Of a stretch of 64,000 nt of DNA, positions 1 to 64,000 are shown piece after piece. Positions within the stretch are counted from its first letter, which is position 1. Every line of letters starts with the position of its first letter. The notes under the pieces were generated by a model, which did not search any database, was not told the origin of the DNA, and was given only the letters and a program-made list of their open reading frames with translations. Both the position numbers and the translations under genes were made by a program. Source of the stretch: Haloarchaeobius sp. HME9146 (GTDB taxonomy: Archaea > Halobacteriota > Halobacteria > Halobacteriales > Natrialbaceae); NCBI RefSeq assembly GCF_025399835.1, contig NZ_JAODVR010000001.1:2046001-2110000 (forward strand). Direction: 5' to 3'.

Positions 1-109
1 GCGCGACCGACTTCACGGTCCCGCCGCCGAGCAAGTCGTAGATGGCGCCCGGCGCACGGTTGGCCCGGAGGATGTAGAGGCGTTCGAAGAGGTTCGGGAC
101 GTGGGGCAT
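1..109 (-). CDS. N-terminus of a truncated protein, possibly a methyltransferase
   Basis: An open frame begins at an ATG (complement 107-109) and runs off the left edge, giving 36 residues that start MPHVPNLFERLYILRANRAP. The short leader with LRANRAPGAIYDLLGG resembles the N-terminal helices of haloarchaeal SAM-dependent O-methyltransferase-like proteins, but too little is present to prove a family. It is divergent from trm56; about 100 nt separate the two starts. I treat the function as unknown. Confidence 0.4.
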   Translation of the reverse strand, partial: MPHVPNLFERLYILRANRAPGAIYDLLGGGTVKSVA

Positions 110-208
110 CGGTCGTGGTTCGACTGCTTCCAGGAAGAAACTGCTGCCGGTCCTCGGCGTCTGACCCGAAACGAAACCCCCTAACGGGTGCCGCCAGTAC
201 CGACGGCC

Positions 209-778
209 ATGCAAGGAGAACCCGAGGTCGCCGTGGTCCGGCTGGCACACCGCCCGGGCCGTGACGACCGGATGACGACGCACGTCGGGTTGACGGCGCG
301 CGCGCTCGGTGCGGACCGGGTCATCTACCCGGACAACGCCGACCAGTCCCGCCAGACCGTCGAGGACATCACGGGCCGGTTCGGCGGCCCCTTCGAGGTC
401 GAACTGGTCGAGTCGACGAAATCCGTGGTCAGGAACTGGGACGGAAACGTCGCCCACCTCACGATGTACGGCGAGCGCGTCCAGGACGTCGAGGACGAGA
501 TTCGTGCCTCGCGAGACGAGGACGACGAGCCGCTACTGGTCGTCGTCGGCTCGGAGAAGGTCCCGTTCGACATCTACGAGGCCGCCGACTGGAACGTCGC
601 GGTGACGAACCAGCCCCACTCCGAGGTGGCGGGTCTCGCGGTGTTCCTCGACCACGTGTTCGACGGTCGGGAACTCGACCGCGAGTGGGAGGACGCCGAG
701 AGCACGGTCGTCCCGAAGGCCACCGGAAAGAAGGTCGTACCAGCGGACGGAGAAGACGGCAATCCCACGGACGAGTAA
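209..778 (+). CDS. trm56: tRNA (cytidine(56)-2'-O)-methyltransferase (aTrm56)
   Basis: SPOUT-class enzyme that 2'-O-methylates C56 in the T-loop of archaeal tRNAs. The N-terminus carries the family signature RLAHRPGRDDRMTTHV (residues 11-26). The SAM-binding knot is visible as VVVGSEKVP (111-119) followed by the NQPHSEVAGLAVFLDH segment (134-149). At 189 residues it has the usual family length; the last 30 residues are a variable acidic/lysine tail. I chose the ATG at 209 because the protein then begins MQGEPEVAVVRL; an in-frame start 21 nt upstream only adds a non-conserved leader. It lies just ahead of tfe on the same strand. Confidence 0.93.
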   Translation: MQGEPEVAVVRLAHRPGRDDRMTTHVGLTARALGADRVIYPDNADQSRQTVEDITGRFGGPFEVELVESTKSVVRNWDGNVAHLTMYGERVQDVEDEIRASRDEDDEPLLVVVGSEKVPFDIYEAADWNVAVTNQPHSEVAGLAVFLDHVFDGRELDREWEDAESTVVPKATGKKVVPADGEDGNPTDE

Positions 779-815
779 CAAGATTTAACCCGCTTACGGC
801 CCCCATTTCGACATA

Positions 816-1340
816 ATGGCTTTTGAGGGACTGCTCGAAGACCCCGTCATCCAAAAATATCTCCACGAACTGGTGGGCCCGAAGGGCATGCCAGTGGCCG
901 CGGCCCCGCCGGACGGCGAGGTCACGGACGAGGAGCTCGCCGAGGAGCTCGACCTGGAGCTGAACGACGTCCGCCGGGCGCTGTTCATCCTCTACGAGAA
1001 CGACCTCGCGACGTACCGCCGCGTCCGCGACGAGGACTCCGGCTGGCTCACCTACCTGTGGACGTTCCAGTACGAGAACATCCCGGAGAACCTGGAAGAA
1101 GAGATGTACCGCCTGCTCGACGCACTCGACGAACGGAACGACTACGAACGCGACCACGAGTTCTACCTCTGTGAGGTCTGTTCCATCCGGTTCGAGTTCG
1201 GCGAAGCGATGGACTTCGGCTTCGAGTGCCCCGAATGTGGGTCGCCGCTCGAGTCGATGGACAATGCCCGCCTCGTCGAGGCGATGGAATCACGCATCGC
1301 GAACCTTCGCGACGAACTGAACGTGGAAAGCAACGCATAA
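816..1340 (+). CDS. tfe: Transcription initiation factor TFE (TFIIE-alpha homologue)
   Basis: Archaeal TFE stabilises the open promoter complex by contacting RNA polymerase clamp, TBP and non-template strand. The 174-residue protein has the two expected parts: an N-terminal winged helix (about residues 5-85, including LAEELDLELNDVRRALFILY) and a C-terminal zinc ribbon with cysteines at 119, 122, 138 and 141 (CEVC and CPEC). Its stop codon shares one base with the start of the next gene (TAATG), so the two are probably co-translated. Confidence 0.95.
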   Translation: MAFEGLLEDPVIQKYLHELVGPKGMPVAAAPPDGEVTDEELAEELDLELNDVRRALFILYENDLATYRRVRDEDSGWLTYLWTFQYENIPENLEEEMYRLLDALDERNDYERDHEFYLCEVCSIRFEFGEAMDFGFECPECGSPLESMDNARLVEAMESRIANLRDELNVESNA

Positions 1341-2011
1341 TGGTCGTACTCGCGACCAAAGTGTACGTCGAGGGCGACGCCCGAGAGCGTGCCATGGACG
1401 GCCTCCGGTCGCTCGTGGACAACGCAGTTGGCGACCTCGACGTGACCTACGACATCGGTTTACGTAACGACGAGTTCCCGTCGGTGACACTGGACGGCGA
1501 CGACGCGGTCGCCGCCCGGAACGTCCTCCGCGAGGAGTGGGGCGAGATCGTCCCCGACCTCCAGGAGGGTGAAACCTACGTCGGGACCCTCGAACACTGG
1601 GACGACGACGGGTTCATCCTCGACGCGGGTCAGAACGTCCGCATCCCCGCCGACCAGCTCGAACTCGGTATCGGGCGACCGGAACAGATCCGAAACCGCT
1701 TCGGACTGGTCCAGCACCTCCCCATGGAGTTCGTCTACGGCGGCGACGAGCCCTCGCGGCTCTCCGACGGCGAGCGCGACCGCCTGTTCGACTGGACGCG
1801 TGGCACCGGCCGCGTGAACGTCAACAGCGCGACCCGCGGCGAGACGCGCGCGACGGTCAACCGCGCCGGTCACGCCCAGGACATCGTCACGGTCGAACGG
1901 CTCGGCCTGCTCGAACAGTCCATCATCTGCCGAGAGGAGACCGACGCGCCCGGCCTGCTCGCGAGCATCGGGAGCTACCTGCCTGCCGAACTCAAGTGCG
2001 TCGTCCCGTAG
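1340..2011 (+). CDS. DUF2110 family protein
   Basis: A 223-residue protein that starts at an ATG overlapping the tfe stop codon. Its sequence (start MVVLATKVYVEGDARERA, then an OB-like stretch VGTLEHWDDDGFILDAG near residue 76) fits the archaeal DUF2110 family, which commonly follows tfe in haloarchaea. The family has no established biochemical role. The overlap with tfe suggests a link to transcription or RNA metabolism, but that is only context. Confidence 0.8.
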   Translation: MVVLATKVYVEGDARERAMDGLRSLVDNAVGDLDVTYDIGLRNDEFPSVTLDGDDAVAARNVLREEWGEIVPDLQEGETYVGTLEHWDDDGFILDAGQNVRIPADQLELGIGRPEQIRNRFGLVQHLPMEFVYGGDEPSRLSDGERDRLFDWTRGTGRVNVNSATRGETRATVNRAGHAQDIVTVERLGLLEQSIICREETDAPGLLASIGSYLPAELKCVVP

Positions 2012-2015
2012 GACC

Positions 2016-2840
2016 ATGAACCGACGACTGCTGCTCGGCGCTGGCCTGCTGGTGCTCCTCGTCGCGAGCGCCGGCTGTACCAGCATCTTCGGCGGCGGTA
2101 TCTCCGACGAACAGCTCGACAGCAACGCGACCTACGCCTGGGACGAGGTCCCCGACTGGGACACCACGGGCGACGTGCCGAAACCGGTCGAGACCGCCGA
2201 GACGACCGACGTGTACGTCAACGTCACGGGTGGCTCCTACCACGCGGTGTACCACCTGAACAACACCTCCCAGAAGGATTTCGAGGTCTACACCCGCGGC
2301 CTGAGCAACGAGGACCCTGTCGAGATATCGGCGGTCCGGTTCCGCTACCCCAACGGGACGACGGTCAAGGGCTCCGAACTGGAGGTGTACCAGACCAACT
2401 ACAAGACCCACGTCGTGCTGCCGAAGAACGCCCAGGGGACCACGAACGGGACCCTCGCGTTCACCGCCCCGGCCGAGCCGAAGAACTTCCGCCTGCTGAA
2501 CTACATGGAGGGCTCCTACGAGGTCGTCCTCCCGGCGGGGATGCGAACCAAGTTCTTCCTGTTCGGACAGGTCGTCCCCTCTGCCAACGAGTACTCGGTC
2601 CAGGACAACCGCGTCCACCTCGAGTGGGAGGAGGTCTCCGGCGCGATCACGGTGAAGTACTACCTCGAGCGTGACTTCTACATCTTCACCGGCGCGGTCG
2701 GCATCCTCGGGCTGGTCACCATCGGCGGGATGGCCTACTACTGGTACCGCATCAAGGCACTCGCCGCGTTGCGCGAGCAACTCGGCATGAACGTCGAGCT
2801 GGGCGACGACGGCGACGGCCCGCCGCCCGGGATGCGGTAG
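2016..2840 (+). CDS. DUF5803 family lipoprotein with C-terminal membrane anchor
   Basis: A 274-residue exported protein. It begins with a hydrophobic signal and lipobox ending ASAGC (Cys at residue 20), so it is probably lipid-anchored. The middle is a beta-rich extracellular region with several N-x-S/T sequons. A single transmembrane helix near residues 226-246 (FTGAVGILGLVTIGGMAYYW) leaves a short charged cytoplasmic tail. It starts four bases after the DUF2110 stop, so the trm56-tfe-DUF2110-DUF5803 genes look like one transcription unit. No function is known. Confidence 0.8.
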   Translation: MNRRLLLGAGLLVLLVASAGCTSIFGGGISDEQLDSNATYAWDEVPDWDTTGDVPKPVETAETTDVYVNVTGGSYHAVYHLNNTSQKDFEVYTRGLSNEDPVEISAVRFRYPNGTTVKGSELEVYQTNYKTHVVLPKNAQGTTNGTLAFTAPAEPKNFRLLNYMEGSYEVVLPAGMRTKFFLFGQVVPSANEYSVQDNRVHLEWEEVSGAITVKYYLERDFYIFTGAVGILGLVTIGGMAYYWYRIKALAALREQLGMNVELGDDGDGPPPGMR

Positions 2841-2935
2841 CCTCGGTCGGGCACCGTCGTCCGGTCTCCAGTGCGCAACCCGAGAGTCCAGCCGAGAGGA
2901 ACGCCGTTTTTACCATCCACACCGAACCACGAGCC

Positions 2936-3640
2936 ATGCAGGCAGCCGTCGTGACCGTCGGAGACGAACTCCTCAGTGGCGACACCGAGAACACCAATGC
3001 CACGTGGCTCTGTCGCGAGTTGACCGAGCGTGGTGTCAGCGTCGAACGGGTGTTCACCATCCCGGACGACATCGGGGACATCGCCCAGATAGTCAACGAG
3101 AGCTACGCCGCCTACGACGCCGTGCTCGTGACGGGTGGGCTCGGGCCGACCCACGACGACGTGACGATGGAGGGGGTCGCGGCCGCGTTCGGGCGCGACG
3201 TCGAGAAGAACGAGGAGGCCGCCGCCTGGCTCACCGAGCACGGCGGCTACGCCGCGGGCGACCTCGTCGACGGGACGACCCACCTCCCGGTCGGGTGCCG
3301 GGTCCTCCACAACGAGGAGGGCGTCGCGCCCGGGTGCGTGGTCGAGAGCGTGTACGTCTTCCCGGGCGTCCCGGCGGAGATGAAGGCCATGTTCGCCGAG
3401 GTGGCCGACGAGTTCGCCGGGGAGGTCCAGCACGTCGAACTGGTCCACGCGGGCGAACCGGAGTCCCAGCTCGTCGACCGCTTCGCCGAACTCCGCGAGC
3501 GCTTCGAGGACGTGCAGGTCGGGAGCTATCCCGGTGACCACGTTCGCGTGAAGCTCTCGGGACCGGACGCGTCGGTCGTCGCCGAGGCGGCGGCGTGGCT
3601 CGACGAGCGCGTCGACCCGCCGGAAGAACAGCCAGAGTAA
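2936..3640 (+). CDS. CinA/MoaB-type molybdopterin-binding domain protein
   Basis: A 234-residue stand-alone MoaB/Mog fold domain of the CinA N-terminal (COG1058) type. Visible motifs are VTVGDELLSGDTENTNA (residues 7-23), TGGLGPTHDDVT (65-76) and FPGVPAEMKAMF near residue 143. Bacterial CinA adds a nicotinamide-nucleotide amidase domain, which is absent here, so the protein is either a pyrophosphatase of the COG1058 kind or a molybdopterin-related binder. A TATA-like tttttacc element lies about 27 nt before the ATG. Confidence 0.85.
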   Translation: MQAAVVTVGDELLSGDTENTNATWLCRELTERGVSVERVFTIPDDIGDIAQIVNESYAAYDAVLVTGGLGPTHDDVTMEGVAAAFGRDVEKNEEAAAWLTEHGGYAAGDLVDGTTHLPVGCRVLHNEEGVAPGCVVESVYVFPGVPAEMKAMFAEVADEFAGEVQHVELVHAGEPESQLVDRFAELRERFEDVQVGSYPGDHVRVKLSGPDASVVAEAAAWLDERVDPPEEQPE

Positions 3641-3661
3641 GAGCCGACCCCGTGTCTGGGG

Positions 3662-4192
3662 TCAGTCGCCGCTACGCAGGAACCCCTCTCGGATGGTCTT
3701 GGCGAGCGACTTCACCAGGTCACGCGGCCCGCGACGGTCGAGACCCAGCTGGTCGCCCACGCCGAGGGCGTCCTCCAGTCGCCATATCTCGGCGATCTGG
3801 TCGTCGTCGAAGCGGAACCGGAAGACGGTGGGCACCTGGAAGATACGACCGGTGGGGGCGAACGGGCCACGCCCCGGCACGGGCAACATCCCGGTGTGGC
3901 GGCCCCGCATCGTACAGTAGGCCATCGCCTCGTCACCGTCGATGACCAGCGACTGGACCGTCACGTCGCAGTCGGAGAATATCTCGTGCTGTCGGGTCAC
4001 GTGTCGCTGCAGTGCGCGCCGCCCGGTGACGCCGGTCCCCCAGCAGTCGAGATGCAAGGTGGCATCGGGCGTGAACAGGTCGTCGACGCGGTCGAGGTTC
4101 CCCGCCACGAACACGTCCTGGATGGCCTGTCGTGCCAGGATCTTCTTCGCGACGTGCTCCGACCGCTCCCCCACGCGTAGCTCTGTTGCCAT
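3662..4192 (-). CDS. SnoaL/NTF2-like ester cyclase family protein
   Basis: A 176-residue protein of the NTF2-like alpha+beta barrel class (SnoaL-like polyketide cyclase / nuclear transport factor 2 family). Supporting segments are VFVAGNLDRVDDLFTPDATLH (residues 27-47), the RHTGMLPVPGRGPFAPTGR loop and FRFDDDQIAEIWRLEDALG, the usual C-terminal strand and helix. The fold binds diverse small molecules, so no substrate can be assigned. It faces the MoaB-like gene tail to tail across 21 nt. Confidence 0.75.
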   Translation of the reverse strand: MATELRVGERSEHVAKKILARQAIQDVFVAGNLDRVDDLFTPDATLHLDCWGTGVTGRRALQRHVTRQHEIFSDCDVTVQSLVIDGDEAMAYCTMRGRHTGMLPVPGRGPFAPTGRIFQVPTVFRFRFDDDQIAEIWRLEDALGVGDQLGLDRRGPRDLVKSLAKTIREGFLRSGD

Positions 4193-4233
4193 GCGGTCGA
4201 TACGCGACCGACAGGAATAGCGGTGTCGTCAGT

Positions 4234-4344
4234 TCAGTTCGTGTAGATGTGGTAGAGCCAGCCGACCGTGATGAGCAGGCTCGCAACCAGTACCACCCAG
4301 CCGATTCCTTCGAAGGGGACGTGTTCCGCCAGTAGGACGTTCAT
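4234..4344 (-). CDS. Small single-pass membrane protein (36 aa)
   Basis: A short reading frame starting at ATG (complement 4342-4344) encodes 36 residues: MNVLLAEHVPFEGIG, a hydrophobic helix of about 16 residues (WVVLVASLLITVGWLY), then HIYTN and a stop. A compact hydrophobic helix with a clean start between two larger genes is typical of haloarchaeal small membrane proteins. Its divergent neighbour is the ATP-NAD kinase-like gene. No function can be assigned. Confidence 0.55.
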   Translation of the reverse strand: MNVLLAEHVPFEGIGWVVLVASLLITVGWLYHIYTN

Positions 4345-4471
4345 ATCGGGGGCGTACCGACTGCGGTGGCTTAAGCGTTCACATCCGTCGCAGGGCGAGC
4401 CGTCTCACGCTCCGTCTCTCGACCACTCACAGAAGCGGGTCCTTTTTCCACCCCAGGGCGTAAGCCCGAGT

Positions 4472-5554
4472 ATGCGAATCGGGGTCGTCGTCAACCCTAT
4501 CGCCGGCATGGGTGGCCGTGTCGGCCTGAAGGGGACCGACGGGAAAGTCGACGAGGCACGGGCGAGAGGAGCCAGAGAGCGCGCACCGGGCCGAGCAGTC
4601 GAGGCACTGTCCGCACTCCGGGCAGCCGCGACCGACGACCTGACCGTCTTCACCGCGGCTGGCGACCTGGGCGAAGCGGAGTGCGCCGAGGCCGGCCTCG
4701 ATGCCGCCGTGGTGTACCGCCCCAACGACGACGCCGACAGTCCCGGGGACACGACGGCAGCGGACACCAGGGCTGCCGTCCGGGCGTTCCTCGACGAGGG
4801 GGTCGACCTCGTGTTCTTCGTGGGTGGCGACGGGACCGCGGTGGACGTGGCCGAGACCATCAACGACGCCGGGAGCGACGTGCCGATGCTGGGCGTGCCC
4901 GCGGGCGTGAAGATCTACTCCTCCGTGTTCGGCGTGACGCCGAAGGACGCGGGCCGCATCGCGGCCACGTTCGACCGGGTCGCCGACCGCGAAGTCAACG
5001 ACATCGACGAGGACGCCTACCGCGGTGGCGAGGTCCACACCGAACTGAAGGCCGTCGTCCGGGTGCCGGTCGCCGACGCGGTCCAGTCCTCGAAGCAGGT
5101 CGGCGGCGGGACCGTCGAATCGCTCGCGGGCGGGTTCGCCAGCGAGGCCGACCCCGACGTGACGTACGTTCTCGGTCCGGGCAGTACCGTCGGTGCCATC
5201 AAGCGCCAACTCGGCTTCGAGCCGTCACCGCTCGGGGTGGACGTGTGGCGCGACGGCGAGGTGCTGGTCCGCGATGGCACCGAAGCCGAGATACTCGCCG
5301 CGCTGGGGGACCGGAACGAGGTCGTCGTCTCACCCATCGGCGGGCAGGGGTTCATCTTCGGCCGTGGCAACCACCAGATCTCACCCGACGTCATCCGCCA
5401 GTCGACGGTCACGGTCGTGGCCTCCCGCGAGAAGCTGGACGGGGTCGGCGTGCTGCGCGTCGACACCGACGACGAGGCGGTCGACGAGTCGCTCCGTGGC
5501 TGGCAGAAGGTCCGGGTCGGCCGCTACGAGCACCGATTGCTCAAGGTCGTCTGA
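4472..5554 (+). CDS. ATP-NAD kinase family protein
   Basis: A 360-residue member of the COG3199 branch of the NAD kinase superfamily. The NAD-kinase signature FFVGGDGTAVDV sits at residues 115-126, the N-terminus has IGVVVNPIAGMGG, and the C-terminus has the glycine-rich SPIGGQGFIFGRGNHQIS. This branch is longer than classical archaeal NAD kinases and its phosphoryl acceptor is not certain. I chose the ATG at 4472 because conserved sequence begins immediately there; longer in-frame starts add a non-conserved leader overlapping the divergent small gene's upstream region. Confidence 0.85.
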   Translation: MRIGVVVNPIAGMGGRVGLKGTDGKVDEARARGARERAPGRAVEALSALRAAATDDLTVFTAAGDLGEAECAEAGLDAAVVYRPNDDADSPGDTTAADTRAAVRAFLDEGVDLVFFVGGDGTAVDVAETINDAGSDVPMLGVPAGVKIYSSVFGVTPKDAGRIAATFDRVADREVNDIDEDAYRGGEVHTELKAVVRVPVADAVQSSKQVGGGTVESLAGGFASEADPDVTYVLGPGSTVGAIKRQLGFEPSPLGVDVWRDGEVLVRDGTEAEILAALGDRNEVVVSPIGGQGFIFGRGNHQISPDVIRQSTVTVVASREKLDGVGVLRVDTDDEAVDESLRGWQKVRVGRYEHRLLKVV

Positions 5555-5691
5555 GAACCGGAACCGTTCGAATCGTCAGATCCGGTGGCCGTCTCGAGAT
5601 GTTCGTACAGTATCTGCCCCCTGGCTGGCCCGGAGAATGATAAGATGCCGGAGTATTATCTCATGGGGCGAAATATAATGACTGGGTAGTC

Positions 5692-5700
5692 AGATATAAG
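5692..5700 (+). promoter_or_regulatory. TATA-like box of the AbrB-PhoU gene
   Basis: The element agatataag lies 25-33 nt before the ATG at 5725, the spacing expected for a leaderless haloarchaeal transcript. The 170-nt region ahead of it is otherwise gene-free and AT-richer than its surroundings. Confidence 0.5.
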
Positions 5701-5724
5701 GTCATCCTCTGGCTATGGGTCTCC

Positions 5725-6756
5725 ATGGAAACACGGAAGGTGCAACGGCTCGGGCCGTCCACGCTCGCGATGACGCTGCCCGCGGAGTGGGCGAAGGAAC
5801 ACGGCGTCGAGAAAGGTGACGAGGTCTCCCTCCGCATGGGTGGGAAGGGGACCCTCACCGTCATGCCGGAGTCGGCGAACACTGAGGAGTCGGAAGCCAT
5901 CATCCACGCGGACAACCTGGACGCGGACGCGGTCGAGCGCGCCATCGTGGCACAGTACGTGCTGGGCCGACGCGTCATCCGCGTCGAGTACGCCGACGGG
6001 ACGCTTCCCTCCGACCACATCAACGCGGTCTACCGCGCCGAGACACAGCTGATGGGCCTCGGCGTCATCGAGGAGACGCCCGAGAGCATCTCCATTCGCT
6101 GCTCCGTCGACCCCGAGGACTTCACGCTCGACAACCTGCTGGGTCGACTCGAATCGACCGGGAGCACCATGCGTGGTGAGGCCATCAAGGCGCTCGCCCA
6201 CGGCAACCCCGACCTCGCCCAGCGCGCGCTCAACCGGGAGCGCCAGGCGAACAAGATCTTCGTCCTGATGCTGCGGCTCATCTTCACGGCGTACCAGAAC
6301 CCGAACCTCGCACGCGCGGTCGGTCTCGACTCCGGGTTCCCCCTCATCGGCTACCGCTCCATCGCGAAGAACCTCGAACTCACGGCCGACAACGCCGAGG
6401 ACATCGCGGAGATCGTCCTCGAGGCCGAGGGCCACACCCTCGACGTGGACTCGGGCACGATGCGGCGCATCCGGGAGTTCACCGAACAGGTCGACGAGAT
6501 AACCCAGCTCGCCGTCGAGTCCGCTGTCGAGCGCGACTACATGAAGACCATCGAGGTCCGCAAGCTGTTCCACGAGATCGGCGACCGGGAGAAGGAGATC
6601 TTGAACGACCTCCCCGAGATGGACAACGACGACCTCCTGCAGGTCCGCGAGGTGCTCGTCAGCCTCCAGCAGACCGCCCAGTACGCGATGCGGAACGCGG
6701 AGATCGCGGCCAACCTCGCGCTCAACGAGGAATCAGAGCACACGACCATCAACTGA
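5725..6756 (+). CDS. AbrB-PhoU phosphate uptake regulator
   Basis: A 343-residue fusion of an N-terminal SpoVT/AbrB DNA-binding domain (about residues 1-50: RKVQRLGPSTLAMTLPAEWA) with two PhoU helical repeats (about 115-335). The layout is that of haloarchaeal PhoU-like regulators, which are thought to control phosphate transport genes. The PhoU part shows the expected acidic helices, for example LTADNAEDIAEIVLEAEG. No pst genes are present in this window, so it probably acts in trans. A TATA-like box sits directly upstream. Confidence 0.85.
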   Translation: METRKVQRLGPSTLAMTLPAEWAKEHGVEKGDEVSLRMGGKGTLTVMPESANTEESEAIIHADNLDADAVERAIVAQYVLGRRVIRVEYADGTLPSDHINAVYRAETQLMGLGVIEETPESISIRCSVDPEDFTLDNLLGRLESTGSTMRGEAIKALAHGNPDLAQRALNRERQANKIFVLMLRLIFTAYQNPNLARAVGLDSGFPLIGYRSIAKNLELTADNAEDIAEIVLEAEGHTLDVDSGTMRRIREFTEQVDEITQLAVESAVERDYMKTIEVRKLFHEIGDREKEILNDLPEMDNDDLLQVREVLVSLQQTAQYAMRNAEIAANLALNEESEHTTIN

Positions 6757-6823
6757 GGCAGCGGGCCTCGGGGCGATTTCTTTCGAGACTGTTCGACGTG
6801 TCAGACAGCCAGCGACGCCGCCG

Positions 6824-7282
6824 TCAGTCCGCGGACACCTCCTCGAACTCGCCGGTTGCCGCGGTGGCCTCCGCCGCCTGGGCGGACTGGTCCACCTTCG
6901 TTGCGGTCAACGGCCGCCGACACGTTATCTCGCAGTCGAAGCCGGGATGCTCCGCGAGGTGTCTGACGAGCAGGTGGCGGCGCGAGCCGGTGATACCGGT
7001 CCGGCCGACCGCCTCCGCGCCGAACTCGTCGGGCAACCGTTCGTACAGGCGTTCGAGGGCGGCGAAGCTCTCGAACACTTTCGTGTTCCCCGCCGAATCG
7101 GCGGCGCGGCGCGTCACCTCGTAGGAGCCATCGGCGCGGTGGACGGACGCGGTCCGGAAGAACTCGCGATGCTCGACCATCGCGTCGCCGATGCGCTCTT
7201 GCAGTGCAGCGGCTTCCGCCCGGGTCAGTTCGCGTCGCTGGTCACCCAGCTCGACGACGACCGAGCCACGCTCGGCAGTCAC
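6824..7282 (-). CDS. Haloarchaeal conserved protein, paralogue 1 (DUF7528-like)
   Basis: The frame codes for 152 residues from a GTG at 7282. The core FGAEAVGRTGITGSRRH followed by VRHLAEHPGFDCEIT is shared with the next gene upstream. I believe this is the family called DUF7528, but I cannot verify the number. The true start is uncertain: the frame remains open upstream to an in-frame TGA, and that stretch (VPTLLVEFSDG...) is almost identical to the corresponding region of the paralogue although neither copy has ATG, GTG or TTG there. A ttta-type promoter element lies before the out-of-frame ATG at 7335-7337. Function unknown. Confidence 0.65.
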   Translation of the reverse strand: MTAERGSVVVELGDQRRELTRAEAAALQERIGDAMVEHREFFRTASVHRADGSYEVTRRAADSAGNTKVFESFAALERLYERLPDEFGAEAVGRTGITGSRRHLLVRHLAEHPGFDCEITCRRPLTATKVDQSAQAAEATAATGEFEEVSAD

Positions 7283-7294
7283 TGAAATCTCATT

Positions 7295-7337
7295 ACCGTC
7301 GGAAAACTCGACCAGGAGAGTGGGTACTCCGGTTCAT
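7295..7337 (-). repeat. 43-nt 5'-region repeat, copy 1
   Basis: The stretch from an ATG (complement 7335-7337) to the codons for SDG is identical to positions 7879-7921 apart from one base. The ATG opens a 14-codon frame (MNRSTHSPGRVFRR) that ends in TAA. The long gene is read in the next frame. Confidence 0.75.
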
Positions 7338-7428
7338 ACCTGTCCGGTACTCGTCTCCACTGATAAAGGTACCGCCCTGACAGGTCCGCACGGTCCGGTC
7401 GGCCGGCGCGGGACCGACAGTTGCAGTC

Positions 7429-7899
7429 TCAGTCGGCCGACGCCGGCACCTCCCGTTCCACGTCGGCCGCGGGCGTGGTCTTCTGGACCGTCAACGGGCT
7501 CCGACTCGTGATCTCACAGTCGAAGTTCGGGTGTTCGGCGAAGTGCCGGACCATCATGTGCCGGCGCGAGCCGGTGATGCCGGTCCGACCGACGGCCTCC
7601 GCGCCGAACTCGTCCGGCAGGCGGTCGTAGAGTCGCTTGACCTCCGTGAAGTTCTCGAACACCTTCGCGTTGCCCGAGGAGTCCGCACCGCGTCGGGTCA
7701 CTTCGTACGAGCCGTCCTCGCGATGAACGCCCGCGGTTCGGAAGAACTCGCGGCGCTCGACGAGCGCGTCGCCGATCTGCGATTGCAGCGCTACCGCTTC
7801 GCGTCTGGACAGCGTCTGTTCTGTACCACCGATAGAAACGACGATCGATTCACAGTCCGAGGTTACTGCGATATCTTCACCGTCGGAGAACTCGACCAG
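7429..7899 (-). CDS. Haloarchaeal conserved protein, paralogue 2, no canonical start
   Basis: Clear full-length paralogue of the gene at 6824-7282: the two align without gaps over about 110 residues, including DALVERREFFRTAGVHREDG and GRTGITGSRRHMMVRHFAEH. The GTG used by copy 1 is GTA here. The next in-frame GTG, at 7701, would delete the first half of the conserved region. I give the frame from a CTG at 7897-7899, which has a GGAG element 11 nt before it, but that start is a guess. An ATG at 7919-7921 overlaps the stop of the upstream WHy gene (ATGA) but is out of frame. It could be a pseudogene with a lost start, or use non-AUG initiation or frameshifting. Confidence 0.5.
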   Translation of the reverse strand: MVEFSDGEDIAVTSDCESIVVSIGGTEQTLSRREAVALQSQIGDALVERREFFRTAGVHREDGSYEVTRRGADSSGNAKVFENFTEVKRLYDRLPDEFGAEAVGRTGITGSRRHMMVRHFAEHPNFDCEITSRSPLTVQKTTPAADVEREVPASAD

Positions 7900-7921
7900 G
7901 AGAGTGGGTACTCCGGTTCAT
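7879..7921 (-). repeat. 43-nt 5'-region repeat, copy 2
   Basis: Second copy of the near-identical 43-nt segment. Its ATG overlaps the preceding stop codon, and the short ATG frame (MNRSTHSPGRVLRR) ends in TGA. The single difference from copy 1 is synonymous (TTT/TTC) in the frame of the long gene but changes Phe to Leu in the short frame. Confidence 0.75.
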
Positions 7922-9201
7922 GTATGCATACGTGAGACAGCATTCGCATTAAGGCTGTCGCCGGTGACACCTATCGCCAGTATCCCTCCGTCGTCGGTCG
8001 TGGTGGTGCCGGAGTCGTCATCGGTCGTGGTGCCGGAACCGCCATCCGACGTGGTGGTGGTCGTGGTCCCGTCGGTCGTCGTGGTGGTCCCATCACTCGT
8101 CGTGGTGTCGTCCCCATCGTCGGTGGTCGTCGCCGTTCCGTCCGAGGTTCCAGAGCCGTCCCCGCTACCGCCGTCGTCGGTGCTCTCGTTCCCGGTCGTG
8201 CTCCCCTCCTTGTTCCCGAAGAGGTCGGTCTCGATGGTCTCCCGGTGCGTGAACTTGTCCAGGGGGACGGTGATCTCGGAGCCACTGACCTCGAAGGTTG
8301 CGTCGAACTCGATGCGAAGCTTCGTCACCTGGTCGTTCTCGATGTGGCTCACCCACCACTCGTCGAGCCGGTCGTTCTGGATGTGGGTCACCGTCCGGAC
8401 CTTCGTGACCTCACCGGGCTGGAGCACGTACTCCTGCGTGTTCGTCCCGTTCCCGACCGTGATGTTGTTCATGTAGATGTCGTAGTCGATCTCGGAGACG
8501 GGAATCGGGTAGGACTTCGGGTTGTATATGTAGAAACCCAGCACGATGGGTGTCGTCTCGTTGGTCACGTTGCCCCACTGCCCGGCCGTCTCGTTGACGT
8601 ACAGGACGGGGTCGGAGACCAGCGGTCGGTTCGCGTTTATCTCCCGGGTCTCCGTCGAGTTGAACGACGACAGCATGTCGGTCTGGATGGATTGCTGCTG
8701 GGAGACCGGGAACGAGCGACCGACCAGCCCGGAATCCAGGCTAGCAGCGATGTCGACCTGCGTCTGCTCGCCGTTCCTGATGTGGCTGGCCCACCACGAG
8801 GGGATCTTCTCGTTGTCGAGCTTCGTCCGGAGCTCGAGCGAGGAGTTCCCCGGGGGCGTCTCGATGTTCTGCTTGCTCCCTGTCGCCATCGAGATACCGT
8901 TCATCGAGATCTCGTAGTCGGCGCTCACGTCGAGGAAGCTACTACCGACCGGGTTGGGATTGTTCACACCGAGGTCGGAGACGATGACCGTCGTGGACTC
9001 GTTCACGCCGCCGAACTCGTTATCGACACCCGTCACGGAGGGGACGCCGACACCCACGACGGCGACCAGTACCCCGACGAGAACGACGAGCGAGAGTAGC
9101 ACCGACCCGGCGATACGGAGCTTGCTCCCGAACAGGAGCCCCGTCACCGTGCCTCCACCGTCGGAACTCGATTCGTCTATCACAGCACCACCATCTTCCA
9201 T
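7918..9201 (-). CDS. Membrane-anchored WHy/LEA14-like domain protein with Thr/Asp/Gly-rich tail
   Basis: A 427-residue protein. A single transmembrane helix spans about residues 31-53 (IAGSVLLSLVVLVGVLVAVV). Two beta-sandwich repeats follow, recognisable by parallel elements: WWASHIRNGEQT (about 137) and WWVSHIENDQVT (about 278), together with LGVNNPNPVGSS and FYIYNPKSYPIPV. These are typical of the WHy/LEA14 fold. There are many N-x-S/T sequons. The last 85 residues are a low-complexity Thr/Ser/Asp/Gly tail, probably extracellular and possibly O-glycosylated. The stop overlaps an ATG of the downstream region. Role unknown; envelope or stress functions are usual for WHy proteins. Confidence 0.75.
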   Translation of the reverse strand: MEDGGAVIDESSSDGGGTVTGLLFGSKLRIAGSVLLSLVVLVGVLVAVVGVGVPSVTGVDNEFGGVNESTTVIVSDLGVNNPNPVGSSFLDVSADYEISMNGISMATGSKQNIETPPGNSSLELRTKLDNEKIPSWWASHIRNGEQTQVDIAASLDSGLVGRSFPVSQQQSIQTDMLSSFNSTETREINANRPLVSDPVLYVNETAGQWGNVTNETTPIVLGFYIYNPKSYPIPVSEIDYDIYMNNITVGNGTNTQEYVLQPGEVTKVRTVTHIQNDRLDEWWVSHIENDQVTKLRIEFDATFEVSGSEITVPLDKFTHRETIETDLFGNKEGSTTGNESTDDGGSGDGSGTSDGTATTTDDGDDTTTSDGTTTTTDGTTTTTTSDGGSGTTTDDDSGTTTTDDGGILAIGVTGDSLNANAVSRMHT

Positions 9202-9307
9202 GTCGATATCGTGAACGTCCTCGCTATGTAAACCTCTTCAATCTACGTGTGTAGGTTCATCGGCCGGGACAGTGAGAACTAAGGCCCTCCCCCCGAAAGC
9301 GACGGAC

Positions 9308-9526
9308 ATGACTGCGACATCGACCGACTCCTCGGACCGGGGCATCGGCTTCGGGGCCATCTTCGGCGCTATCACCGCACTGAGTGCCGCCGGACTGGTC
9401 ACGTTCGGCATCACCTACCTCCAGACGGGCGAGCACGGCGCACAGGAACTCGGTGCGTTCGCGTTCGCCGCCGCCGTCATCTTCGCCATGCTGGCCGTGT
9501 TCACGATGCAGTGGTACGAGGCCTGA
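9308..9526 (+). CDS. Small two-helix membrane protein (72 aa)
   Basis: It begins MTATSTDSSDRG and then has two hydrophobic helices: about residues 15-36 (GAIFGAITALSAAGLVTFGI) and 49-69 (LGAFAFAAAVIFAMLAVF). The protein ends QWYEA. It is divergent from the WHy gene and 60 nt upstream of the winged-helix gene. The ATG at 9308 is preferred over an in-frame ATG 36 nt upstream because it yields the conserved-looking short N-terminus. Function unknown. Confidence 0.65.
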   Translation: MTATSTDSSDRGIGFGAIFGAITALSAAGLVTFGITYLQTGEHGAQELGAFAFAAAVIFAMLAVFTMQWYEA

Positions 9527-9586
9527 CTGGGTGCGTGTCCGAGCGATAATCGTTATGTGTGTCAATAACGTATCTCCGTGTAGACG

Positions 9587-9811
9587 ATGAGCGACTACTC
9601 CGAAGAGGAGCAGCGGATTCTCGCCTACCTGCGCGACAGCGTGTCCAGGGGCGAACAGTACTTCCGCGCGAAGAACATTGCCGAGGCTATCGGCCTCTCC
9701 TCGAAACAGGTCGGGACGAGACTCCCGCGCCTCGCAGAGAAGACGGACGATGTAGAGATCGAGAAGTGGGGCCGCTCACGCTCGACGACCTGGAAGGTAA
9801 CACTCGGCTAA
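9587..9811 (+). CDS. Small winged-helix protein (DUF7123-like)
   Basis: A 74-residue protein consisting of one winged helix-turn-helix domain: SEEEQRILAYLRDSVSRGEQ, then FRAKNIAEAIGLSSKQVGTRL as the recognition region and a wing ending TTWKVTLG. This is the common small haloarchaeal HTH family (DUF7123, from memory). It probably binds DNA as a regulator; no target is evident. It precedes the SRPBCC gene by 45 nt. Confidence 0.7.
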   Translation: MSDYSEEEQRILAYLRDSVSRGEQYFRAKNIAEAIGLSSKQVGTRLPRLAEKTDDVEIEKWGRSRSTTWKVTLG

Positions 9812-9855
9812 GCCGATTCCACGACGTTTTTACCGATATAGCCACCAGATGGCAT

Positions 9856-10290
9856 ATGACAGTCCGGGTAGAGCGGACGTTCGAGTTTCCGGTACACCCC
9901 GAACGCGTCTGGGAGTTCATCGCCGACCCCGAGCTCCGGGCGCGCCCCATCAGCGTCGTCGACGACTTCCGGCTCGACGACGAGGCGGGACAGGAAGCGA
10001 CGTGGTTCGTCAAACTCCCGATTCCCCTGCTCGATAAGACAGCCGCCGTCAGGACACGCGACGTCGAGCGACGCGAACCCGAGTTCGTGAAGTTCGTCGG
10101 TCGCTCCAAGGTGATGCGCGTGACCGGCGAGCACGAGATAACCCCCACCGAGGACGGGTGTACGCTCTCGAATCGCTTCGTGGTCGACGGGAAGCTCCCG
10201 GGCGTCGAGCGCTACTTCAAATCCCATCTGGACGGTGAGCTGGACAACCTCGAAGCCGCGATGCGCGAATATCTGGAACTCCCAGCATGA
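9856..10290 (+). CDS. SRPBCC family (START-like) protein
   Basis: A 144-residue helix-grip protein of the polyketide cyclase/CoxG type: RVERTFEFPVHPERVWEFI at the N-terminus, VNRFVVDGK-like strands in the middle and a long C-terminal helix that ends NLEAAMREYLELPA. Such domains bind hydrophobic ligands or act as hydrolase/cyclase scaffolds. The stop overlaps the start of the next gene by four bases (ATGA), so it is probably co-translated with the nitrilase-family enzyme. Confidence 0.8.
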   Translation: MTVRVERTFEFPVHPERVWEFIADPELRARPISVVDDFRLDDEAGQEATWFVKLPIPLLDKTAAVRTRDVERREPEFVKFVGRSKVMRVTGEHEITPTEDGCTLSNRFVVDGKLPGVERYFKSHLDGELDNLEAAMREYLELPA

Positions 10291-11096
10291 AACTCGCACT
10301 GGCACAACTCCAGGTCGAGCCCGCTGACGTGGCGGGCAACGTCGCCCGCGCCGAGGCCGCCATCGAGACCGCGGCCGCCCGCGGTGTCGACCTCGTTGCG
10401 CTCCCCGAACTCTTCAACGTGGGCTACTTCTCGTTCGACCTGTACGCCCGGAACGCGGAGGGGCTCCACGGCGAGACCCTCTCCAGACTCTCCGATGCCG
10501 CACTGGAGAACGACGTGGCCGTCCTGGCCGGGAGTATCGTCGAGGACCTCGGGCAGACCAGGGAACAGACCGACGTGCACACGCCCGCGGACGACGGGCT
10601 CGCCAACACGGCGGTCCTGTTCGACGCCGAGGGCGAACGCCAGCTCGTCTACCGGAAACACCACCTGTTCGGCTACGAATCGGCCGAGACCGGCCTGCTG
10701 ACGCCCGGTGACCGCGTCCCGGTGGCCGACCTCGGCGGGTTCACCATCGGCGTGACCACCTGCTACGACCTGCGGTTCCCGGAACTGTATCGCGGCCTCG
10801 TGGACGACGGGGCGGACATGCTCCTCGTCCCCTCTGCGTGGCCGTACCCCCGCGTCGAGCACTGGCAGACGCTCCCCCGCGCTCGCGCCATCGAGAACCT
10901 CTCGTACGTCGCGACCATCAACGCCAGCGCGGACTTCGAGGATGCGACGCTCGTCGGACGGTCGACCGTGTTCGACCCATGGGGCACGCCGGTCGCGACG
11001 ACCGACGACCGCCCGGACATCGTCTACGCCGACGCAGACCCCGACGAGGTCGCGCGAGTTCGCGACGAGTTCCCCGCGCTCGACGACCGCCGGTGA
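10287..11096 (+). CDS. Carbon-nitrogen hydrolase (nitrilase superfamily)
   Basis: A 269-residue amidohydrolase. The catalytic triad is in place: Glu41 in LPELFNVG, Lys124 in VYRKHHLFG and Cys159 in TTCYDLRFPE. The sequence resembles the Nit/omega-amidase branch (branch 10), which acts on omega-amides or on deaminated glutathione, but substrate cannot be read from the sequence. It is coupled by a 4-base overlap to the SRPBCC gene. Confidence 0.9.
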   Translation: MKLALAQLQVEPADVAGNVARAEAAIETAAARGVDLVALPELFNVGYFSFDLYARNAEGLHGETLSRLSDAALENDVAVLAGSIVEDLGQTREQTDVHTPADDGLANTAVLFDAEGERQLVYRKHHLFGYESAETGLLTPGDRVPVADLGGFTIGVTTCYDLRFPELYRGLVDDGADMLLVPSAWPYPRVEHWQTLPRARAIENLSYVATINASADFEDATLVGRSTVFDPWGTPVATTDDRPDIVYADADPDEVARVRDEFPALDDRR

Positions 11097-11361
11097 CTCG
11101 TGCCGAAGCCACGGTATTTATACGTAAGGCCGACCAAGCATCGGTTGCCGGTTAGACGCTTTTCACGTCGATCCCGGCACAACGCCCGTCGCACCTACGC
11201 CCGCGCCCACCGTCTGTTCCGCGGGGCTACCTAGGAGCCTAGCGCGGAACGGACATCTCGCCTCTCGTCCTCACTTTCCACAGTAACAGGTTCGACCGCT
11301 TCGCTCACCGCCAGAGCAGTCACGGTCCATCCGGCAGCGACCGCCTCGAGTCGTCGTCAGT
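11097..11361. other. Gene-free interval of 265 nt
   Basis: No convincing coding frame was seen. A TATA-like element (ggtatttatacg) lies near 11113-11124, about 90 nt before the hairpin at 11216-11250, so a short non-coding transcript is possible. Otherwise I see nothing. Confidence 0.5.
11216..11250. repeat. 35-nt inverted repeat (hairpin)
   Basis: Perfect 8-bp arms GTTCCGCG and CGCGGAAC enclose 19 nt that contain a further CTA/TAG pairing and the palindrome-rich core cctaggagcctag. It is not followed by a T-tract, so it is not a simple terminator. Confidence 0.6.
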
Positions 11362-11514
11362 TCAGTGCCGTCGTCGATACAGCTCGCGTTCGGTATCTAT
11401 CGCGCGTCGTTGGACGCTATCGAGTGCCTTCTCCCGGTCGTCCATGGGCATCTCGGTTCGCCTGGGGTCACGACGAAGCACACGCGACAATCGCGACCGA
11501 ACGCGACTAAGCAT
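11362..11514 (-). CDS. Small basic protein (50 aa)
   Basis: From the ATG at complement 11512-11514 the frame encodes MLSRVRSRLSRVLRRDPRR, then TEMPMDDREKALDSVQRRAI, DTERELYRRRH and stop. The protein is short, highly charged and probably helical. The start codon lies inside a 25-nt palindrome. A haloarchaeal small protein is plausible but there is no homology I can name; it could also be spurious. Confidence 0.4.
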   Translation of the reverse strand: MLSRVRSRLSRVLRRDPRRTEMPMDDREKALDSVQRRAIDTERELYRRRH

Positions 11515-11536
11515 GACAGTGTTTAACACAGTCATG
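11512..11536. promoter_or_regulatory. 25-nt imperfect palindrome over a start codon
   Basis: The sequence reads CATGACaGTGTT-T-AACACaGTCATG: 12-bp arms with one mismatched pair around a single central base. It overlaps the ATG of the small minus-strand gene. The symmetry looks like a dimeric regulator's operator. Confidence 0.5.
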
Positions 11537-11679
11537 GTATTAAGTGTTGGGAGTCCGGCCGGTTTCACCCCCTTGCCCAGTCACGTCCGGTCGAGACGGG
11601 AGTTCTCGGCCCGTCCGGACCAGCGACACGAAGTACTTCGATACCACAGCTATTGGCCCAGTGATACATCGTCTGAGCG

Positions 11680-12012
11680 ATGCCGACACGAAACCCGGGT
11701 GTGACGGACGACCCTGCGAGGGACGGCCGGCCCGATGGGCTGTGGAATCTCGACCGACGTGACTTACTGCGGACGGTGCCCGCGACGGCGCTCGCCGGAC
11801 TGGCCGGGTGTGCGAGCATAGAACAGTTCGTGGGCGACGGCGATACCGACGACGCCACCACCACCACGACGTACGGCTACGGCGGGACCTCGACGCCGGC
11901 CGGAACCGCGGCGTCGACGACCGCGACTGCTGTCGTGACGGCGACATCGACGGCGGAAGGGGACTTCGGAGCACAGGGCTATGGACAGTACGGCTACGGG
12001 GGAACCCGCTGA
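11680..12012 (+). CDS. Tat-exported putative lipoprotein with YGYGG low-complexity tail
   Basis: A 110-residue protein. A twin-arginine motif (NLDRRDLLRT, residues 23-32) precedes a hydrophobic stretch ending in the lipobox LAGC (Cys44). The mature part is only about 66 residues, Thr/Ala/Gly-rich, with two aromatic repeats: TYGYGGTS and QYGYGGTR. It has no folded domain. It lies five bases before the C1q-like gene and is very likely its partner; it may serve as a surface anchor. Confidence 0.65.
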   Translation: MPTRNPGVTDDPARDGRPDGLWNLDRRDLLRTVPATALAGLAGCASIEQFVGDGDTDDATTTTTYGYGGTSTPAGTAASTTATAVVTATSTAEGDFGAQGYGQYGYGGTR

Positions 12013-12016
12013 GACG

Positions 12017-12826
12017 ATGACCGACAATCACTCCTACAACACACCCACGAAGGGGGCGACCGACTGGCACATCCCGCTGAACGACAACTTCGAGCGACTC
12101 GACGCCGACGTGGAGGTCCGCGACCGAGAGGCCAACCGCAGCGACTACGTCGCCAAGGCCGGCGCGAAGTTCTTCGCGACGGATACCGGCGCTGCGTACA
12201 TCGGTGACGGCTCCAGCTGGAACAAGCTCGCGGCCTCTGGTGACAGTCCGGAGTTCACCTCGGCGACCGTCTCCAGTGCCCCGACAGCCAACACGGACGT
12301 GGCTCGCAAGGCAGAACTCGACGCGAAAGCGGACACGGGCCACGCGCACTCTGGCGATGACCTGACACCGAATACGGTTCGGGCGTCCCGCATCGAGGCG
12401 GATACAGTCGTCACCGGCGACGTCGGAACCGTCGTCTGGAACGCCTACGACCAGTCGATTCCGTCGGGGAGCCGCACGACGGTCGAGTTCCAGACCGTCG
12501 AGACGGACCAGCGTAGTCAATGGGACAGCTCCACCTACGAGCTAACCGTCACCGAGGATGGGAACTACCTCGTGTCCGCGGGAATCTTCTGGCGCGACGA
12601 GCCGTCCAGCGGCACGAACCACTGGTTCACGGTCCGCAGGAACGGGAACGTCGGCGTCCTCCAGTCGTTCTCCGAGGGCGGCGACGAGCAACTCCAGGCG
12701 ACGCGCCCGGTCCTCGGGGTGAACGAAGGAGACACCTTCCTCATGGAGGTCGAGCAGTACGAGGGCAGCAACCTCCGCCTCGGCGGGAGCCGTATCTCGA
12801 CGTACCTGTCGGTCGTACAGCTCTGA
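12017..12826 (+). CDS. Tail-fibre-like protein with C-terminal C1q-like jelly-roll domain
   Basis: A 269-residue protein. The N-terminal module (NHSYNTPTKGATDWHIPLND, then ERLDADVEVRD and a YIGDGSSWNKL patch) resembles modules found in haloarchaeal beta-helix and tail-fibre-like proteins. A linker rich in KADTGHAHSGDDLTP follows. The last 130 residues look like a C1q/TNF-type beta sandwich: IPSGSRTTVEFQTVE, then YELTVTEDGNYLVSAGIFWR, VLGVNEGDTFLMEVEQYEGS and a final STYLSVVQL strand. No signal peptide is visible, so export would need the neighbouring Tat lipoprotein or another route. It is probably trimeric and probably an adhesin or receptor-binding protein. Domain assignment is from pattern only. 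Confidence 0.6.
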   Translation: MTDNHSYNTPTKGATDWHIPLNDNFERLDADVEVRDREANRSDYVAKAGAKFFATDTGAAYIGDGSSWNKLAASGDSPEFTSATVSSAPTANTDVARKAELDAKADTGHAHSGDDLTPNTVRASRIEADTVVTGDVGTVVWNAYDQSIPSGSRTTVEFQTVETDQRSQWDSSTYELTVTEDGNYLVSAGIFWRDEPSSGTNHWFTVRRNGNVGVLQSFSEGGDEQLQATRPVLGVNEGDTFLMEVEQYEGSNLRLGGSRISTYLSVVQL

Positions 12827-12943
12827 ACTGGCGTCGAAAAAACGGCGACGGGGAACTCAGCTTGCGGTGATTCCGCCCGATCAGTCGTCGTCGCATTCCG
12901 ATGAGACTGCAGTTCGAACACGCCTTCCGGCGGTTCTCAACGA

Positions 12944-14482
12944 TCAGTCGTCGTCGGAAGTCGTCTTGATGTCCGCGGACAGCCCCTGGGCCATCTCGAT
13001 GTCCTTCGAGTTGTTGAGCGTCCAGGCGGTGCGCTCGGTGACGGCCTCGATGACCTCACGAGCGGACGGGTAGCCGTTGCCGGACTTCTTGACGCCACCG
13101 AACGGCAGGTGGACCTCGGCACCGATGCACGGCAGGTTACCGTAGGCGAGGCCGATCTCGGCGTTGTCGCGGAAGTAGTTGATCTGGCGGTAGTCCTCGG
13201 AGATGATGGCACCGGCGAGGCCGTACGGGGTGTCGTTGTGGATCTCGACGGCGTCCTCGATGTCACCCGAGTACTTCATCAGGGCGACGTGCGGGCCGAA
13301 ACACTCCTCCTTGATGCAGCGCAGGTCCGGGTCGTAGTCGATCTCGTAGACGAACGGGCCGACCCAGTTGCCGTCTTCGTGACCCTCCGGAATCTCGCTG
13401 TCCTCGAGGTCGAAGCGGTCGACGAGGACGTTCGCGCCCTCCTTCTCGGCCATCTCGTTGTGGCGGCCGATCTTCTCGACGTGCTGGGGCTCGATGGCCG
13501 GGCCCATGAACGTGTCCTCCGAGAGCGGGTCGCCGACGGAGACGTTCTTCGCGATCTCGACGTAGCGCTCTTTGAACTCGTCGTAGACGTCCTCGTGGAC
13601 GATGAGGCGCTCGGAGGAGACACAGCGCTGGCCGGTCGTCTTGAAGCTCGACATCACGGCGGAGTGGACGGCGACGTCGAGGTCCGCTTCCTCGGTGATG
13701 ACGATGCCGTTCTTGCCACCCATCTCACAGGCGGCGAGCTTGCCGGGCATGCCGCCAACCTTCGAGGCGACCTCGTTGCCGACCTCGGCGGAGCCGGTGA
13801 ACAGGACGGTGTCGGTGCGGTCGTCGTCGACGATCTGGGCACCGGCGTCACCGAAGCCCTGCACCATGTTGAACACGCCGTCGGGGATGCCGGCGTCCTC
13901 GAACATCTCCGCGATGATCTGGGCGCACCACGGCGTCTGCTCGGCGGGCTTGAACACGACGGTGTTACCCTCGACGAGCGCGACGGCCATGTGCCAGAAC
14001 GGGATGGCGACCGGGAAGTTCCACGGCGTGATACAGCCAACGACGCCCCGGGGCTTGCGGCGCATGTAGGCGTCCTTGCTCGGAATCTCGGAAGGAATCA
14101 CGTCGCCCTTCGGGTGGCGGGCGTCACCGGCGGCCCACTCGACCATGTGGTACGCTTCGATGACGTCGGCGCGACCCTCGGAGATCTCCTTCCCACACTC
14201 TTTCGTGACGACCTCGGCCAGCTCCTCGGTTCGCTCGCGGAGCTCGTGGTAGATCTCCCAGAGGTACTCCGCGCGGTCGATGTGCGAGAGTTCGCGCCAC
14301 TCCTCGAACGCGTCGTCGGCCGCCTGGAGGGCCGTCTCTACGTCTTCCGGTGTGCCGCGGGCGAACTCGCCGAGCGTCTCGCCCGTCGCCGGGTTCTTGC
14401 TCTCGAACGTCTCCTCACTGGTACCGTCGGTCCACTCACCGCCGATGTAGTGCTGATAGGTCTCCGTAGCCTGCTGGCTCAT
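12944..14482 (-). CDS. NAD(P)-dependent aldehyde dehydrogenase
   Basis: A 512-residue aldehyde dehydrogenase superfamily member. Catalytic Cys is in TTGQRCVSSER, the general-base Glu in ACEMGGKNG, and the cofactor region includes GVVGCITPWNFPVAIPFWHM and FTGSAEVGNEVA. It oxidises an aldehyde to an acid; the subgroup resembles semialdehyde dehydrogenases but the substrate cannot be set. The ATG at 14482 is preferred over a TTG nine bases upstream. A tttttagc element lies about 30 nt upstream. The stop region (15 nt) is repeated 65 nt downstream in non-coding DNA. Confidence 0.9.
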   Translation of the reverse strand: MSQQATETYQHYIGGEWTDGTSEETFESKNPATGETLGEFARGTPEDVETALQAADDAFEEWRELSHIDRAEYLWEIYHELRERTEELAEVVTKECGKEISEGRADVIEAYHMVEWAAGDARHPKGDVIPSEIPSKDAYMRRKPRGVVGCITPWNFPVAIPFWHMAVALVEGNTVVFKPAEQTPWCAQIIAEMFEDAGIPDGVFNMVQGFGDAGAQIVDDDRTDTVLFTGSAEVGNEVASKVGGMPGKLAACEMGGKNGIVITEEADLDVAVHSAVMSSFKTTGQRCVSSERLIVHEDVYDEFKERYVEIAKNVSVGDPLSEDTFMGPAIEPQHVEKIGRHNEMAEKEGANVLVDRFDLEDSEIPEGHEDGNWVGPFVYEIDYDPDLRCIKEECFGPHVALMKYSGDIEDAVEIHNDTPYGLAGAIISEDYRQINYFRDNAEIGLAYGNLPCIGAEVHLPFGGVKKSGNGYPSAREVIEAVTERTAWTLNNSKDIEMAQGLSADIKTTSDDD

Positions 14483-14548
14483 ATCTGGCAAAATTTTCGC
14501 TGGGGCGTGCTAAAAACCCTGCTATGTGACCATCCGTGATGTTGGCGG

Positions 14549-15346
14549 TCAGTTCGCGACCTTCTCTATCTCGCCCTTGACGAGCGCGGCGTCGAAATCG
14601 TGGTCCGGGCGGAGCTTCACGAAGTCGAGGAACTCACGGGCGGCGAGCAGGTCCGTGGTCGGGTAGACCGAAGCCGCGATTCGGACGGTATCACGAGCGT
14701 GAAGCATCGGGGCGAGGACCGCCATCGCACAGGCGAGGTCGTACGCGCGGGCACCGGCGAGCCCCTCCTGGCGAACGCTCGTCGCGTCGATGAAGTAGAC
14801 CTCACCGTCAACGACGAGAACGTTCTCGGCGCGAAGGTCCCCGTGGGCCAGCCCGTGGTCGTGGAGTTCCCGGAGCACCTGGAACAACGACTCCGCGAGG
14901 GCGGTGGCCTCGCTCGGCCCCACGTCGTCGAGTGTCCGGAACGACGGCAGGTACTCCAGAACGAGGACGCCCAGGTCGTCGACGCCGAACGACTCGACGG
15001 GCTCGGGCGCGTTCAGGCCGATGTCTCGCATCCGCCGGGTCGCCTCCAGCTCGTGTTCGGCCATCTGGAGGGGGCCGTCGAACCGGTCGAAGAAGCCCTC
15101 GGTCCCGGAGGAGAACACGCCGAGGTTCCGGCCCGTGGTGAACAGGGCGTGGACCAGCGCGTTCTGGGGCGTGATGACCTTCACGAACCAGCGGTTGTCG
15201 ACGACCAGTGGGGTCGAGAGCCAGTTGTCGGCCTCGAGGAACTCGATGCGGACCTCGTCGTCGGGCGACCGGCGGGCAAGCTCTCGACCGACCTTCTCCA
15301 GATCGTCCCACGGGACGGTCCCACGAACCCAGTTCCGCAACGGCAC
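14549..15346 (-). CDS. RIO-type serine/threonine protein kinase
   Basis: A 265-residue kinase-fold protein. Recognisable elements are an ATP-lysine candidate in WFVKVITP (Lys56), the catalytic loop HGDLRAENVLV (168-178) and the metal-binding FIDATS (Asp187). The absence of a conventional activation segment fits the RIO class. Archaeal RIO kinases are usually linked to small-subunit ribosome maturation, but this divergent branch could do something else. Start is a GTG with a TATA-like ggtaaaaa (complement) 23-30 nt upstream, consistent with a leaderless transcript. Confidence 0.8.
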   Translation of the reverse strand: MPLRNWVRGTVPWDDLEKVGRELARRSPDDEVRIEFLEADNWLSTPLVVDNRWFVKVITPQNALVHALFTTGRNLGVFSSGTEGFFDRFDGPLQMAEHELEATRRMRDIGLNAPEPVESFGVDDLGVLVLEYLPSFRTLDDVGPSEATALAESLFQVLRELHDHGLAHGDLRAENVLVVDGEVYFIDATSVRQEGLAGARAYDLACAMAVLAPMLHARDTVRIAASVYPTTDLLAAREFLDFVKLRPDHDFDAALVKGEIEKVAN

Positions 15347-15368
15347 GTCGGAAGCAAACGCGATGGGC

Positions 15369-15376
15369 GGTAAAAA
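15369..15376 (-). promoter_or_regulatory. TATA-like box of the RIO-type kinase gene
   Basis: On the minus strand tttttacc lies 23-30 nt before the GTG at 15346, the usual spacing for a leaderless transcript. Confidence 0.45.
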
Positions 15377-15415
15377 CAGTTCGGCCGGGGGATTGGAGTG
15401 TCGGTTAGCGACCGC

Positions 15416-18316
15416 TCAGTGCTTCTTGCCCTTCGAACCCTTGCCGGGCTTGTTGCCCTGCGGGCCGTTCGGTCCCTTGCCGGGTTCGTCCGCGTTCTCG
15501 CCCCACGTCTCGGGGGTGACGGCGTCGGTCACGTCGACCGCCGGGTTGAACGACCCCGTGACCGGGAGGGTCGGGTCGTCGTTCACGTTCGCGCTGGCGT
15601 CGGTGACGGCATCGCCGGAGAGCCGGAGCTTGGAGCCGAGGGCGGCGGCCAACGTGTTCAGGTTCTCGCGTGCGTCCGCGGGTGCGGCCGCGTCGCCCAG
15701 CAGGACGACCGCGCCGCCGCGGGCCCGGAAGCGGGCGAGCGAGTCGAGTTCGGCGTCCGAGAGTGCCGCGGTCGGGGTGGTGACGAGCAGCGCCCGGGCC
15801 TCTGCGAGGCGGTCCGAGGTCAGGTCGTTCACCTGCTCGAAGCCGATGCCGACGCCTTCGAGGAAGCGCTGGTAGTACGCCGCGTCCTCGCTGGAGAGCG
15901 CGTAGTCGGCGGCGAACTGGCCGTGGCCGCCGTCGATGAGCACGTCACCGTCGCGCGCCGAGAGGGAGTCGAGCAGGTTCGTCAGGAAGACGAAGTTCTC
16001 GTAGTTCGCCGTGGAGACCGCGAAGTCCTCCTCGGGCTCGTATGACTCGTCGACGAGCAAGCCGCCGACCATCGCGACGCGCTTGCCGCGGTCGACGGCC
16101 GCAAGCGGTGCGCCCGGCGTGGAGGCGGAGTCGCCCGCGAAGGCTGCGACGTGGCCGCGACCGAGCGTCCCGCGGGAGACGGTGACGCGGGTCGCGTTCG
16201 GCACGAAGATGGACTCGACGCTGCGGTTGCGGATGGCGGGCGAGTTCTCGGGGTCGCTCTGGGCCCAGAGGCCGCGGTCCGAGTCGCGGGCGTCGGCCTC
16301 GGCGCTCCAGAAGGACTCGTGGCGGGAGAGGCCCGAGCCGTAGACGCGGGCGTAGCCCTCCGAGATGAGCCGGCGGTTGAACAGCGCGTCGCGCGAGCCG
16401 GAGCCGTCGGCGTCGTAGCCGATGTAGCCGAGCAGGCGACCGAATGGGTCTGTGACGCCCTCGTTCGGGTCGAACCAGAGGTCGACCGTCTGGCCGGCGA
16501 GCTGCGAGCGGGCGAAGTCGGTCGCCTCGTCGGCCCAGTACGCGAGGTACGGGTAGGTGTTCTCGTCGCCGGCACCCGGGCGGTCGGTGAAGTACGGCAG
16601 CGACTCGTCGAAGTTGACCGTGGTCGGGCGGAACGGCGCGCCGGAGTTGGACTCGTAGTCCATCACCTGCGAGTCGTCGAACCCGAAGCCGAGGTCGAGC
16701 CCGGCCGCGAGCTCGTTCAGGGCGTCGGTCGCGTCGAAGTCGTTGTAGTCGGACTGGTCGTGGAGGAACACCGCGCCGCCCTCACTGACGAACGAAGCGA
16801 GCGCGTCGATCTCGGACTGGTCGAAGCCGTAGCCCGGGCTGGTGACGACGACGGCGTCCGCGTCGTCGAGGTCCGCGGTGAGGTCGTCGGTCGCGCGCAC
16901 GTCGTAGCCGTACTCCTCGGCGTAGTCGCTGAAGCCATCGAACTGGGAGAGCCCGTAGTACTGGCCGTGGGACTCGTCCCAGAGGACGGTCCCGCCGCCG
17001 ACGAGGTCGTCCCACACGTTCAGGAGGAACTCCTCGTTGCCGTACTCGAAGGGGGTCCCGTCGTTGACGAGCATCGCGCCGAAGCCGGCGACGCGGCCGT
17101 CGACCGCCGCGAGCGGAATCGGGTCGTCGCCGTAGGTCGTCGCGTCGCCGTTGCCGTCAGCGTCGCTGACGAAGGCGGAGTCCTCGGCCCACACCGCGAC
17201 GAGGTCCTCGTCGGTGAGTTTGGTCCCGTCACCAGCGAGCAGGGCGCTGGTGGAGCCGAACTGGAGCGACGGGAGCGGTGCGGACTCGGAGCCGTCACCG
17301 AGGCCCTCCCACTCCTCGGGACGCTCGAACTCGGCGTTGAAGCCCTTCTCGGGCGTGTCGACGCCGAGCACGCGGATGGATTCGACGGTGCCGCCGGGGA
17401 AGCGCACGTCGACGGTGTCGCCGTCGGTGACGCTCACGACCTCGACTTCGTAGGTCTGGCCCACCCCGAGGTCCGGGCCGCTGGCACCGATGCCGGCGCG
17501 GTTCTCGAAGAAGTCGAACGCGTCGTTGAACGCGGTCGTCGTCGGGACGTAGTCGACGCCCGTGTTGTTGGTCGAGTCGAACACCTGGTCGTCGTTGAAG
17601 CGGAACGCGAGGTCCAGAGACTCGGCGACGGCGTTCAGGTTGTCCGTCTGGTCGTAGTTCGAGAAGTCGGACTGGTCGTGGAGCAGGAGTGCGCCGCCGT
17701 TCGCCACGAAGTCGACGAGGGCGCTCTTCTCGGCGTCGGAGAAGGCGTCGGCGGGCGTGGTGACGACGAGCGCGTCGGCGCTGCCCAGGTCGGCCGTGAG
17801 GTCGCCGGTCGCCTGCACGTCGTAGCCGTTGGCCTCGGCGTAGGACTCGAACGTCTGGAAGGAGTCGAGGTCGTAGAACTGCCCGTGGGACTCGTCCCAG
17901 AGGACGGTCCCGCCGCCGACGAGGTCGTCCCACACGTTGAGGACGAACTCGTCGTTGCCGGTCGTGAAGTCCGCGTCGTCGGGGACGAGCATCGTCCCGA
18001 AGCCGGCGACCGCACCGGCGTTCGACTCGTCGACCGCCACGAGCGGGATGCGACCCGAGTACTCGACGGCGTCGTCGTCGTCATCGGCGTCGCCGTTCGT
18101 CGCGGTGTCTGCTGCCCACACCGCCACGAGCGAGTCGTCCGAAAGGGTGGAGCCGTCGGCCGCGAGGAGACTGCTCGTCGAATCGAACGCGAGCGCGGGG
18201 ATGGTGTCGGCGGCTGCTGTCAGTCCTGTCAGTCCAGTGCCGATCGCAGCACTGGTGGCGAGCCCGGAGAGGAATGTACGTCGTTGCACAGGGATGAAAC
18301 CGAAGCACCGATTCAT
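15416..18316 (-). CDS. Tat-exported split thermonuclease with inserted GATase-like repeats
   Basis: A 966-residue exported protein. QRRTFLSG (residues 11-18) plus a hydrophobic stretch is a Tat signal. Three related alpha/beta repeats resemble DUF4350/class I glutamine-amidotransferase-like domains: repeat 1 about 40-275 (VLWDESHGQFYDL, LLLHDQSDFS), repeat 2 about 348-580 (VLWDESHGQYYGL, VFLHDQSDYN) and a shorter repeat 3 about 717-905 (VLIDGGHGQFA). A staphylococcal-nuclease domain is split: its first part at about 288-325 holds Arg315 and Glu323 (IRVLGVDTPE), its second at about 587-685 holds FGRLLGYI (Arg627) and EGYARVYG. Repeat 2 lies between them. The tail is Lys/Gly-rich. It is probably an extracellular DNase/RNase. 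Confidence 0.75.
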   Translation of the reverse strand: MNRCFGFIPVQRRTFLSGLATSAAIGTGLTGLTAAADTIPALAFDSTSSLLAADGSTLSDDSLVAVWAADTATNGDADDDDDAVEYSGRIPLVAVDESNAGAVAGFGTMLVPDDADFTTGNDEFVLNVWDDLVGGGTVLWDESHGQFYDLDSFQTFESYAEANGYDVQATGDLTADLGSADALVVTTPADAFSDAEKSALVDFVANGGALLLHDQSDFSNYDQTDNLNAVAESLDLAFRFNDDQVFDSTNNTGVDYVPTTTAFNDAFDFFENRAGIGASGPDLGVGQTYEVEVVSVTDGDTVDVRFPGGTVESIRVLGVDTPEKGFNAEFERPEEWEGLGDGSESAPLPSLQFGSTSALLAGDGTKLTDEDLVAVWAEDSAFVSDADGNGDATTYGDDPIPLAAVDGRVAGFGAMLVNDGTPFEYGNEEFLLNVWDDLVGGGTVLWDESHGQYYGLSQFDGFSDYAEEYGYDVRATDDLTADLDDADAVVVTSPGYGFDQSEIDALASFVSEGGAVFLHDQSDYNDFDATDALNELAAGLDLGFGFDDSQVMDYESNSGAPFRPTTVNFDESLPYFTDRPGAGDENTYPYLAYWADEATDFARSQLAGQTVDLWFDPNEGVTDPFGRLLGYIGYDADGSGSRDALFNRRLISEGYARVYGSGLSRHESFWSAEADARDSDRGLWAQSDPENSPAIRNRSVESIFVPNATRVTVSRGTLGRGHVAAFAGDSASTPGAPLAAVDRGKRVAMVGGLLVDESYEPEEDFAVSTANYENFVFLTNLLDSLSARDGDVLIDGGHGQFAADYALSSEDAAYYQRFLEGVGIGFEQVNDLTSDRLAEARALLVTTPTAALSDAELDSLARFRARGGAVVLLGDAAAPADARENLNTLAAALGSKLRLSGDAVTDASANVNDDPTLPVTGSFNPAVDVTDAVTPETWGENADEPGKGPNGPQGNKPGKGSKGKKH

Positions 18317-18474
18317 AAAATTTCTGCTTTACTAATCTAAAAACATACGTGTTCTCCTGAGTGATATTGTGGGAACCATCGACACGGGGGACGGGACTGG
18401 CGGCACAATCCGCCGATGGTTGTGCCCTCGGCTGCATGCATATCGAGGCACGGGAGCGAGCGGCGCACAGAAGG

Positions 18475-18483
18475 CTTTATTTC
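18475..18483 (+). promoter_or_regulatory. TATA-like box of the acyl-CoA dehydrogenase gene
   Basis: The element ctttatttc is centred about 26 nt before the ATG at 18505. The divergent split-nuclease gene starts at 18316, so both promoters share this 190-nt region. Confidence 0.5.
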
Positions 18484-18504
18484 GCGGGCTGGCAAGTTTT
18501 GCAC

Positions 18505-19647
18505 ATGGACTTCACGCTGCCCGACGAGCACCGGATGATTCAGGAGGAGGTTCGTCGCTTCTGTGACGAGGAGATCGAACCCATCGCACAGGAGATAGAG
18601 AACGAACACCGGTTCCCCCAGGAGATATTCGACCAGCTCGGTCAGCTCGACGTGATGGGCGTGCCCATCTCCGAGGAGTACGGCGGCCTCGGCGGGGACA
18701 CACTCATGTACGCGGTCGTCGCGGAGGAACTCGGTCGCGTCTCCGGTTCCGTCGCTCTCTCGTACGTCGCCCACACCTCCCTCGCCTCGAAGCCCCTCGA
18801 ACTGTTCGGGACCGACGAGCAGAAAGAGCGCTGGCTCACCCCGCTCGCCTCCGGCGAATACATGGGTGCGTGGGCACTCACCGAACCGGGCAGCGGGTCG
18901 GACGCCTCCGACATGGACACCACCGCCGTCAAGGAGGGCGACGAGTGGGTCATCAACGGCACCAAGCAGTTCATCACGAACGCCTCCGAAGCGGGGAGCG
19001 TCCTCGTCAAGGCCGTCACCGACCCCGGCGCGGGCTACGACGGCATCTCGACGTTCATCGTCGACCCCGAGGAGGACGACGGCTTCGAGGTCACGACCAT
19101 CTGGGACAAGATGGGCCTGAACGCCTCACCCACCTGCGAGATCAAATTCGACGACGTGCGCGTCCCCGAGGACCGCCTGCTCGGCGAGGAGGGTGAAGGC
19201 TGGAAGCAGACGATGAAGACGCTCGACGGCGGCCGCATCTCCATCGCCGCCATCTCGACCGGCCTCGCACAGGGCGCGTACGAGGCTGCAAAGGAGTACT
19301 CCAAAGAGCGCGAGCAGTTCGGCCAGCCCATCTCGAAGTTCGACGCCATCCGCGACAAGGTCGTCGACATGGAGCGCAAGGTCGAACGCGCCCGCCTGCT
19401 CACCCACAAGTCCGCCTGGCAGTACGACCAGGGGAAGAACGTCACCAAGTCCTCCGCGCTGGCCAAGCTCGACGCCTCAGAGGCGGCCCGCAAGGTCGCA
19501 GAGGACGCCGTGCAGGTGCTCGGCGGCTACGGCTACACCGAGGACTTCTCCCCGCAGCGGTTCTACCGCGACGCGAAGCTGATGGAGATCGGCGAGGGGA
19601 CCAGCGAGATTCAGCACCTCGTCATCGGGCGCGAACTCGGGCTGTAA
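18505..19647 (+). CDS. Acyl-CoA dehydrogenase
   Basis: A 380-residue FAD-dependent dehydrogenase that introduces the alpha-beta double bond in acyl-CoA. The family signatures are present: ALTEPGSGSD for FAD/substrate, the C-terminal VLGGYGYTEDF, and MEIGEGTSEIQ, which carries the catalytic-base glutamate region of short-chain enzymes. It starts at MDFTLPDEHRM with a TATA-like box at leaderless spacing; longer in-frame starts reach into the promoter and are rejected. Length is normal. The specific acyl chain is not readable. Confidence 0.92.
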   Translation: MDFTLPDEHRMIQEEVRRFCDEEIEPIAQEIENEHRFPQEIFDQLGQLDVMGVPISEEYGGLGGDTLMYAVVAEELGRVSGSVALSYVAHTSLASKPLELFGTDEQKERWLTPLASGEYMGAWALTEPGSGSDASDMDTTAVKEGDEWVINGTKQFITNASEAGSVLVKAVTDPGAGYDGISTFIVDPEEDDGFEVTTIWDKMGLNASPTCEIKFDDVRVPEDRLLGEEGEGWKQTMKTLDGGRISIAAISTGLAQGAYEAAKEYSKEREQFGQPISKFDAIRDKVVDMERKVERARLLTHKSAWQYDQGKNVTKSSALAKLDASEAARKVAEDAVQVLGGYGYTEDFSPQRFYRDAKLMEIGEGTSEIQHLVIGRELGL

Positions 19648-19682
19648 CGGCGCGAAAGAACTCGTTTTCAGGTCACGGCGTC

Positions 19683-19934
19683 TCAGAACCCGCGGTGCTC
19701 GTCGTCGTCGTCTTTCAGCTTGTCCATCGCGCGCTCGAAGTTCGCCCGTGTCGCGACGAACATCAGTGCGAGAAAGAGGATACCGATGACGGAGCCGAGC
19801 GTCTGGTAGCCGTTGACGTTCAGGTACGGGAACACGATGAGGCCGTAGGCGAACAGTGCCACGAGGAACAGCCGGTTGTGTTCCTTGAGGAGGTCGACCA
19901 GTCGCCGGTAGAGTCCCGGGTCCGAGCCACGCAT
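19683..19934 (-). CDS. Small two-helix membrane protein (83 aa)
   Basis: The sequence MRGSDPGLYRRLVDLLKEH is followed by two hydrophobic helices (about residues 21-37 and 44-61) and a charged tail ending KLKDDDDEHRGF. It is convergent with the acyl-CoA dehydrogenase gene. No function can be named. Confidence 0.65.
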   Translation of the reverse strand: MRGSDPGLYRRLVDLLKEHNRLFLVALFAYGLIVFPYLNVNGYQTLGSVIGILFLALMFVATRANFERAMDKLKDDDDEHRGF

Positions 19935-20044
19935 GCTTTCGCGTGAGTTAGGCGCGAAGCAAGGTCAATCCTCCGGACGACCCGGACCGACTGCCGTGGC
20001 TAGGCGGTGGAAAACGGGGAAGAATTCGATGTCGGGTCGTCGGC

Positions 20045-21301
20045 TCAGGGCCAGTTGCCAGCGTCCGTGTAGGCGTCGACGACGCGCTGGATGGCGTTGA
20101 CGTAACACGCCGTCCGGAGGTTCGGCGTGTCGAAGGACTCGTAGGCCTCGGTCATGCGGTCGAAGGCGTCGACGATGATGGTCTCCAGCTCGTCGTTGAC
20201 GCGCTCTTCGGACCAGTGGAACCGCTGGCGGTTCTGGACCCATTCGAAGTACGAGACGGTGACACCGCCCGCGTTCGCGAGGATGTCCGGGACGACGTAG
20301 ACGTCACGCTCGGTGAGCACGTCGTCGGCGTCGGGCGTGAGCGGCCCGTTCGCGGCCTCGACGATGATGTCGGCCTGGACCTTCTTCGCGAGGTCGCCGT
20401 CGATGGCGTTCTCGAGTGCAGCAGGGACCAGCAGGTCGACGTCCATCGTCAGCAGGTCCTCGTTAGTGAACTCCTCGGTGGCACCCTCGTAGCCCGAGAC
20501 GGAGCCGGTCTCGCGCTTGAAGTCCTTGACCGCGACGGGATCGAAGCCGTCGGGGTTGTGGATCGCGCCGGAGGAGTCGGAGACGGCGACGATGTTCGCG
20601 CCGAGTTCCTCGATGAGCTTCGCGGCGATCCAGCCGGCGTTCCCGTAGCCCTGCACGGCCACGTCGGCTTGGCTGATGTCGCGGTCGAGGTAGTCGAAGA
20701 CCTCGCGGGCGGCGAGCATGGTGGAGCGGCCGGTCGCTTCGACGCGGCCCTCGCTCCCGCCGGATTCGATGGCCTTGCCCGTGACGACGCCGGGTTCGGT
20801 CTTGTTCTCCAGCGTCTCGTAGGTGTGCTTGATCCAGTTCATCTCGCGCTGGCCCGTGTTCACGTCCGGCGCGGGGATGTCCTTGTCCTCGCCGATGAGC
20901 GGGCGCAGCTCTTTCGCGAACGCGCGGGTGACGCGTTCGAGTTCTCCTTCCGAGTGCTCGGAGGGGTCGATGACGATGCCACCCTTGCCGCCACCGTACG
21001 GGATACCGACGGTGGCGCACTTGTACACCATCCAGCCCGAGAGGGCCTTGACCTCGTCGCGGCTGACGCCCGGGTGGTAGCGGATACCGCCCTTGTACGG
21101 GCCGCGGTCACCGTTGAACTGAGAGCGGAAGGCCTTGAAGCGGCCGATGGAGCCGTCGTCCATGTCGACGGTCAGGTTCGTTTCCAGCACTCGCTCGGGG
21201 TGCTTGAGGCGTTCGAGTACGTCGGTCCCGACGTCGAGGTAGGCGGCGGCGTCGTCGATCTGCTCCTGGAGACTCTCGAATGGATTGGCCTCGTCTGTCA
21301 T
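20045..21301 (-). CDS. gdhB: Glu/Leu/Phe/Val dehydrogenase, paralogue 1 (glutamate dehydrogenase)
   Basis: A 418-residue enzyme interconverting glutamate and 2-oxoglutarate plus ammonia. It has [10 protein letters not shown] and the substrate-binding [16 protein letters not shown], followed by the dinucleotide fold [17 protein letters not shown] chose MTDEANPF; the adjacent upstream ATG merely adds one Met. A second copy lies at 24847-26133 with roughly half the residues shared, so one may favour catabolism and the other assimilation, as in other haloarchaea with several GDHs. The gene symbol follows halobacterial naming and is tentative. Confidence 0.9.
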
Positions 21302-21381
21302 CATCGACTACGACTCAGTGACGCGGGTTAAGCATGGCGAAATTATAATCATAGTCTAGAATTAAAGCCAATCTAAGGTCC

Positions 21382-22224
21382 TTATATTTTCCCGGCGGCC
21401 CGCGCCCGCTCCAGCACGCGTTCAGCCTGCGCGATGAGCGGCGCGTCTATCATCTCGCCGTCGACCTGGAACACGCCGCGACCCTCGGCGTCGGCCTCAG
21501 CCTTCGCGTCGAGGACGGCCTGGGCCCACTCGATGCGGTCGTCGGCCGGCGTGAACGCGTCGTTGATGACCGGCACCTGCGAGGGGTGGATGGCCATCTT
21601 CCCGTCGTAGCCGAGCTGGATGGCGAACTCGGTCTCGTCGGCCAGTCCCTCGGCATCGGAGAAGTCGGTGTAGACGGTGTCGATGGCGTCGATGTCGTGG
21701 GCGGCGGCGGCGACGACGACCTTCTCGCGCGCGTAGAGAACCTCGGTCCCCTCGCTGGTCCGCGTCGCCCCGATGTCCGCCGAGAGGTCCTCCGCCCCGA
21801 AGACCAGTGCGTCGGTCGCGTCGGCTCCGGCGATGTCAGCGGCGGCGAGCACACCCGCCGCGGATTCGACCAGTGCGAGCACCGGTGGGGTTGGGCCCTC
21901 GAGGGCGTCGTCGAGGCGGTCCACGTCGGCGGCTTGTGTCGCCTTCGGCAGCATCAGGGCGTCCAGGCGGAGGTCGCCCGCGAGTGCGGCCACGTCCGCG
22001 TCCATGCCTTCGCCCGCAGGATTCACCCGGACACACACCTCGCAGTCGGGGTCGAACTCGGGGTCCGAGAGTACCTCGCGGACGGCCTCACGCGCCTCGT
22101 CCTTGCGCTGTGGGGCGACCGCATCCTCGAGGTCGAAGATGATGGTGTCGGCACCGGTTCCGGGGGCTTTCCGCATCAGCTCCGGGCGGTCGCCCGGCGA
22201 GAACATGACGCTGCGTCTGACCAT
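21382..22224 (-). CDS. HpcH/HpaI aldolase / citrate lyase family (CoA-ester lyase)
   Basis: A 280-residue TIM-barrel enzyme of the CitE/malyl-CoA lyase superfamily. It shows MFSPGDRPELMRKAP near the start, FDLEDAVAP with the metal-binding acid (residues 30-38), ALVESAAGVL, and MAIHPSQVPVIN near the C-terminus. Members cleave or form (3S)-malyl-, citramalyl- or methylmalyl-CoA. It is shorter than the usual methylmalyl-CoA lyase of the methylaspartate cycle, so the substrate remains open. It is upstream of, and co-directional with, gdh paralogue 1. Confidence 0.85.
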   Translation of the reverse strand: MVRRSVMFSPGDRPELMRKAPGTGADTIIFDLEDAVAPQRKDEAREAVREVLSDPEFDPDCEVCVRVNPAGEGMDADVAALAGDLRLDALMLPKATQAADVDRLDDALEGPTPPVLALVESAAGVLAAADIAGADATDALVFGAEDLSADIGATRTSEGTEVLYAREKVVVAAAAHDIDAIDTVYTDFSDAEGLADETEFAIQLGYDGKMAIHPSQVPVINDAFTPADDRIEWAQAVLDAKAEADAEGRGVFQVDGEMIDAPLIAQAERVLERARAAGKI

Positions 22225-22593
22225 ACCGGCCCTGCGCACCGGCAATATTTGAAAGGTGCCGGTTCGGGTGACCGGGCACCGACCTCCATCGCGTCGTTCC
22301 ACGACATCAGGTGTGTGTCGCGTGCCAGCCGCCCGGCGCACACAGCCGGAGTAACCGCCCGAATAGGCAGTCAGTATCGCCGGTTCTGCCACCGCCGATG
22401 GACCACACGGGCACCGAACCCGGAATGTGCCTAACGTGATAGGCCACCAAGCTATGTACTTCTGTATTTGGGGAGAAAGGATTTTGTAGGGGCTTCCTGA
22501 GCGACGGACACGAATGATGGGAGACACCGGCGAGAGACGGGCGATGGAGTCGTGTGGCGCAGGCATCCGAACTGGTTGGGGGACTGTCTGACC
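22225..22593. other. Gene-free divergent intergenic region (369 nt)
   Basis: It separates the minus-strand CoA-ester lyase from the plus-strand H-NOX gene. A 25-codon frame (22514-22591) ends two bases before the H-NOX ATG and could be an upstream peptide, but nothing supports translation. AT-richer sequence around 22450-22490 probably contains the H-NOX promoter. Confidence 0.4.
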
Positions 22594-23229
22594 ATGCACG
22601 GTATCATCCTCAAGACGCTCCAGGACTACGTCATCGGCGAGTACGGCCGTGAGGCCTGGGAGGAGGTCCAGCGACGCGCGGACGTGGCGGAGAAGGTGTA
22701 CGTCCCGGTGACGGTGTACCCCGACCGTGACGTCTACGAGCTGGCGACGGCCGCGGGCGAGGTCACCGGCAAGGGGGCGCGGCAGATACTCTGTGACTAC
22801 GGGACGTACGTCGTCCCGCACCTCGTCTCGATGTACGACATCCACATCGACGACGACTGGGGCGCGCTGGCGCTCATCGCCAACATCGAGCAGTACCACA
22901 CCTCGCTCCGGACCCGCGACATGGTCGAGGTCACGACGCCCCGGGTGCGCTCGGAGTGGCTGGACGATACGGAGGGGATGGTCCAGATCACCTACGACTC
23001 GGACCGCATGCTCTGTGACGTGGCTCGCGGGGCCATCATGGGTGTCTCGAAGCACTTCGGCGACCGGCTCGCGTTCGAGGAGCAGACCTGTATGCTGGAG
23101 GGTGACGACGCCTGCCGGTTCGTCATCAGCCGGGACGAACAGCAGGTCACCGCGCACGTCCACGGGGACGCAGGTTCCGAGCCCGACACGACGGGGGAGA
23201 GTGACGACCGCGTCGCCCGGGGTGACTGA
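22594..23229 (+). CDS. H-NOX (heme NO/O2-binding) sensor protein
   Basis: A 211-residue protein with the H-NOX fold. It starts MHGIILKTLQDYVIGEYG, the characteristic H-NOX N-terminus. His102 (in IEQYHTSLRT) falls exactly at the proximal heme-ligand position, and the heme-propionate motif YxSxR is present as YDSDR (134-138). The C-terminal part (CMLEGDDACRFVIS) is a common terminal element, followed by an acidic tail. H-NOX proteins bind NO or O2 and signal to partner proteins. Here the partner is almost certainly the soluble transducer gene that starts two bases after the stop. Confidence 0.88.
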   Translation: MHGIILKTLQDYVIGEYGREAWEEVQRRADVAEKVYVPVTVYPDRDVYELATAAGEVTGKGARQILCDYGTYVVPHLVSMYDIHIDDDWGALALIANIEQYHTSLRTRDMVEVTTPRVRSEWLDDTEGMVQITYDSDRMLCDVARGAIMGVSKHFGDRLAFEEQTCMLEGDDACRFVISRDEQQVTAHVHGDAGSEPDTTGESDDRVARGD

Positions 23230-23230
23230 G

Positions 23231-24610
23231 ATGGCTGGCATCTTCGACGGCGTGTTCGGCAAGAACGACGTCCACATCGACGAACTGACCGAAGCCGTTC
23301 GGCGCGTCCGGGCCGGTGAAACCCTCGACGTCCCGGCGGACCAGGCCGACGCGATGGCCGAGTTCTTCGACGAACTCGACGGCCTCGCCGGCGACCTCCA
23401 GCGCGCCCGGAACGACGCGACGACCGCGACGCGTGAACGCGAATCGGTCGAACGCGTCGCCGGGGAGTACGGCGAGACCATGGCTGCGATGGCCGATGGC
23501 GACCTGACTCGCCGCCTCGACGACTCCGTCGAGAACGACGGGCTGGTGGCCCTGGCGACGGAGTTCAACGCGCTGATGGACGAGTTCGAGCGCGCCGTCG
23601 TCTCGCTGAAGAAGTTCGCGGGCGAGGTCGCGACCTACAGCAACGAGGTCAGCGCCAGTACCGATACAGTCCAGACGGGTGGCGAGCACGTCAGCGAGTC
23701 GCTCTCCGACATCGCCGGCATCACCGAGTCCCAGAGCGGGAGTCTGCAGTCGGTCGCCGCCGAGATGAACAGCCTCTCGACGACCATCGAGGAGATAACC
23801 GCGACCGCGAACGAGGTCAGCGAGACGGCCCAACAGACCGCAGAGAGCGGGAAGCAGGGCCGTGCTGCAGCAGCCAACGCCACCGAGAGCATGCGAAATA
23901 TCGAGGCGGAGACCGAGGAGACCGTCAGCGCGATGGAGTCCCTCGAATCGGAGGTCGAAGCCGTCGACGACCTCGTCGACACCATCACCGAGGTCGCCCA
24001 GCGGACCAACGTCCTCGCGCTCAACGCCAACATCGAAGCCTCGCGAAACGGTGATTCGGAGGGCTTCGGGGCGGTCGCGACCGAGATCAAGGAGCTCTCC
24101 GAGAAGACGCAGGCGGCCGCGGAGAACGTCGAGGAACGCCTCGACCGCATCGCCGCGGAGACCGACCGGTCGGTCGCCCAGATGGAACAGACCCAGGCCG
24201 TGGTCTCCGAGGACGTGGCCGAGGTCGAACGCGCAATCGAGGCGCTCGATTCGGTGGCGGACTACGCCCAGCGCACCAACGAGGGCGTCCAGGAGATAAC
24301 CACAGCCACGGAACAGCAGGCCGACTCGACCCAGGAGGTCGTCACGCTGGTCGAACGCGTCACCGAGTCCGCGTCCGGCGCGACGAAAGAATCGGACCAG
24401 GCCTCGTTCCGGGCGTCGGCGAACGCGAACGCGCTGGGCCACGTCTCCGAGAGCGCGGGTCGGTTGACCGACCAGTCGCGACAGCTGCTCTCACGGCTCC
24501 AGCAGTTCGACACGAGCGGGGGGTACGACCTGCCGGAGGCGAGGGTGAGCGAACCGAACACGGCAGAGCAGATTTCGGCTGGGCAGGCCGACCCACGAGC
24601 CTCGGACTGA
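23231..24610 (+). CDS. Soluble methyl-accepting chemotaxis (Htr-type) transducer
   Basis: A 459-residue transducer without transmembrane helices. After a short N-terminal region there is a HAMP-like segment (about residues 75-125, MADGDLTRRLDDS) and a long coiled-coil signalling domain with the hairpin signature EVAQRTNVLALNANIEASRN (about 255-275), where CheA/CheW would bind. Gln/Glu pairs in the flanking heptads are candidate methylation sites. It has no sensory domain of its own, so it most likely receives the gas signal from the adjacent H-NOX protein. No cheA or cheW gene is in this window. Confidence 0.9.
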   Translation: MAGIFDGVFGKNDVHIDELTEAVRRVRAGETLDVPADQADAMAEFFDELDGLAGDLQRARNDATTATRERESVERVAGEYGETMAAMADGDLTRRLDDSVENDGLVALATEFNALMDEFERAVVSLKKFAGEVATYSNEVSASTDTVQTGGEHVSESLSDIAGITESQSGSLQSVAAEMNSLSTTIEEITATANEVSETAQQTAESGKQGRAAAANATESMRNIEAETEETVSAMESLESEVEAVDDLVDTITEVAQRTNVLALNANIEASRNGDSEGFGAVATEIKELSEKTQAAAENVEERLDRIAAETDRSVAQMEQTQAVVSEDVAEVERAIEALDSVADYAQRTNEGVQEITTATEQQADSTQEVVTLVERVTESASGATKESDQASFRASANANALGHVSESAGRLTDQSRQLLSRLQQFDTSGGYDLPEARVSEPNTAEQISAGQADPRASD

Positions 24611-24664
24611 CGGGCTCACGAACACAGGGATAGCACTATCTGTTCTACCGGCAATCTCCCACGC

Positions 24665-24850
24665 ATGAACGATACTTCGGGGCTTCCGGTCGGGCTGGGC
24701 GTCGCATTCGGTGCCGCCATCGGGAGCGCGATCGGTGTGGCGACAGGCGACCTGGCACTCTGGCTCAGTATCGGCATCGCTCTCGGGACGGCGATCGGCG
24801 CAGGCGTCTACGCCCAGCAAGAAGAGACCGATTCAGAGAACCCGAACTAG
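24665..24850 (+). CDS. Small glycine-rich membrane protein (61 aa)
   Basis: It begins [20 protein letters not shown] and has two hydrophobic glycine-rich helices (about residues 8-26 and 30-49), then a polar tail ending DSENPN. The stop overlaps the stop of the convergent glutamate dehydrogenase gene (ctag). Function unknown. Confidence 0.6.
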
Positions 24851-26133
24851 GGCCACAGCCCGCGGGCCTCGTGGGCCTCGGCGACACGGGAGAGTGCGAC
24901 GATGTAGGTCGCCTCGCGCCAGCTCACGTCGCGGGCCTCGACCTCGGCCTTCACCGCGGTCCACGCCTTCAGCATCTCCTGGTGGAGCTCCTCGTTGACG
25001 CGTTCGAGCGACCACTGGCGGCGGTTGATGTCCTGTAGCCACTCGAAGTACGAGACGGTGACACCGCCCGCGTTCGCGAGGATGTCCGGCACGACCGGGA
25101 TGTTGCGCTCCGCGAATATCTCGTCGGCGCGGGTGGTGGTCGGGCCGTTCGCCCCCTCGACGACGAGGTCGGCCTGCACGTCGTGGGCGTTCTCGGCGGT
25201 CAGGACGTTCCCGATGGCGGCCGGGATGAGCACGTCCACGTCGAGTTCCAGCAGTTCCTCGTTCGTCAGCTTCTCCGGGGCGTCGTAGCCCGACACCATA
25301 CCGGGGCGGGCGTCGTGGTCCTCGACGTCCTGCGTGTCGAGTCCGTCGGGGTCGAAGATGGCCCCGTTCACGTCCGAGACGGCGACGACCTTCGCACCCT
25401 TCTCGTCGAGGTAGCGGGCGGCGTACGCGCCGACCGACCCGAAGCCCTGCACGGCGACCGTCGTGTCCGAGATGTCCCAGTCGTAGTACTCGATGGCCTG
25501 CTCGGCGATGATACCGACGGAGCGACCCGGGGACTCCTCGCGGCCGTAGGAACCGCCGATGACCGGCGGCTTGCCGGTGACGACGCCGGGGATGGTCTCG
25601 CCCTCCTGCATCGAGTAGGCGTCCATGAACCACGCCATCTCCTGCGGGCCGGTGCCCATGTCAGGGGCGGGGATGTCGTGTTTCGGGCCGATGAGGTCGC
25701 GCAGTTCCTCGGCGAAGCGGCGGGTGAGCCGCTCCTTCTCGTCCTTCGAGAGTTCCTTCGGGTCGACGACGATGCCACCCTTGCCGCCCCCGAAGGGGAG
25801 GTCCATCACGGCGCACTTCCAGGTCATCCACATCGAGAGCCCGATGCACTCTTCCTCGGTGACGCCGGGGTGGAAGCGCAGCCCACCCTTGAACGGGCCA
25901 CGGACGCTGTCGTGCTGGGCGCGGTAGCCGGTGAAGACCTCGGTCGAGCCGTCGTCACGCTTCAGCGGGATGGAGACGCGCTGGACGCGGTCGGGGTGGT
26001 TGAGGCGTTCGATGGTTCCCTCGTCGACGTCGAGGTACTCGGCCGCCCGGGCGAGCTGGCGTCGGGCTGTCTCCAGGGCGCTCTCTTCGTGCTGTTCCGC
26101 TTCTTCTTCGTCGGTGGCTGTTGCTGTTGCCAT
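24847..26133 (-). CDS. Glutamate dehydrogenase, paralogue 2
   Basis: A 428-residue member of the same family as the gene at 20045-21301. It shows [26 protein letters not shown] and [17 protein letters not shown]. The N-terminus has a Thr/Ala and acidic extension ([18 protein letters not shown]). The ATG at 26133 is chosen; a longer frame reads into the leader. A TATA-like taaataaaa sequence (complement about 26290-26298) is some 155 nt upstream, so the transcript may have a long leader. It is divergent from the MaoC-type hydratase gene. Confidence 0.9.
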
Positions 26134-26334
26134 GGTTCTATGGAGTCGCCGCCGTCTGCCACCGTGGACGTGCGAGTCGTGGCTGTGGGTCACAGTGACA
26201 CGACGACGGGCGAAACGGGACCGACAGACGCTGTTCCCACGCGTTGGCGGGCTGCCGGGGCATTTGCCAGACCTTCCGTGGACTCATTGATAAATAAAAC
26301 GGTTTGGGTTCGTGCAGATGTTGCGTGACTCTCT

Positions 26335-26372
26335 CTCACGGTCAGTGCACACGTCTCACAACCGACCGTGAG
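26335..26372. promoter_or_regulatory. Perfect 9-bp inverted repeat between gdh and maoC-like genes
   Basis: Arms CTCACGGTC (26335-26343) and GACCGTGAG (26364-26372) are separated by 20 nt. The repeat lies 42 nt before the MaoC-like start and about 200 nt before the divergent gdh start. It could be an operator or an RNA hairpin. Confidence 0.5.
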
Positions 26373-26413
26373 GAACCACACGACATTTCACACGTGGGTG
26401 CGACGACTCGGCC

Positions 26414-26899
26414 ATGTCAGGGCTCTACTACGAGGAGTTCGAGGTCGGCCAGACCATCGAACACGAGCGACGCCGGACCATCTCCGAGAGCGACAACCAG
26501 CGCTTCTGTGATATGACGATGAACCAGCAGCCGCTCCACCTCGACGAGTCGTTCGCCGCCGACACCCAGTTCGGCGAGCGGTTGGTCAACGGCATCTACA
26601 CCATGGCGCTGGCGGTCGGTATCTCCATCCCGGAGACCACGGACGGGACAATCGTCGCGAACCTCTCGTACGACGAGGTCTCCCACCCCAATCCGGTGTT
26701 CCACGGCGACACCATCCGCGTGCAATCGACCGTGACGGACAAGCGCGAGACGAGCGACGGCGAGCGTGGCATCGTGACGATGCACGTCGAGGTGTTCAAA
26801 CTGCCAGATACGACGGATGGCGAGCCGCGAGACGACGAAACGCTGGTCTGTGAGTTCGAGCGGACCGTTCTCTCGCTGAAGCGCGAGAACGCCGAATAG
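26414..26899 (+). CDS. MaoC family (R)-enoyl-CoA hydratase-like protein
   Basis: A 161-residue single hot-dog domain. The hydratase motif is seen in NQQPLHLDESFAADTQFGE, where the Asn/His/Asp cluster aligns with the active site of MaoC-type hydratases, followed by LVNGIYTMALAVG and NPVFHGDTIRV. It hydrates an enoyl-CoA-like substrate. Mesaconyl-CoA hydratase of the methylaspartate cycle is a larger two-domain relative, so that activity is not certain here. Confidence 0.85.
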   Translation: MSGLYYEEFEVGQTIEHERRRTISESDNQRFCDMTMNQQPLHLDESFAADTQFGERLVNGIYTMALAVGISIPETTDGTIVANLSYDEVSHPNPVFHGDTIRVQSTVTDKRETSDGERGIVTMHVEVFKLPDTTDGEPRDDETLVCEFERTVLSLKRENAE

Positions 26900-26920
26900 G
26901 GACGAACGGCTCGCCCGACG

Positions 26921-27889
26921 CTACAGCCAGCTCTCCTCCCGGAAGTACAGTAGCATGATGGCGGCGATACCCACCATCCCCAGCATCACGGCGTGGTAGG
27001 CGTACTCCCAGCCCAGTTCGGGCATCACGGAGAAGTTCATCCCGTAGATGCCGACGACGAACGTCAGGGGCAGGATGATGGTGGCGACGACGGTCAGGGT
27101 CTTCATCACCTCGTTCATGTTCATCGAGATAGAGTTGAGGTAGATGTCCCGCGCGCCCGTCACCAGGTCGCGGTACGTCTCGATGAGTTCGACCAGCTGG
27201 ACGAGCTGGTCGTACACGTCACGGAAGTACTTCTCGTGGCGTTCTTCGATGACGTTGTCGTCACCCCGCGCGAGGACGCCGACCGCGTCCCGGCTCGGCC
27301 AGAGCACCCGTCTGACCGAGAGCAGTTCGCGGCGCAGGCTGTTGATGTCTTCGAGCGTCTCGATGCCGGTCGCGCCGACGACCTCCTCCTCGACGGCCTC
27401 GATGTCGTCTTCCACCTCGTCGATGAGGTCGAAGTAGTCGTTGGTGACGTTGTCGAGGATGCGGTAGGCGGTGAAATCCGGCCCGCGAGAGAGGATGCGC
27501 TGGTCCTCGCGGGTGACCGCGTTCCACACCTTCCCGACCGCCCGCAGGGTCGTCAACGAGAGTGTCACGACCCAGTCCTCGCCGATGAATATGCCGACCG
27601 TCTCGGACCTGACCTCCTCCTCGAACGTGGTATCGCCGGCCCGGAGGACCGCCGTCTTCACCAGCGTGAACACGTGCTCCGGGAATATTTCGGTCTTCGG
27701 ACGCACGTCGTTGCGCACGTCGTCGAGTTCGAGTTCGTGGATGCCGAACGTCCCCGCGACCTGCTGGAGTTCCTCGTCGGTCGCATCGCTAACACGAATC
27801 CAGGTCGTCCCGTTCGCCTCCTTGGCCTCGGTGAGGTCCTCGTGGTCGTTCACACCGCTGCTGTCGAACACGTGCGACTGGATGGTCAC
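26921..27889 (-). CDS. corA: CorA-type magnesium/divalent-cation transporter
   Basis: A 322-residue channel-type transporter. The N-terminal soluble funnel domain is followed by a long helix and two C-terminal transmembrane helices; the selectivity motif YGMNF lies at the end of the first. The protein ends YFREESWL. Start is a GTG at 27889, which overlaps the stop of a small upstream membrane-protein gene by four bases (GTGA), indicating an operon. Confidence 0.92.
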   Translation of the reverse strand: MTIQSHVFDSSGVNDHEDLTEAKEANGTTWIRVSDATDEELQQVAGTFGIHELELDDVRNDVRPKTEIFPEHVFTLVKTAVLRAGDTTFEEEVRSETVGIFIGEDWVVTLSLTTLRAVGKVWNAVTREDQRILSRGPDFTAYRILDNVTNDYFDLIDEVEDDIEAVEEEVVGATGIETLEDINSLRRELLSVRRVLWPSRDAVGVLARGDDNVIEERHEKYFRDVYDQLVQLVELIETYRDLVTGARDIYLNSISMNMNEVMKTLTVVATIILPLTFVVGIYGMNFSVMPELGWEYAYHAVMLGMVGIAAIMLLYFREESWL

Positions 27890-28056
27890 TCGGGCTCACC
27901 CCGCCCGAAGTCGGTCCCGACGGCGGCCAGGGTGAGGCCGATCATCACGCCGGTCACGGAGAAGGCCCGTCCCGGATAGGGCGCGACCACCCCGATACCA
28001 TAGCCCACCAGTCCCAGCACCGTGAGTGCGCCCCCGGCCACGAACGTCCGGTTCAT
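27886..28056 (-). CDS. Small two-helix membrane protein upstream of corA (56 aa)
   Basis: From an ATG at complement 28054-28056 the frame encodes MNRTFVAGGALTVLGLVGYG, then a second hydrophobic stretch (SVTGVMIGLTLAAVG) and the tail TDFGRGEPE. Its stop overlaps corA's GTG, so the two are co-translated. It may be an accessory of the transporter. Not long enough to assign to a family. Confidence 0.6.
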   Translation of the reverse strand: MNRTFVAGGALTVLGLVGYGIGVVAPYPGRAFSVTGVMIGLTLAAVGTDFGRGEPE

Positions 28057-28166
28057 GGTCGGCAGTGTCGTGCCGACGACAAAAACGTTGCCTGCCGACC
28101 GACCTGTGGTCGCGGAGCCCGTGAGAAACCGGGAGAGGGATAGTACTCCGGTCCACAGGGTCGGTC

Positions 28167-28589
28167 ATGAGCACAGCCCAGCGTCTGTTCGGCCTCGACG
28201 CCCGGCCATTGTCGGCCGTCTGGAAGCTCGCGGGGGCGGACCTCGTCGTCCTCGTCGCGCTCATCACGGCCGGCGAACTTCGCCACGGCGTGAACCCGAT
28301 TACGGCACCCGTCGCCGTCGCAGAGACCATGTTCCCCTTCCTGGTCGGCTGGTTCCTCGTCGCGACGCTCGTCGGCGCGTACGGGGACCGGGCCTTCGCG
28401 GGCGGCGTGGAATCGGCACGGCTGGCCGCCGGTGCCTGGATCGGTGGCGCGAACATCGGTCTCATGCTCCGCGCCTCGCCGTACTTCTCTGGGAACTCCC
28501 CGTGGACGTTCATGCTCGTGATGACCGGTCTCGGCGCGGTCACCTTCGGAATCGCACGCCCGCTCGTCGTGCGCTGGCTGGTCGAATAA
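28167..28589 (+). CDS. DUF3054 family membrane protein
   Basis: A 140-residue protein with four predicted transmembrane helices, beginning after SAVWKLAGADLVVLVALITA. The conserved elements (GADLVVLVAL, AETMFPFLVGWFL, FGIARPLVVRWL) fit the DUF3054 family found in actinobacteria and haloarchaea. Function unknown. It stands alone between corA and an MFS gene, convergent with the latter. Confidence 0.75.
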   Translation: MSTAQRLFGLDARPLSAVWKLAGADLVVLVALITAGELRHGVNPITAPVAVAETMFPFLVGWFLVATLVGAYGDRAFAGGVESARLAAGAWIGGANIGLMLRASPYFSGNSPWTFMLVMTGLGAVTFGIARPLVVRWLVE

Positions 28590-28604
28590 TCGAACGCATC
28601 GTTT

Positions 28605-29819
28605 TCAGCGGCGACTCAACACCAGACTGGCCAGTCCGCCGAACAGGCCGATACCCGCGAGCGCCAGGAACAGTGCACCGGTGTCCGCGAAGGTGAGCAG
28701 TCCGCCCGCGAGGACGCCACCGAGTGCGCCGACACCGAACACGCCGAGGTAGGTGTATCCGTAGGAGAGTCCCCGCGTGCCGGCGGGCGTGTGTTCGGCG
28801 ACGGCGGCCTGGTAGAGCGGCTGGACGAGGAACAGGAAGAAGCCGAGCACGGCACACAACGCTAGGAAGGCGTAGATACCGAGATCGGCGACCGGCAGGA
28901 AGACGAGCGCGATGACCGCCAGCGCGGGGAACGCGATTCTGAGCGCCTTCGCGGGCTCCGTCCGGTCGGTCAGCCGTCCGCCGACATACTGCCCGGCGAT
29001 ACCGACCATCAGGAGCCCGGCGTAGACGTACCGGGCGGGTTCGAGCTCCTGCCCGGCGAGCTCGATGGGGTCGAACGAGGGGAAGCCACCGAGGATCTCG
29101 GGCAGGAACGTCAGGACCCCGCGATAGTACAGCCCCGAGGCCATGACGATGGCGAAGATGACGAGGAAGCCGCCCGCGAACAGCGCGCGACTCCCCGCCA
29201 GGAACTCCGAGAGCGAGGAGACGCTGTCGGCCTTCGAGTCGCCGCCGTCTGCCACTGCGGCGCGTTCGTCCACGTCGATGCGGGTCGCGACGGTCGCGGC
29301 GAGGAGCGCGGGGACCGCCAGGGCGAGGGCGACCTGCCGCCAGTCGAGGACGAGCAGGAGCGTCGCCGTCAGCAACGGGCCGAGCGCGATGCCGAGGTTC
29401 CCAGCCATCCCGTGGTAGGCGAACGCCGAGCCGCGTGCTTCGGTCCCGCGGCTGATGAGCGAGAGCCCGGAAGGATGGTAGACGCTGGCGGCCGCCCCCC
29501 AGAGCAGCAGTGCCAGGGCGACGACGGGGATGCCCGGCGCGACAGAGAGGAGCGCGAACGCCCCACTCATCCCGACCAGACAGCCGACGATGAGGCGCTT
29601 CGACCCGACGACGTCCGCGAGCACGCCACCCGGGAGCGCGCCGAGACCGAACAGGCCGTAGCCGACCGCGGTGACGAGTCCCAGGGTCGCCTCGGTCGCT
29701 CCGAAGCTGCCCGGCGCGAGCCAGACGCTCACGAAGATGGGGATGGAGAGTTCGTAGGTGTGGACCATCCCGTGCCCGACCATCACGAGCGCGACGATTG
29801 CGCGGTCGTTCCGATTCAC
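28605..29819 (-). CDS. Major facilitator superfamily transporter
   Basis: A 404-residue, 12-helix MFS permease. It has the inter-helix 2-3 motif region GVLADVVGSKRLIVG and the symmetrical second half with GGRLTDRTEPAKALR; a charged loop of about 25 residues separates the halves. Substrate unknown. I chose a GTG (VNRNDRAIVALVMVGHG) at 29819 because the longer frame reads into an AT-rich promoter region that contains a tatat element near 29884. Confidence 0.85.
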   Translation of the reverse strand: MNRNDRAIVALVMVGHGMVHTYELSIPIFVSVWLAPGSFGATEATLGLVTAVGYGLFGLGALPGGVLADVVGSKRLIVGCLVGMSGAFALLSVAPGIPVVALALLLWGAAASVYHPSGLSLISRGTEARGSAFAYHGMAGNLGIALGPLLTATLLLVLDWRQVALALAVPALLAATVATRIDVDERAAVADGGDSKADSVSSLSEFLAGSRALFAGGFLVIFAIVMASGLYYRGVLTFLPEILGGFPSFDPIELAGQELEPARYVYAGLLMVGIAGQYVGGRLTDRTEPAKALRIAFPALAVIALVFLPVADLGIYAFLALCAVLGFFLFLVQPLYQAAVAEHTPAGTRGLSYGYTYLGVFGVGALGGVLAGGLLTFADTGALFLALAGIGLFGGLASLVLSRR

Positions 29820-30037
29820 GGACGTGTGGTCGTGAGTCGGTCGGTAAAACGCATCGGTTCCGGCACTGAGCGAAAGCAGAAAACATATATTGGGTGTCCT
29901 GCACCAGAGGTAAATTCTGAGAAAACGCAAGAGGGCGTCGAGTTATGCAACCTGAATCGAGCTCATAAGTTATGGATAACACATGCGCTATTTATGAATC
30001 AGCCATAGATGTCCTATCTCGCTCCTATAGGCGAAAG

Positions 30038-30047
30038 CTTTATATTC
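30038..30047 (+). promoter_or_regulatory. TATA-like box of a small membrane-protein gene
   Basis: The element ctttatattc lies 27-36 nt before the ATG at 30074. The whole 29830-30070 interval is markedly AT-rich compared with its surroundings and contains no recognisable gene. Confidence 0.55.
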
Positions 30048-30073
30048 TCCTTTCCCATAATTTCTAATACGTT

Positions 30074-30307
30074 ATGACTGGGTATTACGACATCGTTCTA
30101 GGGCTGATTCCGCTCGCACTCCTCGGTGGCACCGGCGCGCTCACCACACTCACGACCCTCCAGCTGGAGGCCGCCGTTCCCATCGCCGCACTCACGGCTG
30201 CGCTGCTCATCGGACACGCCATGTTCGTCCGAGGACCGGTCGACACCATCACCGCGAAGACGGACACCACCAACACGCCGTCCGCGCCCGCGCCCAACGC
30301 CGACTGA
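30074..30307 (+). CDS. Small two-helix membrane protein (77 aa)
   Basis: MTGYYDIVLGLIPLALLGGT opens the first hydrophobic helix; a second spans about residues 33-52 (AAVPIAALTAALLIGHAMFV). The Thr/Pro/Ala-rich tail ends SAPAPNAD. A strong TATA-like box sits at leaderless distance. Function unknown. Confidence 0.65.
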   Translation: MTGYYDIVLGLIPLALLGGTGALTTLTTLQLEAAVPIAALTAALLIGHAMFVRGPVDTITAKTDTTNTPSAPAPNAD

Positions 30308-30358
30308 CCAACCTACCCAGCATACGCCTTTTTACCGCTGGCTATCGATTCGCTGACC

Positions 30359-31357
30359 ATGACGAACGCGCTGTTCCTGACCAGTGACGACGTCGCCGGA
30401 CTCGCCGAACCAGCCGAGTACGTCGATGCCGTCCGAGACGCCTACCGCCAGCGCGGCGAGGGCGCACCCGCGAAACCACGGACCACACTTCGGAACGACG
30501 ACCCGCCGGGGATGCTGTTCAGCTACTCCGCGGTGCTTCCCGAGACGGGTGCCATGGGCGGCTACATGTACTCCGCCGGCTTCGGCCAGGTCGACGCGTG
30601 GTTCATGACGCCCCTGTTCGACGCGGAGTCGGGAGCGCCCCTGGCGCTCATCGACGGCGCGAGCATGAACCCGTACAAGACCGGCGCCGCGGGCGGGGTC
30701 GCGGTCGACGCACTCGCCCGCGACGACGCCACGAAGCTCGCGGTCATCGGGACCGGCGCGCAGGCCCGGGGCCAGCTCAAGGCCACGATGACGGTCCGAG
30801 ACTTCGAGACCGTGAACGTGTTCTCCCCGACGAAGGAGAACCGCGAGGGCTTCGCGGCCGAGATGAACGAACGCTACGACGCCTCGGTCGCTGCGGTCGC
30901 TTCCTCGGCCGCGGCGGTCGAGGATGCCGACGTGGTCATCACGGCGACGACCGCCTCGGAACCCGTCTTCGACGGTGACCTGCTCGAACCGGGCACCCAC
31001 GTCACCGCGATGGGCCAGTACCACCCGGAGAAGCGCGAACTCGACCACACGACCATCGAGCGCGCCACGTACGTCCCCGACCTCCGCGAGCGCGTCACGC
31101 AGGACGCCGGCTCGTTCATCAGCGCGATGGAGGCCGGCGTGGTCGACGAGGACGACATCCACGCGGAACTCGGCGAGGTCGTCGCCGGCGAGGCACCCGG
31201 CAGAGAAGGGGAGGAGGACATCACCGTGTTCGACTCCGGTGGGACCGGCATCGAGACGACCGCCGCAGCCTACATGCTCTACGAGAAGGCCGTCGCCCAG
31301 GACCTCGGCCAGGAGATCAGCATCTCGCCGGCGAGCGAAGCCCTGACCGGCGAGTGA
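30359..31357 (+). CDS. Ornithine cyclodeaminase / mu-crystallin family protein
   Basis: A 332-residue protein of the OCD/mu-crystallin superfamily (alanine dehydrogenase, ornithine cyclodeaminase, ketimine reductase). Conserved parts are MLFSYSAVLPETGAMGGY, the Rossmann signature AVIGTGAQARGQL (about 126-138), and FDSGGTGIETTAAAYMLYEKA near the C-terminus. The family acts on amino or imino acids with NAD(P); the exact reaction is not decidable. A ttttta element precedes it. Confidence 0.85.
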   Translation: MTNALFLTSDDVAGLAEPAEYVDAVRDAYRQRGEGAPAKPRTTLRNDDPPGMLFSYSAVLPETGAMGGYMYSAGFGQVDAWFMTPLFDAESGAPLALIDGASMNPYKTGAAGGVAVDALARDDATKLAVIGTGAQARGQLKATMTVRDFETVNVFSPTKENREGFAAEMNERYDASVAAVASSAAAVEDADVVITATTASEPVFDGDLLEPGTHVTAMGQYHPEKRELDHTTIERATYVPDLRERVTQDAGSFISAMEAGVVDEDDIHAELGEVVAGEAPGREGEEDITVFDSGGTGIETTAAAYMLYEKAVAQDLGQEISISPASEALTGE

Positions 31358-31361
31358 GCGG

Positions 31362-32015
31362 TCACCCCGGCACGAACGCGGTCACGAGGTTGTGCTCGAT
31401 CCGCTGCAGGTGCTCGCTGACGGTCCCAGGTGCGAGGTCCAGCGCGGCCGCGAGTTCCCGGTGGGTCGTCCCCCGCGGCACGTCGTAGTAGCCGGCCGCG
31501 ACGGCCGCCTCGAGAATCTCTCGCTGTCGCTCGGTCAGCACCGTCGAGAGCGATGGCGTCGAACGCCGGTATCGGCCGGTCCGTTCGAGCGTCACCGTAA
31601 TCGCCGACGGGATGGCTGCGACCGCCTCGGCCAGTGCGTGACTCGTCCCGACGAACGTCACCCGCGCCTCGGGAACCCCATCGGCCGCGACGAACTCGAC
31701 CGGCCACTCGAGCACGACGGCGTGGTCGAAGAGGACGCCCAGGAGGTCGTCCATGAGCGGCGACGCCTCGTAGTGGACGTACGCGATACCCGACTCCGAA
31801 ACCTCGAACTCGTCGACGGCCGACGACTGCTGTAACACCTCGCGAGCGAGTTCGAGGTCGCCGCGCAACTGTATCAACTCGGCATAGCCGTCGTCACCGA
31901 CCGGGTTGATGTAATGGAGCGCCTCGACGGCCACGTCCGGCGTGGTCGCGAGGGCGTCGTACAGCGGATGGAGACCGGTGTCTTCCCAGGTGAGCGCCAC
32001 GGTCGTGCTGCGCAT
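31362..32015 (-). CDS. HTH-10 (Bat-type) transcriptional regulator
   Basis: A 217-residue protein with an N-terminal sensory-like alpha/beta region and a C-terminal HTH-10 domain of the bacterio-opsin-activator type: LTERQREILEAAVAAGYYDV followed by THRELAAALDLAPGTVSEHL. It probably regulates transcription. It converges with the OCD-family gene across four bases. I chose the ATG at 32015; a tatataaat element lies about 25 nt upstream on the minus strand, consistent with a leaderless start. Confidence 0.85.
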   Translation of the reverse strand: MRSTTVALTWEDTGLHPLYDALATTPDVAVEALHYINPVGDDGYAELIQLRGDLELAREVLQQSSAVDEFEVSESGIAYVHYEASPLMDDLLGVLFDHAVVLEWPVEFVAADGVPEARVTFVGTSHALAEAVAAIPSAITVTLERTGRYRRSTPSLSTVLTERQREILEAAVAAGYYDVPRGTTHRELAAALDLAPGTVSEHLQRIEHNLVTAFVPG

Positions 32016-32101
32016 CTCGCTGCGTGTTCGACTAGGATATATAAATACAGCTAGCATGCTCGGAGTAATCCCCACCGCAGGTGGACTCCAACGACTGGTG
32101 T

Positions 32102-32524
32102 ATGTCACACACGTCGTTCCGACGCCTCGCACTGCTGTTGCTCCTCGTCACCGGCTTGCTCGTGTCGCTCGCGCCCTGGGGCCCCATCGAGACCCGGTCG
32201 TTCGCACACCTCTCGCCCGCTGTCTACTGGGGATTCAACGGCTTCCTGACCGCGCTCGGCCTCGCGAGCCTGGCGACGGCCTCCCGGCTCTGGCAGGGGC
32301 GGCGGGTCGCTGTGCCGGCCGCGATAGGACTCGCCGTCCTCTACGTCCTCGTCTACCTGCTTGACCTGCTCGGCGTCTTCCCCACGTCGCCGGACGCGAT
32401 GCCCCCGCTGTTGCTGGCTATCGAGGTCGTCGATACCGTGCTGGCGGTTGCAGTTGTCGTCTACGGGTACAGTCTGTGGCGGACCTCCCCCTCGTCGAGC
32501 ACCGGGGCAGTTCGGGCGGAGTGA
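32102..32524 (+). CDS. Four-helix membrane protein of unknown function
   Basis: A 140-residue protein with four predicted transmembrane helices: RLALLLLLVTGLLVSLA, FNGFLTALGLASLATAS, PAAIGLAVLYVLVYLLDLL and EVVDTVLAVAVVVYGYSL. The ATG (MSHTSFRR) is preferred; a GTG seven codons upstream is an alternative. No family recognised. Confidence 0.6.
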   Translation: MSHTSFRRLALLLLLVTGLLVSLAPWGPIETRSFAHLSPAVYWGFNGFLTALGLASLATASRLWQGRRVAVPAAIGLAVLYVLVYLLDLLGVFPTSPDAMPPLLLAIEVVDTVLAVAVVVYGYSLWRTSPSSSTGAVRAE

Positions 32525-32581
32525 GCGGACTCGGCGCGCCGCCGGTCAGCCGATACTTTCATATCGTACAGTGGATACCTG

Positions 32582-33184
32582 ATGAACGACATGTCCCGCG
32601 AGACCACCTGGAACGACGTGTACGCGGTCGGCGATCGCTTTCGCACGTTCGACCAGCCGTGGGCTATCGCGGGTGGGTGGGCACTCGATTGCTTCCTCGG
32701 CGAGCAGACCCGGTCCCACGGGGACGTCGAGGTCGCGGTGTTCCGCGAGGACCAGCACGCCCTGCGCGAGCACCTCTCGGACTGGACGTTCGAGGTGGCA
32801 GTCCCCGGAGAGGAGCGGACGGAACCGTGGCCAACCGGGGAGTGGCTGGAACTCCCCCGGCACGAACTCCACGCCCGCAACGAGGCGTTCGAACTCCCAC
32901 AGCTGGAGTGTCTGCTCAACGAGCACGATGGCGAACAGTGGAACTTCCGCCGTGATTCTCGTGTGACCCGCGACATCGAGAAGGTGATTCGCGTCTCCGA
33001 GACCGGCATCCCGTATCTCGCCCCCGAAATCGTTCTCTGCTACAAGCTCCCGATATTCGGCGAGCACGACGAAGCCGACTTCGACCGCGTGCTCCCACAG
33101 CTCGCCCCCGAGCCACGCGGCTGGCTCCGGGAGGCGATTCTCACCGTCGACCCGGACCACCACTGGCTGCGGGCGTTCGAGTGA
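32582..33184 (+). CDS. Aminoglycoside nucleotidyltransferase-like protein
   Basis: A 200-residue nucleotidyltransferase-fold protein similar to the ANT(2'')/COG-type family. The N-terminus has WAIAGGWALDCFLGEQTRSH, and HGDVEVAVFREDQ supplies the usual metal-binding acids; the C-terminal helical part includes LAPEIVLCYKLPIF. Relatives adenylylate aminoglycosides, but chromosomal homologues in archaea have no demonstrated substrate, and resistance should not be assumed. Confidence 0.75.
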   Translation: MNDMSRETTWNDVYAVGDRFRTFDQPWAIAGGWALDCFLGEQTRSHGDVEVAVFREDQHALREHLSDWTFEVAVPGEERTEPWPTGEWLELPRHELHARNEAFELPQLECLLNEHDGEQWNFRRDSRVTRDIEKVIRVSETGIPYLAPEIVLCYKLPIFGEHDEADFDRVLPQLAPEPRGWLREAILTVDPDHHWLRAFE

Positions 33185-33205
33185 GATTGATTCTTCCTTC
33201 GGAAC

Positions 33206-33907
33206 TCAGACGCTCTCGGTCAGGCCGCCGTCGACACGGATGTTCTGGCCGGTGACGTAGCTCGCCGCGTCCGAGGCCAGGAACCCGACGACGTCGGCTA
33301 TCTCGTCAGTTCGCGCCGACCTGCCCATCGGAATCTCGTCTCGGGTCGCCTCGTCAATCTCGTAGCTGTCGGTGTACCCCGGAAGCACGCTGTTCATCCG
33401 GATGTTCTCGCTGGCGTAGCGGTCGGCGTAGAGCTTGGTGAACCCACCGAGCCCGGCCCGGAGCACCGACGAGACCGGGAAATCGAGCGACGGTTCGTAC
33501 GCAGAGAAGGTCGAGACGTTGACGATGCTGCCGCCACCCTGTTCCTCGAACACTGGCGTGACGAGGCGAGCCATCCGGACCACGTTGAGCAACACGAGGT
33601 CGAGTCCGTCGTGCCAGTCCTCGTCGGCGATATCGAGCAGGTCGCCCGTCGCGGGGTGGCCGGTGTTGTTGACGACCACGTCGATTCTTCCATATCGGTC
33701 GGTCGCGGCCTCGACGAGAGCTTCTAGGTCTGCCGGGTCGGTGACCGACCCCTCGAAGCCGACGCCGCCGAGGTCGTCGGCCACGTCCCGCGCTGCGCCC
33801 GACTTCGAGAGCAGTACGGGCGTGTACCCGTCGTCCGCCAGTCTGCGTGCACAGGCTGCGCCGATACCACGTCCTGCCGCGGTCACGACCGCGATTTCGT
33901 CGTCCAT
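33206..33907 (-). CDS. SDR-family oxidoreductase with altered active site
   Basis: A 233-residue short-chain dehydrogenase. The NAD(P) motif TAAGRGIGAACARRL, the VNNTGHPATGDL segment and the C-terminal YVTGQNIRVDGGLTESV are all typical. The catalytic YxxxK is missing: at the aligned place the protein reads VSSVLRAGLGGF, so Tyr and Lys become Ser and Arg. A recognised subgroup of FabG-like proteins shows the same substitution, so this is probably ancestral and not damage. Activity as a ketoreductase is doubtful. Confidence 0.8.
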   Translation of the reverse strand: MDDEIAVVTAAGRGIGAACARRLADDGYTPVLLSKSGAARDVADDLGGVGFEGSVTDPADLEALVEAATDRYGRIDVVVNNTGHPATGDLLDIADEDWHDGLDLVLLNVVRMARLVTPVFEEQGGGSIVNVSTFSAYEPSLDFPVSSVLRAGLGGFTKLYADRYASENIRMNSVLPGYTDSYEIDEATRDEIPMGRSARTDEIADVVGFLASDAASYVTGQNIRVDGGLTESV

Positions 33908-33988
33908 GGGTGGGGTTCGTCGGTGCGGTAGATGTCACTTTGGGCAGTGGCGTCGATACCCGCGAAAGACCGCAACAACAGGGAGCGG

Positions 33989-35008
33989 TTACAGTCCGAG
34001 CGCCGCCATCAGCGGGACGCCGGCGGCGAGCGCACCGACGAGGTAGCCACCGATCGCGCCGCCGTTCAGGAGTGGAAGGCCAGCGTGTGCCTTCCCCTTC
34101 AGGACCATCCAGAGGAGGATGAGCAGACCGACGATGGTCCCGACCATCGCGGTGAGCGCGGGCAGGTTCAGGAGGATTGGGTCCGTGATGAGTGGGGTGA
34201 CGGTGTCCGTCGCGCCGCTGTGGAAGTACGCCGCGCTGGCGACGATGATGGTCGGCATGACGGCGTCGCCGAGTCCGATGAAGAGGGCGTCACGGTCGAG
34301 GGCACCCTCCGACTCCAGGCTGGGGTCGGATTCGGGGTCGTCTGCTCCCTCGGGAGTGCCGTTCCCGTCGGCCGCCACGGTCTCCCCGTCGGCGGAATCG
34401 TCGCCCTCCTCGTCGCCCCCGGCCGACAGTTCGAGGAACGAGAAGGACAGGGTGGTCGGGATGACGAGGATGACGGGGACCTTCATGTCCATGACGCCCT
34501 CCGCGAGCGTGAGCATGTGCTCGGTTCCATAGACGGAGATGGCGTCGTACACTGCCAGAATCGTCAGCAAGACGATGGCGGGGAACAGCCCGAAGCTGAT
34601 GCCGAACAGGCCGGCCGCGGCCGACCCCATCACGACGCCGGCGGTGTCGATGACGTACCACTCGGGGTAGACGAGTAGGCCGAGGGCGACGACCCCACCG
34701 GCCGCCACCGCGACGGTCGTCGGCATGAACGTCTCGAAGACGTAGTAGGAGAGCATGCCGCTGGTGAGGATGATGAACCCGCGGATGAGCCACTGGAGGT
34801 CGAACTTGAACGCGGCCAGCATCCCCGCGGTCGCCACCAGGATGGCACCGATGTAGACGATGCTGTTGGTCGCGTCCTGCGGGTTCTCGACGACCTGTCG
34901 ACCACCCTCTTTGAACGGCTCGACGAGCGAGAGCGCGCCGAGTTGCACCAGCACGAAGATGGTGACGGCGAGGCCGACGGCCCCGAAAATCCGATAACGG
35001 TCGTTCAT
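33989..35008 (-). CDS. Presenilin/signal-peptide-peptidase-like intramembrane aspartyl protease
   Basis: A 339-residue nine-helix membrane protein of the presenilin homologue (PSH) family. The two catalytic aspartates are in YD (154-155, LAVYDAISVYG) and in GLGD (245-248, FIGLGDAVMP). PLL at 312-314 takes the place of the PAL motif. An acidic, probably disordered cytoplasmic loop of about 45 residues (197-241) separates the halves, as in presenilins. It presumably cleaves transmembrane helices of unknown substrates. Starts 34 nt upstream of a divergent region next to gar1. Confidence 0.85.
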   Translation of the reverse strand: MNDRYRIFGAVGLAVTIFVLVQLGALSLVEPFKEGGRQVVENPQDATNSIVYIGAILVATAGMLAAFKFDLQWLIRGFIILTSGMLSYYVFETFMPTTVAVAAGGVVALGLLVYPEWYVIDTAGVVMGSAAAGLFGISFGLFPAIVLLTILAVYDAISVYGTEHMLTLAEGVMDMKVPVILVIPTTLSFSFLELSAGGDEEGDDSADGETVAADGNGTPEGADDPESDPSLESEGALDRDALFIGLGDAVMPTIIVASAAYFHSGATDTVTPLITDPILLNLPALTAMVGTIVGLLILLWMVLKGKAHAGLPLLNGGAIGGYLVGALAAGVPLMAALGL

Positions 35009-35073
35009 GCCACGACCTTTCGGCCCGCGCTATTTCGGCCTTGCGTTCGCGTATCCTCCCTTCAGTCGGCCGA

Positions 35074-35295
35074 TTACCGGGCGTAGAGCGTCTGCCCGAG
35101 CAACAGTGCCGGGTCGGTGTCGCCGGAGACGGCGACGTAGGGGCGCGAGACCGGCCCGAACACGTCGACGACGCGGCCGACCGTGTCCAGGGACTCGTCG
35201 ATGACCGTCTCGCCCATGCGGGGGTGGTCCTCGCCGTCCGTGCGGGCGATGGCGAGGCCCTGGGCGGACCGGACGACCGTCCCGACGCGCTTCAT
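35074..35295 (-). CDS. gar1: H/ACA ribonucleoprotein subunit Gar1/Naf1-type
   Basis: A 73-residue beta-barrel protein of the archaeal Gar1 type: [20 protein letters not shown] and the [18 protein letters not shown] core are the family hallmarks. It binds Cbf5 in box H/ACA RNPs that make pseudouridine in RNA. It overlaps srp19 by four bases, and gar1-srp19 adjacency is common in haloarchaea. Confidence 0.88.
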
Positions 35296-35573
35296 TCGCG
35301 GAGGGCGTTGACGTAGGCCGCCACGGCCTGTACGATGTCGTTCTTCGAGTCGTCCGTCGGGTTCTTCACGAGGACGCGACCGCGCCCCTCGTATCCCTCG
35401 CGTGGATACGCCACGTCGCGTTCGATGCGGGCGTCGTACCCGACCTGCTGGACGGCCTTCGCGATCTCTTCGACGGTCGGTTCGGAGACGGCGAGGTCTG
35501 CAGGGACGCGCCGTCCACCGGACCGGGAGAGTTCCGCGTCGAGGTACGCGGGCCAGATGACGTTCTCGACCAT
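35292..35573 (-). CDS. srp19: Signal recognition particle subunit SRP19
   Basis: A 93-residue RNA-binding protein that docks on helices 6 and 8 of 7S RNA and enables SRP54 binding. The N-terminal [20 protein letters not shown] and the basic [15 protein letters not shown] stretch match SRP19. Co-translated with gar1. The 7S RNA gene itself is not in this window. Confidence 0.92.
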
Positions 35574-35645
35574 GTGCGGTCGGACGGGGTCACCCGGTAT
35601 CGGCCTTTCGGACTCTCCGCGTCGAGTGCGGGAAAAAGAGACCCG

Positions 35646-36782
35646 TCAGTCGCGCCGGGCGAGCGCGCCGAGGGCGGTCAGTGCGGCGACGGCACCGACG
35701 GCGGTGAAGCCGGGCGAGCCGTTGGATGCGGGCTCCGCCGTGGTCTCGGTGCTGGCGGTCGTACTCATCGCCGTCGTCGCCTCGGTGGTCGCCGTGGTTC
35801 CGGTCGACACCTCCGCCTCACCGCGGACGCTCGCGTTGGCCTCCGCGTAGGCGTCGGGGTACCAGGTCTTCGAGAGCTGCCGCATCACGAGGAAGCTGCG
35901 CGGTGCGGGCTGGCTCACGCGGTTCTCGTCCATCACGATGGTCTGGTTCTGCTGGACCGCCATCGTGTTCTGGTAGGCCTCGGAGTCGGGGATGCGTGGT
36001 TCGGGCTGGCCGCTGTTGAGGAGCAGCCACTCGACGCTCATGTTGGCGACGACCTCGGGGTTGAGGCGGGCGTAGCCGGCACTGGAGTACTCCAGGTCAG
36101 CGTCCGCCGCGAGGTTGGTCGCACCCGCAGTGGTCATGAGGTCGGAGATGTACGTGTTCGGCCCGGGGGTCGAACCGTAGAAGACGTACAGGGCCTGCTT
36201 GGGCTCCTTGCCCTCGGCCGCCTGCTCGACGACCTTGCGCTCGGTCTCCATCCAGTCGACCGTCTCGGCGGCCCCATCACAGGCACCGACGAGCTTGCCG
36301 GTCAGTTCCGTCTTCGCGATGACGTCGTCCAGCGAGCTGGCCGACTCGTACTTGTAGACCGTGATGTCGGCCTGGCGGAGCTTCTCGACCTTCTCGTCGG
36401 GGACGATGCTCGCCGCGAGGACGAGGTCGGGCTGCTGGGCGATGACCTTCTCGACCGAGATGAAGGCGTATCCCGAGCCGGAGATGTTCGCGGTCGTCTC
36501 GGCACCGTCGAGGTACTTCGCGTACTGGGTCGTGCCGACGACCTTCGCCTGTGCGCCGATCTCCCACATCGTCTGGGCCGAGGCGGGGCCGGCCGTGACG
36601 ACGCGTTCGGGCGCTTCCTCGAGTGTGACTTCGGTTCCCGTCGCGTCGGTCGCGGTGAACGGGAACGAGCAACCTGCCGTGGTGCTGTCGTTGGCTGGTG
36701 TCGCGGCGGCCGGCGTCGCGACGACGCCGAACGACGAGATGACCAGCAGTGCTGCGACGAGCAGCGTCCGTGTTCCTGTCAT
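35646..36782 (-). CDS. btuF: Cobalamin ABC transporter substrate-binding protein with PGF-CTERM
   Basis: A 378-residue exported protein of the BtuF/FhuD class. It has a Sec signal ([18 protein letters not shown]), the two-lobed binding fold beginning at about residue 45 ([18 protein letters not shown]), a Thr-rich linker and a C-terminal tripartite anchor that starts at PGF (about residue 358) and ends ARRD. That tail is a PGF-CTERM signal for archaeosortase processing and lipid attachment. I chose the ATG at 36782 over a TTG three codons upstream. It is divergent from btuCD. Confidence 0.88.
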
Positions 36783-36854
36783 CACACCCAACTCGCCACG
36801 TATGCAATAAGTATTTACCTAAAGCAAGTGCATTTGCGAAGTAGACACGACAGT
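36783..36854. promoter_or_regulatory. Divergent promoter region of btuF and btuCD
   Basis: Only 72 nt separate the two starts. It is AT-rich (aataagtatttacctaaag) and contains TATA-like elements for both strands near 36804-36820. An ATGCA/TGCAT pair (36802-36806, 36829-36833) and the flanking gcaa/ttgc give partial dyad symmetry, so one regulator could cover both promoters. No cobalamin riboswitch is visible. Confidence 0.5.
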
Positions 36855-37916
36855 ATGGAGACGCGGACGAAGACGGTCGGCTGGTCGGCGGGGCTGACGG
36901 CGCTGTTAGCCCTCACGACGGTCGTCTGTGCCGCGGTCGGCCCCGTCTCCATCGACTACCTCACCGTCGCGAAGGTCCTCCTGAACCAGCTCGCCCTCCC
37001 CAGCGGCGTCACCCTCGCAGGCGGTCTCTCCCTCCAGACGACGACGGTGTTCCAGTTCCAGGTGCCCAAGACTGCGAGCGTCATCGTCGCGAGCGTCCGG
37101 CTCCCGCGCATCGCGCTGGCCGCCACGGTCGGCTTCTCGCTCGCGGCCGCCGGGACGGTCATGCAGGGCTTCTTCCGGAACCCCATGGCCGACCCCTCTA
37201 TCGTGGGTGTCTCCTCCGGCGCGGCCGTCGGCGCGGTCAGTGCCATCGTCCTCCCGCTTTCGGTACCCTTCGGCATCGAGGGGGCGGCCTTCGTCGGTGC
37301 CATCCTCACCGCGTTCCTCGTCTACGCCCTCGCGACCGAGCGCGGCCGGACCCCGGTTGCGACCCTCCTGCTCGCAGGGGTCGCCATCCAGACGTTCCTC
37401 GGGGCGGTCGTCTCGTTCCTGCTGGTCACCAGCGGTGAGAGTCTGCGCGAGGCCCTGTACTGGCTGATGGGCGACCTCAGCGCGGCGACCTGGGGCGACG
37501 TGACCTTCGCCGGCGGCATCGGTCTCGTCGGCTTCGTCCTCCTCCTGCCCTACACGAACGACATGAACGTCCTCTTGCTCGGCGAGGAGGACGCCCACCA
37601 CCTCGGCATCGCGGTCGAGCGGACCAAACTGCTGTTGCTCACGCTCGCGAGCATCGTCACCGCGGCCGGCGTCGCCGTCGCCGGCGTCATCGGCTTCGTC
37701 GGGCTCGTCGTCCCGCACATGCTTCGCCTCGTCGTCGGACCGGACCACCGTATTCTGCTCCCGACGAGCGCGCTCGCAGGGGCCTCGTTCCTCGTCGCGA
37801 CCGACACAGTCGCGCGTTCAACCGCCGAGATACTGCCCGTCGGCATCGTGACCGCGGCGCTCGGTGCGCCCTTCTTCCTGTTCCTGCTCAAGCGCCGGGA
37901 GGTGCATGCGCTGTGA
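36855..37916 (+). CDS. btuC: Cobalamin ABC transporter permease BtuC
   Basis: A 353-residue FecCD-family permease with about ten transmembrane helices. Recognisable features are [20 protein letters not shown], the [21 protein letters not shown] segment and the cytoplasmic EAA-like loop before [19 protein letters not shown]. The start at 36855 follows the divergent promoter region; the stop overlaps the btuD GTG by four bases. Confidence 0.92.
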
Positions 37917-39160
37917 TATCGGTCGACGACGTGACGGTGGCCTACGGTGACGCGACCGTGCTGGAAGATGTCTCGCTGTCGGTCGATTCCGGCACCTTCG
38001 TCGGCCTCGTGGGGCCGAACGGGGCCGGAAAGACCACACTCCTGCGCGCGATGAGCGCGGCACTCACGCCCGATTCCGGGTCGGTCGAGGTGTGTGGCGA
38101 ACCCATCCATTCCCTCTCGGCCCGGGCCGCGAGTCGGCAGGTCGCGGTCGTCCCGCAGGATACGACCGTCTCGTTCTCGTTCCCCGTGCGCGACCTCGTC
38201 GCCATGGGGCGCACCCCGCACCGTTCGCGGTTCACCTCAGCAACTCCCGAGGACCACCGGGCCGTCGACGAGGCCATCGAGCGCGTCGACATCGCGGACC
38301 TGGCGGACCGGCCGGTCGACGAACTGAGTGGGGGCGAACGACAGAAGGTGACCATCGCGCGGGCGCTCGCACAGGAGACACCCGTCCTCCTGCTCGACGA
38401 ACCGACCGCCAGCCTCGACGTGAACCATCAGGTCGAGACACTCGAACTCGTCAGGGAACTCGTCGCGGACGGCAAGACCGCGGTCGCGGCCATCCACGAC
38501 CTCTCGCTGGCGGCCCGCTACTGCGACGAACTCGTCTTGCTCGCGGGTGGAGACGTGGTCGCGTCGGGCGAACCCGACAGCGTTCTCACGCGGCCGCGTC
38601 TGCGCGAGAGCTTCGACGCCGAGACCGTCCTCACCCGGAACCCCGTCACCGAGAGCGTGACGGTGACGCCACTGGCTCACCCGGTCGAGTCGCTCGATTG
38701 TCGAGTTCACCTCGTGGGGAACGGGTCGGTCGCGGCACGGACCCTCGAACGACTTGCCAACGCGGACGCCGAGGTGTCGGTCGGCCCGGCCCCGCCAGGT
38801 GACGCCCTCGTGGAGACCGCACGCCTGCTCGGAATCGACTCCCTGCTCGCGGATCCCTATGCGGCACTCGAGGAGGGAACGGTCGCGTCGCTCCGAGCGC
38901 ACATCGCCGACGCGGAGGTCGTCGTCCTCGCCGAGCCCTACCTCTCGGACGGGAACCGTGCGGTCCTCGATGCCGTCGACTCGGTCGATTCCCTCGTCGT
39001 CGTCGAGGACGGTCCCTGGCGGTCACACGTCGCGAGCGACCTGCATAGCGACTACTCCCGCGTGCGTGAGGCCGCGACCATCACCGAACCCGAGACCGTT
39101 GCGATCGCTGTCCGGGCCACGCGGAGCGCCGGGCAACTGGCAGACTTCTATCAAGACTGA
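37913..39160 (+). CDS. btuD: Cobalamin ABC transporter ATPase BtuD with C-terminal extension
   Basis: A 415-residue ATPase. The ABC domain occupies about residues 1-245: Walker [10 protein letters not shown], signature LSGGERQK, Walker [10 protein letters not shown] and a switch His in AAIHDLS. The remaining 170 residues form an extra alpha/beta domain ([45 protein letters not shown]) not found in bacterial BtuD. Start is a GTG inside the btuC stop. The extension is also known in halobacterial BtuD proteins as far as I recall; its role is not established. Confidence 0.88.
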
Positions 39161-39186
39161 AATACTCCCGGCGAGAACGTCGAGCG

Positions 39187-40116
39187 ATGCGCTCCCTCCC
39201 CGCTCTCGCGGTCGCGCTCGCCATCGTCCTCGCTGGCTGCGGGAGCCTTGGCCCGACCCAGGAGACCCGCCAGCCCTTCTCTGTCGAGGGGACCGGGCAA
39301 CCGACCGAACCCGACGACACCACAACCCCCACCACGACGGTCCCGCAGTTCGACCCCGACCCGACCGCGAACGACCTCGGGGACGTCCGCGACATGCTCT
39401 CGGCCCAGCAACGCGTTCTCGAGAACAGGAGCTATCGTACCGAGTACCTCGTCCAGGCCACCCACACCAACGGGACCGTGCTCCTCCGCCGGCACGTGAA
39501 CGGAGCGTACGCAGCGAACGATTCGCGGTATCTCGTCGACAGCCAGGTGTCGGGGACGGCCGCCCTTCGGCAGAGCGCCTTCGTCGTCTTCGGCGACGGG
39601 GACCGGGCGTACGTCCGGCAGACGACCGAGAACGGCACGTCGGTGTCGGTTCCACGGCTGGGGGACAGCGGCGACCCAATTCCGCCGTCGGACCTCGGCG
39701 TATTCCGGGGTCGCGAAGGCATGTACAACTTCCTCTACCAGGGCTTCGCGGGGATGAACCTGACGAGCGTCACCGAACTCGACCGTATCCCAGCCGGGCT
39801 CGAAGGCCCCCTCTACCGGGTCCAGTCCGAGACCGTCGAGAGTCCACAGCTCCTCGCCCAGGGCCCCAACGGGACGGTCGAGAACGCCAGTCTCGAGGCC
39901 ATCGTCGACCATCGCGGCTTCGTCTACGAGTACCGGCTGACGTTCGAGACGGAGACGGAAGCCGGCGACCCGGTGTTCATCGAGCGCCGACTGGTCTACC
40001 GTGACCTCGGACAGACGACGCTCACGCGGCCGGACTGGGTGGACGAGTACACCTCGGACAACGCGACGACGACCACGGCACCCGCCAGCACAACCTTGAT
40101 GCACGTCCCTTGCTAA
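39187..40116 (+). CDS. DUF7537-type lipoprotein, paralogue 1
   Basis: A 309-residue exported lipoprotein with lipobox LAGC (Cys18), a Pro/Thr-rich linker (PDDTTTPTTTVPQFDPDP) and a beta-rich domain with LVYRDLGQTTLTRPDWVDEY near the C-terminus. Several N-x-S/T sequons are present. It resembles the gene that follows nine bases later; the two share FDPDP, SDLGVFRG or TDLGIFRG, and the terminal VYR-x-(L/V)-G pattern. I believe this is the haloarchaeal DUF7537 lipoprotein family. Function unknown. Confidence 0.75.
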   Translation: MRSLPALAVALAIVLAGCGSLGPTQETRQPFSVEGTGQPTEPDDTTTPTTTVPQFDPDPTANDLGDVRDMLSAQQRVLENRSYRTEYLVQATHTNGTVLLRRHVNGAYAANDSRYLVDSQVSGTAALRQSAFVVFGDGDRAYVRQTTENGTSVSVPRLGDSGDPIPPSDLGVFRGREGMYNFLYQGFAGMNLTSVTELDRIPAGLEGPLYRVQSETVESPQLLAQGPNGTVENASLEAIVDHRGFVYEYRLTFETETEAGDPVFIERRLVYRDLGQTTLTRPDWVDEYTSDNATTTTAPASTTLMHVPC

Positions 40117-40125
40117 CCCGAGACA

Positions 40126-40989
40126 ATGCGAGTCCGACAGGTCGCCGTCCTCGCGCTCCTCGTGGCGCTGGCTGGCTGTGGCGGCCTTGCGGACGACGGG
40201 ACCACGCGAGCACCGTTCTCTGTCGAGCAGACTGCCGAGCCGACAGCGACCCCCACCGAGTCCACCACTCGAGCCGTCTTCGACCCGGATCCAAGCCGCG
40301 ACAAGGTCGGGGACGTCGGTGTGTTGCTCGACACCCACGAGCGTGCCCTCGACGGGACGGGGTATCGCGTCACCGCGGTCTACCGGGAGACGTCCTGGAA
40401 CGGAACGGTGCGCCGCGAACTGGTCCGCGACGGCTCCTACCCCGCGAACCGGTCGCGGTACCGGTACTACGAGCGAGCCGAAGGCACGAGTGTCGGGCCG
40501 ACCCAGGAGACGCAGTTGTTCGCCGACGGCCACACCGTCTACAGCCGCCGGACCATCGGTGACCAGACCGACGTGACCGTGCTCCGCGACTCCGACGGGA
40601 CCCCGTTCTCACCGACAGACCTGGGTATCTTCCGGGGCCAGCAGACCGACATCCTCGCGGTCGCGTTCGAGGCGGTCGCCATCGAGAGCGTGGACCGACT
40701 CGGCCATGCGCCCCGCGGTGTCGACGACCCGCTGTTCCGGCTCCGCGGAGACACGGTCAGGGACCGGGCCCAGCTCAGCATCGATGCGGACGCCTCCATC
40801 CGCGACGCCAGCCTCGACGTCATCGTCGACGAGGACGGGCTGGTCCGCGAGTTCACGTTCAAGTACATCACGACCCGGGACGGGCAAACGGTCACCGTCA
40901 TGCATCGACTGGTCTACCGTAACGTGGGGACGACGAGCATCGAGCGCCCCGCGTGGACAGAGAACGCGACAGCCCGACGGTACCCATAG
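40126..40989 (+). CDS. DUF7537-type lipoprotein, paralogue 2
   Basis: A 287-residue tandem paralogue of the previous gene: lipobox LAGC (Cys18), linker with PTESTTRAVFDPDPSRDKVG, and a final RLVYRNVGTTSIERPAW. It lies nine bases downstream, so it is probably co-transcribed. Tandem duplication with divergence is common for this family. Function unknown. Confidence 0.75.
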   Translation: MRVRQVAVLALLVALAGCGGLADDGTTRAPFSVEQTAEPTATPTESTTRAVFDPDPSRDKVGDVGVLLDTHERALDGTGYRVTAVYRETSWNGTVRRELVRDGSYPANRSRYRYYERAEGTSVGPTQETQLFADGHTVYSRRTIGDQTDVTVLRDSDGTPFSPTDLGIFRGQQTDILAVAFEAVAIESVDRLGHAPRGVDDPLFRLRGDTVRDRAQLSIDADASIRDASLDVIVDEDGLVREFTFKYITTRDGQTVTVMHRLVYRNVGTTSIERPAWTENATARRYP

Positions 40990-41147
40990 AAGCCGAAACC
41001 GGGCGAGACCCCGACGGGCTGAACCACCTGCCACGAGAGCGGAAGCTATTACACGGCCTTCTCTGAATATTTGGCTGTCATCTTCAGGGCCTTAGCTGCG
41101 GGACTGTCCCGGAGCGGGCCGGTCGCCGGCCGAGACCCGGCGTTCGC

Positions 41148-42116
41148 ATGACCATCGACGCCACGACCATCCGGACCGCAGTCGCATCGATCTCGGACGA
41201 CTACGAACTTCACGAGGAGGTACGACGGACGCACCGTCACCTTGTCTACGAGGTCACAATCGACGGTCGCCGCGCCGTCTGCAAGCACGTCCTCGAGGAC
41301 GCCGACCGGGAACCACTCGCCCGGGAGACGATGATACTGAAGGGTGTCGAGCGCTCGACCGATCTTTCACTCCCGACCGTCCTCGGTGCTGGGGATGGCT
41401 TCGCCGTCTTCTCCTGGGTCGCCGGCGAGCCATTCCACGATGACGTTCCTCAGTCCCGACAGGAGACTCGGCTTCGAACGCTCGGTCGCGCACTCGCCCA
41501 CCTACACAACTCGACAGCGGACTGGTTCGATGGGTTCGGCTCCCTCACGACCGACAGTGACGACCGACTTCAGGTCGAGAACCCTTCGCCCTGGGGCGAG
41601 TGCTGGGAGGCCCTCGTCGACGACTGGCTCGACAGACTCGCCGGGACGCCCCACGAGGACCTTCGGGACGCCATCTGCGAAGCCACTCGTCGCGCGACCG
41701 ACCGCGGGTGGTTCGACGATGTAGAGCCGGTCCTCACCCACGCCGACGCCGGTCCCGCTAACGTCCAGTTCACCGACACCGACGAAGCGCTGCTCGTCGA
41801 CTGGGAAGGAGCCATGGCATTCCCCGGGGAGTACGACATAGCGAGGGCCTGTACCGACTTCTTCGACTTGCCTCACGCCGTCGCTTCGGGAACGCTCCGG
41901 GAAGCCCTGTTCGATGGGTACCGGGACATCGCGTCGCTTCCGCCGCGCTCTCACCGACGACGATGCCTGTACAGGGCGACGCTGACGGCGAAGTTCCTCC
42001 CCGGTGGCGTTCGCGCTGCCGATGCGGGCCACATCGACGAGGACCCAGCCGAGTTCCGCGAAGCGCTCAGAACCTACGCCTGGCGGCAGCTGGAGGCCGT
42101 GAACGCGGAATTCTGA
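41148..42116 (+). CDS. Aminoglycoside phosphotransferase (APH/ChoK) family kinase
   Basis: A 322-residue small-molecule-kinase-like protein. An ATP-Lys candidate is in AVCKHVLED, the Brenner motif is HADAGPANVQF (catalytic Asp), and the metal-binding Asp is in LLVDWEGAMAFPGEYD. The family phosphorylates diverse small molecules; homoserine, choline or aminoglycosides cannot be separated by sequence. Its stop lies 30 nt before the left inverted repeat of the recombinase element. Confidence 0.85.
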   Translation: MTIDATTIRTAVASISDDYELHEEVRRTHRHLVYEVTIDGRRAVCKHVLEDADREPLARETMILKGVERSTDLSLPTVLGAGDGFAVFSWVAGEPFHDDVPQSRQETRLRTLGRALAHLHNSTADWFDGFGSLTTDSDDRLQVENPSPWGECWEALVDDWLDRLAGTPHEDLRDAICEATRRATDRGWFDDVEPVLTHADAGPANVQFTDTDEALLVDWEGAMAFPGEYDIARACTDFFDLPHAVASGTLREALFDGYRDIASLPPRSHRRRCLYRATLTAKFLPGGVRAADAGHIDEDPAEFREALRTYAWRQLEAVNAEF

Positions 42117-42145
42117 CTCGGCCGATTCTGGATTCGGGCACCCCA

Positions 42146-42174
42146 ATTCTGTATAGCGAGATTTGGTTTACGAG
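42146..42174 (+). repeat. Left 29-nt inverted repeat (recombination-site-like)
   Basis: Begins attctgtatagcga and ends tttacgag, with a central seven bases gatttgg. The reverse complement of 44759-44787 has the same 14-nt and 8-nt arms but a different centre (catagaa). The two-arm, variable-spacer layout resembles a tyrosine-recombinase core site. Confidence 0.7.
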
Positions 42175-42242
42175 ACTGGTGTCGAACACCGAACAGTGGC
42201 GAGATTCGATGAAGCAGAATCGAGTGTATCCGAAAGATCGAC

Positions 42243-43280
42243 TCAGAGCAGGGAGTAGACGTTCGCCTCGTACACTTTGCGGACTCGGTCGCCCCAGTTG
42301 TGGGTGTACGTGTCGATGATGTCGCTCGCCACGTCGCCCCGGAGGTACTTGACGATGCCACGGTCGCCGGTTCGGTCCCGCAGATGCGTGGTGAAGAAGT
42401 GCCGGAAGTAGTGCGGGGTCACGTTCTCGGCGGCCCCACCCCCCGTTCGGTACCAGCCGTGCTCCCTGGCGTGGGTCTCGACGATGTGGCGCACGCCCTG
42501 GGGGGTGATTCGTTCGCCCCAGTCGCTCGACGTCGAGCAGAACAGCGGCTCTGCGGGCGATACCGCGTCAGGGCGGATCGCCAGCCACGCCACGAGCACC
42601 CGCTTCAGTTCGTCGTCGACCGGAACGACGGTCGAGCGCTTTCGCTTGTTGGCCGCGGTCCGCTCTTCCCCGTGGTACTCCTCGCCGTGGGCCGGTTCTG
42701 CCGGGACGAAGATGGAGTCCGGGCGGCCCTCCAGCTGGACACGCCCACCGAGGTCGTACTCGGATTCGATAGCCGGAACCGCCAGCGAGATGTCTCGCAG
42801 GTCCAGATTACAGAGTTCGCCGACACGCATCCCGGTCTTGAGGAGGCTCACGACCAGCGCACGCTCCAGCGGATGGCCGATATCGGCGACGAAGCCCCGC
42901 ATCTGGTCGACGGTGAGCTCCCGTCTCGTCGGGTCCTTGTCGATGGATTCGTTCATCTCCTCGACGACCAGCGCCATGGGGTTCGACTCGAACTCACCGA
43001 CCTGGGTCATGTAGGCGTAGAACCGGTGGACGTAGGAGGCGTAGGAGGCGACCGTGCTCGGTGCGTGCTCGCCTCGCAGGGAGTGGACCCACGCCATGCA
43101 CTGTCGTCTATCCGCGTCTGCTGGCGTCATCGACCCGCCGCTGGGCCCTGATTCGGGGTCGGCCAGGAACGCCTCGAACCGCCGCAGGACCCGTTCGTAG
43201 GCCTCCTGCGTCCGTTTCGCCTTCCCGTGGTAGGTCTGGTCCTCGAGGAAGTACGCGACGGAATCGGCCATCTCAGGCAT
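42243..43280 (-). CDS. Tyrosine recombinase / site-specific integrase
   Basis: A 345-residue phage-integrase-family protein. The N-terminal SAM-like core-binding domain spans about residues 5-125 (TQEAYERVLRRFEAFLAD, STVASYASYVHRFYAYM). The catalytic domain retains the conserved residues: Arg in LLKTGMRVGELCNLDLRD, the H-x-x-R box in TPHYFRHFFTTHL, and the nucleophile Tyr in DTYTHNWGDRV. The start is either 43280 (MPEMADS) or 43271 (MADSVAYF); the first overlaps the upstream gene by eight bases. It would cut and join the flanking repeats or related sites. Confidence 0.88.
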   Translation of the reverse strand: MPEMADSVAYFLEDQTYHGKAKRTQEAYERVLRRFEAFLADPESGPSGGSMTPADADRRQCMAWVHSLRGEHAPSTVASYASYVHRFYAYMTQVGEFESNPMALVVEEMNESIDKDPTRRELTVDQMRGFVADIGHPLERALVVSLLKTGMRVGELCNLDLRDISLAVPAIESEYDLGGRVQLEGRPDSIFVPAEPAHGEEYHGEERTAANKRKRSTVVPVDDELKRVLVAWLAIRPDAVSPAEPLFCSTSSDWGERITPQGVRHIVETHAREHGWYRTGGGAAENVTPHYFRHFFTTHLRDRTGDRGIVKYLRGDVASDIIDTYTHNWGDRVRKVYEANVYSLL

Positions 43281-43683
43281 CCTCTGCCGGCACGTAGCCG
43301 CCGTCTCGACCGCTGTACCTGACGCGTCCAGCGGCCTGAAGGTCCTGGAGCGCGCTGTCGAGGCGGTCCTCGATGTCATCACTCACCGCGGCCAGCAGTT
43401 CGTCCCAGGTACAGGGGCCCTCGGCAGAGTGGAGGATATCGACGACGCGTTCGTCGAGATCGCCGCCTTCTGAGTCACCCGATACGGGGTCACTCTGGTC
43501 CCCTTCGGCCCCACTATCGGGTGAGTCGGGCAGGTCGAACTTGCGTCGGCCCGCCTGGACCATCGCCCGGACGAACTCGCTCTGGCTCATGTCGAGCTCG
43601 TCGGCGTGGTCGGCCCACTCCGCTTTCTGGTAGCCCGGCACGTAGGTCTTCACCACCGACCGACTCGTGTCCTGTTGGCTCAT
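43273..43683 (-). CDS. DUF5805-type small protein, partner of the recombinase
   Basis: A 136-residue protein. The N-terminal part (SVVKTYVPGYQKAEWADHAD, then DMSQSEFVRAMVQAGRRKFD) looks like a ribbon-helix-helix-related DNA-binding segment; after an acidic linker the C-terminal third (WDELLAAVSDDIEDRLDSAL, GRVRYSGRDGGYV) resembles a winged helix. As far as I recall this is the DUF5805 family, which often precedes integrases in haloarchaea. It overlaps the recombinase start and probably regulates it or helps recombination. A tatatc box lies about 27 nt upstream. Confidence 0.7.
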   Translation of the reverse strand: MSQQDTSRSVVKTYVPGYQKAEWADHADELDMSQSEFVRAMVQAGRRKFDLPDSPDSGAEGDQSDPVSGDSEGGDLDERVVDILHSAEGPCTWDELLAAVSDDIEDRLDSALQDLQAAGRVRYSGRDGGYVPAEDA

Positions 43684-44019
43684 CGACACCCCTCAGTAGA
43701 CCCTGATATATCATGCTCAACCCACCACGTCTGGAAGGGTGTCTTCCCCGGTCGAACCCCAGGGGTTGCGTGCTTCGATTGGGGCTGTAGGCACACCCCA
43801 TTTCGCAGCAACATTTGCTGCTTGTTTGTTGGTGTGGTCGGTGACCCATTCGGATGAGTATGCGACCGAGTCCGTGAGTCACTGAATCGGCTCGCTCGAC
43901 GTTGCATCAGGCCCGCCGCGAGAGCAGAGCGAGACCGGCCGGAAACGATATCAGATTTCTGGTAGCTCCTCGACATGCGGCTCTGGCAAGACCGACTCAC
44001 TGCCGATACTTCAATGTGT

Positions 44020-44059
44020 CCCACAGTTCGGGATAAGAGCCCTTATCTTCCTGTGTGGG
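44020..44059. repeat. Nested dyad-symmetric element
   Basis: Two pairs of arms are concentric about the same centre: CCCACA with TGTGGG (44020-44025, 44054-44059) and GATAAG with CTTATC (44032-44037, 44042-44047). Internal loops are six bases on each side and the apical loop is AGCC. The symmetry would suit a dimeric protein or a recombinase accessory site. Confidence 0.55.
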
Positions 44060-44677
44060 TCTGCATTATCGACGCTAAGACATACTTATCCAGATTATTG
44101 GGTCTGTATTTTGGGCCATGTAGTACTACAATCCCACATACAATGATAGGAATCTGTTGTCCCGGTAGCGACGAATCTCGAGGTTGGTTCGGTGAATCCG
44201 TGCATGGTCGTCAGCGCACAGGCCACGGAAATATATTTGTTAACTAGTAGATTCGGGTCGGCCCTCGTGCTGACGTGTGCGCACCGAGGGCGATTTCGTT
44301 GTGTTCGTCGCGCAGACTGCCGACACCAGATCGGCCCTAGTACCTGGACCGGTGAAGGGTAGGTCTCGAAGACGTCTGGTCCCCGGTCGGCAGCCTACTC
44401 CGATGGGCGAACTCGTTGAGAGTTCGAACCGATTGGAGCCACACCACAGTTGGCCAGCCGAGTTCGTTTTCCAATCGAGCCCTAGGGGGCGTCGGAACCT
44501 CCCGACGTGCAGAACAGAATCTGGGCGTGAATAGAGCGATGCCACAGAGCGATTGCCATACCCCCGAGTTCGCCGTTGAATGGGCCCACTGCTACTCTCG
44601 ACAATCACTTCTTCTCCCCATCGCCGGGGCTAGAGCGCGTTTTCTAGCTTGTTTCGCTCCTTTCTGCGCTCTCCCGA

Positions 44678-44710
44678 AGAAACCACATAGCGGCCAACTG
44701 AGCGGTTTCT
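44678..44710. repeat. 7-bp inverted repeat near the right end of the element
   Basis: Perfect arms AGAAACC (44678-44684) and GGTTTCT (44704-44710), separated by 19 nt, about 50 nt inside the right terminal repeat. Confidence 0.45.
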
Positions 44711-44758
44711 GGGGCGTTAGCGTCGGTCCAGCGCCCAGCAAGCTCGTCGCAGTACGGA

Positions 44759-44787
44759 CTCGTAAATTCTATGTCGCTATACAGAAT
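44759..44787 (-). repeat. Right 29-nt inverted repeat
   Basis: Reverse complement of the left repeat with 24/29 identity; the differences cluster in the centre. It ends 39 nt before the stop codon of the convergent HisG-like gene. Confidence 0.7.
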
Positions 44788-44826
44788 GCCGCCCCGGACA
44801 GACGAAAAATCGATTCCAGAAACCGG

Positions 44827-45732
44827 TCAGTTCACGGCCAGTGCCGTATCGAGTTCGGCCGTTTCGAACAGCGTCTTGACGGCCTCGGACTCGGGCGTCG
44901 ACTCGGCCTCGTTCTCCATCAGCACCGTTTCGCTCGGGAACAGGCGCGTCCCGAGTTCCAGCCCGTGGTCGCGGGCGGTCGACCCCGTCATCGTGAGATA
45001 GACGCCGGCACCGACATCGGCGATGGCGGCCTCCTCCTCCCGACCCTCTTCGGGGTACGTGAAGTCGACGTTCGCGATAGCGTCGGTCCCGAGGACGGCC
45101 TCGACCAGGCGCTCGTACCGCGGCGAGATACAGAGCTCGCCCTCGTAGCGGTCGATGAACTCCCGGGTCGGGTTCCCACCACCGAAGTCGTCGAGCGTGT
45201 CGGGCGTCGCCATCAGCGTGTGATACACGGTATCGCCCAGGCCCGTGACGACTCGAACGTCCGTGTCGTGCGGGTCGATGCGGGTGTTGATGTCGTCGAT
45301 GGAGCCGAGCGGTTCCGGACGGAGGCCGACGACCTCCTCCAGGACGAGGTCGGCACTGTCGAACCCGAGCGCGAACGAATGGGTGCGGAGCGCCCGGAAC
45401 GGCTCCTCGCGGCCGACGAGCTGGACGTCGTAGCCGTCGGCGGAGATGGTCACACTGTCGAAGACGACGCGCCGGGGCATCCCTTCGCGGTCGTCCCGGA
45501 GGAGGGTGAACTCTGGGCGATGATGGGCCGACAGGTCGCTGTATTCCGCGAGGCGCTCGTAGACGTCGCGGGCGTCGGCTTTCTTGCCCTTCGTGATCGC
45601 CTTCTCGTAGCGCAGGGTGGAGATGATCTCGTCGGCCACCTCCGTCGCACCCACGCGGTTCGCGATGCGTTCGAGGACGGCCTCGAGGGGCCGCCCCTTG
45701 CGTGGCACCGCGACAGCTATCGTGTCGGCCAT
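44827..45732 (-). CDS. Conserved protein with HisG-like N-terminus, function unknown
   Basis: A 301-residue protein that begins MADTIAVAVPRKGRPLEAV, reminiscent of the start of ATP phosphoribosyltransferase and related periplasmic-binding-like folds. The rest, including ALGFDSADLVLEEVVGLRPE and YEGELCISPRYERLVEAVLG, does not clearly match HisG, so I do not give that name. It starts 40 nt after the acidic coiled-coil gene's stop on the same strand, so the two could be co-transcribed. Confidence 0.5.
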   Translation of the reverse strand: MADTIAVAVPRKGRPLEAVLERIANRVGATEVADEIISTLRYEKAITKGKKADARDVYERLAEYSDLSAHHRPEFTLLRDDREGMPRRVVFDSVTISADGYDVQLVGREEPFRALRTHSFALGFDSADLVLEEVVGLRPEPLGSIDDINTRIDPHDTDVRVVTGLGDTVYHTLMATPDTLDDFGGGNPTREFIDRYEGELCISPRYERLVEAVLGTDAIANVDFTYPEEGREEEAAIADVGAGVYLTMTGSTARDHGLELGTRLFPSETVLMENEAESTPESEAVKTLFETAELDTALAVN

Positions 45733-45772
45733 TTAGCGGAGGAACGGCCCGCCGGGTGAAAACAGATTCGTT

Positions 45773-47524
45773 TCAGGAGAACATCTCGCCGAGCTGGTCG
45801 CGCCAGTCCTGAATGGCGGTGACCTCCTCGTCGAGTTGCTCCACGTCGTCCTCGAGCGCGTCGAGGTCCTCCCGGAGGATGTCGATGTCCTCGCGGGTCG
45901 AATCGACGGCCTCGCTGTTGTCCTCGGTCGCCTCCCGGACCGACTCGACCTCCTCGTCGAGGGCCTCGGTGCGCTCGTCGAACTCGCCACGGAGGTCGTC
46001 GACCTCGCCGTCGAGTGCAAGCAGGTCCTCGTCGACGCTGTCGACGCGCTCGTCCAGCGCGTTCAGGTCGGACTCGACGGCACCGATGGACTCCTGTGCC
46101 GAGGCGATGTCGCCAGTCACCGTCTCCAGCTCCTCGTCGTGGGACTCGACGGACTGACGGACCTCGGTGACCTCGTCACGGAGCGCGGTGACCTCTGCCT
46201 GGTAGTCGTCGAGCAGCTGCTGGGCCGTCCCCTCGTCGTCGAGGAACTCCTCGAGCGCACCCGTGTACGCGGCGAGTTCTTCGACGCGAGACTGGAGGTG
46301 TTCGACCTTGGCAACGTCGGTTCCCGCGGGTTCGAGGTCGAGTTCTTCCCGGAGTGCGTCGCGGTCGGCTTCGGAGACCGAGTCCTCGCGGAGTTCGTCC
46401 AGTAGTGCGCTCACGACGCTCTCGGGTGCGACGTGCGTGACTGCATCGTCGGTCTCGTCTTCGTCATCCGTGTCCGCCTCGACTCCGTCCTCGTCGAGTT
46501 CGGGCTCCGTCTCCTCGGACTCGATTTCTTCCTCGGTGTCGAGGTCGGCGGCTTCGTCCTCGGATTCGGATTCGCTCTCGTCGGCGTCTGCCGTGTCCTC
46601 GGCGTCCGCGGCCTCGTCGAGTTCGCCGGTCGGCGCCTCGGCTTCGAGCTCCTCTTCGGCGTCGGCTTCGAGGTCGGTTTCCGCGTCTGCGTCGTCCTCC
46701 TCGGTCGTCTCGTCAGCCTCCTCGACAGCGGACTCGGCCTCCGCGTCGACGACGATGTCCTCGTCGTCGAATGCCTCCTCCTCGGCCGGGTCGTCCACGT
46801 CGAGTTGTATCTCGGGGCCGTCCTCGGCATCGGCTTCGGCGTCGGCTTCCTCGCCGTACACCTCTTCTTCCGCCGCTTCGAGGTCGAGTTCGATACCGAG
46901 CCCGTCGCCCTCGTCGTCCGCCGGTGCCTCGGCTTCCGTGCTTTCCTCGTCGTCGAATCCGAGGTCTATATCGCCGGAGCCACCGACATCGTCGCCCGCC
47001 TCGGCCGCGGCTTCCTCGGGTTCGTCGTCCTCGTCGAGCCCGGGGATGTCGGATTCGCCCGAGAGCATGTCTTTGACGACCTGGTTGGAGTCGTCGGAGA
47101 CGATTTCGTCGATGGTCTCGTCCTGTTCTACCTCCTCGTCGCCAGCGTCGCCGTCCTCGTTCTCGACGTCCCAGATGCTCGGTTCGGTCAGGAACTTCGG
47201 GACCTCGTCCTGCCCGTCGATTCGGATGCCGTAGACGGTGACGAGCTCCTCGCCGGGTTCGAGGGTCCGGTGGAACTCGACGTGGTGGTCCTGGAAGGCG
47301 GTCCAGTTGTCGGACTCGTAATCGGGGTGGAACCCCACACCGTCCATCGGGAACTCCTCGGGGATGTCCTCGTGGAGTCGAATCGTCACTTCATCGTCAC
47401 GATTCGAGGTGATGACGAACCGTATCGCAGGGACGGGAAACTCGTCGGCTGCGAACGATTTCTCGACGGAGACACCGTCCGCGGCGACTTCGATTGTGGC
47501 GCTCGGATCGACCTCGCTACTCAT
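45773..47524 (-). CDS. Highly acidic protein with C-terminal coiled coil
   Basis: A 583-residue protein in three parts. Residues 1-110 look like a beta-rich globular domain (VPAIRFVITSNRDDEVTIRL, FHRTLEPGEELVTVYGIRI). Residues about 115-390 form a low-complexity linker dominated by Asp, Glu and Ala. The last 160 residues are a long predicted coiled coil (DVAKVEHLQSRVEELAAYTG; DEEVESVREATEDNSEAVDS). No signal or membrane helix is present. It may be a structural or scaffold protein. A TATA-like cctataaagg sits at leaderless distance. The family is unnamed to me. Confidence 0.65.
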   Translation of the reverse strand: MSSEVDPSATIEVAADGVSVEKSFAADEFPVPAIRFVITSNRDDEVTIRLHEDIPEEFPMDGVGFHPDYESDNWTAFQDHHVEFHRTLEPGEELVTVYGIRIDGQDEVPKFLTEPSIWDVENEDGDAGDEEVEQDETIDEIVSDDSNQVVKDMLSGESDIPGLDEDDEPEEAAAEAGDDVGGSGDIDLGFDDEESTEAEAPADDEGDGLGIELDLEAAEEEVYGEEADAEADAEDGPEIQLDVDDPAEEEAFDDEDIVVDAEAESAVEEADETTEEDDADAETDLEADAEEELEAEAPTGELDEAADAEDTADADESESESEDEAADLDTEEEIESEETEPELDEDGVEADTDDEDETDDAVTHVAPESVVSALLDELREDSVSEADRDALREELDLEPAGTDVAKVEHLQSRVEELAAYTGALEEFLDDEGTAQQLLDDYQAEVTALRDEVTEVRQSVESHDEELETVTGDIASAQESIGAVESDLNALDERVDSVDEDLLALDGEVDDLRGEFDERTEALDEEVESVREATEDNSEAVDSTREDIDILREDLDALEDDVEQLDEEVTAIQDWRDQLGEMFS

Positions 47525-47546
47525 ACCGCCACGTACCCGCACCACG

Positions 47547-47556
47547 CCTATAAAGG
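47547..47556 (-). promoter_or_regulatory. TATA-like box of the acidic coiled-coil gene
   Basis: On the minus strand cctttatagg lies 23-32 nt before the ATG at 47524. The rest of the 47525-47804 divergent region holds only a 7-bp palindrome (47649-47664, gcagcca-ac-tggctgc). Confidence 0.5.
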
Positions 47557-47804
47557 AAACGGGCGAGGCACCAGTGGTCATCTCTGTTCACCGGCGTACT
47601 CATGTTGGCCAGTTAACTTATATCGAGGTCGGGCCATGTTTCAACCGCAGCCAACTGGCTGCCAGTCGTTGCCCACAGTGGCGGACCGCCAGTTCCGCCA
47701 TCCTTTCCATACACGACACAGCACGCGCCAGCGGCACCGCTCGACTGGCCGAAAGTCCGACCGGCAAGACAACGCTTACGGCGATTCCTCTCGCATCCTC
47801 GCCC

Positions 47805-48638
47805 ATGACACGAAGCGACTGGAGTGACTGGCTCCCGCGTGCGGTGGAGTCGGCCGACCCCGACGGCATCGCTATCTGGTATCTCGGCTGCAACGGATTC
47901 GTCCTCAAGGCGAGCGACGGCACGACAGTGTTCGTCGACCCCTACGTCGGGTTGGGTGACCCGCCGCGAACCGTCCGGATGATTCCGGTGCCGTTCGAGC
48001 CGACCGACGTCGAGGAGGCCGACGCGGTCCTCGCGACCCACGAGCACACCGACCACGTCCACGGCCCGAGCCAGGCACCCATCCTCGAGGGAACGGGTGC
48101 AGACTTCTACGCGCCCGACGACAGCCTCGCCGTCGCCTTCGACGACGAGGACTGGCAGGCCGACTACGACATCGCGGACGAGCAGTTCCACGAGGTCACC
48201 GAGGGCGACACCGTCGAGATCGGCGGCTTCACCGTCCACGTCGAACCCGCCTACGACCCCGACGCGACCCACCCCGTGAGCTACGTGTTCGAGCACGAGG
48301 GCCGGACCGTGTTCCACGGCGGTGACACCAAGCCAAGCGACGAGTTCGCTGGACTCGGCGAGTCCTACGACATCGACCTCGGCATCCTCGCGTTCGGGAC
48401 CGTCGGCAACATCCCGGACAAGGAGACCGGCGAGCCCGTCCGGACCCGCTGGTACAACGACGAGAACCAGATCATCGAGGCCGCGAGCGACCTCCAGCTC
48501 GACCGCCTGCTCCCGAGCCACTGGGACATGTGGAAGGGTATGACGAGCGACCCGAAGGTCCTGCACCACCACGCAAAGAGCTTCGCGTCCCCCGCGAACC
48601 TCGATATCGTGGAGATCGGCGACCGCGTCGACGTCTAA
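47805..48638 (+). CDS. MBL-fold metal-dependent hydrolase (UlaG-like)
   Basis: A 277-residue metallo-beta-lactamase-fold protein. The HxHxDH signature appears as THEHTDHVHG (residues about 79-88), and later metal ligands are in VFHGGDTKPSDEF and LPSHWDMWKGM. The DPYVGLGDPPRT segment and overall length resemble the L-ascorbate-6-phosphate lactonase (UlaG) branch. Its substrate in haloarchaea is not established. Start at the ATG (MTRSDWSDWLPRAV); longer frames extend into AT-rich upstream DNA. Confidence 0.85.
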   Translation: MTRSDWSDWLPRAVESADPDGIAIWYLGCNGFVLKASDGTTVFVDPYVGLGDPPRTVRMIPVPFEPTDVEEADAVLATHEHTDHVHGPSQAPILEGTGADFYAPDDSLAVAFDDEDWQADYDIADEQFHEVTEGDTVEIGGFTVHVEPAYDPDATHPVSYVFEHEGRTVFHGGDTKPSDEFAGLGESYDIDLGILAFGTVGNIPDKETGEPVRTRWYNDENQIIEAASDLQLDRLLPSHWDMWKGMTSDPKVLHHHAKSFASPANLDIVEIGDRVDV

Positions 48639-48796
48639 CCGCGGTCTGTTCGCGGTCTGTTCTTCTCGTTCCATCCGGAATCTGGGGCGCGGTCTCGAAC
48701 TCGGACGCGCCTGGACCCAACTCCCCAATCCTCGAAGGAGTCGCGTCACCCCCAGAAGCACGAAACCATTTGTACGACGCGGCCTTCCCGCCGAAC

Positions 48797-50455
48797 ATGG
48801 ATCTGCTGGCGCTCGGTATCGTCGTCTTCGTTCTCCTGACGCTCCTCGGCTCCCTCGGCGTCGTCGTCCTGCTGGACCGACCGGGTGGGACCTGGGGCCA
48901 GCGACTGCGGTCCCGGCTGGTGATGGGCGTGCCCTGGGGGACGTTGGTGTCGGTCGTGTTCGTCGTGGCCATCTACCTGTTCGTCCAGGACGGCTGGAAC
49001 CACTGGCACAATCCCGTCACGCTCCCGTTCCGCGCGTGGTCGTACCTCTACCCGACCGGGATGCTACTGGCACCCTTCTCGCACGCCGACGCCGGTCACC
49101 TCACCGGGAACATGATCGGGACCCTCGTCCTCGCGCCCATCGCGGAGTACGCCTACGGCCACTTCCCCGAAGAGCGCGGCTCGCACTCCTTCGCCGACTG
49201 GACCTCGAACCCGTGGGTGCGCGCGCTCGTCATCTTCCCCGGCGTCGTCCTTCTGGTCGGCCTCGGGACCTCCCTGTTCGCGCTCGGGCCGGTCATCGGC
49301 TTCTCCGGCGTCGTGTTCGCGTTCGCCGGGTTCGCACTGGTCCGCTACCCGATGACGACCGTCATCGCCGTTCTCGGCGGTCAGCGCGTGCTCTCCTTGC
49401 TGTACAGTTCGTTGCAGAACCCAATCGTGACGACGACCGCGCAGGCGTCTCCCCCGTCGCCGCCGTGGTGGGCCGGCATCGCCATCCAGGGGCACGCGCT
49501 CGGGCTCTTCTTCGGCATCATGCTCGGCGTGTTCGTCTTCTTCCGGCGCAACGAGCGCCCGAGCGCCCTGAGAATCTGGCTCGCGGTGCTCTTCTTCGCG
49601 GTCGCGAAGAACCTCTGGGCGATCTACTGGTTCCTCGGGAACGAGCGGTACCGGTTGTTCCGCGGCCCCGGCCTGGCCATGGTCGTGGTGCTGGCCATCC
49701 TCGTCGCGACCGCCCTGCACCTGCGCGAGCGAGACTTCGATGTGTTCACCCCGCGAACCGGCGCGCTGGTCGTGCTGGTCGTCGTGACCGCGGTGCTGGT
49801 CGGCTCCGGTGTCCCGGTGAACCTCATGACGGTCGACGACACCACCGCACCGGGTGACCCCATCGAGGTCCGCGGCTACGAGGTGGTGTACGCCGAGGAC
49901 GTCCAGAACCAGATGGTGTCGGTCATCGACGTCGAGGCGTTCGGCCAGAGCACGAACATCTCCTCGTCGGGGGTCATCGTCGTCAACGAGGACCGCAACA
50001 TCTGGTACCAGGCGGTCTCGAAGGGCCAGCTCGCGTTCAGTGGCCAGCGACGGGTGAAGATCGGTGGCGTCGGCTGGCGCGAGACGGTCATCGCGAGTCG
50101 CGACGGCTGGACCGCCGTCGGCGGCGGCACCAGTTACCGGGTGTTCCTGAAGCCGCCGGACGGTGACTGGCGGGTCGCGTACACCTCCGGGAACACCACG
50201 GCAGAACCACGACTCGACGGCAAGAACGTCTCCATCGCCGCCACCGAGGACGGCTACGAGCTGTTCGTCTGGCAGAACGACTCCGAACTCGGACGGGCTG
50301 CGCTCCCCATCACGAACGACTCCGTCCAGAACGCGTCCGTGACCATCGCCGGTATCGAGTTCGTCAGGGAAGAACAGAAGAACAGCCCCGACAGAATCTA
50401 TGCGGTCGTCGGCGAGACGAAGGTTCGCGTCTTCGTCAAGGAGACGTATCGCTAA
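48797..50455 (+). CDS. Rhomboid-family intramembrane serine protease with large C-terminal domain
   Basis: A 552-residue protein. The rhomboid core is in the first 250 residues: His and Asn in FSHADAGHLTGNM (His101, Asn105), catalytic Ser170 in GFSGVVFAFAG and His233 in QGHALGLFFG. More transmembrane helices follow to about residue 345. The last 200 residues are a beta-rich soluble domain (VEVRGYEVVYAEDVQNQM, GVGWRETVIASRDGW, ending RVFVKETYR), predicted to be extracytoplasmic. This extension is larger than in bacterial rhomboids and its role is unknown. Its stop overlaps the convergent METTL5-like gene. Confidence 0.85.
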   Translation: MDLLALGIVVFVLLTLLGSLGVVVLLDRPGGTWGQRLRSRLVMGVPWGTLVSVVFVVAIYLFVQDGWNHWHNPVTLPFRAWSYLYPTGMLLAPFSHADAGHLTGNMIGTLVLAPIAEYAYGHFPEERGSHSFADWTSNPWVRALVIFPGVVLLVGLGTSLFALGPVIGFSGVVFAFAGFALVRYPMTTVIAVLGGQRVLSLLYSSLQNPIVTTTAQASPPSPPWWAGIAIQGHALGLFFGIMLGVFVFFRRNERPSALRIWLAVLFFAVAKNLWAIYWFLGNERYRLFRGPGLAMVVVLAILVATALHLRERDFDVFTPRTGALVVLVVVTAVLVGSGVPVNLMTVDDTTAPGDPIEVRGYEVVYAEDVQNQMVSVIDVEAFGQSTNISSSGVIVVNEDRNIWYQAVSKGQLAFSGQRRVKIGGVGWRETVIASRDGWTAVGGGTSYRVFLKPPDGDWRVAYTSGNTTAEPRLDGKNVSIAATEDGYELFVWQNDSELGRAALPITNDSVQNASVTIAGIEFVREEQKNSPDRIYAVVGETKVRVFVKETYR

Positions 50456-51090
50456 TTCTCGCTGGTCCAGTCGATTCGGAACGCTTCCGCATCTATCGGT
50501 TTCGTCTCCTCCTCGTGGAACGGGAACTGGCGGTCGAGGTCGAGTTCGACCGCGAACGCGTGGGTGACCTCGCCCCCGTGGTCGCCCGCGAACGACTCGA
50601 CGAACTCCCGGCTCCCGGCGTTGTGAATCGAGTACGAGACAGTGGCGACCTCGCCCGCCGCGTCGAGGAACGCCCGGTCCGCGTGTTCGTTGCCGCGCTG
50701 GGCACCGAATGGCGGGTTCATCACGACCGTGACGTCATCGTTCGAGTCCGGACACAGTGGGGGACGCGTCGCGTCCCCGGCGACCCAGTGGATGTCCGTG
50801 TGTGCGCCGACCCGTCGTTCGTTCTCGCGCGCGGTGCCGAGTGCGTCCCTGTCGAGGTCGACCCCGACGACGCGCCGTGCACCCCGCAGGGCGGCCCCGA
50901 GCGCCAGCATGCCGGTGCCGGTCCCGAGGTCGACCACGGTCCGGTCGGCCACGTCGTCTTCCATATCCGCGACGTGGACGAGGGAGGCGGCGACCTCCGG
51001 GGGTGTCGGGTACTGTTCGAGTTCGACGCTGGGTGAGTCGAAACCAGCGACGACGCCGAGTTGCTGGGCGAGGGCGCGCCGTGTGCTCAT
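50452..51090 (-). CDS. METTL5-like N6-adenine RNA methyltransferase
   Basis: A 212-residue SAM-dependent methyltransferase. Motif I is DLGTGTGMLALGAAL and the catalytic NPPFG motif is present (MNPPFGAQRG), pointing to N6-adenine methylation. The N-terminal QQLGVVAGFDSPSVELEQYP and length fit the archaeal METTL5/rRNA-methylase family, which acts on small-subunit rRNA in eukaryotes. Archaeal target not certain. Upstream neighbour is a small gene on the same strand. Confidence 0.85.
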   Translation of the reverse strand: MSTRRALAQQLGVVAGFDSPSVELEQYPTPPEVAASLVHVADMEDDVADRTVVDLGTGTGMLALGAALRGARRVVGVDLDRDALGTARENERRVGAHTDIHWVAGDATRPPLCPDSNDDVTVVMNPPFGAQRGNEHADRAFLDAAGEVATVSYSIHNAGSREFVESFAGDHGGEVTHAFAVELDLDRQFPFHEEETKPIDAEAFRIDWTSEN

Positions 51091-51099
51091 CGTTGGTGT

Positions 51100-51501
51100 T
51101 TAGCCGTCGAGACTAATGGGTCCGTCGAGTTCGAAGGTGACGCCCTCGCGGCGGGCCCGCTCGGCACAGGCCGAGAGTGCCGGGCGGACCTTCTCCGGGT
51201 TCGCGACCGTCGTGCACTCGACGGCGACGGTGCCAGCGCCGATGAACGACGCCGCACGGACGTAGTCACGCACGCGGTCTGCCTCGCGCTGGGTGGCCAG
51301 CGAGCAGTCCTCGTCGAAGCGGACGCGAACGTCGATGACGGAGGGGACGTACCCCTCGACGGTCAACTCGTGCTTGAGGTCGCGCAGGTATTCGGGGGCG
51401 GTCGATTCGAGTGCCTGGGCGTCGACACGGACGGGCTGGACGTCTTCGGGTCGACAGTGTTCGATGGTCCGTTCGAGGTTCGGAGACGGGGTCGCGCTCA
51501 T
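51100..51501 (-). CDS. Conserved haloarchaeal protein of unknown function (133 aa)
   Basis: It begins MSATPSPNLERTIEHCRPED and includes VRVRFDEDCSLATQREADRV and a final FELDGPISLDG. The protein is acidic with mixed alpha/beta pattern and no signal peptide. I cannot name a family. The promoter region contains a 26-nt near-perfect palindrome 22 nt before the ATG, so expression may be repressor controlled, perhaps by its own product. Confidence 0.6.
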   Translation of the reverse strand: MSATPSPNLERTIEHCRPEDVQPVRVDAQALESTAPEYLRDLKHELTVEGYVPSVIDVRVRFDEDCSLATQREADRVRDYVRAASFIGAGTVAVECTTVANPEKVRPALSACAERARREGVTFELDGPISLDG

Positions 51502-51522
51502 GGTATCACTGCATACATAGTA

Positions 51523-51548
51523 GACATACAAAAAGGTTTGTGTATGTC
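51523..51548. promoter_or_regulatory. 26-nt operator-like palindrome
   Basis: Two 12-nt arms (start GACATACA, end TGTATGTC) have a single mismatched pair around a central GG. It covers the -22 to -47 region of the minus-strand gene at 51100-51501, where its TATA box would lie, and is 106 nt upstream of the plus-strand zinc-ribbon gene. Confidence 0.6.
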
Positions 51549-51653
51549 CTATAGTAATATATTGCTGGTTCCGAGACACACCGGAATGGATACACCAGTA
51601 TCGACCGTGAGAGAATGGAACACGCTTATTATTCCGTATAAAGAGAAGCCTGT

Positions 51654-52112
51654 ATGAAAGAGTGCCCGCGCTGTGGGTCGTCGCTGAGTCACTACGCGTT
51701 GAGCGAGGTCGAAGCGTACGGCTGCGATGGCTGTGGGTGGGTCGGCATCGACGTCGAACACCGGTCCGAACCGGTCCGTATCGAGTCCTGGCAGGACGCA
51801 ATCAGTCGGTTCCACCAGCAGTTCACCGACAGCGAGCTCGACGACCACGCGCAGAACCTCAACCGGGTCGAGGCGGAACGCCGCGCCGCTATCGGCGAGG
51901 ACGACGCCACCGAAGCCCCCGAGGCAGACGATAAAGCGGACCAGCCCGACGGGAGCGAGGGCGAGGCTAGCGTCGAAGACGCCGCTGCGGAGGCGGTCGA
52001 AGAAAGCGAAGAAACCGGGGAGGTCGACTCGGACGGTGCCACCGACGCACCCGACGACGACTCCGACGCCCAGCAGGAAGCCGCGGCCCCGACGAACACG
52101 CAGGCAGAGTAA
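51654..52112 (+). CDS. Zinc-ribbon protein with acidic tail
   Basis: A 152-residue protein. Two CxxC knuckles (CPRCGSS, residues 4-10, and YGCDGCGW, 22-29) form a TFIIB-type zinc ribbon. A helical segment follows (WQDAISRFHQQFTDSELDDH), then about 80 residues of Ala/Glu/Asp-rich low complexity. It could be a small nucleic-acid- or protein-binding adaptor. A tata-type sequence (cgtataaag) lies just upstream. Confidence 0.7.
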   Translation: MKECPRCGSSLSHYALSEVEAYGCDGCGWVGIDVEHRSEPVRIESWQDAISRFHQQFTDSELDDHAQNLNRVEAERRAAIGEDDATEAPEADDKADQPDGSEGEASVEDAAAEAVEESEETGEVDSDGATDAPDDDSDAQQEAAAPTNTQAE

Positions 52113-52209
52113 CTTCGGTCACGAACTCGGGCACTTTCTCGACACCACGACACTCGGCCAGTGACGACGCTGTCTCGAACGGAACTCGGCGGCTCCACGT
52201 TGACACGAC

Positions 52210-52228
52210 GCGGCTGTTTCGCAGCCGC
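52210..52228. terminator. Hairpin between convergent genes
   Basis: Perfect 7-bp stem GCGGCTG/CAGCCGC with loop tttcg, between the ends of the zinc-ribbon gene and salactin. A cgcaaaaaacgg stretch follows. It could act as a transcription stop for either strand; in archaea T-tracts matter more than hairpins, so the role is tentative. Confidence 0.4.
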
Positions 52229-52272
52229 TATCGGCGGTGACGGCGCAAAAAACGGTGAACGATAGTGGCGAG

Positions 52273-53298
52273 TTACTCGTCGGCTGCCGGCGCTTCGGCT
52301 TCCTGCTCGCGCTCGTCGACGTCCTCGTCGGACCGTGCCGCGACGAGGGACCCGCGTGCGACCGAGTAGAGCGGCTCGCTGGCGTGCTGGACGCCACTGA
52401 TGGAGAACGGGATGTTCGCGTCCTCGAGGTGGTCACGGAACAGTTCCTCGAACCCGTTCGGGCTGGAGGTGCCACCCGTGACGACGACCGGCACGTCGAG
52501 ACCCTCCTCGACGTCCTCTTCGTCGACCTCGCGGACGACGTTCTCGATGACGTAGTCGAGCAGGTTCTCGTAGTAGATCGAGAGTGCACCCTCGACGCCA
52601 CCGACGTCCGTCGTGAAGTCGAGCTCGAAGTCGTTCTCCTTGATGGAGGTGACCTTGTCGACCGGCGTGCCCGTCGCCTGGGCGGCCTGCTCGTCGATCC
52701 AGTCGCCACCGCGTGCGACGGAGAACTTCATGACCGGCACCGCGTAGTAGGCCAGGCAGACGTTCGTCATGCCCGCACCGAAGGAGATGCCGAGGCCGGT
52801 GAAGTTGTTGTCCGCGAGTTCGGAGTAGATGACCGACATCCCCTCGTTGATGGGTTCGGCGTCGTAGCCCATGTTCGAGAGGAAGGACTCGATGGTCTTC
52901 TGGTGGTAGAGCGTGCTCAGGCTGGAGTCGCTCGGGTCCGCCGGCACGGAGAAGTACAGCTTCTCGTCCGGATAGTTCGGCTCACCGACGACCTGTTCGA
53001 TGATGAGCTTCATCATCGGGATGGCCGACTTCTCCTGGCTGGAGAGGATGCCGTGCTTCATCGGCCGTCGCGTGTTCTTGTTGAAGATGTTCGCGAAGTT
53101 CAGGGCGTCGTCACCGACGACGTACACCTTGTCGTCCTTCCGGATATGCAGAACTTCCGAGCGAGAGAGCATCTGCTCGGCCATATCCGAGTACTCGATT
53201 TCAACGAAGGAGTTCCGCTGCTGTACGAACACCGTGTCGTTCCCATCCTGCTGGGCAGACAAGATGTTCATCGTGCCAACGTCAAGGCCTTTAGCCAT
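52273..53298 (-). CDS. Salactin-like actin homologue
   Basis: A 341-residue actin/ParM/MreB-superfamily protein that matches haloarchaeal salactin in length and pattern. The phosphate-1 loop is [12 protein letters not shown] (residues 4-15), the phosphate-2 region [15 protein letters not shown] and the adenosine motif [16 protein letters not shown]. Salactin of Halobacterium forms dynamically unstable filaments from the cell poles and helps chromosome partitioning under low phosphate. It ends in an acidic tail. The ATG at 53298 has a ttttatac box at leaderless distance. A membrane protein gene follows upstream in the same direction. Confidence 0.82.
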
Positions 53299-53320
53299 AT
53301 TTGCCAATTCCAACCCACCG

Positions 53321-53330
53321 AAGTATAAAA
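53321..53330 (-). promoter_or_regulatory. TATA-like box of the salactin gene
   Basis: On the minus strand ttttatactt lies 23-32 nt before the ATG at 53298, indicating an independent leaderless transcript separate from the upstream membrane-protein gene. Confidence 0.5.
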
Positions 53331-53400
53331 CTATGTGAAATTATTGCATCAGTTTTAGGCCGCGAATAAACTCCCCAGCGAACAAATGTGTTGTGGCCGC

Positions 53401-54369
53401 CTAACTCAGGCCTAATGCCTGCTTAACCTTCCCCCAGAGCCCGACCGAGCTCCCCCCCGTTCCACCGAGCGAAGAATCCTCTTGCTTGCGTTCTGCTTCG
53501 CGCTCCCGGCGCTCGCGAAGCTCCTTGAGTTTCTGGGTCTGGTCGTCGACGGTCGAGTTCGAGGTCGCCGTCTTCTTCTGCCCACCTCTCATCGCTTTGA
53601 GATTAGTTAGCTGGGAGTCGATTCCGCTCGACCGGGTCACCTTCGCGGTTTTCTGACTGAACGATGACGTATCCATGTCACCGTCGTCGATATTGAAGTT
53701 GAGATTCCGGTTGCTGTTCTTCTCCATCCCGCCCCACGAGAGGTCGACACCGGACATCGCGTCGTCGATGTCGGCCTGGATCTCCTCGTCGCTGTAGTGT
53801 TCTCCCTCCTCGTCCACCTCGTCTTCGACCGCCTGGATGTCGGCCGGGCCGGGCTTCTTGTAGCGTTCGAGCTGGTCGGCGACGAGTGCAGCACCGGTCG
53901 AGCCCACGACGAGCACGAGCCCCAGCGCGTACAGACTGATGACACCGAGCGTGGTGCCCGCCCCGTAATCGTTCCACTGTGCCGGGTACACCGAGACGAA
54001 CCAGAGGACCGCACCCACGTCGAGCACCGAGCCGACCATCGAGGCGTACACTGCGCGCCGTTCGACCGGGAGCAAGACGACGATGCCCGTGATGGTCGCC
54101 GGGAGCGCGAGCATCCCGAGCGCGTAGGAGATACGTGTCCAGTTCCAGAACGCATCGCTTTGCGGTTCCAGCGTGCTGAAGCTCACGAGGGCCAGCAACA
54201 GCGCGACGACCCCGACCACGATACCACTGAAGAACAGGCCGAAGCCGAGATAGACGTCCGTCTCTTCCTCGGGTTCCCCGATGTACCGCTCGTACAGTTT
54301 GTAGAGGGGATTGTCCGGGTGCGACTCGGCCCCGGAATCGCCCGTCTCAGCAGTTGCCTCGTCTGACAT
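53401..54369 (-). CDS. Four-helix membrane protein with long cytoplasmic tail (DUF7139/CdpA-like)
   Basis: A 322-residue protein. After an acidic N-terminus with YERYIGEPEEETDVYLGF it has four transmembrane helices (about residues 42-66, 82-102, 110-130 and 140-165). The C-terminal half is polar and probably disordered, with short conserved-looking islands: SWGGMEKNSNRNLNFNIDDG, SGIDSQLTNLKAMRGGQKK and a terminal WGKVKQALGL. This layout resembles the haloarchaeal division protein CdpA (I recall a DUF7139 label), which links FtsZ and SepF rings. That identity is unverified. It sits just upstream of salactin. Confidence 0.55.
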   Translation of the reverse strand: MSDEATAETGDSGAESHPDNPLYKLYERYIGEPEEETDVYLGFGLFFSGIVVGVVALLLALVSFSTLEPQSDAFWNWTRISYALGMLALPATITGIVVLLPVERRAVYASMVGSVLDVGAVLWFVSVYPAQWNDYGAGTTLGVISLYALGLVLVVGSTGAALVADQLERYKKPGPADIQAVEDEVDEEGEHYSDEEIQADIDDAMSGVDLSWGGMEKNSNRNLNFNIDDGDMDTSSFSQKTAKVTRSSGIDSQLTNLKAMRGGQKKTATSNSTVDDQTQKLKELRERREREAERKQEDSSLGGTGGSSVGLWGKVKQALGLS

Positions 54370-54496
54370 TGTCCCTCATTACAGGGTCATCTCTCATGAC
54401 TGTTTGGTTAACCGTATACTTCTTGAAAAAAGTCGCCGTGTGACCAAGGTCAGACGGCCGTCAGACGGCAGGAGCGCCCACCGCGATGTGGGCCGT

Positions 54497-55036
54497 TCAG
54501 TCCTTGCGTTTGACGACGTCACCCAGCGTCTGGGTGGTGCCAGCGGAGTCGCTCTTCCAGTCCTTCTCTTCCTCGCTGGAGCCGCCAGCCTTGAGACTGA
54601 TACCGAGGAACTTCTCCAGTTTGGTCTGCATCCGGTCGGAGGGGAGGGTGTCCCCGCGTTCGAGTTTCCGGACGAGACTGGCCTTCTCGTTGAGTTCGCT
54701 GGCCAGGTCCGACTGACTCAGGCCCTTCTTCTCGCGGGCCCGTCGGATACGGTCGTCGTAGTCCTGTGCGATTTCGTCCATGTCGTCGAACATGTCTCTC
54801 CGACGGGACGAACCGCCACCGCCACCAGACCTGCTGGAGCCACCCGACGTGGAGCTAGAGGACGAAGAGGACCCAGACGACCCGGTAGAGTACTTCGTGG
54901 ACGTGCTGGAGGACTGCTGGGTCTTGACTTCGGTCCCGAAGTCGGCGCAGTTGTCGCACACGTCCAACTCTGCGCCCTCGACCTTCACCGTCTTCGGCTG
55001 CGACGTCTCGGCGCCACACATCTCACACTGAACCAT
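54497..55036 (-). CDS. Multiprotein bridging factor aMBF1
   Basis: A 179-residue protein. N-terminal zinc-ribbon cysteines are in QCEMCGAE and VCDNCADFG. A Ser/Gly-rich linker (about 45-80) is followed by a Cro/C1-type helix-turn-helix: IRRAREKKGLSQSDLASELN and ASLVRKLERGDTLPSDRM. This is the standard archaeal MBF1 layout; archaeal MBF1 associates with the ribosome. The tail ends LGDVVKRKD. Confidence 0.9.
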   Translation of the reverse strand: MVQCEMCGAETSQPKTVKVEGAELDVCDNCADFGTEVKTQQSSSTSTKYSTGSSGSSSSSSSTSGGSSRSGGGGGSSRRRDMFDDMDEIAQDYDDRIRRAREKKGLSQSDLASELNEKASLVRKLERGDTLPSDRMQTKLEKFLGISLKAGGSSEEEKDWKSDSAGTTQTLGDVVKRKD

Positions 55037-55123
55037 GGTCGTGTGTTGACCGCCAGCAATGATAAAAGGTACGCCGTCGCGGTGCTGGCTGTCAGTTCGA
55101 GCGATAGCGGGCTGGCGACGATG

Positions 55124-55744
55124 TCAGCTCAGGGCGTTCCACGCGCCCGAGAACCGCTGGAGTGCCGTGACGTGGCCCACGACCGCGAACACGACCAGCA
55201 GCCAGCCGACCACGGTCAGGCCGTAGAGGTCGGCCGTGACCACGGCCGCGACGTAGCCGACGACGCCCGACAGCGCGAGTCGGTCTGCACGCCCGAGGTA
55301 GCCCGCGTACACGCGGTCGAGGCCGACCGCCTGCGCCTGCGTGCCGAGGTAGGAGGTCATCAGGACGCCGGTGACCGCGGCGAGCCCGATGTCGTACCGA
55401 CCGATTCCCGCGGCAAAGCCGGCGATGATGACCAGGTCGGCGTAGCGGTCGAGCACGTGGTCGAGCATGTCTCCGGCCTCGCTGGCGACGTTCTGTGCCC
55501 GCGCCAGTTCGCCGTCGACCACGTCGAGCCAGCCGTTGAGCGCGACGCAGGTCGCGCCGACCGCGTAGAACAGCGGGGCATCCGCGACGGCGGGCCCGGC
55601 GTAGGCGAACGCGCCGCCGGCGGCGACCGCCAGCAGGAACGCGATGGTGCTCACGCCGTTCGGAGAGAGGCCGAGGGCGTCGGCGGCGCGGACCCACGGA
55701 TCGAGCAGCGACTTGACCTGGGGGCGGAGTTGGTCGAGCGTCAT
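55124..55744 (-). CDS. CDP-alcohol phosphatidyltransferase (archaeal polar lipid synthesis)
   Basis: A 206-residue six-helix membrane enzyme. The CDP-alcohol motif is fully present as DVVDGELARAQ followed by GDMLDHVLDR, that is D-x2-D-G-x2-A-R-x8-G-x3-D-x3-D. It transfers an alcohol phosphate (inositol-1-phosphate, glycerol-phosphate or serine) to CDP-archaeol. Size and gene order favour archaetidylinositol-phosphate synthase, but the acceptor is not decidable. It overlaps the AK6-like gene by four bases. Confidence 0.85.
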   Translation of the reverse strand: MTLDQLRPQVKSLLDPWVRAADALGLSPNGVSTIAFLLAVAAGGAFAYAGPAVADAPLFYAVGATCVALNGWLDVVDGELARAQNVASEAGDMLDHVLDRYADLVIIAGFAAGIGRYDIGLAAVTGVLMTSYLGTQAQAVGLDRVYAGYLGRADRLALSGVVGYVAAVVTADLYGLTVVGWLLVVFAVVGHVTALQRFSGAWNALS

Positions 55745-56271
55745 AGGTACTCGATGAAGTCGACGTCGCCGGCACTCGGTTCGCGCTCGCCGTGGACGAC
55801 GGCCGCGATGTCGGCGGCCACGTCTTCAGGCGCGCGGTCTGTCGTGTCTATCTCGTAGACGTTCTCTAAGCCGTGCAGTTCGACGGCCTCCGAGAGGATG
55901 ACGTCGAGTGCCTCGCTCTCGGCGTTCTCGCCCGCCTTGGGCGGACTCTCGCCCCTGTCGAGCAGCCGCTGTTCGAGTTCCGCTGGCTCACACCGCAACA
56001 CCACGACGCGGTCGGCGTCGAGGTAGTGCGAGAGGTGCGAATCGAGCACCACGTCGTCGCGGTCACCGACCCATTCTTCGAGCGCGTCGAGGTCGACGAC
56101 CACGCTGTCGCGTTCCTCGTCGACCTCCTCGTAGAGTTCCTCAGCCTCGATGACCTCGTTCAGGTGGACCATGTCGAGGGATACGTCGTAGTCCCCGGCT
56201 GCATCGTCGGCGAGCAGGTCCGTCGCGGTGGTCTTTCCCGTTCCGGGCGTCCCCGTGACGACCACCCTCAC
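55741..56271 (-). CDS. Adenylate kinase-like NTPase (AK6/Fap7 type)
   Basis: A 176-residue P-loop protein: GTPGTGKTTATDLLAD (residues 7-22), the NMP-binding region with VHLNEVIEAEELYEE, and VVLRCEPAELEQRLLDRG. Archaeal relatives of human AK6/Fap7 act in small-subunit ribosome assembly with uS11 and may have adenylate kinase activity. Start is a GTG in the hisC stop codon (GTGA), and its own stop overlaps the CDP-alcohol transferase start, so the three genes form a coupled operon. Confidence 0.85.
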   Translation of the reverse strand: MRVVVTGTPGTGKTTATDLLADDAAGDYDVSLDMVHLNEVIEAEELYEEVDEERDSVVVDLDALEEWVGDRDDVVLDSHLSHYLDADRVVVLRCEPAELEQRLLDRGESPPKAGENAESEALDVILSEAVELHGLENVYEIDTTDRAPEDVAADIAAVVHGEREPSAGDVDFIEYL

Positions 56272-57356
56272 CGCGATAGCACCTCGTTGAGCGTCTCGAC
56301 GGCTTCGCGGGTCTCCGCCTCGGTTCCGCAGGTGATGCGGACACAGCCGGGCAGCCCGAAGCTCGTGCAGTCGCGCACGATGACACCCTCGTGTTGCATC
56401 TCGTCGGTGACGGCGGCTGCGCCGTCCTCGCCGCGGGACTCGCTCACGTCCACGAGGACGAAGTTGCCCTCGCTCTCCCACACGGGAGCGTCGATCTCGT
56501 CGCGCATGTACGAGCGCGCCCAGCGGGCGGTCTCGACCGACTTCTCGACGTGCTCGTCGTCGCCCATCGCGGCGAGGCCGGCCCGGCAGGCCAGCTCGCT
56601 CGCGGCGAAGGGTGTGTTCACTCGCGCGTACGCGTCGGCCCAGTCCTCGGGGACCAGCGCGTAGCCGAGCCGGACGCCCGCGAGTCCGTACGCCTTCGAG
56701 AAGGTCCGCAGGATGGCGATGTCGTCGCGCTCGTCAAGCAGGCTGCGGGCGCTCTCGGTCTCGGCGTACTCGCCGTAGGCTTCGTCGACGACGACGAGGG
56801 TCTCTTCTGCAGTTTCGTCGGCGACGGTCTCGATGGCGTCGAGGGAGAACGTCCCGCCAGTGGGATTGTGCGGGCTCGTCAGGTAGACGATGCGCTCGCC
56901 GGCGTAGTCCGAGAGGACGGTCTCGGCGGTGAGTTCGAGGTCCGGGTCGTCGAGCGTGTACTGCTCGACCTCGCCGTGGTGGTAGCGCGCGCTCATCCCG
57001 TAGTAGGCGAAGCCGGGGTCCGGAACGAGCACGGCGTCGCCGGGTTCCAGCATCGCGCGAGCGAGGTAGTCGAGCGCGCCGTCGCCACCGTTGGCCAGCC
57101 AGACTTGTGCCGGGTTGCAGTCCCAGCGGTCCGCGATGGCCTCGGTGAGGTCGGCGTGAGCCGCCTTCGGGTACGAGGACATGCCCGGTGCCGCCTCCTG
57201 GATGGCCGCGATGGCCTCCGGGGACGGCCCGTGCGGGTTCTCGTTGGACGCGAGCTTTGTGAGGGCCGCCGGGTCCATGCCGAGGTCCCTGGCGACCTCC
57301 TCGATACCGCGCCCGGCCTCGTAGGCGACGTGGGCCGAGAGGTCGCGTGGTTGCAT
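56268..57356 (-). CDS. hisC: Histidinol-phosphate aminotransferase
   Basis: A 362-residue fold-type I PLP aminotransferase. Typical segments are LASNENPHGPSPEAI, SSYPKAAHADLTEAIADRW, the SPHNPTGGTF box, VVVDEAYGEYAE, and the PLP-lysine in TFSKAYGLAGVRLGY. It makes histidinol phosphate in histidine synthesis. The ATG at 57356 gives the standard N-terminus MQPRDLSAHV; longer frames add non-conserved residues. First gene of the hisC-AK6-CDP-alcohol transferase operon. Confidence 0.9.
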   Translation of the reverse strand: MQPRDLSAHVAYEAGRGIEEVARDLGMDPAALTKLASNENPHGPSPEAIAAIQEAAPGMSSYPKAAHADLTEAIADRWDCNPAQVWLANGGDGALDYLARAMLEPGDAVLVPDPGFAYYGMSARYHHGEVEQYTLDDPDLELTAETVLSDYAGERIVYLTSPHNPTGGTFSLDAIETVADETAEETLVVVDEAYGEYAETESARSLLDERDDIAILRTFSKAYGLAGVRLGYALVPEDWADAYARVNTPFAASELACRAGLAAMGDDEHVEKSVETARWARSYMRDEIDAPVWESEGNFVLVDVSESRGEDGAAAVTDEMQHEGVIVRDCTSFGLPGCVRITCGTEAETREAVETLNEVLSR

Positions 57357-57404
57357 GTGCGAGCAACCGGCCCGTGGGGCCTTAAGCGTAGTCAACCAGG
57401 CCAG

Positions 57405-58682
57405 TCAGTCGAGCGATTCGGCACGCGACCGCGCCTGTGTGACGATAGTCGGCCGCCCCCGGATCGAGAGGGAGACCTGGTCCTCGTAGGTGACGGAGTC
57501 GACTGTCGCGTGCTCGTGACACCACGAGACGAACTGCTGGGTCTCCGGGCCGTGTGGCAGGTCGAATTCGGCGGAATCGGTCGGGAGGGCGTCGACGATA
57601 CGGGCTCGAAGCTCGTCCAGACCGTCGTCTTCGGTCGCGCTCGCGACGACCGGGTTGGGTGCGAGATCTGCCAGTTCCGCCTGTCGGCGGGCGAGTTCGC
57701 CGTCGTCGAGGCAATCGGCCTTGTTGAAGACGGTGAGCACGCTCCCGCCCGTGCCAGCTATCTCGGCGTGACAGGTCTCGATGCGCTCCCTGAGCGCCGC
57801 GACCGGCTTGCTCGCGTCGACCACGAGGACGACCACGTCCGCATCGTGGACTTCCGTCAGGGTCGACCGGAACGCCTCGACGAGGTCGTGCGGGAGGTCC
57901 CGGATGAAACCCACCGTATCGGAGAGGAGGACGCGGCGGCCGTCCATCGTGGCCCGGCGCGTCGTCGTGTCGAGGGTCTTGAACAGCCGGTCCTCGACGC
58001 CGGCGGTCTCCCCGAGGTCGCTGTGGGCAGGTTCTGACGCTTCGAGGGTCAGGTCGTCCGCGAGTCGGTGCAGGAGTGTCGACTTCCCGGCGTTGGTGTA
58101 GCCGGCCAGGGCGACGAAGTCGAAGCCCTCCTCGCGTTTTCGGTTCCGACTCGCGTCGGCCTCGTCGGGGAGCGCGTTCAGTTTGTTGTGGACCCGGTCG
58201 ATGCGCTGTTTCACCTCGCGGATCCACTCGCCCTCGGGGTCGTGCGTCGGGAACCAGTTGTACTCGACGTCCTCGCTCTGGACCTCCCGCCGCCGGTGGA
58301 GTTCGTGGCGCAGGCGCGCGAGTTCGACCTGCAACTGGGCGCGCTTCGTGCTCGCCCCGGCCTCGAAGATGTCGAGGATGAGGCGATAGCGGTCCCGAAC
58401 TTCGGTGCCGTCGGGGAGGCGGTCGGTGAGGTTGAACAGCTGGGCGGGTGAGAGGTGGTTGTCGACGATGACGGTGCCTGCGGTGGTCTCGCGTATCTCG
58501 TCGGCTACCTCGTCGACCTTTCCCAATCCGAGGTCGTAGGTCGGGTCTTCGGGCCGGGTCTGGGTGAATACCTCCTGGATGGTGTAGCCTGCAGCCTCGG
58601 TGAGGGCCTCGATTTCGTCTGTGTTCGGTTCTTCAGTTTCGGTTCGTGCGGCGAGTACCGCGCGTGATGACTGTCGTGACAT
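57405..58682 (-). CDS. hflX: GTPase HflX
   Basis: A 425-residue GTPase. The N-terminal HflX domain has TYDLGLGKVDEVADEI and VDNHLSPAQLFNLTDRL; a coiled coil follows (QLQVELARLRHELHRRRE); the G domain has GYTNAGKSTLLHRL (G1), LSDTVGFIRDLP (G3) and VFNKADCL (G4). HflX binds the large ribosomal subunit and splits or recycles ribosomes in bacteria. It is upstream of and co-directional with hisC with a 48-nt gap. Confidence 0.92.
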   Translation of the reverse strand: MSRQSSRAVLAARTETEEPNTDEIEALTEAAGYTIQEVFTQTRPEDPTYDLGLGKVDEVADEIRETTAGTVIVDNHLSPAQLFNLTDRLPDGTEVRDRYRLILDIFEAGASTKRAQLQVELARLRHELHRRREVQSEDVEYNWFPTHDPEGEWIREVKQRIDRVHNKLNALPDEADASRNRKREEGFDFVALAGYTNAGKSTLLHRLADDLTLEASEPAHSDLGETAGVEDRLFKTLDTTTRRATMDGRRVLLSDTVGFIRDLPHDLVEAFRSTLTEVHDADVVVLVVDASKPVAALRERIETCHAEIAGTGGSVLTVFNKADCLDDGELARRQAELADLAPNPVVASATEDDGLDELRARIVDALPTDSAEFDLPHGPETQQFVSWCHEHATVDSVTYEDQVSLSIRGRPTIVTQARSRAESLD

Positions 58683-59162
58683 CTCTCTTGGGATTTGGTT
58701 GTTCGGAACGCAATTCGGGGGCAGCCGGCGTTATCGGCTATCGGACGATATCGACTCCATGCCGAGGCGAACTGCGCCAGCTGGCTGGAAACAGGACGGG
58801 ATGGGCACGACTCGCGGGGTCGAGTTCGCTGCGGTGTGCCCGCCTCCCGTCAGAAAACGAATACGGTCTGCATGAACTACCTGTCCTGACGGTCACGTGC
58901 CCCGGTAAAAGCGGTTCGGGTGGTGTGTCAACTTCTGACAATCCGGGTCGCTTCACCCCCGGAATCGCACCTTCTGTTCGATTTTCCAACCAGTCTGTGT
59001 GGGCAAGTGGCGTCCTATCCCGAACAAATAAACTGTTTCTCGCTATATCAAATCGGGCTTGAATCTGGAAACAGCCGGGTGGTCGAAATCAGTCACGGAA
59101 ACAGGGAAAACGAGAGCGAGAACGGTTCAGGCCGGTGTCGGACCACCGGGCGAGGTAGCCAG
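58683..59162. other. Gene-free interval (480 nt)
   Basis: Several short frames are open but none shows protein-like composition or a plausible start. The right half (58970-59110) is AT-richer. It contains the hflX promoter at its left edge. I see no hairpin, repeat or RNA gene of note. Confidence 0.5.
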
Positions 59163-60119
59163 TCAGTCCTGGCTGACCGTATCCTTGTAGTGGACGTACA
59201 GCCCGAGGCCGAGGGGAGCGGCGATGGCTGCCGCGCCGAGACCGGCCGTCGCGTAGGCTCGCGTGGTCGGGACGGTCTGTGCGCCTGCGCCCACGAGGAC
59301 GACCCCGCGCATCCCCTGCTCGCCGTAGTCCTCGCAGTAGTACTTGCTCACACCGTCACCGTCGAACTGGAGCGCGTACTCGGTCCCCCTGCTGGCGACC
59401 CGCTGGCTCTCGAAGCCGAGCTGGTCGTCGACGACGCTGTATCGACCGGCGGAGCCGACCCACTCCCAGACGACCGTCGTCCCGGGGTCGACGTGGATCG
59501 CCGCGGGCTCGAAGGCGAACTCGCCGCCGTTGCCATCGGCCCCGACCTCCACGCGGACCTCGTCCTTCCCTCGCATGTCGACCACGTCGGTGTAGTTCTC
59601 GACGCCTGCCAGCCAGCCGTCGAAGGTGGGCCCGGTGGGTTCGGTCGGTTCGGGGGCTGCTTCAGCCAGCGACACCTCGGCGTCGCCAACGACGAGTGCA
59701 CCCTTCATGCCCATCGCCTCGTGCGGCGCACAGGCGTAGCGGAAGACACCCGACGATTCAGCAGCGTACTCGAACGTCGCGCCCGCGTCCGAGAGCATCT
59801 CGGACTCGAACGTTCCGTCCTTGGCGACGACGTTGTGCATCCCGCCCTTGCCGGACCACTCCCAGACGACCGTGGTGCCGGGGTCGACCCGGACCGCGGC
59901 TGGCGCGAAGCCGAACGCGCCGCCGTTGCCTGCTGCGCCGACCGTGATGGTCACCTCGCTCTCGCCGCGCTTGTCGGCCAACCCGGAGACGTTGTCCGCG
60001 TTGGCGAACCAGTCGGCCAGTGATTCTCCCTCGCCTGCCTGCGCACCGGCCGGGGTGGCCAGCGTGAGGCCCGCGAGACCGGCACCGGCCGCCGCCGTTA
60101 GGAACTCGCGTCGCTCCAT
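59163..60119 (-). CDS. Two-domain halocyanin-type blue-copper protein
   Basis: A 318-residue exported protein. A Tat signal (ERREFLTAAAGAGLAGL) is followed by two plastocyanin-like domains and a C-terminal membrane helix (about 290-308). Domain 1 (about 33-147) keeps all type 1 copper ligands: His95 in GGMHNVV, Cys130 and His133 in YACAPHEAMGMKG, and Met138. In domain 2 (about 165-277) the histidines are replaced by Tyr227 and Tyr265, although Cys262 and Met270 remain, so it probably does not bind copper normally. It probably ferries electrons to or from the adjacent copper oxidase. Confidence 0.85.
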   Translation of the reverse strand: MERREFLTAAAGAGLAGLTLATPAGAQAGEGESLADWFANADNVSGLADKRGESEVTITVGAAGNGGAFGFAPAAVRVDPGTTVVWEWSGKGGMHNVVAKDGTFESEMLSDAGATFEYAAESSGVFRYACAPHEAMGMKGALVVGDAEVSLAEAAPEPTEPTGPTFDGWLAGVENYTDVVDMRGKDEVRVEVGADGNGGEFAFEPAAIHVDPGTTVVWEWVGSAGRYSVVDDQLGFESQRVASRGTEYALQFDGDGVSKYYCEDYGEQGMRGVVLVGAGAQTVPTTRAYATAGLGAAAIAAPLGLGLYVHYKDTVSQD

Positions 60120-60122
60120 GGC

Positions 60123-61271
60123 TCAGGCCTCGTATCCCGCGAGGTCCATCATCTTCGCGAAGATGTCGCTCTGCATCGCGTCCGTGTAGACGATGCCACC
60201 GAGCATCCCACCGGGGTAGGAGTCTCCGTTGCGGATGTGGTTGACCTTGTGGCAGTGGATGAGGTAGATGCCGGGGTCGGCGTCGGCCTCGAACTCGATG
60301 GTGTAGCGCTCCGCGGGCGCGACGTTGATGACGTCCTGGAGGATCTGCATCTGCTCGGGCCACGGACTGCCGTCCTTCTCGACGACCTTGAACCGGTGGT
60401 TGTGGATATGCATCGGGTGGCTGTGGAAGCCGGCGTTCACCCAGTGGATGCGGACCGTGTCGCCGGGTTCGACGATGATGGGCGAGCCGTCCTCCGGGTG
60501 CAGGGTTCGGGGGGCGGACTTCCCGTTGATGGTGAAGGCGTCGGCCATCCGGTTCGTCAGGTCGTACTGAACGTTCTCGCCCGCGTACTGGCGCGAGAGG
60601 CGGGTGTCCCACTCCTTGACGGTCATGAAGTACTCCTTGTCGGCCTCCTCGTAGCCCTCGGGGTCGACCCGCAGGATGCCGAACATCCCCATGTCCATGT
60701 GCATCGGCGTCTGGTAGTGGCAGTGGTAGAGGTGCGTGCCCGCGACGTTCGCGGGGATGGTGTAGGTGTGCTTCTCGCCGGGCATCACCGTGATACCGGT
60801 CGTCGTCGGGACGCCGTCGTTCTCCCACGTCTTGCGGACGCCGTGGAAGTGCAGCGTGTGCGGGTGCGGGGCGTCGGTGTTGTCGAGCGTGATCTTCAGC
60901 TCGGCACCCTCGGTGCACCGGAGGATGGGCGCGGGGACGCTCGGTTCGCCGTCGTCGGCTGCGAACGCCCACGTCACGGGCAGCGTGATGGGCCCGTTCA
61001 TCGTCTCCAGCGGGTGGAGGTGGTGGGTCGCCTTCACCGGCTTCAGGGTGACCTCGTGCCCGCGCTCGTCCAGATCGACGACCTCGGGCTTGCTCGTCGT
61101 CGGGAGGTCACCGAGGAGCTTCGCGGTGTTCCCACCCGTTTCGACAGGGTTCACGGACGGCTGCGTGGTGGTCGTGCAGCCGGCCATCGCGAAGAGACCG
61201 GTGCCACCCGTGGCGGCCAGAAACTTTCGTCGGGAGATGCCCTTGCCGGGTGCGCCGATTGCATCGTTCAT
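60123..61271 (-). CDS. Two-domain multicopper oxidase (copper oxidase / NirK-like)
   Basis: A 382-residue exported enzyme. SRRKFLAATGGTG (Tat) leads to a lipobox ending AGC (Cys32). Domain 1 (about 95-205) has PHPHTLHFHGVRK and HLYHCHYQTPMHMDMGM; domain 2 (about 250-365) has FHSHPMHIHNHRF and LIHCHKVNHI. Thus both domains have an HCH cluster and a histidine-rich strand. The domain count fits NirK and two-domain laccases, but the HFHG and HPMHIH motifs are laccase-like, so nitrite reduction should not be assumed. It is three bases upstream of the halocyanin gene, a likely electron partner. Confidence 0.82.
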   Translation of the reverse strand: MNDAIGAPGKGISRRKFLAATGGTGLFAMAGCTTTTQPSVNPVETGGNTAKLLGDLPTTSKPEVVDLDERGHEVTLKPVKATHHLHPLETMNGPITLPVTWAFAADDGEPSVPAPILRCTEGAELKITLDNTDAPHPHTLHFHGVRKTWENDGVPTTTGITVMPGEKHTYTIPANVAGTHLYHCHYQTPMHMDMGMFGILRVDPEGYEEADKEYFMTVKEWDTRLSRQYAGENVQYDLTNRMADAFTINGKSAPRTLHPEDGSPIIVEPGDTVRIHWVNAGFHSHPMHIHNHRFKVVEKDGSPWPEQMQILQDVINVAPAERYTIEFEADADPGIYLIHCHKVNHIRNGDSYPGGMLGGIVYTDAMQSDIFAKMMDLAGYEA

Positions 61272-61281
61272 CGGCTACAGG

Positions 61282-61332
61282 TTCGAGAATGGGTACGATA
61301 TAAACAGAAGCCGATTCTCGAAGGTCGAGAAT
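61282..61332 (-). promoter_or_regulatory. Copper-oxidase promoter with palindromic operator
   Basis: On the minus strand the order is: perfect palindrome ATTCTCGA-CCT-TCGAGAAT (61314-61332), TATA-like gtttatatc (61297-61305), then an extra half-site ATTCTCGAA (61282-61290), then the ATG at 61271. A palindrome just upstream of the TATA box plus a half-site downstream is the layout of a regulated haloarchaeal promoter. Confidence 0.6.
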
Positions 61333-61367
61333 ACAGTCTTAATAATTACATGTCAATAAGTCGCATG

Positions 61368-61390
61368 GGTATGGTGTGAATCGCCATACC
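61368..61390. repeat. 7-bp inverted repeat between divergent-spaced redox genes
   Basis: Perfect arms GGTATGG and CCATACC with a nine-base loop (tgtgaatcg), about 75 nt after the GMC-gene stop on the minus strand. It may terminate the upstream GMC transcript before the copper-oxidase promoter. Confidence 0.5.
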
Positions 61391-61464
61391 ATCAGCTTCC
61401 ACAGCAGACAGTACTCGGGCGCATATCCGGTGTGGAACCGCAGTCGGGAGAACCGTATCCAGAC

Positions 61465-63084
61465 TTAGAGCTCGGAATCGAGCCGGTCGGCGACCCGCAG
61501 TGAGAGCGCCGCGATGGTGAGCGTCGGATTGAGTGCCCCACCGGTGACGAACACCGAGGAGGACGCGACCCAGCAGTTGTCGAGGTCGTGGGTGCGACAG
61601 GCCGGGTCGACCACGCTCTCTGCAGGGTCTTCACCCATCCGCGTCGTCCCCATGTGGTGGAAGGCAGGACCGGTGTTGTCCGGTCCGACGACCCATCCGA
61701 CGTCGGCACCGAGTTCGTCCATGATGGCCAGCTGGCGTTCGTTCGCAGCCTCGATGGTCCGCCGGGTTCGGTCGTCGATGGACCAGTGTATCTCGGGGAC
61801 AGGGTTGCCGTGGTCGTCCGTCACGTCGGGATTCAACTCGACACGGTTGGACTTCTGGGGCGTCTGGGCGCACAGGCCCGTGACTTCGAGGTAGTTCCCG
61901 TAGGACTCACGGATGTGCTCGAGCAGGCTGTCACCCCAGGGTGCTTCGGAGCCAGACGTGAGTGCTTCGCCCACTGGCGAGGGGCCGGCGTAGTTCAGGA
62001 ACTCGAGTTTGAACGGCCCACGCTCCGCACCCCCGTCGTCGTAGAACTGGTGGCTCTCGGTCGTGATGAACCCGACGTGGTTCTGGCGGGTCTCCTGGTC
62101 GATGGTTCCGCCGACACGGGCCGCGACGTGGTCCATGAAGTACTTCCCCACCAGTCCGGAGGAGTTCGCGAGACCGTCGGGGTACTGCTCGGACTTCGAG
62201 AGCAGGAGGAGCCGGGGAATCTCGATGCCACCTGCCGCGAGCACGAACTGTCTGGCCTCCTGACGATGTTCCTCGCCGTCGGGGGTCGCGTACACCGCCG
62301 CCTCGATGGTGTCGCCGCTGCTGTCGTGCTCCAGTCGCTGGACCGGTGCGCGGTCGATGACCCGGGCCCCCGCTTCTTCGGCTCGCGCGACGTGGACCGT
62401 CGCGTCGTACTTCGCGCCCGATGGGCAGACGGGTTTGCAGGTGCCGTAGCCCTGGCACGGTACCCGCCCGTCGTAGGCTTCGGAGTTACGGGCGTTCGGG
62501 GACGAGTGGGTCGTGATTCCGAGTTCCTCGCACGCCCTGGCGAAGATAGAGTCGGAGTACGAGGGTTTGAACGCCGGCATCGGGTACGGCTCCTCGCGCG
62601 GGGGCGCGAATGGGTTATCGTCCGCGCCTGCCACGCCGAGTTCCGACTCGGCTTCGGCGTAATAGGTCTGGAGGTCGTCGTAGCCGATGGGCCAGTCGTC
62701 GGTCACGCCGTCGCGACTCTGGCGCTCGAAGTCGGCCTCGTGCAGCCGGTACACCATCCCCTGCCAGTGCAAGGTCGTCCCGCCGACGCCCTTCACCCGC
62801 GCCGCGTTGAGGGGGTAGTACATGTCGCCCTCGCTGGTGAAGGCGTCGCGCTCGCCGCCCATGTCCCAGACCGACAGCGGCCCGTGGGCAGGGCGAATCC
62901 GGCGCTCCATGCGTTCCATCCGGTCGGCGGGGTCGAACCTGGGCCCGGCGTCGAGCACGACGACATCGTGCCCTGCAGTGGCGAGTTCGGACGCGACGAG
63001 CGCGCCCGCCGGCCCTGCCCCGACGATACACACATCTGCCCGCGGCGAGGGGGTGCGGTCCGGGTCGGACTCCTGCCGGCTCAT
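61465..63084 (-). CDS. GMC-family flavoprotein with [3Fe-4S]-type cysteine motif
   Basis: A 539-residue FAD enzyme of the sugar-dehydrogenase branch. The FAD motif is VCIVGAGPAGALVASELA (18-35), and GGTTLHWQGM lies at about 101. Cysteines 210, 216 and 220 (CQGYGTCKPVC) have the C-x5-C-x3-C spacing of the FAD-glucose dehydrogenase alpha subunit, where they bind a 3Fe-4S cluster. GMC C-terminal histidine sits in AFHHMGTTRMGED and GGALNPTLTIAALSL. It oxidises a sugar, gluconate or alcohol; the substrate is not readable. It has no signal peptide and overlaps the Tat-bearing gamma subunit gene by four bases. Confidence 0.85.
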   Translation of the reverse strand: MSRQESDPDRTPSPRADVCIVGAGPAGALVASELATAGHDVVVLDAGPRFDPADRMERMERRIRPAHGPLSVWDMGGERDAFTSEGDMYYPLNAARVKGVGGTTLHWQGMVYRLHEADFERQSRDGVTDDWPIGYDDLQTYYAEAESELGVAGADDNPFAPPREEPYPMPAFKPSYSDSIFARACEELGITTHSSPNARNSEAYDGRVPCQGYGTCKPVCPSGAKYDATVHVARAEEAGARVIDRAPVQRLEHDSSGDTIEAAVYATPDGEEHRQEARQFVLAAGGIEIPRLLLLSKSEQYPDGLANSSGLVGKYFMDHVAARVGGTIDQETRQNHVGFITTESHQFYDDGGAERGPFKLEFLNYAGPSPVGEALTSGSEAPWGDSLLEHIRESYGNYLEVTGLCAQTPQKSNRVELNPDVTDDHGNPVPEIHWSIDDRTRRTIEAANERQLAIMDELGADVGWVVGPDNTGPAFHHMGTTRMGEDPAESVVDPACRTHDLDNCWVASSSVFVTGGALNPTLTIAALSLRVADRLDSEL

Positions 63085-63614
63085 TCCGGCCCCCGCTGGT
63101 AGCTCTCGGTCCCACCGGGGTGACCGATGGGGTTCTCTGTGCCGGCCAGTTCGCCACCCGTCGGTGAGGTGTAGAAGGCGTAGAGCAGTTCGTTCACGAC
63201 GAAGTAGCGGACCTGTGCCGCGGTCGACCCACCCGGGTCCGGGTCGATGGCGTCGACGCCCATCTCGCGGAGGAGACTGTCCCGAGTCTCCTGGTCGAGG
63301 GTCGAGTACGGGCCGTCGTACCAGCTTCTGGCCAGCTCGTCGATGGCCGACAGTGCCTCGGCGACCCCGGTTCGGTAGTCGGGACGGCCGGTCGTCCGGC
63401 CCGCGACGTAGGTCCGCACGAACGACTCGACGTTCTCGGCCTCGCTCGGATAGACGACCTCTGCGACGGCGACGAGCGTGTCCACGTCGACCTCGGTATC
63501 CACCGTCTCCTCGGCCGCCCGGAGATCGTCCTGCGAGAGTGCGGCAGCACCAGAGCCCACGACGATGCCACCGGATGCGAGCGCAGCGAGCGCGTCGCGC
63601 CGTGTCAGTTCCAT
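63081..63614 (-). CDS. Gluconate 2-dehydrogenase subunit 3 family (gamma) protein, Tat-exported
   Basis: A 177-residue protein. LTRRDALAALASGGIVVG is a Tat signal; the mature part includes VDTLVAVAEVVYPSEAENVE, RYFVVNELLYAFYTSPTGGE and a terminal NPIGHPGGTESYQRG, as in the small subunit of FAD-dependent sugar dehydrogenases. It most likely chaperones the GMC subunit and carries it through the Tat system. Promoter sequence lies directly before it next to the FAH gene stop. Confidence 0.85.
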   Translation of the reverse strand: MELTRRDALAALASGGIVVGSGAAALSQDDLRAAEETVDTEVDVDTLVAVAEVVYPSEAENVESFVRTYVAGRTTGRPDYRTGVAEALSAIDELARSWYDGPYSTLDQETRDSLLREMGVDAIDPDPGGSTAAQVRYFVVNELLYAFYTSPTGGELAGTENPIGHPGGTESYQRGPE

Positions 63615-63641
63615 TCGGGGCAGATTAGGCCAACCTAAACC

Positions 63642-64000
63642 TTAAGCGCTGGGAATCTCCACCGTGTGCTCGAGGTGGCCGACACCCTCGATCTCGACGA
63701 CGACCTCGTCGCCGTCTTCGAGCTTCCCGACGCCTTCCGGCGTTCCGGTCGCGATGACGTCGCCGGGTTCGAGCGTCATGTACCGCGTTATCTCCGCGAT
63801 GAGCTCCGGGACCGAGAATATCATCTGGTCACGGGTGCCGTCCTGGCGTCGCTCACCGTTGCAGTACGACCGGACGGAAGCGTCCTCGGGCACGTCCTCG
63901 GCGGGCGCGATAACCGGGCCGACCGGGGCGGCACCATCGAACGCCTTCCCGCGGACCCAGTTGGTCTCCTCGCGCTGGTCGTCGCGGTTCGAGAGGTCGT
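63642..64000 (-). CDS. Fumarylacetoacetate hydrolase family protein, 5' end missing
   Basis: The C-terminal 119 residues of a FAH-family enzyme run off the right edge. NWVRGKAFDGAAPVGPVIAP and YMTLEPGDVIATGTPEGVGK are the family's characteristic core, followed by VEIEGVGHLEHTVEIPSA. Members include 5-carboxymethyl-2-hydroxymuconate isomerase, oxaloacetate decarboxylase-type and acylpyruvate hydrolases; which one cannot be told from this part. Confidence 0.85.
   Translation of the reverse strand, partial: DLSNRDDQREETNWVRGKAFDGAAPVGPVIAPAEDVPEDASVRSYCNGERRQDGTRDQMIFSVPELIAEITRYMTLEPGDVIATGTPEGVGKLEDGDEVVVEIEGVGHLEHTVEIPSA

Follow-up and report, generated by a model that had tools for sequence, protein, structure and literature searches.

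Two inverted repeats framing a tyrosine recombinase gene between convergent neighbors raise the question of what kind of element they delimit. We examined such a locus in Haloarchaeobius sp. HME9146 within the window, the whole 64,000-nt stretch of DNA that was analyzed. A sequence-only reading of this DNA had offered three possibilities for the segment: an invertible switch, a new type of mobile unit with inverted ends, or a remnant. The recombinase, the small partner gene overlapping it, and the convergent neighbors that it had described were all present, and the locus was made up of the following features.

41148..42116, plus strand: left neighbor, an APH-family phosphotransferase gene; convergent and outside the module.
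42146..42189, plus strand: S site L, with core ATTCTGTATAGCGA-GATTTGG-TTTACGAG and inner motif GGTGTCGAACACC at 42178-42190; nearly every haloarchaeal locus has an equivalent site 3' of its recombinase ortholog.
42243..43280, minus strand: Xer-like tyrosine recombinase, 345 aa from the ATG at 43280, which is the more likely start; a longer frame reaches 43382.
43273..43689, minus strand: partner gene P, with N-terminal RHH-like helices and a C-terminal DUF5805 (PF19121) winged-helix-like domain; overlaps the recombinase start.
43755..43767, no strand: palindrome AACCCCAGGGGTT upstream of P, found in all Haloarchaeobius and also in Halorubellus.
44010..44022, minus strand: promoter-proximal motif TTCAATGTGTCCC, general form GGRTAGATTGAAG on the gene's strand.
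44026..44053, no strand: C site, a candidate dif, GTTCGGGATAA-GAGCCC-TTATCTTCCTG; its outer dyad spans 44020-44059, CCCACAG..CTGTGTGGG.
44744..44787, minus strand: S site R, with its 29-nt core at 44759-44787 and its inner motif toward lower coordinates.
44827..45732, minus strand: right neighbor, HG, 301 aa, convergent; used as the orientation anchor.
59010..59053, minus strand: S site D, with its core at 59025-59053; upstream of hflX and facing the recombinase.

The inverted repeat is a real biological feature. The left copy (42146-42174) and the reverse complement of the right copy (44759-44787) agreed at 24 of 29 positions across an intervening 2,584 nt, as had been noted from the sequence alone, while the best inverted 29-mer matches reached only 19 to 21 of 29 when the segment was Markov-shuffled 20 times. 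Within three mismatches, the repeat arms were found at just two places in the 4.19-Mb genome, L and R. The description of the repeats as recombinase-type sites with a variable spacer also held, but the repeat as first drawn was incomplete and a further copy had been missed. The two 29-nt repeats belong to a site of ∼44 nt, S, that is present in three copies and continues ∼15 nt inward into a conserved TCGRAC-like motif (logo, ATTnnRTATAGCRAnATRnRRTTTAYnWGT; inner motif, T-C-G-R-A-C near +37 to +43). The third copy, D, had a matrix score of 50.2, compared to 48.4 for L and 48.2 for R. All six Haloarchaeobius genomes have it, at a distance of ∼14 kb, and comparable outer sites were present in several other genera. 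D is flanked by hflX and a halocyanin gene and points the same way as R; recombination between R and D would excise 14.3 kb, volactin included.

The proposed tie between these sites and the recombinase was borne out by a search of other haloarchaeal genomes. An inward-facing pair of S sites surrounded an orthologous tyrosine recombinase in 68 of 80 named haloarchaeal loci (including Haloferax, Haloarcula, Natronomonas, Halorussus, Natrialba, Natrinema, and others), and a search outward from the gene found S, inverted around the recombinase, in every sampled Haloarchaeobius genome and in most other genomes. With a scoring matrix and a threshold of 20 bits, 3.8 Mb of loci contained 471 hits, compared to 4 in the reversed-sequence control. 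One site lay shortly 3' of the recombinase stop, usually by tens to a few hundred nucleotides, and the second usually ∼1 to 3 kb upstream of the recombinase start (20 to 37 kb in some genera). We considered whether genomes lacking R within 5 kb carry a provirus inserted at C and ruled this out, as C was not duplicated in five such genomes and three Halorussus have genes of similar size in the interval.

The recombinase was found in 111 of 111 good genomes of the host family and in 50 of 50 across the order, as a single-copy gene with a vertical tree (a few genomes have a second, adjacent copy). The catalytic residues R149, K209, H287, and R290 (numbered from the Met at 43271) were invariant in 120 of 120 orthologs and Tyr322 was kept in 119 of 120, which argues against a remnant. 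At position III, where His or Trp is usual, all 120 orthologs have Asp (Asp313). The protein is XerC/D/A-like but fell under every equivalog cutoff; against XerA_Arch (NF040815), it scored 103.9 bits, where the curated cutoff is 220 bits, and none of 61 haloarchaeal genomes had a XerA_Arch match above that cutoff. A Foldseek search with the recombinase model matched XerA, Tn1549 Int, and Cre. P was directly upstream of the recombinase in 119 of 120 cases and gave weak RHH/NikA-like and winged-helix matches across the family. Its model predicts two N-terminal helices and a C-terminal helix/strand domain, and a fold search with that model returned no significant match. The right neighbor had been called HisG-like, a label that did not survive: HG has no HisG or other Pfam/NCBIfam match. 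Rfam found nothing over 41000-46000.

The ∼1 kb between P and R had been described as gene-free. It does lack genes and is mostly fast diverging, but it contains conserved blocks near the promoter, among them the dyad C. The C pattern (GATAAR-N4-YTTATC within a narrow range of distances upstream of the operon) was present in 179 of 186 regions, compared to 23 of 186 in the control, and in the six Haloarchaeobius genomes C occurred at exactly one place per genome. Its core, ATAA-N6-TTAT, is that of the Pyrococcus abyssi dif site, ATTGGATATAATCGGCCTTATATCTAAA, whose left arm also matches the left arm of S, ATTnGATATA (comparison with PMC2958812); the GATAA-like elements are spaced 17 nt apart in S and 11 nt apart in C. 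Thus, the locus combines a universal, single-copy chromosomal tyrosine recombinase whose catalytic residues are intact except for the Asp at position III with one conserved dif-like site having inverted arms and a spacer of ∼6 nt (its uniqueness being established in the six Haloarchaeobius genomes), which are two features expected of a Xer/dif system. C overlaps the probable TATA region, and its conservation may partly reflect promoter or operator function. Here, the promoter motif sits ∼250 nt farther upstream of P than in most relatives. We also searched the gene-free DNA for a decayed second recombinase; there was no significant hit within the window, while such a decayed gene was present in 6 of 103 single-recombinase loci elsewhere. 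A dif site would also be expected near the replication terminus. The distance of the locus to orc genes varied: it is near an orc gene in one clade and not elsewhere, so proximity to oriC was rejected as a general rule, and no fixed terminus position emerged.

The same flanking genes were found at the locus across the family, with the segment in one of two orientations relative to HG: A, as in the window, or B. Mapped onto the recombinase tree, orientation in 97 labeled genes required 4 changes, compared to 26 for shuffled labels. It was fixed within genera, and the exceptions carry a second recombinase lineage. B orientation in the alpha lineage forms a single nested clade (support, 0.995), indicating that inversion occurred, but rarely; the segment has inverted a few times on an evolutionary scale. 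The 7-nt spacers of L and R were unmatched in 142 of 145 genomes and identical in 3, with 1.4 expected by chance. Sites that pair with each other should match, while a site that pairs only with its own copy on another chromosome has no need to. The differing spacers would thus normally block exchange between L and R, as the sequence-only reading had argued, and flips would be confined to the evolutionary scale.

These data bear on the two remaining proposals of that reading. A freely invertible L-R switch would account for inverted sites flanking a recombinase and for a segment that is inverted between clades relative to the same flanks, but orientation was constant in all species of large genera, matching spacers were no more than the rare cases given above, and the segment ends without a gene or promoter that inversion would obviously switch; we regard such a switch as very improbable. 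We think it equally improbable that the segment is an IS-like or integrative mobile unit with inverted ends. A recombinase with inverted ends does suggest one, as do the S-like sites around an unrelated integrase on a different replicon. However, the neighborhood was the same chromosomal one across the family around a vertically inherited core gene, the sites are sometimes tens of kilobases from the gene, the segment ends without direct att repeats, the genome has no second copy, and differing insertion places were not found in relatives. Spread of the recombinase by plasmids or viruses was likewise ruled out: close orthologs were on two megaplasmid-size replicons, and beyond these there was only one weak IMG/VR hit.

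A comparison of two Natrinema thermotolerans genomes indicates what C may do. From a point shortly upstream of the partner gene onward, strains A29 and DSM 11552 share 98.9% identity, but A29 (CP031304) has ∼46 kb of tailed-virus genes inserted upstream of the partner, absent from DSM 11552. This insert corresponds to an isolated virus, HJTV-4 (OP374082; circular, 46,173 bp), at 99.99% identity. We read all four att sites: attP, attL, and attR share GAGATAAATTCACT, which is C, and the unoccupied attB in DSM 11552 is one uninterrupted copy of C. Moreover, the HJTV-4 record is joined exactly at attP. No integrase is among the annotated HJTV-4 genes, and family searches covering many of its other proteins found none; many HJTV-4 proteins have no family match. 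A PF00589 scan of the whole 987-kb A29 record found no such protein in the provirus; its hits were the module recombinase, which lies immediately beyond attR, and a single gene at a distance of 600 kb. HJTV-4 therefore sits at a dif-like site with no integrase of its own recognized by family search, as elements of the IMEX kind do. It is the one case found of C occupied by a virus, and the C pattern with Natrinema flanks had no match in IMG/VR. Most simply, HJTV-4 would be integrated and excised at C by the host recombinase, though the virus might have an unrecognized integrase of its own.

Taken together, we consider the segment to be the haloarchaeal counterpart of a Xer/dif locus, with a dif in its own promoter and inward-facing accessory sites around it, and we give this reading a probability of about 0.52. 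It is probably a conserved chromosomal module that provides the missing chromosome-resolution system of haloarchaea, rather than a mobile element or a switch. The recombinase and its RHH/winged-helix partner would be expressed from an operon with the dif-like C (GATAA-N6-TTATC) in its promoter. The recombinase would synapse C with the identical site of a sister or fused chromosome and resolve the pair, and the integrase-less HJTV-4 would enter and leave the chromosome at C through the same enzyme. The S sites (L, R, and the outer D), with their related half-sites and one-sided inner motif facing C from both sides, most likely bind the recombinase, the partner, or both, and would be accessory and orientation setting. 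That the recombinase is catalytically active, that it acts at C, that C is a resolution site, and that S has this role are all predictions. Points that weigh against the reading are the low XerA_Arch score of the recombinase and its Asp at position III, the overlap of C with the probable TATA region, the single virus found at C, the varying distance to orc genes, the dispensable XerC-like genes of Haloferax volcanii, and the different spacing of the GATAA-like elements in S and C.

Two other explanations have to be weighed against a resolution module. One is that S sites are operators only and C a promoter palindrome only, with HJTV-4 using an unrecognized integrase of its own and the recombinase serving some other core function. 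This fits a C that overlaps the promoter and keeps a constant spacing to P, and it fits the many HJTV-4 proteins without a family match. However, one S site always lies 3' of the recombinase stop, a position that requires no operator, S and C both resemble dif, the virus att falls exactly on C and adjoins the recombinase, and the provirus has no PF00589 protein; we therefore consider this explanation unlikely. The other is cassette exchange, in which recombinase cassettes replace one another between L and R as a pair of incompatible inverted sites, as in engineered RMCE, making the locus a slowly evolving selfish slot. Here, the differing L and R spacers would be expected. Two recombinase lineages (∼62% amino acid identity) share the slot within one genus, sometimes together with one decaying, and after an alpha/beta switch in one genus the right flank is ∼90% identical up to 24 to 43 bp from R. 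Homologous recombination through shared flanks accounts for the swaps equally well, though, and the differences in spacers between species would hinder exchange across species. Further, plasmid and virus collections hold no carriers except the megaplasmid-size replicons, and we judge cassette exchange to be less probable still. As a separate observation, some loci hold two divergent recombinase operons between S sites, either both intact or one decaying by frameshifts.

The Xer-like resolution module resembles several known systems in part. Like the archaeal XerA/dif system of P. abyssi and the Sulfolobales (PMC2958812), it has a single chromosomal Xer-type recombinase and a candidate dif with two inverted arms around a 6-nt spacer, but its recombinase is below the XerA_Arch cutoff and has an obligatory RHH/winged-helix partner, this candidate dif is inside the operon promoter, and there are extra inverted S sites on both sides. 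In the Sulfolobales, dif is near xerA and is extended on one side by 13 bp of conserved sequence, and Sulfolobus solfataricus has two dif copies (PMC2958812); haloarchaea are absent from the main text of that paper. Xer-exploiting integrative elements, the CTX-phi type and IMEX, resemble HJTV-4 in that it lacks a recognizable integrase and sits at a dif-like site; HJTV-4 differs in having an archaeal host and a site that is the recombinase's own promoter, and its use of the host enzyme is presumed. We know of no XerS/difSL system in which two additional inverted sites flank the gene or in which there is an RHH partner, unlike the module. The likeness is in one recombinase with a dif-like site adjoining its gene, as described for streptococci and lactococci (PMC2731167).

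A connection between haloarchaeal tyrosine recombinases and inversion has a precedent in haloviruses. The invertible region of phiCh1 Int1 (Rossler, 2004, cited in PMC8371274) resembles the module in tying such a recombinase to inversion. In phiCh1, inversion reportedly alters the expression of structural proteins, but in the module inversion is rare and the L and R spacers are unmatched. Four XerC-like genes of Haloferax volcanii, one of which may be the ortholog of the module recombinase, are dispensable (PMC7776575), and the same 2020 review describes the "involvement in termination of replication" of Haloferax XerC-like genes as "yet to be shown." A prior description of the module was not found in the openly accessible part of the literature that we searched, whose coverage is incomplete. 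We put forward tentatively, at somewhat under even odds, that XerA was replaced in haloarchaea by a Xer-like module with dif in its own promoter, inward S pairs setting the geometry of resolution, and haloviruses exploiting the module to integrate, an arrangement unlike any known Xer system. The matter bears on how polyploid haloarchaea resolve chromosome dimers and on whether any dif site exists in them, and the locus supplies a single recombinase family with a single partner, two site types defined exactly, and HJTV-4 as a natural substrate. If the reading is true, an archaeal virus borrows a host Xer-type enzyme.

Several minor observations concern sites and folds elsewhere. An unrelated integrase gene on another replicon is flanked by two inverted S-like sites that are 1.4 kb from each other and lack the inner motif. 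Other inverted S-like pairs enclose mixed content (an integrase, a ketopantoate reductase), mostly with the inner motif absent. Weaker sites of the form ATTyyRTATCGCAnTATGyGRTTTACTAC occur at many other places in several genomes, often as inverted pairs, and possibly represent another site class. Finally, chain 14 of PDB 9i5v, a 401-aa ribosome-bound protein named RaiA, matches the N-terminal SAM-like domain of the recombinase (E value, 1e-13).
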